DNA of 33,377 nucleotides from Spirochaetes bacterium GWB1_27_13. GTDB lineage: Bacteria > Spirochaetota > GWE2-31-10 > MWDO01. Made by a program: the position numbers and the translations under genes. Shown piece after piece: positions 1-33,377 of the stretch. The notes under the pieces are model-generated. The model was not told the origin of the DNA. It did no database searches and saw only the letters and a program-made list of their open reading frames with translations. Within the stretch, counting starts at the first letter, position 1; each line of letters opens with the position of its first letter. Where the stretch lies: the NCBI GenBank assembly GCA_001829125.1, contig MIAN01000190.1, positions 1 through 33,377 of the forward strand, read 5' to 3'.

Positions 1-1
1 A

Positions 2-877
2 ACAAAATTTATTATGCCAAAACTTGTTTTTAAACATGGGGTTGCCTCACTTGATAAAAATAACAGCAATTTTCATCCTGTGCATATTTCTGAAAAATTT
101 CATAAGGATGCTGCATATCACAATGGTTCTATTTGGGGTTTTTTGTCTGGAATTTTTATAAATATTTTATGTTCTTATAATTTACAAGATTTTGCTTTTA
201 AACATACAGAAAGTCTTTTATTTCAAACTCTAAATGTTGGTACAATTGGAAGTTTTAGTGAATTAGTAGAACCTTATATCAAAAAAGAAATAAAACCATC
301 AGGAGCTTATAGTCAAGCATGGTCTGTATCAGAATTTTGTAGATCATTCTATCAAGATTATATGGGTGTAAGATTTAATGTGCCAAAAAGAACAATTTAT
401 TTTACTCCAGCTATTCCAAAAAAACTTGGTAAAGTAAAACTTAATATTAGATTTGGTTTTTACGAGACCCTCTCTCTTCTTGCTCAAATTTCTCAAAATA
501 CATCTTTTGTCTCACAAATAGAAATAAGGACAATTGAAATTGTAAAACCTCTTTATGTTATTTTAAAAATAAATGTAGGTTTTGAAAAACTAGATCAAAA
601 ATATCAATATAAATTTTTAATCTTAAAAATTTGTTTAAAATATAATGCTGATAGTTTTAAAATAAGTTTCTCTAATGTAAATGCAGATTTGATAAAAATT
701 GAGAAATTTACAAGCCTTAATAACACAGAATTGGTAAGCATTGAAGAAATATCAGAAATTTTTGATGAGAAATTGGATTCTAACCTAAGTTTTGCAACAC
801 CTATTACTGATTACGAATTTTCAAACTATAAAAGTATCACTGAAAAGAATTATCTTGAAAGAAATATTATTGTATAA
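2..877 (+). CDS. Glycogen debranching enzyme / amylo-alpha-1,6-glucosidase family, C-terminal part (5' end outside window)
   Basis: Frame is open to the window edge. Motif GTIGSFSELVEPYIKKEIKPSGAYSQAWSVSEFCRSFYQDYMGV is typical of the GDE C-terminal (alpha/alpha)6 domain. Confidence 0.75.
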   Translation, partial: TKFIMPKLVFKHGVASLDKNNSNFHPVHISEKFHKDAAYHNGSIWGFLSGIFINILCSYNLQDFAFKHTESLLFQTLNVGTIGSFSELVEPYIKKEIKPSGAYSQAWSVSEFCRSFYQDYMGVRFNVPKRTIYFTPAIPKKLGKVKLNIRFGFYETLSLLAQISQNTSFVSQIEIRTIEIVKPLYVILKINVGFEKLDQKYQYKFLILKICLKYNADSFKISFSNVNADLIKIEKFTSLNNTELVSIEEISEIFDEKLDSNLSFATPITDYEFSNYKSITEKNYLERNIIV

Positions 878-923
878 TTTACAAAATTTAAGAAAAATAT
901 AAAAATATTTAAACTATTGCTTT

Positions 924-951
924 TCATTATAAAAATATTATTTTATAATGA
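924..951. terminator. 11-bp inverted repeat (tcattataaaa / ttttataatga), possible terminator after the GDE gene
   Basis: Perfect 11-bp arms with 6-nt loop in intergenic space; AT-only stem, so weak. Confidence 0.35.
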
Positions 952-1048
952 TATTTATTTGTATTAATATTGTAAGTTTTGTTGTTTTTTTAAAAAAAAG
1001 TATTAGAATTTTTATTAGCCTATATTTTTTCTTTAGGAGTTCTATAAA

Positions 1049-3175
1049 ATGTTTATCGAAAAATTGTTAAAACCTGTAAATACTTTTTGGAATGCTTTAA
1101 AAATCAGATGGAAACTTTTATTTATAATTCTACCAACGGCTATTATACCTTTAGTTATTGTTATAACTTTTTCTACTATAAGGATTTATAACCATCTAGA
1201 AAATCAAGGAAGAACATTCTATTTTACTTTACTTACACAAGTTAAAAAAAATATAGACCTTCTCTATCAACAATATGGAAGAACTCTAACAAATATGATG
1301 ACAATTTCTTCTGTGAGAGCTGGGTTAAATGCGCCTCCTTATAGAACTAAACAAGAAGAACTTAATATAAAACAAATGGTAATGGGTGACGAAACAACTG
1401 AAGGTGGATTTAGAAACACCGCAGAAGAAAAAATAGATGGCAATGTCTACCTTTATGAAATGGACAGAAAATCTTTGGCTACAGAAACGAATTATACAGT
1501 TCATATCCTAAATGCTAAAATAGGTGAACTTAATTATGATAAATTAATTAATGATCCATTATTTTTGTTGTTAAAAAATAACAATAAAATCAAAATGATT
1601 TTTGGTATATTCCAAAAAGGAGTCGCTCAAAATCAAGAAAATGAAGACAAGCCAGTAATAATTTTGCCATACTATCAAAAACCCCCAGAAAAAGACACAG
1701 ATACTTTTACTAAATTTGTAGTTGTTTTATTAAACAAAGATTTTATTCCAGTATTTTATCAGGACATCGAAGCTTTACAATTTGGAACTCTATATATTAT
1801 GGATAGAAATAATAACATAATATCTTACAATCACCCAGGAGATCAAGATTTTTATGATTATGATACCACTAAAAAAACTTATACTCTTGGCAATAATCTC
1901 CCCATAGAAGAAGGAGAATTATTAACTTTTTCTGATTACCAAATGTTAAACTCTGATATGGATATTTTAAAAACTAAAGATGTTACCAAATTACTCGATC
2001 TACTCACAAATGAAGGTGTAGAAGATATGCTTTATTCTCAAGATACAACTGTAAATATTTTTGAGAAAAAAAACTATATAACTTATAAGGGCAGACAATA
2101 TTTAACAATAGTACAATTTGGAGAACAATCTGAGACAAAGTATGTTTATTTTCATCCTATAAAGCAAATTCAGAAGCCTTTATTTGAAATAACAAATATA
2201 ATTATAATTATGACATTTTTTATAATTATTTTAATTATTTTTATAAGTTTCTTATTTAGTAGAACATTCACAAATCCAATAAGAATTTTGGTAGAAGCAA
2301 CAAAAATTATTACATCTGGTGATTATAACCACTTTACAATTGTATCATCAACAGATGAAATTGGAGACTTGTCACAAAATTTTAACCAAATGTTAAAAAA
2401 TATAAAATTATATCAAGACAAATTACTCTCTGCTGAAAGAGAAAAATCTGAACTGGAATTAGCATCAAGAATTCAAACATGTTTATTACCTTCTATTCCA
2501 GAAAAAGAATTTTATGATATTACTGCAACTATGATACCTGCTGCTGAAGTTGGCGGAGACTATTATGATTTGATTGGTGAGACAGATGGTAGAATATGGT
2601 TTGGTATTGGAGATGTTTCTGGTCATGGTCTTACATCTGGTTTAATTATGATGATGGCACAGACTGCTTTTAATACAATATTACTAAGTGACCCAGATAT
2701 TCCATCTGATAAATTAATATCTCAAGTAAATAAAGTAATGTATCAAAATATCAAAGAAAGACTTGGCGAAGACCATTTTATGACATTATCATTTATGATT
2801 GCAAACCCAGACGGTACTGTAAGATTTTCGGGAGCACATCTTGATGTCTTAATTTATAGACAAAAAACAAAACAAGTAGAAAGAATAGAAACTTTTGGTA
2901 TATGGCTTGGGCTTCTTCCAGACATAAAAGAAAGTACAATTGAAAAAAAATTCAAACTCGAAAGTGGCGACCTTATGTTTTTATATACTGATGGTCTTAT
3001 TGAAGCAACAAACTTTAAAGGCGAACAGTATGACATGAAAAGATTAATAACAAAACTTAGCGAACTTGGTGAAAAACCAATCAAAGAAATAGAAGAACAA
3101 ATAATTGCTGATGTTTTTAAATTTTTACATGAACAAAAAGACGATATTTCTTTTGTAATTGCAAGGAAGAAATAA
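1049..3175 (+). CDS. Membrane-anchored HAMP-domain PP2C/SpoIIE-family (RsbU-like) serine phosphatase
   Basis: Two TM segments flanking an extracytoplasmic sensor region, HAMP-like segment (FTNPIRILVEATKIITSGDYNHFTIVSSTDEIGDLSQNFNQM), then SRIQTCLLPSIPEKEFYDITATMIPAAEVGGDYYDLI...GDVSGHGLTSGLIM typical of SpoIIE phosphatases. Confidence 0.88.
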   Translation: MFIEKLLKPVNTFWNALKIRWKLLFIILPTAIIPLVIVITFSTIRIYNHLENQGRTFYFTLLTQVKKNIDLLYQQYGRTLTNMMTISSVRAGLNAPPYRTKQEELNIKQMVMGDETTEGGFRNTAEEKIDGNVYLYEMDRKSLATETNYTVHILNAKIGELNYDKLINDPLFLLLKNNNKIKMIFGIFQKGVAQNQENEDKPVIILPYYQKPPEKDTDTFTKFVVVLLNKDFIPVFYQDIEALQFGTLYIMDRNNNIISYNHPGDQDFYDYDTTKKTYTLGNNLPIEEGELLTFSDYQMLNSDMDILKTKDVTKLLDLLTNEGVEDMLYSQDTTVNIFEKKNYITYKGRQYLTIVQFGEQSETKYVYFHPIKQIQKPLFEITNIIIIMTFFIIILIIFISFLFSRTFTNPIRILVEATKIITSGDYNHFTIVSSTDEIGDLSQNFNQMLKNIKLYQDKLLSAEREKSELELASRIQTCLLPSIPEKEFYDITATMIPAAEVGGDYYDLIGETDGRIWFGIGDVSGHGLTSGLIMMMAQTAFNTILLSDPDIPSDKLISQVNKVMYQNIKERLGEDHFMTLSFMIANPDGTVRFSGAHLDVLIYRQKTKQVERIETFGIWLGLLPDIKESTIEKKFKLESGDLMFLYTDGLIEATNFKGEQYDMKRLITKLSELGEKPIKEIEEQIIADVFKFLHEQKDDISFVIARKK

Positions 3176-3461
3176 TAAATCGAATATTGAATTAAAAGTT
3201 CTTTTAGTTATTCCATGTAGGAAGACGCGGAAAAATACAAAAAAATATTTTTTTCGCCTCTTTCCTGTTAAAATTTTCTACTAAGATTAAAAGTGGCGAT
3301 ATGCAGGAGATATTCGTTGTTTCTATATAAATTCTGCGTATCTTTTCTTAAATTATTACACTAATAACAAATATTTATTTTTTTATCTCGGAACTTGACT
3401 TTTTTAAAAAAACAATTAAAATTTATATATACGTTATTATTAATTATATCAGGAATGAGTT

Positions 3462-5003
3462 ATGAAAAATAAAAAAGATGATGTGTTAATAATTGGTTCA
3501 GGTATCGGTGGTTTGTCATGCGGTTCATATCTTGCGAGAAAAGGTTATAAAGTTAAAATTTTTGAAAGACTGAATAAACCTGGAGGGTATGTAAATACTT
3601 TTAAGAGGAATGATTATATTTTTGAAAACACAACACATCTTATAGGAATTGATAAATATCTTCTAAAAGTGCTTGGTTTAAATCTAGAACTTATAAAAAC
3701 TTTAGATACAGGTATTGGTTATTATATTTTCAATCAAAATAATAATATAGAAAAACAATATTATTTTAATCCTAAAAATGATGCGATAGATACAATAGTT
3801 AAATATTTTCCTTCTGAAAAAGATATTATTGAAAAACTGTTTAAATATATCAAACTTTATGTAAAAGATGTTGTTCGTTTGAATAATTTACTTAAATTTC
3901 CCTTTGTCAATCTGATTGATTTGATAACTGCAATTTTTTTGACAATTGGAAAAGATAATTCAATATTTAGAAGAATAGGGATTAACTCTTACAAATATTT
4001 TAATAAAATATTTCTGGGGAAATCAACAGATTTAGTTGAAAACATAAAAGACCCAGTATTGGCATCAATAATTTTAATGATCCCATGTTGTTGTTTTTTT
4101 ACGCCTCCTGATCAAATACCTGCTATAATGACGACTTCTCTTATTTATTATCTTATTAATTCTGCTTCATGGATTAAAGGTGGAACTTCAACTATCATAA
4201 ATAATATGATAAATGTTATAAAAAAAAATAACGGTCAGTTACAATACAACGCTAATGTAGCAGAAATAATAGTAAAAAATAAAACTGCAATCGGTATAAG
4301 ATTAACAAACGGAGAAGAATATTTTGGTAAATATATTGTTACAGATATAAATTGTTTTCAGGTTTATAATGAATTAATAAAAGAAAACTATTATTTTTCT
4401 GAAAAATTATCAAATAAATTAATAAATTATAAAGAGGGCAGTTCTGCTTTTCAAACTTATGTAGGGCTTCCATTTGAATTGAAAGATTACGGATATGAAG
4501 GGCACACAAATATTTTTTATACTACCACTGATCTTCTAAATATTTTCAAAAAACAACCAGACCTTTATAATCCAAATTTTTTTATAACAACAAATTATTC
4601 TTCTGTTGATTCATCTTACTCTCCAAAAGGAACAAGTAGTATGGTAATTTCTACAAAAACAGAATCAGAGTACTGGCTTTCACTTGATGATAAAGAATAT
4701 TATGAAAAGAAACAAAAAGTTCAAAATTCACTTTTGGAAAAAGCTCAGGCAATTACAAATATTCCTTTTAATAAAGCCGAATTAATTTTTTCTGCAACAC
4801 CAAGAACGCTGAAACGCTATTCTGGAAATCCTTATGGGAGCATTATAGGATTATCATTAGACGGTAATATGAACAACAGATTTGATTTTAACTCTGAAAT
4901 AAAAAATCTTTATCATGTGGGTGCAGATACAAGAATTGATGGAGGATTCTACGGAGCATTAAGTTCTGGAGTAATGGCAGGTAAAACTATCTGTATTTTT
5001 TAA
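3462..5003 (+). CDS. FAD-dependent oxidoreductase, phytoene desaturase / retinol saturase (CrtI-like) family
   Basis: N-terminal VLIIGSGIGGLSCGSYLARKGYKVKIFERLNKPGGY dinucleotide-binding motif; C-terminal LYHVGADTRIDGGFYGALSSGVMAGK. Confidence 0.8.
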   Translation: MKNKKDDVLIIGSGIGGLSCGSYLARKGYKVKIFERLNKPGGYVNTFKRNDYIFENTTHLIGIDKYLLKVLGLNLELIKTLDTGIGYYIFNQNNNIEKQYYFNPKNDAIDTIVKYFPSEKDIIEKLFKYIKLYVKDVVRLNNLLKFPFVNLIDLITAIFLTIGKDNSIFRRIGINSYKYFNKIFLGKSTDLVENIKDPVLASIILMIPCCCFFTPPDQIPAIMTTSLIYYLINSASWIKGGTSTIINNMINVIKKNNGQLQYNANVAEIIVKNKTAIGIRLTNGEEYFGKYIVTDINCFQVYNELIKENYYFSEKLSNKLINYKEGSSAFQTYVGLPFELKDYGYEGHTNIFYTTTDLLNIFKKQPDLYNPNFFITTNYSSVDSSYSPKGTSSMVISTKTESEYWLSLDDKEYYEKKQKVQNSLLEKAQAITNIPFNKAELIFSATPRTLKRYSGNPYGSIIGLSLDGNMNNRFDFNSEIKNLYHVGADTRIDGGFYGALSSGVMAGKTICIF

Positions 5004-5041
5004 GTTGTATAAATAATCACCAATTATAATATAAAAAAAAT

Positions 5042-5083
5042 TAAGGACGATTATAAAAACTTATGTTTTTATAATCGTCCTTA
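5042..5083 (-). terminator. Strong terminator hairpin (19-bp perfect stem, 4-nt loop) for the nrdR-nrdD operon; possibly bidirectional
   Basis: taaggacgattataaaaac-ttat-gtttttataatcgtcctta. On the minus strand it is followed by a long T-run (+ strand aaaaaaaatt upstream). Confidence 0.8.
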
Positions 5084-5158
5084 GGATTTTACCAAATCGA
5101 TTGTTATGTGCCAATCAAAATTATTTTTTTGATATTGACAAACTTACAATTACAAATA

Positions 5159-5686
5159 TTACGCAGAAATTAATTCTTTGTTTTCCGCAAAAATTTTTTT
5201 TAATTCTTCAACTGAAGTAACAATTGATATTACATTGTCTTTGCTATCAAATAAAACTACTGTTGGTGTAGAAAGAATATTGTATTTTCTTGCAGAATTT
5301 AATCCTAAATCACTGCTAACATCAACTTCTTCACCAGGTACAGGTAATTTCTTTAAAAATTCTTTTACAGGAGGGCAATTTCTACAAAATTCTGTGTAGA
5401 ATAATTTATAGAATGCTACATTACCAACAACTATATTTTCTTCTTTTACGGACTCTTCTTTATGTCCTTTAATAAAACCGTCAAAAGATTTTCCTTCTAT
5501 TTCTTTTTCAAAGTAACTAAATGTTAATCTATCTCTATATTCTTCTTTTTTCCCTTTATTCCAATTTGTTACTGCTCTGTGGTAGCCAACTATTCTTGTA
5601 TAAACCTCAGTTTCTGTACCAACAACATTTTTTAATTTTTCTTCAAGAGTAGATAACTCTTTTTCGATTTCTAAAATTGTTTTCAT
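5159..5686 (-). CDS. Stand-alone NrdD glycyl-radical-loop segment fused to a CxxC thioredoxin/glutaredoxin-like domain
   Basis: Residues ~21-56 (VVGTETEVYTRIVGYHRAVTNWNKGKKEEYRDRLTF) match the C-terminal glycyl-radical region of class III RNR. Residues ~90-165 (VAFYKLFYTEFCRNCPPVKEFLKKLPVPGEEVDVSSDLGLNSARKYNILSTPTVVLFD) are redoxin-like. Own AGGAGG RBS 5 nt before ATG. Confidence 0.85.
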   Translation of the reverse strand: MKTILEIEKELSTLEEKLKNVVGTETEVYTRIVGYHRAVTNWNKGKKEEYRDRLTFSYFEKEIEGKSFDGFIKGHKEESVKEENIVVGNVAFYKLFYTEFCRNCPPVKEFLKKLPVPGEEVDVSSDLGLNSARKYNILSTPTVVLFDSKDNVISIVTSVEELKKIFAENKELISA

Positions 5687-5704
5687 AACATCCTCCTGTT
5701 TTAA

Positions 5705-7822
5705 TTAACTTTTAGTTACTAAAAGTTCTTTTTCTCTTTGTAATTCAGTTATTTTATTTTGGATTTCTTTTTTTTCATTTTCTGCACATAATTCACAATG
5801 AAAATGTTCTCCAAGCAAATAACCGTGTACTGGACAAATTGAAAAAGTCGGTGAAATTGTAAAATAAGGTAATCTATAATTAGTTGCTATTGTTTTAACA
5901 AGTTTCAAACACGATTTCCAGTCTTGAATAGCCTCGCCAAGATACACATGAAAAACTGTTCCTCCAGTATATCTTTTTTGTAACTCGTCTTGCATATCCA
6001 AAGCTTCAAAAATATCATCAGTGTAATGAACAGGAAGCTGGGTAGAATTTGTGTAATAAGGCTCATCTGTTCCACTTGTAATAATATCTGGGTATTTTTG
6101 TTTGTCGTGTTTTGCAAGTCTGTAACTTGTACTTTCTGCTGGTGTTGCTTCAAGATTATACAAATCGCCAGTCTCTTCTTGAAAATCAGCAAGTCTTTTT
6201 CTCATAAAATCAAGTACTTCAATAGCAAAATCTTTACCTTCTTTTGTTGTAATATCTTTTTTTATAAAATTAAGTAAACACTCATTCATACCATTAATTC
6301 CGATAGTAGAAAAATGGTTATTAAAATGCTTCAAATATCTTTTTGTATAAGGAAAAAGTCCATTTTCCATGAGTCTATTTATAACTTTTCGTTTAATATC
6401 AAGCGATTCCTTTGCTGTTCTCATTAAATAATCGAGTCTTGTAAAAAATTCTTCTTTTGTTTTAGAAAGATAGCCAATTCGAGGAAGATTAATAGTAATA
6501 ACTCCAATAGAGCCAGTAAATTCATCTGCACCAAAGAGTCCTCCACCTTTTTTTCGTAATTCTCTTTTGTCAAGTTGAAGTCTACAACACATAGAACGAA
6601 CATCACCTGGATTTAAATCGCTATTTATAAAATTTTGAAAATAAGGCGTTCCATATTTTGCTGTCATTTCAAAAAGAAGTTTTACATTCTCAGAAGTCCA
6701 GTCAAAATCTTTTGTTATATTATAAGTTGGAATAGGATATTGGAAACCTCTGCCATTAGCATCACCTTCAAGCATTACTTCGATAAATGCTTTGTTTATC
6801 ATGTCCATCTCTTTCTGAAAGTCACCATAAGTCAATTCACCATAAGGCTTACCACCAACAATCGCAGGTTTATCTTTTAAGTCTTCAGGAACTACCCAGT
6901 CAAGAGTAATATTTGTGAAAGGTGCTTGACTTCCCCATCTTGAAGGAGTATTAACACCAAAAATAAAACTTTGTATTGCCTGTTTTACCTCTGGATATGT
7001 TAATTCGTCAACTCTAACAAAAGGAGCTAAATAAGTGTCAAAACTCGAAAATGCTTGAGCTCCAGCCCATTCGTTTTGCATTATACCCAAAAAATTTACT
7101 ACTTGAAAAACTAATGTATAAAGATGTCTTGCTGGTTTTGAACTAATTTTACCGTGAACTCCGCCAAGTCCTTCTTCAATCAATTGTCTTAACGACCAAC
7201 CCGCACAATACCCAGAAAACATACTCAAGTCATGGATATGAAAATCTGCATTTCTATGAGCATTTGCAACTTCTTCTGGATAGATATTTTTTAACCAGTA
7301 ATTTGCTGTAATCGTGCCAGAATTATGAAGAATAAGACCGCCAAGTGAGAAATTAACATTAGAGTTTTCATTAACTCTCCAATCAGATTGGCTTAAATAA
7401 CCTTCCATAGTAGCATCAATATCAAGCATTAATTTTTTAGAATCTCTTATTACTTGATGTCTTGCACGATAAATAATGTAAGCCTTTGCAATTTGAACCT
7501 GTTTTTCTTCAATTAAAACGGTTTCTACAAGGTCTTGAATTTCTTCTACCGCAGGAGCAGAATTTTTATGACGTGTTGCCATAAACTCTTCAATTTTCTT
7601 TTCTACCAAAGTAGTTAATTTATCAACTAAGTTAGAGTCAAATTTTTTTACTTCTTCAGCTGCCTTTTTTATAGCATCGTAAATTTTGTCTTTGTCATAT
7701 ATTTCAAGTTGTCCATCTCTTTTGATAACATGCTTTATTATATCACTGCTTGTACTTACTATTTTCTTTGAACTATCAAGCCCTAAAAAATTTTTTCGCC
7801 ATTGAGAATTTTTGTCGCCCAT
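5705..7822 (-). CDS. nrdD: Anaerobic (class III) ribonucleoside-triphosphate reductase large chain, lacking the C-terminal glycyl-radical loop
   Basis: ATP-cone (KHVIKRDGQLEIYDKDKIYDAIKKAAEEV), HIHDLSMFSGYCAGWSL, RSMCCRLQLDKREL finger loop, C-terminal Zn motif SICPVHGYLLGEHFHCELC, then a helical tail and stop. Confidence 0.92.
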   Translation of the reverse strand: MGDKNSQWRKNFLGLDSSKKIVSTSSDIIKHVIKRDGQLEIYDKDKIYDAIKKAAEEVKKFDSNLVDKLTTLVEKKIEEFMATRHKNSAPAVEEIQDLVETVLIEEKQVQIAKAYIIYRARHQVIRDSKKLMLDIDATMEGYLSQSDWRVNENSNVNFSLGGLILHNSGTITANYWLKNIYPEEVANAHRNADFHIHDLSMFSGYCAGWSLRQLIEEGLGGVHGKISSKPARHLYTLVFQVVNFLGIMQNEWAGAQAFSSFDTYLAPFVRVDELTYPEVKQAIQSFIFGVNTPSRWGSQAPFTNITLDWVVPEDLKDKPAIVGGKPYGELTYGDFQKEMDMINKAFIEVMLEGDANGRGFQYPIPTYNITKDFDWTSENVKLLFEMTAKYGTPYFQNFINSDLNPGDVRSMCCRLQLDKRELRKKGGGLFGADEFTGSIGVITINLPRIGYLSKTKEEFFTRLDYLMRTAKESLDIKRKVINRLMENGLFPYTKRYLKHFNNHFSTIGINGMNECLLNFIKKDITTKEGKDFAIEVLDFMRKRLADFQEETGDLYNLEATPAESTSYRLAKHDKQKYPDIITSGTDEPYYTNSTQLPVHYTDDIFEALDMQDELQKRYTGGTVFHVYLGEAIQDWKSCLKLVKTIATNYRLPYFTISPTFSICPVHGYLLGEHFHCELCAENEKKEIQNKITELQREKELLVTKS

Positions 7823-7840
7823 CTGAATCTTCCTCTAAAA

Positions 7841-8299
7841 TTAATTATTTTTGATGTTCTCGATTTCTCTGATGAATTCGCTAACATCTTCAAATTTTCT
7901 ATAAACAGAAGCAAATCTTATGTATGCAATAGGATCAATCTTACTTATTTTTTTTATTGCCATCTCTCCTATTTGATAGGAAGATATTTCGTGAGAATCT
8001 CCTGCTTCCAATATTGCTTCTTCTTGGATAGAATTTATTAAATCTTCTATAACACTTTGTGGAATAGGTCTTTTTTCAAAAGCCTTTTGGATACCAGTAG
8101 ATAATTTTTCTATATTAAAAAGTTCTCTTCTTTTATCCCTTTTACTAACCATTAATTTTTTTTCTTCAATATGCTCGTAAGAAGTAAACCTATAACCACA
8201 TGATAAACATTCTCTCCTTCTTCTAAGACTTATCCCACCTGCTATGGAACGGGATTCTAAAACTTTATCTTCTACACAACTACAATTAGGACATTTCAT
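7841..8299 (-). CDS. nrdR: Transcriptional repressor NrdR
   Basis: MKCPNCSCVEDKVLESRSIAGGISLRRRRECLSCGYRFTSYEHIE zinc ribbon followed by ATP-cone; adjacent to nrdD. Confidence 0.95.
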   Translation of the reverse strand: MKCPNCSCVEDKVLESRSIAGGISLRRRRECLSCGYRFTSYEHIEEKKLMVSKRDKRRELFNIEKLSTGIQKAFEKRPIPQSVIEDLINSIQEEAILEAGDSHEISSYQIGEMAIKKISKIDPIAYIRFASVYRKFEDVSEFIREIENIKNN

Positions 8300-8308
8300 A
8301 TTATACCT

Positions 8309-8324
8309 ACGCTATATATAGTGT
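8309..8324. promoter_or_regulatory. NrdR box 1 (acgctatatatagtgt)
   Basis: Close to the NrdR-box consensus acaCwAtATaTwGtgt; 31 bp start-to-start from box 2; immediately upstream of nrdR. Confidence 0.8.
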
Positions 8325-8331
8325 CATATAT

Positions 8332-8360
8332 ATTATACAACACTATATGTGGTGTGTCAA
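8332..8360 (-). promoter_or_regulatory. Consensus sigma-70 promoter TTGACA-17-TATAAT for nrdR-nrdD-GR/redoxin operon
   Basis: Minus strand: TTGACA (8360-8355), 17-nt spacer, TATAAT (8337-8332). Confidence 0.85.
8340..8355. promoter_or_regulatory. NrdR box 2 (acactatatgtggtgt)
   Basis: Second NrdR-box-like palindrome, in phase (31 bp) with box 1 and inside the -35/-10 spacer of the operon promoter. Confidence 0.8.
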
Positions 8361-8903
8361 GAGAGAAAAGGTCAAAATTAATTATTTTACAATTTAATTT
8401 TTTTTGTATTTACTGTAAGATTGTAAATAGTTTAAAAAGGCAAGTAATAAAAATATAGCAATAACAAAGCTAATTTACATGGTCTTAATATAAATCATTT
8501 TCGGCATTTTGTCAAAAAAATTAAAAATGTAAAAATATCTTAAAGAATATATTTAACTATAATAGGTATAATGAGTTGTATAAAAAAACTCTTATTTTAT
8601 TTTTTTTAAATTTTTTTAAAAAAATTTTGATATACTTAATTCTTTCTAAACATCCAATTTAAATAATACAGCCTCAAAAATTCATTTAAACCACAAAAAT
8701 TAAGAAAAACGCAAAGAAAATGTTATAAAAAAGAGGTATTTTAATTAAAAATAGCGATAAATTTAAAATGTTATTTTTTTATTTAAATTCAGTTCAATTA
8801 TCCGTGTTCTTTGTATCACAGTGAGAGATTTCTCAAGTAATTTGATAAGAATAAAAACTGACTAATTTCTCAGGAGGTAAATTTTTTGTTGGGAGAATAA
8901 TTA

Positions 8904-9887
8904 TTAAATTTCATATTTTAATATATCATAAACTATTTTTTTAAATTCTTTAGGGACAGAGGCTTTTAATAAAGGATAGCCTTCGATTTGTAATTTATAA
9001 GAATGTAAAAAATAATTTTTAATATCAAACATTTGGGATAGAGACATAGATGCTTTAGTGTAATATTTATTATCACCGAGTAAGGGATTTTGATTAGATT
9101 GTAAATGAGTCCTAATCTGATGTTTTTTACCAGTCCACAAATCAACTTCCACTAAGGTACAATTAGTCGCTGATTTTATTGGGGTTATCAATGTCGCACA
9201 TAAAGTTTTATTATTTTCTAAAAATTCTTTTTTGTCAGGTATTACATGCAAAACCTTAAAATCAATTACAGATACTTTATTTTCTTTGTTTTCAGAAGCA
9301 TCTATAAACGAAGTTAATAAAATTTTATTAGTAATTTTTCCAAACGCCAAAGCAAGGTAAGTTTTAGCAGTTTCTCGGTCTCTAAATTTTTGGGTTATAT
9401 TTTTAAGAGAAGTTTGATTTTTTGCAATAACAACAAGCCCTGATGTGTTTGTATCAAGCCTATGAGTGGGGGACGGAGCAAAAAAATTGTTGGGTTTATA
9501 TTCACCTTTTCTATAAAGATATGCTTTTGATATTTCTGTAAGAGTATTTTTAAATTCTTTTTTATCAGGATGTACCAAAAGCCCAGCAGGTTTATTAACC
9601 ACAAGAATATCATTATCTTCAAAAATCACATCAAGTTTTGCAGACACTGATTGAAATTTTTCGTCTTGTTTACCCTTGTTTTTAAAATGAATATCAGCAA
9701 GAAAAAAACTAACTTTGTCACCTTCTTTTAAGATGTGATTTGAGTCTGCCTTTTTACCATTGACTTTAATAACTTCTTTACGAATAAGTTTAAAAACTTC
9801 TGTATTTCTCATCTCTGGTAAAACATCTTGTACAAACCTAAATACCTTTTTTGAAGCATTAAATTTGTCGATAACAAAGTCTTTCAT
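8904..9887 (-). CDS. RluA/RluC-family pseudouridine synthase with S4 domain
   Basis: S4-like N-terminus; DILVVNKPAGLLVHP, THRLDTNTSGLVVIAKN catalytic motif, GKKHQIRTHL. Confidence 0.9.
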   Translation of the reverse strand: MKDFVIDKFNASKKVFRFVQDVLPEMRNTEVFKLIRKEVIKVNGKKADSNHILKEGDKVSFFLADIHFKNKGKQDEKFQSVSAKLDVIFEDNDILVVNKPAGLLVHPDKKEFKNTLTEISKAYLYRKGEYKPNNFFAPSPTHRLDTNTSGLVVIAKNQTSLKNITQKFRDRETAKTYLALAFGKITNKILLTSFIDASENKENKVSVIDFKVLHVIPDKKEFLENNKTLCATLITPIKSATNCTLVEVDLWTGKKHQIRTHLQSNQNPLLGDNKYYTKASMSLSQMFDIKNYFLHSYKLQIEGYPLLKASVPKEFKKIVYDILKYEI

Positions 9888-9889
9888 TG

Positions 9890-12397
9890 CTATACATCCA
9901 TTTCCTCTGAAAGGTTATGTAGCTTATGGTGAATGCTTTCCATCAAAAGTCTTTCTTTATCATTCCAAGCAGTAACTTCTGAGTCGAATATTTTTTCCAT
10001 TGCTTTTAGCGACTCTTCTATTGCACAAAAAAAGTCATTTTCGAGATAATACTCATAAACAGTCTCTTCCAAAAATCTTAGTGTTAAAAAACCAGTTTTA
10101 TTTGCCTTTTGTGAAGAAAGCGTTGGGGCAAGTATATGATCCATATATCTATAAATTTCTATCCAATCATCAGGATATACAAGCATGTCGTTTTTAGGAA
10201 ATTTTTGATTTATTCCATTATCAAGATCAATTTTATCAAAATATTGAACTAAAGACTTCATTTTATCTTTTACAATTAATTTTTCTTTAAAAAATAACTT
10301 TGCTTTCATAGTACCAAAATCATAGTGTAAAATTTTTTCTTTTTTTGCCTTTAATTGAATAATTATATGATACGGAACATAAATAATTTTTTCGTTTTTT
10401 TCTTTAACAATATCAAAATATTTATCAAGGATTAAAATTCTATTTTCTTCTGGCGGTTTTTCTTTCTCTCTGACAGTTGTAGCCTCTTTTAGCACTTTTC
10501 GTATCTTACCCTTGCCAGTAATCAACGAATAAAGATCAGAAAAATTTTCTCTAATAATATTTTCTGAAACAGCAATTCCAGTACGAGCATAAGTTCTACC
10601 TGTATTTACAATTTCCCCACCTATAATCCAGTCTGGATTTTCTCCATAAAGGTATGAGCCTGGGTGTATTCTAATTTCTTTTTCTGTTATAGAATGATAA
10701 GAATTTGCTCGTTTGCTATCTTTAATACAAACATATTGTTTTAATCCAGAGCATATACAAACAGAAATCTTATCAGAGTCCAAATCAAGCCCAATATTAT
10801 ACCCTTTTTCCATCATCATATCAGAAAGTTGAGAATGGATATTCATAATTTCGTTCATACTACGAGTATCAAGATAAAACTTCTTACAAAAGTCTTCTTT
10901 GTCTTTTTCTTTTTTATATTTAAAAAATAAATTTATCCACGAAAAAAAATCTCCACCCTTTGACGCTAATTTTTTTTGTGCTTTTCTACTTTCAATCTCT
11001 TCACCTTGTGGATATAAAAACGGTCCTTTTGCAGAAAGAAAAGAAATAACAATTAAAAGTGCATTTGTAACCGCTGGATATTTTATAATTCCTTCAAGTA
11101 AAATTCGAGACAATCTTGGCACTAATGGAAAATCAACCATTTTTTTACCAATATCAGTAAGTCTTTTATTTTCATCCAATGCATCTATTGTTGTCAAAGT
11201 TTCAATCGCAGAATTTATTGCCCCACTATTTGGCGGAGAAATAAAATTAAATTCAAAAAAATTATAAATCCCAAGGTCTGCCATCCTCAAAAGTACTTCC
11301 GAAAGGTCTGTTCGATAAATTTCTTCTTTTGTGTATTCTTCTCGGTTGTGATACTCATCTTCACTATAAAGCCTATAAACAATACCTGGAGCAGTTCTAC
11401 CAGCCCTTCCCGACCTCTGATTACAAGAAGCTCTAGAAATAGGTTTTAATTCAAGAAAAGATGTAAAAGTACGAGGATTGTAATAATTTATCTTAAAAAA
11501 ACCTGAATCTATTACATAAATTATTCCATCAATAGTAATCGATGTCTCAGCAATATTTGTTGCAACAACAATTTTTCTTTTGCCGGGGAATTCTTTAAAA
11601 ACTAAATTTTGTTCTTCTGGAGCAAGTCTTGCATATAGAGGAATGATTTGCAAAGAATAATTAGTCTCTATGTTTAAAACTTCGAGCCTTCTAACGCACT
11701 CTTTAATTGTGTCCTCGCCTGGTAAAAAGATTAAAATATCACCTTTTATGTTTTGTTTTTCGAGATTATGCACTATATCAAAAATTTTATCCTGCATAAT
11801 GTCATGGTTATCTTTTTTTGGAATAGGAATATATTTTAGTTCAACAGGATATGGCTTTGTACCAACAGAAATTATTGGTGCATTATTAAAATACTCACTA
11901 AAAAGTTTTGCGTTTATTGTAGCAGACGATACGACCACCTTAAAATCTGGTCTTTCAGTTAAAATTTCTTTTAAAAGTCCTAAAATAAAATCAATATTTA
12001 AACTTCTTTCGTGAGCCTCATCAACAACAATTATTGAATATTTTGTCAAATAAGGGTCACTTCGTAGTTCTTCAAGTAAAATACCGTCGGTCATTATCTT
12101 AATTTTGGTATTACCTGTCGTTATATCCTCAAACCTAATTTTATAACCAACAAGTCGTCCGAGTTCACAGTCCATCTCTTTAGCAATTCGATTTGAAACA
12201 CCATAAGCTGCGATTCGTCTTGGTTGTGTAACACCAATAGTTCCCCAGCCACAAACTCCATCATTAAATAAAATTTGTGGAATTTGTGTTGTTTTACCCG
12301 ATCCAGTTGGAGCTTCAACAACAACAACTTGATTGTTTTTTATAGCTTCAAGAATTTCTTCTTTATGTTGATTTATAGCGAGTTCTTCTTTTTTCAT
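9890..12397 (-). CDS. HrpA/HrpB-type DEAH-box ATP-dependent RNA helicase
   Basis: APTGSGKTTQIPQIL (Walker A), VVDEAHERSLNIDF, VVSSATINAKLFSEYF, QRSGRAGRTAPGIVYRLY. Confidence 0.88.
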   Translation of the reverse strand: MKKEELAINQHKEEILEAIKNNQVVVVEAPTGSGKTTQIPQILFNDGVCGWGTIGVTQPRRIAAYGVSNRIAKEMDCELGRLVGYKIRFEDITTGNTKIKIMTDGILLEELRSDPYLTKYSIIVVDEAHERSLNIDFILGLLKEILTERPDFKVVVSSATINAKLFSEYFNNAPIISVGTKPYPVELKYIPIPKKDNHDIMQDKIFDIVHNLEKQNIKGDILIFLPGEDTIKECVRRLEVLNIETNYSLQIIPLYARLAPEEQNLVFKEFPGKRKIVVATNIAETSITIDGIIYVIDSGFFKINYYNPRTFTSFLELKPISRASCNQRSGRAGRTAPGIVYRLYSEDEYHNREEYTKEEIYRTDLSEVLLRMADLGIYNFFEFNFISPPNSGAINSAIETLTTIDALDENKRLTDIGKKMVDFPLVPRLSRILLEGIIKYPAVTNALLIVISFLSAKGPFLYPQGEEIESRKAQKKLASKGGDFFSWINLFFKYKKEKDKEDFCKKFYLDTRSMNEIMNIHSQLSDMMMEKGYNIGLDLDSDKISVCICSGLKQYVCIKDSKRANSYHSITEKEIRIHPGSYLYGENPDWIIGGEIVNTGRTYARTGIAVSENIIRENFSDLYSLITGKGKIRKVLKEATTVREKEKPPEENRILILDKYFDIVKEKNEKIIYVPYHIIIQLKAKKEKILHYDFGTMKAKLFFKEKLIVKDKMKSLVQYFDKIDLDNGINQKFPKNDMLVYPDDWIEIYRYMDHILAPTLSSQKANKTGFLTLRFLEETVYEYYLENDFFCAIEESLKAMEKIFDSEVTAWNDKERLLMESIHHKLHNLSEEMDV

Positions 12398-12409
12398 AAT
12401 CCTCTACAA

Positions 12410-13795
12410 CTATTCTTTTATTATTTGAAAATCATTAATTCTAATAATTTTTTCTTGATCATCCGTTGAGCCTAATATTTTTATCTTAATAAATTTACAT
12501 TCTACCGAAGAATTAGTTTTAAATATTGTAATATAGTTTCTTGAATTAATTAATTTAAAATATTCTCTTTCATTTATTTTTTTATTATATTTTATAGGAT
12601 CACTAAAATTCTCATTTTTTGAGAAAGTTAGTTCAAGTTCTATAATTTTATTTGCATTTTCAACGGTTTCTTTATTAGTGTAAATGCCTGGCATAATTCT
12701 AATTTCTTCGATATTGGCAAATTCTGTCTTTAAATTAGTATCTTTTGCATTATATTTAAAAATAAAAGCATCTTTTTCTTTATTTATCTCATAATAATCA
12801 TCATTTCCATATTTTATTTTTTTTGGAGTTACATCAAAAGCAAAATTAGGGTATGTTTTTGGAGAATACGAAGAAGAAATTCTTGCTGTAATTATATGTA
12901 GCGGTTTGGCAAGTAAATTTCTATATCTCCAAGTAAAAGTCTTTCCCCATTTTGTATAGTTTCTTGGCATTATTTTCAGGTAATCATTACTTATTATATG
13001 AGAATTAAGTTTAACTATAATACTTCTTATTCTTTCTTCATTATTAGCATATACTGTATAGAAAAGAAAATTAAAAACTCTATCACTCTTATAAAACTTA
13101 TCAGAACCTTCGCTATAACTTGTATATTGTAAAGAAGGGTCTTCATAATTTAATGTTGGAGAATAATTTTTAACATTAATTTCATTGAAATAATTAGGTG
13201 TAATATATGAAATTTCAATTTTTTTTATCTCTTTAGGTTGAAATGTCAGAGGAGTAGAATAAAAACAATATTTATGAACAAAAGATTCTATCACTTCTTC
13301 ATGAATTTTATTAGTATCATAAAAAATAATTTTAGAATCGCCTATTTTAAAAGGCAAATTTAGTGTCATAAAATCGCTTTTTTCCATTGAGTAGTTCGCT
13401 GTTTGTTCATTAACTTTGATAGAAAAATTTTTATAATCTCCATTTATTATATGAGATTCTATTTTTGTAGAAACGCTATCTTGATCTGCTGAAGAATCAG
13501 CAATCGATTTTTCTATATAAGAGTCAATCTTGGGGTATAAAAAATTACACTCCGTAGTATCTTTTCTATTTATTATAGAATAAACTATATTCACTTTGGA
13601 ATAATTTTCGTATAAATCAATAGTTACATTCATACTCAATATATCAATATTTCGTTTTTGAGCCTGATTTTTAAAAATAAGCCTCTCTTTGCCACCGCCA
13701 AAAACATTGTTAGTGTATTTCTTTTCTATAAAATCAGAAGAATTTAAACAATAAATAGAAAGGAAAAGAAAAAATAGAAAAAATTTTAGTTTCAT
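12410..13795 (-). CDS. Secreted/periplasmic protein of unknown function, possibly discoidin/NADase-type glycan-binding-like C-terminus
   Basis: N-terminal signal sequence MKLKFFLFFLFLSIYCLNSS; C-terminal beta-rich ITIFKTNSSVECKFIKIKILGS...RINDFQI. Domain call is tentative. Confidence 0.5.
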   Translation of the reverse strand: MKLKFFLFFLFLSIYCLNSSDFIEKKYTNNVFGGGKERLIFKNQAQKRNIDILSMNVTIDLYENYSKVNIVYSIINRKDTTECNFLYPKIDSYIEKSIADSSADQDSVSTKIESHIINGDYKNFSIKVNEQTANYSMEKSDFMTLNLPFKIGDSKIIFYDTNKIHEEVIESFVHKYCFYSTPLTFQPKEIKKIEISYITPNYFNEINVKNYSPTLNYEDPSLQYTSYSEGSDKFYKSDRVFNFLFYTVYANNEERIRSIIVKLNSHIISNDYLKIMPRNYTKWGKTFTWRYRNLLAKPLHIITARISSSYSPKTYPNFAFDVTPKKIKYGNDDYYEINKEKDAFIFKYNAKDTNLKTEFANIEEIRIMPGIYTNKETVENANKIIELELTFSKNENFSDPIKYNKKINEREYFKLINSRNYITIFKTNSSVECKFIKIKILGSTDDQEKIIRINDFQIIKE

Positions 13796-13819
13796 AATAT
13801 CCAGCCTCTAATTCTTTTT

Positions 13820-14482
13820 TTAAAAAGAGATTAAAAATTTTAAATCTTTATCTTTGTTTACCAATAAGTCTTGAAGTTTGAATGAGTATTCAATCTTTTT
13901 TTTGTCTGATGATACAGTAACACCTTCTGTTTTTATCATAGGAGTTGTTGTGTACACTTCAAACTTAAAACTTGCAACTTTTGTTAATCTGTTATACAAA
14001 TTTATATCATCTTCTTTTTGTTGATTTATAAAGTCCAAAAAAACTCCGTCTGCATCCATTTTACCAAAATTTAATACTTGATTTACAGTTAATGTCCCAT
14101 TTGCTCTTTGAATCGCAAGATTTACCATACTTTTAGGTAAAAGATTTAATGCTTTCTCAAAATCAGTAAAAGATATTTCTATATGACCACTATATCCTTT
14201 TTTTGTATCAATTTTTACCACTTTTAGAGTAACATCTTTATTCTCTTTAAAAGCATCTTTAAAAGCTTGTTCATCGATTAAAATAGCAGGGTCAATTGGT
14301 GATGCATCTGTTGTACTTTGAAAATTTGCTAAAGCCGTTGATAAAATTGATAAATAATCACTATCAAGAGAATAATCAATGATCATTTTTCCACTTTTTT
14401 TATCTGGATTTAAATAAATTTTTTGCGAATAGCAGGAAAAAAGAAATATAGTAAGAGTAAACAATAAAATCTTTTTTAACAT
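13820..14482 (-). CDS. Putative lipoprotein of unknown function
   Basis: MLKKILLFTLTIFLFSCYSQK lipobox-like signal; no recognised domain. Confidence 0.6.
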   Translation of the reverse strand: MLKKILLFTLTIFLFSCYSQKIYLNPDKKSGKMIIDYSLDSDYLSILSTALANFQSTTDASPIDPAILIDEQAFKDAFKENKDVTLKVVKIDTKKGYSGHIEISFTDFEKALNLLPKSMVNLAIQRANGTLTVNQVLNFGKMDADGVFLDFINQQKEDDINLYNRLTKVASFKFEVYTTTPMIKTEGVTVSSDKKKIEYSFKLQDLLVNKDKDLKFLISF

Positions 14483-14658
14483 AGAAACTCCTTGTTCAAA
14501 TTATATTCAACATTTTATAATGAAGAAAAATAAAACTTTAATTTTCCTTATTATAATCTAATTATTAAATAAAGAAAAGTATATTTTTTATTTTAACTAT
14601 ATAAAGATTATACTCAAATAAATTTTATTTGTCAATTTGTAATGATTACTAATAGAAA

Positions 14659-16269
14659 TTAATCATTCTTGGGTTCTTGTAAGACCGCAAAAAGTTTTAA
14701 AATATCTTTTTTTCCAGCGGAAGTCAAATTTTGTATTTTTTCTAAACTATTATTATTTAAATCACCTCTAAGATTAAGATTGGTTAATATTTTTTCTATT
14801 TGAGAGAATGTATTGTTTAAATTCTTTGTTAGTCCCTCAACTATGATTTTATTTGCCTCACACTCTTTTACTTTAATTTTTTGAGTTTCTGCTTTAATTT
14901 GCTCTGTTATATCCTGTGAAATACCTATCATTTTTATAGGTTTACCATCTTTATTAAACTCTACATTCGCTTTAGAATGAATATGTCTAATTTCTCCAGT
15001 ATCTTTTAATTTTATCCTATAAACAAGGTCTAAACAAGGTTTTATTTTTGCAAATACCTCATAAGTCTCTTTTTCAAATATATATCTATCTTCTGGGATA
15101 ATTAATTCAATAGTAGTATTTCTATTTAAAGTAGATTCATTTTTGTAACCATAAATTTTATAAGTCACATCGGATGCAGAATAAAAATCTTTTTCTATAT
15201 CCCAATACCAACTACCAATATTTGCTATTTCTTCTGATTTTTTTAAATATTCCGCTTTTAACTTTAATTCTTTGTCTATTTTACATCTTTCCATAGTATT
15301 TACAAAAATATCTGCAACTATCTTTAGTAAAGAGATGTCACCAAGAGACCATTTTTTTTCATCTTTTATAGAATCAAATCCAATAAATCCAAAAAATTCG
15401 TCTTTTATAAGCATTGGCACAGTGATTAAGGATTTTAACGACAAACTTTTTAAAACCTTTTTTAAAATCTCTTTTTCTGATGGAAGATTGTCTACTGATG
15501 GAATATAATAGTGTTCTTTTTTTAAAAAAGATTCCATTAAATTACTTATGACATCTATTGGCATATTTTGAGAGTTTTCTTTTTCAGGATATATTCCTTT
15601 ATTGCACCACTCATGAGTATTACTTATAGTTTGTTTGTTATCTGAAGTTAAAAAAACATAGCTTCTATCAACATTACAAAACTCACCGATAATTTTTAGG
15701 CTCTCATTTATTGTTTCATCAAGTTCTTCGTAACTAATATTTATAAATTTTGAAGATATATTAATTAAATGTCTTTCAAAATTATCCAAATAGATTTCTG
15801 TATTGATTGCTTTTTTTCTATCCGAAATGTCTTTAATTATTGCAAAAATAACATCTTGGTCTTCTAAATTAAAAATTGAAAAACTTATCTCGATCGGTAT
15901 TTTTCTTCCATCTTTAGTTGTAAATATATTTTCTATTGTTTTAGATTCTTCTTTTTTATCTTTAAAATAATCAAAAAATTGATTAAAATTAGGAGTATTT
16001 GGATGAAATTTTGAATAATGTTGTCCAATTATATCTTTTTTTTGAATATCAAGTAATTCTTCGCCTTTTTTATTTATATCAATCAAATTTCCTGATTTAA
16101 CATCAATTAAAAAAATCGCATCATTTGAATATTCCATTATAACTTTATACTTATTTTTAAGGTTTTCTTGATATTGATAATCATAATTATAAGTAAATTG
16201 AGGGTCAACTTTACGAATTTCGGTTTGTATTTTTAGCAAATCTTTTAGTAGATCATCTTTATTTTTCAT
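14659..16269 (-). CDS. PAS-GAF-PAS sensor protein without a recognisable catalytic output domain
   Basis: PAS (YSNDAIFLIDVKSGNLIDINKKGEELL...IFAIIKDISDRK), GAF (FISYEELDETINESLKIIGEFCNVDRSYVFL), PAS/PAC (IKMIGISQDITEQIKAE), short helical C-terminus. Confidence 0.75.
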   Translation of the reverse strand: MKNKDDLLKDLLKIQTEIRKVDPQFTYNYDYQYQENLKNKYKVIMEYSNDAIFLIDVKSGNLIDINKKGEELLDIQKKDIIGQHYSKFHPNTPNFNQFFDYFKDKKEESKTIENIFTTKDGRKIPIEISFSIFNLEDQDVIFAIIKDISDRKKAINTEIYLDNFERHLINISSKFINISYEELDETINESLKIIGEFCNVDRSYVFLTSDNKQTISNTHEWCNKGIYPEKENSQNMPIDVISNLMESFLKKEHYYIPSVDNLPSEKEILKKVLKSLSLKSLITVPMLIKDEFFGFIGFDSIKDEKKWSLGDISLLKIVADIFVNTMERCKIDKELKLKAEYLKKSEEIANIGSWYWDIEKDFYSASDVTYKIYGYKNESTLNRNTTIELIIPEDRYIFEKETYEVFAKIKPCLDLVYRIKLKDTGEIRHIHSKANVEFNKDGKPIKMIGISQDITEQIKAETQKIKVKECEANKIIVEGLTKNLNNTFSQIEKILTNLNLRGDLNNNSLEKIQNLTSAGKKDILKLFAVLQEPKND

Positions 16270-16648
16270 AGTATTCTCTTAAAATTAAAATTATTAAGCA
16301 AACTTTTTATGGAAAAAATTATTCTTCTTTCATAAGATCGACAGTTTTATTAATTATATTATACAGCAAATTTTATAAAAACTAAAAAAAATTATAAATT
16401 TTTACCAAATCCTTACTATTGCTTAAAGTTTGGATTGAAAGAGAGAGGTTTGATGGGCTATTGAGGATGTTTTTGAAGATTATATACTATAATTAATAAA
16501 ATTGTTACCAATTTCATTAATTATAGATATATAATCTTACAACTAATATTATAATCAAATCTAATAAGAATTGTTATTATACAAAAAATTATAATTATTA
16601 ATAATAATAATTTTATCCTAAAAATTCTGACAAACTCTACTCATTTGA

Positions 16649-17029
16649 TTATAAAGTTTTAATATAGTCTTCGTAATCTTTTTCAGATAATAAATCGTTT
16701 AGTTCTTTTTCATCAGAAATTTTAAGTTTAAAAATCCAACCTTTTCCATAAGGGTCTTCATTTACAGCACCAGATTGTGATTCATCTTCAAAGATTGAAT
16801 TAAATTCGGCAACTTCACCTGCAACAGGAGCATAAATTTGACTTACACTTTTTACTGATTCTATTTCAGCAACATCATCGCCTTTGTTTACTTTATCTCC
16901 AATATCTTTTGTTAATGAAACATAAACAACGTCACCAAGTTCTTTTTGTGCGTAATTACTTATTCCTACGGTGCAAACACCTTTTTCACAAGAAATCCAT
17001 TCATGTTCTTTTGTAAATTTTCTTTCCAT
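16649..17029 (-). CDS. gcvH: Glycine cleavage system H protein (lipoyl carrier)
   Basis: ISNYAQKELGDVVYVSL, lipoyl-lysine motif ESVKSVSQIYAPVAGEV, NEDPYGKGWIFKLKI. Confidence 0.93.
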   Translation of the reverse strand: MERKFTKEHEWISCEKGVCTVGISNYAQKELGDVVYVSLTKDIGDKVNKGDDVAEIESVKSVSQIYAPVAGEVAEFNSIFEDESQSGAVNEDPYGKGWIFKLKISDEKELNDLLSEKDYEDYIKTL

Positions 17030-17081
17030 AAAAAACTCCTTATTTTTTTAGGGAATAGTTGTTTTTTCTATTTCCCCTTAA

Positions 17082-18737
17082 TTATTTCATATTTTCTGAT
17101 ATTTTGATTGAGGTTATTCCACCATTTATATTATAAACTTTTTGAAAGCCAGCACCTTTTAAAATTCGTTCTGCAACATAACCTCTAAGACCAACATGTC
17201 CATAAATATAAATAATTTTTTCTTTTGGTATCTCTCCGATTCTTTTTCTAATTTCATCAAGAGGAATCCATAAACTATTTAATAAATGTTCTTTTTGATA
17301 CTCAATTTTTGTCCTAATATCAAGAATCAATAAATCCTCGTCAAAATTTATTTCACTTAAAGTTACAGAATTTGATATGCCATCGAGTTTATTAGCAGCA
17401 ACCATTCCAATAACATTTATAGGGTCTTTATAAGTACTAATATCTGGAGTATAACAAAGATTAAGGTTTACCAAATCATCTACCGTAAGACTTGAATAAA
17501 TTGCTGTTGCAAAAACATCGAGTCTTTTATCTACGCCTTCACCTTTTCCGCAAATCTCTGCTCCTAATATTTTACGAGTCTTATTATCAATTATAACTTT
17601 TATATGAATTTTGGCTGAGCCAGAAATAAATCTTTCATAATTTCCATTAAAAATTGTCAAACTTGATATATCAAAGCCTTTTTCTTTTGCTGTATTCTCT
17701 GATAATCCAGTAATACCAATAGAAAGTTTGTTAAATTTTAAAAATTTTGTGCCTATTATTCCTTTAAACTCAAGAGGTACACCACCAGCAACAGAGCCAG
17801 CTACACGACCTTGAAATTGTGCATTACCTAAAAAGTAAGAAATTTCGTTTTCTTTAGTTATCAAATTAAAAGATTCTGCTACACTTCCTACTGCAAAAAT
17901 ATCTTGTTTTTTTGTCTCCATATTTTCATTCACCAATATTCCACCATTATCACCAACAGGAATATCGATTTGATATGCAAGATGCGTATTTGGTTTCAAA
18001 TCTTTGCAATATATAACAACTTGAGTATCAATAGAATAATTACTTAATTCTAATTTATAGATTACAGAATTTTCATTTTTTATATATCTATCTATTGTTG
18101 TATTTAGAAAAACTCTGGTACCTGAGCGAGAAAATTCTTCTTTTAAAAGAAAACTAAACTCATCATCAAGTTCTTTAAATAATTTATTTTCTTCAGAAAT
18201 GATATTTACAATAAACCCAGAATTAACAAAGGCATTAGCAAGTATTAAAGCAAAATAATTTTCGCCAATGATTGTAATATTTCTTGCCGAGGTTTTGTCT
18301 ATATAATTCCTAATAGCAATAGCATCGTCAAGATTTGTTATTTTAAAGAAATTTGGGCAATTGTTTTTGTAAGAAACTCCAAATTTGCTTCCATTTGCCA
18401 AAATTAATTTATCATAACTTTTTTCTGACGTTGTGTTAGTTTTTAGATTTTTTATTACGACTTTTTTCTCATTGTCGTCGATTTTCGTCACTTCAGAATT
18501 TTTTATTACATTGATTTTGTAGATATTGGCAAGTTTTTCTTCATAATCAGATATAATACCATTCTTATCTTTAATTTTTCCACATATAAACGCTGGTAAT
18601 GCAGATATTGGGTATGCTACATAATTCGACATCTCAATTATTGTTATTTCTGCATCCTCATTGATTCTTCTTGCTCTTGTCGCAGCTGAAACTCCAGCAG
18701 TTCCACCGCCAACGATTACTATTTTAACATTATTCAT
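17082..18737 (-). CDS. CoA-disulfide reductase-like FAD/NAD(P) oxidoreductase fused to C-terminal rhodanese domain; expected active-site cysteines absent
   Basis: IVGGGTAGVSAATRARR, GVDKRLDVFATAIYSSLTVDDLVNLNLCYTPDISTYKDPINVIGMVAAN typical of CoADR/Npsr; C-terminal LDIRTKIEYQKEHLLNSLWIPLDEIRKRI...HVGLRGYVAERIL rhodanese-like. Confidence 0.85.
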   Translation of the reverse strand: MNNVKIVIVGGGTAGVSAATRARRINEDAEITIIEMSNYVAYPISALPAFICGKIKDKNGIISDYEEKLANIYKINVIKNSEVTKIDDNEKKVVIKNLKTNTTSEKSYDKLILANGSKFGVSYKNNCPNFFKITNLDDAIAIRNYIDKTSARNITIIGENYFALILANAFVNSGFIVNIISEENKLFKELDDEFSFLLKEEFSRSGTRVFLNTTIDRYIKNENSVIYKLELSNYSIDTQVVIYCKDLKPNTHLAYQIDIPVGDNGGILVNENMETKKQDIFAVGSVAESFNLITKENEISYFLGNAQFQGRVAGSVAGGVPLEFKGIIGTKFLKFNKLSIGITGLSENTAKEKGFDISSLTIFNGNYERFISGSAKIHIKVIIDNKTRKILGAEICGKGEGVDKRLDVFATAIYSSLTVDDLVNLNLCYTPDISTYKDPINVIGMVAANKLDGISNSVTLSEINFDEDLLILDIRTKIEYQKEHLLNSLWIPLDEIRKRIGEIPKEKIIYIYGHVGLRGYVAERILKGAGFQKVYNINGGITSIKISENMK

Positions 18738-19140
18738 ATTTTATAAACCTTATAATTTAAAAAGATTTGCATTCTATATATAAAAAAAATGTAAAAAAAG
18801 CAACAAAAACTACATTGAAATTGAAAACGTAAATGGATTTTTATAATTTGTAAAGATTTCCTTGTAAATAAGTTGATTGAATTGTCTGGTTTTATGACAA
18901 CAACTGCTTTGTCTAATAATTTGCAATTTCCAAAATTTAATAAAATCATTATAATCCGTATATACATATAGTTTTTAAACTTTCTCACTTTGTATTTATA
19001 TTATTCTAAATATTAGAAATCAGATCAAATTTTTGCTTTCTATTGAATATTTTTATAAAAAAAAACTTTATTTTGCCATTTTTTTAGAATTTAAATTATA
19101 ATTATTTAGTATTTATCAAAAAGAATATTAGGGGGTAAGC

Positions 19141-19662
19141 ATGACAGAAAATAAAGCTCAATTTGAAGCTGATATTATGATGGTCGATGATGACGATGAC
19201 GACACGATGGCAAATCGATACCTTTCTTTTAGAATCGAAAATGAGGATTATGGAATACCAATCCAAAATGTTATAGAAATTATCGAATTACAAAAAATTA
19301 TCGAAATCCCAGACATGCCAGACTTTGTAAAAGGTGTTATTAATTTGCGGGGTAGAGTGATACCAATAATGGATTTGCGGCTTAGGTTTCATTTTGTGGA
19401 AAAAGAACATGATGACAGGACTTGTATTGTTATTGTCAACATAAATGATTCTCGCATAGGGCTGATTGTTGACCGTGTGGAAGAAGTTTTAGAAATTTCA
19501 GCTAATAATGTTGAACCACCACCAAAATTTAAAAACAAATCCAACGCAGAGCAATATATCAGTGGTTTGGGTAAAACTGGTGATAGTATCAAAATTATTT
19601 TGGATGTGGGAAAAATAATTAGCGAAGATAATATGGAAGAGATAAAGAATATTGAATTATAA
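19141..19662 (+). CDS. cheW: Chemotaxis coupling protein CheW
   Basis: RYLSFRIENEDYGIPIQNVIEIIELQKIIEIPDMPDFVKGVINLRGRVIPIMDLRLRF. Confidence 0.93.
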   Translation: MTENKAQFEADIMMVDDDDDDTMANRYLSFRIENEDYGIPIQNVIEIIELQKIIEIPDMPDFVKGVINLRGRVIPIMDLRLRFHFVEKEHDDRTCIVIVNINDSRIGLIVDRVEEVLEISANNVEPPPKFKNKSNAEQYISGLGKTGDSIKIILDVGKIISEDNMEEIKNIEL

Positions 19663-19683
19663 GAATAATACGAGGAGAATTAA

Positions 19684-21453
19684 ATGTTAGAAAAAATTAA
19701 GGTTGGACCAAAACTTATATCTGGATTTTTGTTAGTAGCAATTATTGCAGGTGCAATAGGTGTAATAGGAATGATAAATCTTACAACTATTGATGAGGCA
19801 GATAAATTACTTTATAAAAATATTACCCTACCAATATCTCAACTATTAAAAATTACTGAAGCATTTCAAAGGATAAGAATAAATGTAAGAGACCTTGCTG
19901 ATAATCAAACAAATGAAGAAAAAACTAAAATAATAAATACTATAAATGATTTGTCTAAAATTATAGAAGAAAATTCAAGCAGTTTTGAAAAGACAATACT
20001 TACTGATATTGGCAAAAAAGATTTTGAAGAATTTGTTGGTGCAAGAAAAGTGTATAGAGGACATCTCGATGAAATTATAAAGTTTATTAATCAAGGAAAA
20101 CTTCAGGAGGCAAAATTTATTATTGACGGGGATGCAAAAACAGCAGCACTTGCAGAACAAGCAGCAATAGATAAACTTGTTGAATCAAAACTATCAATTG
20201 CAAAAGAAACATCAAATAATAATACAAATCTTGCAAATTTATCAAGAATTGTTATGACAGTTGCAATTTTTATAGGTGTAATATTAGCTATAAGTCTTGG
20301 AATTTCTCTAACAATATCAATAACCAAACCTTTAAGAATACTCACAGAAGGAATAGGATATGTTTCTAAAGGTGACATTCAGATAAAAAAAATAAATCCA
20401 AAGGATATACAAAAAATAAACTCAAGAGGTGATGAACTTGGCAAAATAGGAAATGCTTTATTTATATTAATAGCCTATATTAAAGAAAAAGAAGAAATTG
20501 CAAAAACAATTGCTGATGGGAATTTAATCGTAGATGCAAAAATAGCATCAGATGAAGATGATTTTGGCAAAGCTTTTAGTCAAATGATAGCATCTTTAAA
20601 CGAAATTTTAGGACAAGTAAATACTTCTATTGATATGATTTCATCTGGATCAAATCAAGTTTCATCTGCAAGTCAATCTTTATCACAAGGAGCAACAGAA
20701 CAAGCAAGCTCACTTGAAGAAATAACATCATCTGTTACACAAATTAATAGTCAAGCAAAACAAAACTCAGAAAATGCAATGCAGGCAAATCAGATGGCAA
20801 AACAAGCAATGGAAGGAGCTAATCTTGGAAACAAACAAATGAAAGAATTGATTGTTGCAATGGCTGATATTAATAAATCTGCTGATGGTATAAAAAAAAT
20901 AGCAAAAGCAATTGATGACATAGCATTCCAAATAAACCTCTTGGCTTTAAATGCAAATGTAGAGGCAGCGAGGGCTGGAAAATATGGTAAAGGTTTTGCA
21001 GTAGTTGCTGATGAAGTACGAAATCTTGCAGTGCGAAGTGGTAATTCTGTTAAAGAAGCGACACAAATGGTAGAAGAGGCGATAAAAAACATAACAAACG
21101 GTACAAAAATGGTTGAAATAACGGCAAAACAAATAGAAGACATAGTAAATATAGCAAGTAAAGTTGCAAATATAGCAGAAGAGGTAACATCTGCAAGTAA
21201 AGAACAATCTCAAGGTTTAGACCAAATAAATATTGGTTTGGGACAAATTGATCAAGTAACTCAAGCAAACACAGCAAGTGCAGAAGAAACAGCCTCAGCT
21301 GCCGAAGAATTATCAAGCCAATCAGTGCAATTAAAAGGGATGATAGCAAAATTTAAATTAAAAGAACAAAGATTACTAACTAATAATAATGCAGTAATAA
21401 CTAAAGACATGATAGATTTAATCAGAAAGCAAATAGAAAAAGAGAATAGCTAA
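19684..21453 (+). CDS. Methyl-accepting chemotaxis protein
   Basis: N-terminal 4-helix-bundle-like sensor with TM, HAMP, and hairpin-tip motif [43 protein letters not shown]. Confidence 0.93.
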
Positions 21454-21498
21454 AATGGATAATGCTGATTAAAATGTATTATTTCTGTTATTCAAACC

Positions 21499-21532
21499 AA
21501 AAAAGCGATATTTTATAAAATATCGCTTTTTT
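21499..21532. terminator. Perfect 34-nt palindrome, likely bidirectional terminator between MCP and glnK
   Basis: aaaaaagcgatattttataaaatatcgctttttt, flanked by A/T runs and sited between convergent genes. Confidence 0.8.
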
Positions 21533-21551
21533 TATAAGAAAATTATAAAAT

Positions 21552-21893
21552 TTAACCTATTGCATTAGGTCCTCGTTCTTCTGTTCTGATCCTAATACAT
21601 TCGTTTAGATCGTAGACGAATATTTTGCCATCGCCGACCTCACCTGTTTTAGCACCTTTAATTAGTGCTTTTATTGTTGGCTCAACAAATTCTTCGTTTA
21701 CTGCGATTTCTAACCTTATTTTTCTTAGGAGATTTCCGCTTTCTTTTGTTCCTCTATAATATTCTGTAACACCTTTTTGTCTTCCGTGTCCCAAAACCTC
21801 ACTTACTGTAATAAGATTTATACCAGCGTGGTAAAGTTCATCTTTTACTTCTTCCAATCTATGTGGTTGAATTATTGCAATTATTAATTTCAT
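21552..21893 (-). CDS. glnK: PII nitrogen regulatory protein (GlnK/GlnB type)
   Basis: [59 protein letters not shown]; downstream of amtB. Confidence 0.93.
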
Positions 21894-21944
21894 ATTAACC
21901 CCTTTTATTTAAATTATAGTAATAATGACTTAGAAAATCAAGGT

Positions 21945-23255
21945 TTATTCTATAACTGTATAACCTCGTTCGTTATGTTGCGTAATATCGAGTCCCATTG
22001 CTTCTTCTTTTTCGGAGACTCTCAAACCCATAAATATATCAATTACTTTAAATATTATTATAGTAAGAACAAGAGAATAAACAATTACTACAACAGAACC
22101 AAATACTTGTATAAAGAGTTGTTTTGGATTACCAAATAATAAGCCAGAGTATGCACTTTGGATTAGAGGGCTTGCAAAAACACCTACTATAATAGAACCA
22201 AAGATTCCACCTATACCATGAACACCAAAAGCATCCAATGCGTCATCGTATCCAATTTTATTTTTAACAAAAACTACCATAAAGTAACATATCAAACTTG
22301 ATGCAGCACCTATAACAATAGAAGCCCCAACATCAACAAATCCAGCTGCAGGTGTAATTGCTGCAAGCCCTGCTATCGCACCTGTTGCACTACCAAGCAT
22401 AGTAGGTTTTTTTACAAAAAATAAGTCAAGTATGAACCATATAACAACAGCAGCAGCAGCAGCAGTATTTGTAACAACAAAAGCATTAGCAGCAAGACCA
22501 TTTGCTCCTAAAGCACTACCAGCATTAAATCCAAACCATCCAAACCAGAGCATTGCAGCACCAAACATCGTAAAAGTTAGGTTATGAGGTGGAGTTGGCT
22601 TTAAGTATTTTCTTTTACCAATCATTATTGCCGCAACAAGACTTGCAATACCAGCATTTATATGTACTACTATACCACCAGCAAAATCAACTACTCCAAG
22701 TTTGAAAAGCCAACCATCAGTTGACCATATCCAGTGAGCAACTGGAAAATATACAAAAATACACCAAACTATAACAAATATTAAAAATGAAGAAAATTTC
22801 ATTCTTTCAGCAAAAGCACCTATTATTAACGCAGGTGTAATTACAGCAAACATTCCTTGATAAATTACAAAAAGAAGATGTGGAATTGTAGTTGCATAAG
22901 TATCGCTTGCTCCTAATCCAACATTCTTTAAGAAAGCAAAATCAAAGTTACCAATAAATCCGGGTATTAAAGATTTTGGGCTAAAAGAAAGTGTGTAGCC
23001 ACAAATTACCCACAAAAGACTAACAACAGCCAAAGTTATAAAACATTGCATTAAAATATTTAGAACATTTTTTCTTTTTACAAGCCCACCATAAAATAAA
23101 GCGAGTGCAGGGGCTGTCATAAACATAACCAATGCAGTAGATATTAACATCCAAGCTGTGTCACCAGAATTTATTTTTGATGTAACATCTTGAGAAAAAA
23201 CAAGTTGCGACAACAAAGTAAAAATCCCTAATAATAAAAATTTGAATCTTTTCAC
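21945..23255 (-). CDS. amtB: Ammonium transporter AmtB
   Basis: Signal peptide, PALALFYGGLVKRKN, DFAGGIVVHINAG, FGVHGIGGIFGSI. GTG start with aggag RBS. Confidence 0.95.
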   Translation of the reverse strand: MKRFKFLLLGIFTLLSQLVFSQDVTSKINSGDTAWMLISTALVMFMTAPALALFYGGLVKRKNVLNILMQCFITLAVVSLLWVICGYTLSFSPKSLIPGFIGNFDFAFLKNVGLGASDTYATTIPHLLFVIYQGMFAVITPALIIGAFAERMKFSSFLIFVIVWCIFVYFPVAHWIWSTDGWLFKLGVVDFAGGIVVHINAGIASLVAAIMIGKRKYLKPTPPHNLTFTMFGAAMLWFGWFGFNAGSALGANGLAANAFVVTNTAAAAAVVIWFILDLFFVKKPTMLGSATGAIAGLAAITPAAGFVDVGASIVIGAASSLICYFMVVFVKNKIGYDDALDAFGVHGIGGIFGSIIVGVFASPLIQSAYSGLLFGNPKQLFIQVFGSVVVIVYSLVLTIIIFKVIDIFMGLRVSEKEEAMGLDITQHNERGYTVIE

Positions 23256-23320
23256 AATTTACTCCTAGAAAACAATAAAATGTAATAGTAATATAAAAAT
23301 TATTTTTCCGCGAAACAAAA

Positions 23321-23335
23321 GCAACTTGTGTGCCA
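23321..23335 (-). promoter_or_regulatory. Sigma-54 (-24/-12) promoter of amtB-glnK
   Basis: Minus strand TGGCAC-ACAAG-TTGC matches sigma-54 consensus TGGCAC-N5-TTGC, about 65 bp upstream of amtB GTG. Confidence 0.88.
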
Positions 23336-23598
23336 TTTTTATAAATTTCTGTATTTTTACAAATTTAAGCGATTTTTTTAGTCTTTTTTGATTGTTTTTG
23401 CTCGAAAATCAATTATTTACGATACAATATTGTATTCTTGTTATTTTTAACTAAACATATTTGTATTAAATAAGCATAAAAAAAATAATCATTAATTTAT
23501 TTGCTTTTTTTAATTTGTTTAATTAGAATTATTAAAATACAATATTTACAAAAAATTATTGGTTGAATTTTTTATTTTTTTGTGTTACAAGATATTTG

Positions 23599-23627
23599 TT
23601 GATATTTAAATATTCTTTTTGTATAAT
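23599..23627 (+). promoter_or_regulatory. Sigma-70-type promoter TTGATA-17-TATAAT for the KSalpha/KSbeta/ACP operon
   Basis: ttgata (23599-23604), 17-nt spacer, tataat (23622-23627), ~45 bp before start codon. Confidence 0.7.
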
Positions 23628-23672
23628 TAAAAATTAGGCATTAAGCACTTTCTATTTTTTTAAGGAAATATA

Positions 23673-24890
23673 ATGGAAAAAAGAAAAGTTGTAATTACTG
23701 GAATTGGTGCTATTTCTCCACTCGGTTTATCGATGGAAGAAACATGGGCAAATCTAATTGATGGTAAAAATGGAGTTAAAGAGCTTGAAAGATTTGCAAG
23801 CGAAGAATATAGAGCCCACAAGGCAGGTGAAGTTTATGGATTTGATATAAATAATTTTATAAATGATAAGAATTTAAAAAACATAGGTCTTTGTTCACAA
23901 TTTGGTGTTGCCGCTGCAAAGATGGCTTTGGACAATGCTAATCTAAAATTAACTGATACTGATAGAATTGGGGTGGTCATTGGTACAACAATGGGTGACG
24001 TCCAAGAACTTGAAAAAGTAGATGAAGATTATTTTTATAAAGGAATAGATGCTATAAATCCAAAATCAATGTTAAATTATCCAGCAAATGAAATAGCAAA
24101 AAATATAGCTTCTGTTTTTGGTTTTTACGGACCAAATAATACTTTTACAACAGCTTGTGCTGCTGGCAATTATGCTTATGGTTATGCTTATGATTGTATT
24201 CAAGATGGAACTGCAGATATAATGGTTGCAGGCGGAGCGGATGTTTTATCTCGCGTTGCCTTTGCTGGATTTAATAGACTATTTGCAGTTGCACCTGATG
24301 TCTGTCAACCATTTTGCCTTGACAGAAAAGGTATGATGGTATCAGAAGGTGCTGCCTTTTTAATTATGGAATCAGAAGAATCAGCAAAAAAAAGAGGTAC
24401 AAAAATACTCGCTGAATTTTTGGGTTACGCATTAAGTTGTGATGCTTTTGATATTACTATTCCACATGAAGAAGGAAAAGGTGCTATTGCAGTAATGAGT
24501 AGTGCAATAAAAAATGCAGGAATAAAAACTACTGATATTAATTATATAAACACCCACGGTACAGGTACAAAAGAAAACGATAGGGTTGAATCTCTTGCAA
24601 TAAAAGAAGTTTTTAAAGAACATTCAATTAAACTTTCGATTAGTTCAACAAAATCAATGCTTGGACATTTAATGGGGGCTTCAAGTGCTATTGAAGGTGC
24701 TATTTGTGTCAAAGTTTTACAAGAAAATATTATTCCACCTACAATAAATTTTACAACTCCTGATCCTGACTGTGATTTAGACATTGTTCCAAACATAGCA
24801 AAGAAAAAGCAAGTAGATTTTGTTATGTCGAATGCTTTTGCTTTTGGCGGAAATAATGCTTGTATAATAATGAAAAAATGGGAGGAATGA
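23673..24890 (+). CDS. Beta-ketoacyl-ACP synthase (FabF/KSalpha-type), intact catalytic residues
   Basis: TTACAAGNYAYGYA active Cys; INTHGTGTKEND and SMLGHLMGASSAIEG histidines. Confidence 0.92.
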   Translation: MEKRKVVITGIGAISPLGLSMEETWANLIDGKNGVKELERFASEEYRAHKAGEVYGFDINNFINDKNLKNIGLCSQFGVAAAKMALDNANLKLTDTDRIGVVIGTTMGDVQELEKVDEDYFYKGIDAINPKSMLNYPANEIAKNIASVFGFYGPNNTFTTACAAGNYAYGYAYDCIQDGTADIMVAGGADVLSRVAFAGFNRLFAVAPDVCQPFCLDRKGMMVSEGAAFLIMESEESAKKRGTKILAEFLGYALSCDAFDITIPHEEGKGAIAVMSSAIKNAGIKTTDINYINTHGTGTKENDRVESLAIKEVFKEHSIKLSISSTKSMLGHLMGASSAIEGAICVKVLQENIIPPTINFTTPDPDCDLDIVPNIAKKKQVDFVMSNAFAFGGNNACIIMKKWEE

Positions 24891-24892
24891 TT

Positions 24893-26104
24893 ATGAAGAA
24901 TAAAATTGTTATTACAAAAACAGGAGCGATTTCTCCAATTGGCGTTGGCGTAGAGAATTTTATAAGTAATATTCAAAAAATAAATAATCCACAAGATATA
25001 AAAACTTTTGATACAGAAAAGTATGATATAAAAAAGGCTTTTGTTGCCAATGATTTTGATCCAAAACCAATACTTGGTGATAAAGGTCTAAGAAATTTTA
25101 ACAGAAACACTTTATTTATCTTATCTGCAATAAAAAAAGATATGGACAATGAGATAAATTATTTTAAAACAGAAGACAAAAGACTTGGGCTTACAATAGG
25201 AACTTGTTTTGGTAGCCTTCAATCAATTTCTGATTACGAACTTGATATTTTTGATAAAGGACCTCGTAAAATAAATCCAATGGGTTTTGGTAACACTGTT
25301 TTAAATAGCCCAACAAGTAGAGCAAACATCTGGTTTGGACTGACATCTCAAAGTACAACAGTTTCAACGGGAAGCATTTCTTCTGCTAAGGCTATTGAAT
25401 TTTCGATAGGTCAAATTAATAAGAATGTTGTTGATGCTATGATTTGTGGTGGTGCGGAAGAACTTAATATGCAAACATTCTTAGGATATTATTTAAATAA
25501 ATTTTTAACAAAAAATGAAGAAATCACTTGCTACGAAAAAAATTCAACTGGAACTATAATAAGTGAAGGTTGCGGACTTGCGTTACTCGAAACTTATGAA
25601 AATGCAGTGAAAAGAGGCGCAAAAATATTAGCTAGTATTTTAGGATATGGCACTTCTTTTTATGGAAGTATTGATAATACAAAAAATTTTAGCACAAAAG
25701 GTGTAGTTAATTCTATAAAAAATGCACTAAAAAATGGAAATATTGATACAAAAGATATTGATTTAGTTATAAGTAGTGCAAATGGTTTAACTCCTTTTGA
25801 CAGTATGGAAGAAAATTCTCTTATGGAAGTTTTTGGAGATAGGTTAACAGAAATTCCTGTTATCCCATTAAAATCTTTGATTGGAGAGACAATAGGGGCT
25901 TCTGGTTTATTTAGTATTGTAGCTGCTTCCAATATTAAAGACATAAAAGAGTTGCCTTTTGTTTATAAATATTCTAATGGACAAAAAAAATTAATAAAAG
26001 TAAATAATTTTAAAATAAATTATTCCAATTTTACAAAAATTTTGGTAAATTGTATATCTGAATGTGGAAACCATTCAGCAATTATACTGCAAATAGAAAA
26101 ATAA
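24893..26104 (+). CDS. KSbeta / chain-length-factor-like ketosynthase homologue lacking catalytic residues
   Basis: Ketosynthase-fold similarity to the upstream gene, with Cys and both His replaced. ATG at 24893 follows GGAGGA; the ORF-track start at 24860 overlaps the previous gene. Confidence 0.85.
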   Translation: MKNKIVITKTGAISPIGVGVENFISNIQKINNPQDIKTFDTEKYDIKKAFVANDFDPKPILGDKGLRNFNRNTLFILSAIKKDMDNEINYFKTEDKRLGLTIGTCFGSLQSISDYELDIFDKGPRKINPMGFGNTVLNSPTSRANIWFGLTSQSTTVSTGSISSAKAIEFSIGQINKNVVDAMICGGAEELNMQTFLGYYLNKFLTKNEEITCYEKNSTGTIISEGCGLALLETYENAVKRGAKILASILGYGTSFYGSIDNTKNFSTKGVVNSIKNALKNGNIDTKDIDLVISSANGLTPFDSMEENSLMEVFGDRLTEIPVIPLKSLIGETIGASGLFSIVAASNIKDIKELPFVYKYSNGQKKLIKVNNFKINYSNFTKILVNCISECGNHSAIILQIEK

Positions 26105-26126
26105 GAAAACCGTAGAGGAGAGTAAA

Positions 26127-26369
26127 ATGGCTGATATTAGAGAAGACCTAAAAAGTATTCTTTTAGAAATCGCTGAGGATGTAGAACCAAATAATGTGAA
26201 TTATGATTCAAACTTTATTACAGACTTATCTTTGGATTCTATGATCTTGTTGGAATTCGGTTCTGAACTTGAATCAAAATATGATATTCAAATTCCAGAA
26301 GAAGAATACCCTAATATGGCAACAATAAATCAGACAGCTGAATTAATTAAAAAATTACAAGTAAAATAA
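26127..26369 (+). CDS. Acyl carrier protein
   Basis: FITDLSLDSMILLEFGSELESKYDIQIPEEEYPNMATI with phosphopantetheine Ser motif DSM. Confidence 0.92.
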   Translation: MADIREDLKSILLEIAEDVEPNNVNYDSNFITDLSLDSMILLEFGSELESKYDIQIPEEEYPNMATINQTAELIKKLQVK

Positions 26370-26410
26370 TTAATTTTTTTTTAATAACAAACAACAGTTT
26401 TGTCTATTAT

Positions 26411-26437
26411 TAACAAGAGGCTTTATGCCTCTTGTTA
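26411..26437 (+). terminator. Hairpin terminator after the ACP gene
   Basis: taacaagaggc-tttat-gcctcttgtta, perfect 11-bp stem, followed by T-rich sequence. Confidence 0.75.
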
Positions 26438-26478
26438 TTTAATTTTTATTCTTTAATAACACTTAAAACAGGAAATTT

Positions 26479-27840
26479 ATGAAAATTAAATTTATTTATC
26501 CTAAATTTGAGAAATTTTTGGAAACATATCCAGAACTTGGTGAATTTCCACAAATTGCTGCTACATGGGCATACACTATGCCACCTGCTATGGGTATCCC
26601 TATTATGGCTGGACTTACTCCAAAAGACATACAATGGCATGTACAAGATCAAAATATAGAAAAAATTAATTTTGATGATGACTCAGATTTGATTGCGATT
26701 AGTTTTTTTACTCCGCAATCAGGTTATGCTTATGAGCTTGGAGATGAGTTTAAAAAACGCGGTAAGACTGTTATTATGGGTGGAATGCACCCTTCTATGA
26801 TACCAGACGATGTTGCACTTCATTGTGACAGTGTTTGCATTGGCGAAGTTGATACAGTGTGGCTTACTATACTCGAAGATTTTAAAAATGGTAAGCTAAA
26901 AAAAGTTTATCAAGCAGAAAAACTTCCAGAGGGGGATGAGATTGCAAGTCCTTTAAATGGAATTTTTGATGTTGAAGATAAATACGACTGGCATGCAAGT
27001 TTACTTTCTGTTACTCGTGGGTGCCCTTTTAACTGCTCATGGTGTAATATTCCAATATATCAGGGATGTAAGACACGATTTAGACCTATGGATAAAGTCG
27101 TTGAAGATATGAGAAAACTTTCTGGTAAAGAATTTTATGTCACAGATGACATGATAATGCTCAAAAGAAAAGAAATAAAAGATTACATGATGGAACTTTC
27201 AGAAAAGGTTAAAGATTTCAATCTAAATATGTTTTTATCATGTTCACCCGCTATGAATACAGACCCAGATTTTTTGGATGCAATAGCAAAAGCTGGAGCT
27301 AAAAGTATGTACACTGTTTTTGCAGCTGACCCTTTTAGTAAAATGTTTTTTGAAAAAAGCCAGAGAATGTGGCAAAAGGCTGTCGATTTAGTAAAAGAAC
27401 TGGAAGATAGAGGGATTAGATTTTTTGCATCTTTTGGTGTAGGATTTGATTTTCAAAAAGAAGACCAATTTGATTATATTTTGGAATTTTGCCAAAAAGC
27501 AAATGTAAAAACGGCTGAGTTTTTTATCGCAACTCCTTTTCCTAACACACCTTTTTGGAAACAGATACAAGAAGAAAATAGATTTATACTTCCAAGAAAC
27601 TGGAAAAAATATAACTGTGCAAATGTTGTCTTTAAACCAAAACACACAACAGAAGATCAGTTAAGAGACGGCTTTGTTTATTTATGGAAAGAATTTTTTA
27701 AAGTAAGAGATCATTCTGTTGCTTTAGAAACATTCCACCAAAAAGCAGAAAATATTTTAAAATCAAAAGAATTTTCTGAAGAAGTTAAAAATATGGTAAG
27801 AAAAGGGCTTGAAAAGTCTGGATATAAGTTTGGTGAGTAA
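26479..27840 (+). CDS. B12-binding-domain radical SAM protein
   Basis: N-terminal cobalamin-binding-like domain (DLIAISFFTPQSGYAYELGDEFKKRGKTVIMGGMHPSMIPDDV) and CPFNCSWC (CxxxCxxC). Confidence 0.88.
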   Translation: MKIKFIYPKFEKFLETYPELGEFPQIAATWAYTMPPAMGIPIMAGLTPKDIQWHVQDQNIEKINFDDDSDLIAISFFTPQSGYAYELGDEFKKRGKTVIMGGMHPSMIPDDVALHCDSVCIGEVDTVWLTILEDFKNGKLKKVYQAEKLPEGDEIASPLNGIFDVEDKYDWHASLLSVTRGCPFNCSWCNIPIYQGCKTRFRPMDKVVEDMRKLSGKEFYVTDDMIMLKRKEIKDYMMELSEKVKDFNLNMFLSCSPAMNTDPDFLDAIAKAGAKSMYTVFAADPFSKMFFEKSQRMWQKAVDLVKELEDRGIRFFASFGVGFDFQKEDQFDYILEFCQKANVKTAEFFIATPFPNTPFWKQIQEENRFILPRNWKKYNCANVVFKPKHTTEDQLRDGFVYLWKEFFKVRDHSVALETFHQKAENILKSKEFSEEVKNMVRKGLEKSGYKFGE

Positions 27841-28275
27841 AATAACATATTAATATTCCAAAAATGCGCCAATAATGTATAAAAATTGGACATTTTTCCT
27901 ATTCTATGGAAACAAAAGAAAATTATCCTTTTAATTTTAGAGGGAAATGTCACCTTGAAGTTCACGAAGAATTGAAAAAAAAATCAATAAAATAGATGAT
28001 TTTTTAATTTATTGTAGTTTTTAATCAGAATTCTCTTTTTAATTGTATTTTCTTCGTGTTCTTCGTGGTTTTAACTAATATTAGTTATCCTAAAACCAGT
28101 TAATAGTTGGTATAAACCACTTAAATTCTAATCCAACATTCACTTTACTAAATAATTTTTATTTTTTCGTTGTGATATGATGTATATTTATATAAATTAT
28201 ATTATAAGTGTATAAAAAAACATACAAAAAAGACAAAAATAATTAAATTTTATGCCAAATTTATCGAAAATATAG

Positions 28276-28290
28276 TGGCACAATAATTGC
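28276..28290 (+). promoter_or_regulatory. Sigma-54 (-24/-12) promoter upstream of a small ORF
   Basis: TGGCAC-aataa-TTGC; predicted TSS ~28302, ~23 nt before the ATG at 28325 and just upstream of GAGGAGG RBS. Confidence 0.85.
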
Positions 28291-28324
28291 TTATACATTG
28301 ATAGAACATCTTGAGGAGGTTGTT

Positions 28325-28597
28325 ATGACAATAGAAAAAAGGATTAAAATCATAGGTTTTTTGGAAACAACTTTCATCAACGAAGCGGTAGAAGCTATGG
28401 AAAGAAAAAATGGGAGAAGATTATCCAACGAAGAAAAATTAGAAATACAATCTAATTGGTATAAATATTCTTCTTCTTTTACGAGAATGTGGCTTAATTA
28501 CTTAACAGATGAGAAGTTGCTTACTGTTTTATCAAAGAAACTTAGTTTAGAAAAGAATTTAAGAACATTTAATGAACTTTTTGGAAACAAACTTTAA
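28325..28597 (+). CDS. Small uncharacterised protein (90 aa)
   Basis: GAGGAGG (28313-28319) 5 nt before ATG 28325; codes MTIEKRIKIIGFLETTFINEAVEAMERKNGRRLSNEEKLEIQ... The track start at 28298 is the less likely TTG. Confidence 0.75.
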   Translation: MTIEKRIKIIGFLETTFINEAVEAMERKNGRRLSNEEKLEIQSNWYKYSSSFTRMWLNYLTDEKLLTVLSKKLSLEKNLRTFNELFGNKL

Positions 28598-28648
28598 AAT
28601 AGTTATATATTAAATAAAAAACTATAACATAATTTTTTAACAAAAAAA

Positions 28649-28679
28649 GGCGGGAAATATAAAACCCCGTCTATTTTTT
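28649..28679 (+). terminator. Likely rho-independent terminator of the 90-aa ORF
   Basis: ggcggg...cccgtc hairpin (one G-U pair) followed by tattttttt. Confidence 0.55.
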
Positions 28680-28690
28680 TGTGTCTATTA

Positions 28691-28728
28691 AAAAATATAA
28701 GAAACGGGTGCCCGTTCCTTATATTTTT
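28691..28728 (-). terminator. Terminator hairpin downstream of pyrG
   Basis: aaaaatataagaaacggg-tg-cccgttccttatattttt, 18-bp stem with one mismatch, flanked by A/T runs. Confidence 0.7.
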
Positions 28729-28759
28729 TTCAAATTATTATTATTAATTAAAAAGTCAT

Positions 28760-30364
28760 TTATTGGTTTTTCACCGCAGCTTTTATAAATTCTTTAAAAA
28801 GAGGATGTGGACTAAATGGTTTTGATTTAAATTCTGGATGAAATTGAACGCCAACTCCAAAAGGATGATTATTCCATTCAACAGACTCTACTAAACTGCC
28901 GTCATCTGTTGTTGCAGAAATAACAAGCCCTTTATCTATAAAATTTTCTTTGTACAAGTTGTTAAATTCGTATCTATGTCTATGTCTTTCAGAAATTTTT
29001 TCTTTTTGGTAAGCATCAAACATTCGTGTATCTTTCAATACAATAGAATCGTTTGCCCCAAGTCTCATTGTTCCGCCTTTTTTATCAACGCCTTCTTGTT
29101 CTTCTAATAGACTAATCACAGGATAAGCAGTTTTTGTTTCAAATTCTGTCGAATTAGCACCTTTAAAGCCTAAGATATTTCTTGCGTATTCGATTACCAT
29201 TATTTGCATACCAAGACATATTCCAAAATAAGGAATTTTATTTTCTCTTGCATATTTTGCTGTTAGAATTTTACCTTGTATTCCTCTGTCACCAAATCCA
29301 CCTGGTATTAAAACACCGTCAACGCCTTCAAGGTTTGCTTTAATGTTTTCTTCAGTCATATCATCGCTTAAAATTCTTTTAATATGAAGTTTTGCATTAT
29401 TGGCTATACTTGCATGATGAAGAGCTTCATAAATTGATTTGTAAGCATCCTGTAAATCAATGTATTTACCAACAACAGCAATTCTAATTTCGTGTTGTGG
29501 ATTTTTGATGTTATGTATTAAATCTTCCCAAATAGAAATATCAACTTTAGTTTGAGTAAGTCTAAGTTTTTTTAGTATTACATCAGTAAGTTTTCGTTCT
29601 TCATAAAGTAGAGGCACTTCATAAATAGAATGTTTTATATTAACAGCATCCACAACAGCTTCTTCTTCAACATTTGTAAATAAAGAAACTTTCTTTTTCA
29701 TAGAAGTATTCATTTCACCATCTATTCTACAAAGAAGAATATCAGGTTGAATCCCGATTTCTCTTAACTTCTGAACACTATGTTGAGTTGGTTTTGTTTT
29801 AAACTCGCCAGCAGCTTTAATTTTTGGAATTAATGTTAGATGAACATAAAGCACATTGTCTTTACCAGCATCATGAATAAATTGTCTTGCAGCTTCCAAA
29901 AAAGGAACTGATTCAATGTCTCCAACTGTACCGCCAATTTCGATTATTAATACATCTGTATCTTTATCAATAGATTGTTTAATTCGTCTCTTTATTTCGT
30001 CTGTTATATGAGGGATTACTTGTACACATCTACCAAGGTAATCGCCTTTTCTTTCTCTTTTAATTACTTCGTTATATACTTGACCTGTTGTAATCGAATT
30101 ATTTTTTGTTAAAAGTGTATTTGTGAATCTTTCGTAATTACCTAAATCTAAGTCTGTCTCAGCCCCATCGTCTGTTACGAAAACTTCTCCATGTTGATAC
30201 GGACTCATAGTGCCAGCGTCAACATTTATATAAGGGTCAATTTTTGTCATCGAAATCTTAAAACCCCTTGATTCGAGTAATGCCCCTATTGATGATGATG
30301 CTATACCCTTACCTAAAGAAGAACATACTCCACCTGTAACAAAAATATACTTTACAACTTTCAT
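28760..30364 (-). CDS. pyrG: CTP synthase
   Basis: KYIFVTGGVCSSLGKGIASSSIGALLESRG, KIDPYINVDAGTMSPYQHGEVFVTDDGAETDLDLGNYERF; GATase PYFGICLGMQ. Confidence 0.97.
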   Translation of the reverse strand: MKVVKYIFVTGGVCSSLGKGIASSSIGALLESRGFKISMTKIDPYINVDAGTMSPYQHGEVFVTDDGAETDLDLGNYERFTNTLLTKNNSITTGQVYNEVIKRERKGDYLGRCVQVIPHITDEIKRRIKQSIDKDTDVLIIEIGGTVGDIESVPFLEAARQFIHDAGKDNVLYVHLTLIPKIKAAGEFKTKPTQHSVQKLREIGIQPDILLCRIDGEMNTSMKKKVSLFTNVEEEAVVDAVNIKHSIYEVPLLYEERKLTDVILKKLRLTQTKVDISIWEDLIHNIKNPQHEIRIAVVGKYIDLQDAYKSIYEALHHASIANNAKLHIKRILSDDMTEENIKANLEGVDGVLIPGGFGDRGIQGKILTAKYARENKIPYFGICLGMQIMVIEYARNILGFKGANSTEFETKTAYPVISLLEEQEGVDKKGGTMRLGANDSIVLKDTRMFDAYQKEKISERHRHRYEFNNLYKENFIDKGLVISATTDDGSLVESVEWNNHPFGVGVQFHPEFKSKPFSPHPLFKEFIKAAVKNQ

Positions 30365-30586
30365 TATAAAATCTCTCTTTCATTAAAAAATCAATTTTTA
30401 ATATAACAAAAATTGTTTTTTTTTTCAATAAAAATATAGGCAAATTTAAGAAAGGAAGAAGGGTAATTCATAATCATTTAATTTTTATTTAATTAAGAAA
30501 AAAAATCGTTATAGTATTTTCTGTTAAAGATAAAATTATACTGACAATCAAAATAATTGCCAGCATAATGAGGAAAATCCGTTGTT

Positions 30587-31402
30587 CTAAAACCTAAATC
30601 TAACACCAAGTCTTGTGTTGCTATTAAAATCTGTATCTAATATTAGCCCCATTTCGTATTGAGCTTGCCATTGTTTAAGATATTTGTTTGCTTTTGCAAA
30701 GAGTCCAAAAGAAACAAAATCCATTATAAGTCCAATAGTTCCCATTGTAGCAAAAAATCCAATCCAAAAATCACTAAAATAATCATAATAGTAATAATTA
30801 TAAGAATACAATATTTTGTATGAAAGAATTGGTATTAAAGAAAGTGCTGAAACACCAAGCATTATACTTCCTGGTACCACAAGCCCTATTCCTGCTCCGT
30901 TAAATCTTTTGTAACTGATATAAAGAGGATGAAGTTTTGGGTCATCAAAATCAAAATATTTTTTCTTTTCTTCTTTTTTGGTATAATTTTTATCTTTATT
31001 ATCTTGAATATTTTCTTCTTTGTCTGCAATTTCTTCATCATCATCTTCTTCTATACTTTTAGCTTTTAGACTATCTTTGTCTTTTTCTTCTTTATTTAAA
31101 GTAATAATTTTTTCTTTAATTTCTTTAGAATCATTTTCTAATTGATCTTCAATGTTGTCTTTAGTTTTAATTTCTTTTTTTATATTCATATCTTCTTTTA
31201 ATTGATCTTCTGTCAAATAAATTTTTTTTATTTTTTCTTTTGAAATTGTCAAAACACCAAGACTTGATTTAATTATAATATTATCTTCTTCTGAAGATAT
31301 AATAGCGCCTCTAATTATATCACCATTCTCTAAAACAAAAATTTCTCCAAATGATAGGTATGATACCAACATTGTAATTACAATAAAAATATATTTTCTC
31401 AT
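30587..31402 (-). CDS. Membrane/secreted protein of unknown function with charged low-complexity linker
   Basis: Signal peptide; IFVLENGDIIRGAIISSEEDNIIIKSSLGVLTISKEKIKKIYL beta segment; long D/E/K linker; C-terminal hydrophobic segments. Confidence 0.6.
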   Translation of the reverse strand: MRKYIFIVITMLVSYLSFGEIFVLENGDIIRGAIISSEEDNIIIKSSLGVLTISKEKIKKIYLTEDQLKEDMNIKKEIKTKDNIEDQLENDSKEIKEKIITLNKEEKDKDSLKAKSIEEDDDEEIADKEENIQDNKDKNYTKKEEKKKYFDFDDPKLHPLYISYKRFNGAGIGLVVPGSIMLGVSALSLIPILSYKILYSYNYYYYDYFSDFWIGFFATMGTIGLIMDFVSFGLFAKANKYLKQWQAQYEMGLILDTDFNSNTRLGVRFRF

Positions 31403-31812
31403 AAAAACCTCCGCTTATATTGTTTATTTTTATATGTATATAGTAGCAACAAAAATATTTTTTTTCAATGTATAAATTTATCGGATAGCCAAAAAATTTT
31501 TGCATATTTAAAATTACATAATCCCTATAAAAATATATACTTAAAAACTTCTAAAAGGTCAATAAATAATAAAATTGACATTACTTGTAATTTAATTTCT
31601 AAACTAAACTTTAGAATAAATTAACCCTCTTATATACTATTAGATACATAAAATTATAAAAGGGTTTAAATTTTTTAAAAAAAATATCAAACAAAAACTA
31701 AGGGATTACAAAAATACAAAATAATATCTTGTATAAATTCTTGATAAATTATATAATTAAATAACTCGAATTTCCATAGAAATTTTGTAGCAAAGACTTC
31801 TGGAGGAAAACT

Positions 31813-32457
31813 TTGGATAAAAATATAACAAAAGAATTTGTTTTTTCTTTAAAAATAATATTAATAGGCATTTTTTTTTGGGTTATAAAAGTTAAATACT
31901 TTACTTTTTTTTGGCTTCCAGAATTTCATTTGTTGAATGTTTTTGGTTTTGAAATAATTGGAACTATTTTGATAATAATTGGCATTACTATAATCCATAG
32001 AGTTTATCCATTTGCTTATTCATTTTTTGCAATTGGTTTAGTTTATGTTATCCTTATAATTAATATACTCGATTTTGTTCTTTTTAGATTTAGAATTTAT
32101 AGAGATATTCAACAATATACTCCTTTTATTATGTCTATAATGCTCGTTTTGATTGCAAAATTACTTGAAAGTGGACTTAAATATTTTGGTAATAAAGAGT
32201 TATCAAGAAAATGGAAATATCTTGCAATAATTTTGTTTTCTGGTTTTTCTATGCCTTTTTATATTTATACATCTTTAAATATTTGTGGATTTATTACTTA
32301 TGAAGGTTTTCAAATAACTACAAAAATAATTTTAATTTTCTTACCTATAATTTTAAGTTTGACTTTTTTCTTTATTTTTTATCTTGTTATACTAATACAA
32401 TCTTTTAATTTTTTGGCAAAAGTTCAAAAACAAAATAATGAACAGATTAAAATTTGA
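31813..32457 (+). CDS. Multi-pass membrane protein of unknown function
   Basis: Six-or-so hydrophobic segments; TTG start 6 nt after GGAGG. Confidence 0.6.
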   Translation: MDKNITKEFVFSLKIILIGIFFWVIKVKYFTFFWLPEFHLLNVFGFEIIGTILIIIGITIIHRVYPFAYSFFAIGLVYVILIINILDFVLFRFRIYRDIQQYTPFIMSIMLVLIAKLLESGLKYFGNKELSRKWKYLAIILFSGFSMPFYIYTSLNICGFITYEGFQITTKIILIFLPIILSLTFFFIFYLVILIQSFNFLAKVQKQNNEQIKI

Positions 32458-33041
32458 TGGGTAAAATCTTTTTATTTAGACATGGACAAACTATTTCTAA
32501 TAAAGAAAAAAAATTTTGTGGCATAACCGAAACACCTCTCATTTATTCAGAATACAAAGAATTTCCAACTGTTGATACTCTTTTTTGCTCAACGCTTTCA
32601 AGATGTTTTTATTACACACAATTTGTAAATTATAAACAAATATTTACTTCATCAGATTTAAAAGAAATAAATTTTGGTCTATGGGAAGGCAAAAGTTTTT
32701 ATGAAATAGAAAAAGAAAACCCTGTTTTAGCAAAAAAATATCTTTTGGAGTACAAAGATTTTTGTTTTCCAAAAGGCGAAAGTTTTTTTACATTTAAAGA
32801 AAGAATAAATAATTTTTATAGAAAAAATATCATTCCACAAATAGAAAATCAAAAAGATATTCTAATTATAAGCTCAGAAGGTGTAATAAAAACTCTTTTA
32901 ATCTTATTTCTAAATATAAACAGCAATTTTTTTTGGAATGTAAAAATTTCAAACAGTTCTTTTTGTATTTTAGAATATTTTACTTTGGGAAAAAAAATAA
33001 ATTTTTGCCTTACTGGATTAAATTTAAAAACATTGTCGTAA
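32457..33041 (+). CDS. Histidine phosphatase (phosphoglycerate mutase-like) family protein, second His replaced
   Basis: IFLFRHGQTISNKEKKFCGITETPL; EINFGLWEGKSFYEIE. ATG at 32457 overlaps the previous stop (TGATG). Confidence 0.75.
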   Translation: MGKIFLFRHGQTISNKEKKFCGITETPLIYSEYKEFPTVDTLFCSTLSRCFYYTQFVNYKQIFTSSDLKEINFGLWEGKSFYEIEKENPVLAKKYLLEYKDFCFPKGESFFTFKERINNFYRKNIIPQIENQKDILIISSEGVIKTLLILFLNINSNFFWNVKISNSSFCILEYFTLGKKINFCLTGLNLKTLS

Positions 33042-33377
33042 ATTTTTTGGGGAATGATTTAGTAAATCACAACATTATTTTAACCAATCCAATACTTTGA
33101 TTTTAGTATCATCGAAAAGTATTTCATCTAAAGCATCATTAATTTTTTATTTATTAAAAAATTTTATTTTAAGAGAATTTTTTAAATAATTTGTTGATTT
33201 TACAATATTTAGTTTTATAATATACTCAGAATGTTTTAAATTAAACAACATAGGATGATAATTAAAAAGTTTTTACTTTGTCAAAAATTACAAAGCTTAA
33301 TTGCTTACATATTTAATATGTGGCTTGCATTCGCTTGACGGGTGAATCTACAACAATCTTATTAATCCGTGTTATAT

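Follow-up and report, generated by a model that had tools for sequence, protein, structure and literature searches.

The window, the whole 33,377-nucleotide stretch that was analysed, carries on its minus strand an apparent operon in which the RNR repressor gene nrdR is followed by nrdD, encoding the large subunit of a class III ribonucleotide reductase (RNR; protein P0002), and by a short reading frame for a small subunit (P0001) that joins a glycyl-radical domain (GRD) to a thioredoxin-fold domain. The features, all on the minus strand, are as follows.

5159..5686: small subunit P0001, 175 aa, glycyl-radical domain, linker and thioredoxin-fold domain (ORF, Pfam, homologues, AlphaFold2).
5192..5413: thioredoxin-fold domain, residues 92-165 (AlphaFold2, pLDDT 96-97; Foldseek against the PDB).
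5264..5266: P141, candidate cis-Pro, invariant in 90/90 homologues.
5375..5386: redox motif C101-R-N-C104, its CxxC present in 90/90 homologues plus 33/34 further ones.
5414..5515: linker, about residues 58-91, variable and of low confidence (pLDDT 48-69 by block; alignment gaps).
5573..5611: glycyl-radical loop TEVYTRIVGYHRA, residues 26-38, core invariant in 90/90 homologues (Pfam NRDD tail).
5585-5587: predicted radical Gly34 of the small subunit.
5692..5697: AGGAGG, Shine-Dalgarno-like sequence ahead of the small-subunit ORF, in the 18-nt gap after the nrdD stop codon.
5705..7822: nrdD, large subunit P0002, 705 aa, with ATP cone, barrel and Zn-site motif and without a glycyl-radical loop (Pfam, NF006126).
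5711..5794: helix predicted at the C-terminus of the large subunit, a candidate docking partner for helix 4-19 of the small subunit (AlphaFold2).
5786..5836: metal-site motif C663xxH...C676xxC679; C663, H666, C676 and C679 are invariant.
6149..6151: Glu558 (NLEATPAE), placed by alignment, invariant in NrdD alignment A3.
6581..6592: finger-loop motif M411-C412-C413-R414, invariant in alignment A3 (PMC9669993).
7205..7207: Cys206 of strand betaA, candidate half of the substrate-reducing pair, invariant in alignment A3 and aligned with the Thermotoga maritima active-site Cys.
7841..8299: nrdR, RNR repressor, upstream of nrdD in the same apparent operon (Pfam).

The two proteins divide a single family between them. 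NCBIfam NF006126 (684 positions) is covered at positions 2-663 by the large subunit and at 647-682 by the small one. The large subunit scores 1118 bits against this family, as expected of a class III RNR barrel, and matches Pfam NRDD over positions 1-535 of 562 (610 bits) in addition to an ATP-cone, ending past the metal-site motif. The last 31 positions of NRDD correspond to residues 25-56 of the small subunit (E 1.3e-7, above the cut-off), where the loop reads TRIVGY and so has the RVxGY pattern of class III RNRs, on a separate subunit. No second NRDD protein was found in the genome to which the window belongs, which is 87% complete. Judged by its sequences, the window system is a two-protein class III (anaerobic) RNR in which the radical domain is split off, a redoxin is fused to it, and both active sites are invariant.

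The small-subunit ORF begins 18 nt from the nrdD stop, and in the window the two share a frame, separated by one TAA. Over a larger set of loci the small gene lies in a random frame relative to nrdD (32/85 in frame), nrdD ends in differing stop codons and a Shine-Dalgarno-like site precedes the small gene in 79/85; therefore two proteins are made. How they might associate is indicated by a comparison of split and single-chain enzymes. In single-chain enzymes the GRD begins a few residues past the metal-site Cys, whereas split systems have an extra stretch at both the C-terminus of NrdD and the N-terminus of the small subunit, both absent from single-chain forms. In an AlphaFold2 pseudo-chain of 887 aa, in which the stop was read as Gln as a modelling device, helices 677-704 and 716-731 are predicted within these extra stretches and the GRD is better ordered (blocks of 66-93, against about 50-67 for the small subunit by itself), while the counterpart of the linker partly falls below a pLDDT of 50. 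The models suggest a helical docking element between the large and small subunits.

Splits of another sort occur elsewhere in the phylum. Separate glycyl-radical subunits of about 50-65 aa adjoin nrdD in other spirochaetes (L050:5030-5224, L051:5978-6139, L047:2413-2586, L052:5548-5724), and these short proteins have neither the helical extension nor a redoxin; they are probably independent events and a different kind of split. At two further loci (L043:6234-6518, L044:5731-6024) a split glycyl-radical subunit without a redoxin ends in a short Cys-rich C-terminal tail (CDCPP or CNCDCPP) reminiscent of the Cys shuttle at the C-terminus of class I/II RNRs; an nrdG-type gene follows directly and nrdD is not adjacent.

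The sequence-only reading had placed a redoxin with a CxxC motif and a cis-Pro, fused to the glycyl-radical segment, at 5159-5440. These positions do encode, on the minus strand, residues 83-175 of the 175-aa ORF, and the fusion is borne out by Pfam, AlphaFold2 and conservation in 90/90 homologues. The Pfam Glutaredoxin and Thioredoxin matches of residues 95-165 are sub-threshold in the window protein itself (E ~0.002), and Pfam Glutaredoxin is matched by 59 of the 79 members of alignment A2 at E<=0.01. AlphaFold2, given the 79-sequence alignment, predicts a confident beta-alpha-beta-alpha-beta-beta-alpha fold for residues 92-167 (pLDDT 96-97). The Foldseek check that had been proposed for this domain gave 171 PDB matches at E<=0.001, and among the 50 of these that were listed nearly all are thioredoxins, with a few DsbD-gamma or other thioredoxin-like domains; the second-ranked match is a chain of the Bacillus subtilis ribonucleotide reductase complex. 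With a thioredoxin fold, a CxxC and, by sequence, a candidate cis-Pro, the domain belongs to the thioredoxin superfamily. In the 90 aligned homologues, whose identity to the window protein goes down to ~30%, the invariant positions are the radical-loop residues together with C101, C104, G128 and P141. Because these homologues had been chosen by similarity, a further 34 fused proteins from the phylum scan were read, weakest matches included, and 33 keep the CxxC; the exception, L204, appears frameshifted, since its redoxin match falls in another frame. The redoxin dithiol is, in the sequences aligned, essentially invariant across distant relatives.

A profile search of genome contigs kept 80 named loci, which belong to Spirochaetota, including Treponema socranskii, T. 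lecithinolyticum and Candidatus Marispirochaeta, and, outside that phylum, to five Margulisbacteria-group records (one of them Candidatus Termititenax) and one Candidatus Caenarcanum. The same type of small protein is encoded in complete chromosomes and named public genomes. Among 393 spirochaete genomes sampled, 225 match the query profile and ~129 have fused systems, ~103 of them split and 26 single-chain; these two counts were made by match span, and most of the single-chain and weakest cases were also read. Operons of the order nrdR-nrdD-small subunit-nrdG were found, and an nrdG-type gene lies close downstream in 62 of the 113 loci with enough sequence. The domain order is the same in the split system and in single-chain NrdD-GRD-Trx proteins, which make up about a fifth of the fused spirochaete systems and are also encoded on IMG/VR viral contigs (L231-L249), where the CxxC is present in all with a readable fused ORF. 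Some of the viral genes have very short linkers (e.g. L242, L248). The existence of single-chain forms, spirochaetal and viral, leaves the earlier idea of a swappable subunit no more than a possibility; the redoxin therefore belongs to the RNR and not to a detachable subunit as such. In an unverified phage record, MT835493.1 (L230:2036-5356), a single-chain NrdD-GRD-thioredoxin gene is followed directly by a thioredoxin reductase gene.

The active site of the large subunit has two features of the NrdD2 type, a third active-site Cys in a double-Cys finger loop and, by alignment, an active-site Glu. The position of Glu558 is Glu in T. maritima, Tyr in T4 and S. thermophilus and Leu in P. copri. 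All NrdDs of fused systems that were read have MCCR, and almost all have the Glu. The double Cys and the Glu without the Met are associated with thioredoxin-only class III enzymes, while Met-containing ones may use formate or thioredoxin (PMC9669993). Met411 opens the finger-loop motif here, and the window's NrdD is by its residues of the Met-containing type, for which formate or thioredoxin is possible. Unfused spirochaete NrdDs also carry MCCR and the Glu, and the combination therefore permits, and does not demand, thioredoxin use; as specific proof of such use it is ruled out. Of the earlier proposal that the redoxin serves as a thioredoxin-type reductant instead of formate, the first part fits the third Cys and the Glu; the second is not established, since the finger-loop Met is retained, and it gains nothing from the phylum-wide distribution of PFL-type enzymes described below.

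Elsewhere in the same 87% complete genome, another contig encodes an NrdG2 (TIGR02495, 186.9 bits), identifying a radical-SAM activase of the NrdG kind, and two thioredoxin reductases score above the cut-off, one of them fused to thioredoxin; this fusion protein has 423 aa (contig C133, L142:2634-3905). Neither a class I/II RNR nor a PFL-type glycyl radical enzyme was detected in this incomplete genome, and the latter result fits a replacement of formate. Phylum-wide, fusion shows no association with absence of PFL-type enzymes (72/129 vs 47/96 spirochaete genomes, p=0.35), and the notion that the fusion replaces a lost PFL/formate supply is unsupported at that scale. Class I/II RNRs were not found in 62/129 fused genomes vs 15/96 (p=2.6e-7, relatedness uncorrected). 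The genomes are not phylogenetically independent, and absence of a glycyl radical enzyme or RNR partly reflects incomplete genomes. In the window itself, a gene at 17082-18737 on the minus strand looks by eye as if it encodes a flavoprotein resembling NAD(P)H/CoA-disulfide reductases, with a rhodanese-like stretch at its C-terminus; it lies upstream of a gcvH-like gene (16649-17029).

The reading that we favour, at a probability of about 0.7, is that the tethered redoxin reduces the NrdD disulfide in cis and is recharged by thioredoxin reductase. NrdG2, encoded elsewhere in the genome, would form the radical on Gly34 of the small subunit, whose loop would dock in the NrdD barrel with the aid of pairing between the C-terminal helix of NrdD and the N-terminal helix of the small subunit, and the radical would move on to a finger-loop Cys (412 or 413). 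Once the nucleotide is reduced, Cys206 and one Cys of the finger loop would be joined in a disulfide, along the lines proposed for Neisseria bacilliformis, whose enzyme uses thioredoxin. C101/C104, held at high local concentration by the flexible linker, would then reduce this disulfide, with NADPH-thioredoxin reductase recharging them; formate may remain a second possible reductant. The enzyme thus conceived probably brings its own electron supply, with free formate or free thioredoxin not its sole source. For reduction in cis count the conserved CxxC and cis-Pro, the confident thioredoxin fold, the MCCR and Glu of the partner NrdD, the domain order shared with single-chain forms, the operons with nrdG, the two thioredoxin reductases of the genome and the fused genomes in which no class I/II RNR was found. 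There is also a class I precedent, in which the redoxin joined to the radical-bearing subunit serves as reductant of the enzyme (PMC6187632), and the adjacent thioredoxin reductase gene, seen once, points the same way. Against it count, as far as the sequences go, the retained, formate-compatible finger-loop Met (PMC9669993), the presence of MCCR and Glu in unfused NrdDs and the lack of association between fusion and PFL absence. The active-site pocket of RNR is described as unable to accommodate a thioredoxin (PMC4390871), and reduction in cis would therefore need a conformational step.

It is possible, and is put forward tentatively, that the class III RNRs of spirochaetes, Margulisbacteria and some viral contigs carry their reductant in cis, and that the split form places radical and electrons on one mobile subunit that alternates between a radical-in state, with the GRD docked, and a redoxin-in state, for disulfide reduction. 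If true, alternating states would explain how thioredoxin gains access to the buried class III site with no need of the shuttle Cys residues that classes I and II have at the C-terminus; in class III RNRs no such external shuttle has been demonstrated (PMC4390871). With a covalent and strictly conserved redoxin, access of a protein reductant to this buried site becomes testable in a defined system, and a natural class III RNR with its glycyl radical on a separate polypeptide would offer a carrier open to mutation, exchange or labelling while the catalytic subunit is left as it is.

The main rival to reduction in cis, which we consider rather unlikely, gives the redoxin a role in activation or repair: it would keep NrdD cysteines, at the metal site or in the finger-loop pair, reduced for NrdG, and formate would be the substrate reductant. 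Thioredoxin activates the E. coli class III RNR according to Padovani 2001, as cited in PMC4390871, and the redoxin sits on the very segment on which NrdG must act; the kept finger-loop Met and the PFL-type enzymes in many fused genomes are also in keeping with such a role. The third Cys and the Glu of NrdD, however, favour a disulfide mechanism, no PFL-type enzyme was detected in the 87% complete genome of the window, and covalent attachment so widespread would seem needless for an activation helper. Less probable still is a redox switch or protective domain, one that senses, for example, disulfide stress or oxygen and governs how the radical subunit docks. A split, mobile radical subunit on a linker predicted by AlphaFold2 to be flexible would suit it, and spare glycyl-radical subunits such as YfiD/GrcA for PFL are generally known; what is conserved, however, is a full thioredoxin catalytic set (CxxC and cis-Pro) and not one sensing Cys, and the single-chain versions are unable to swap a radical subunit. 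That the redoxin serves structure or docking alone, its CxxC being vestigial, is very improbable: the small subunit bearing it must indeed be held to NrdD, but CxxC and cis-Pro are invariant in a domain that otherwise mostly varies, and a separate helical docking element is predicted. An artefact, suggested by the shared frame and single TAA of the window ORFs, is already refuted by the comparative sequence data, with read-through ruled out by the random frame, varied stops and ribosome-binding sites, pseudogene or assembly error by recurrence of the protein in many genomes, complete chromosomes and named public ones among them, and with purifying selection also standing against it.

Several known systems share parts of this arrangement. 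The class III RNR of Methanosarcina barkeri, which has an NrdD3 finger loop, is served by NrdH and ferredoxin-disulfide reductase; there too the redoxin partner is dedicated to the class III RNR, separate in that system and fused here. YfiD/GrcA likewise presents a glycyl-radical domain as a separate small protein, but it repairs damaged PFL, is not a normal radical carrier and has no redoxin. NrdD2 is reportedly, after Wei et al., the thioredoxin-dependent class III RNR. The NrdD2-type enzymes of N. bacilliformis and T. maritima have the double-Cys finger loop, active-site Glu and NrdG activation seen here; they differ in that one NrdD chain holds its own GRD, whereas the radical domain is here on a separate subunit, in using a separate thioredoxin or an unidentified protein as reductant, and in reading SCCR vs MCCR here (PMC4493059, PMC9669993). 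The split class II RNR NrdJa/NrdJb of Pseudomonas aeruginosa also consists of two chains, cut near the C-terminal redox/metal domains (PMC9669993), but has a B12 radical, no glycyl radical and no thioredoxin domain. The Grx-ATPcone-NrdB of Facklamia ignava and the Grx-NrdB of Francisella carry, as here, a redoxin covalently on the radical-bearing subunit, and the fused glutaredoxin of F. ignava is the shown reductant of its RNR (PMC6187632); unlike the window system, they are class I enzymes with a metal-based radical and the glutaredoxin at the N-terminus of NrdB. Within class III, grx::nrdD of Lachnospiraceae bacterium TWA4 likewise joins a redoxin to the RNR gene; it is a single listed, uncharacterised case, compared here by its listing (PMC6187632). 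Redoxin-RNR fusions are already known, mainly in class I; no description of a split glycyl-radical subunit carrying a redoxin was found in the open literature searched, subscription papers (e.g. Wei et al. 2014) aside, and a subunit that unites the split-off radical with a redoxin appears to be new.
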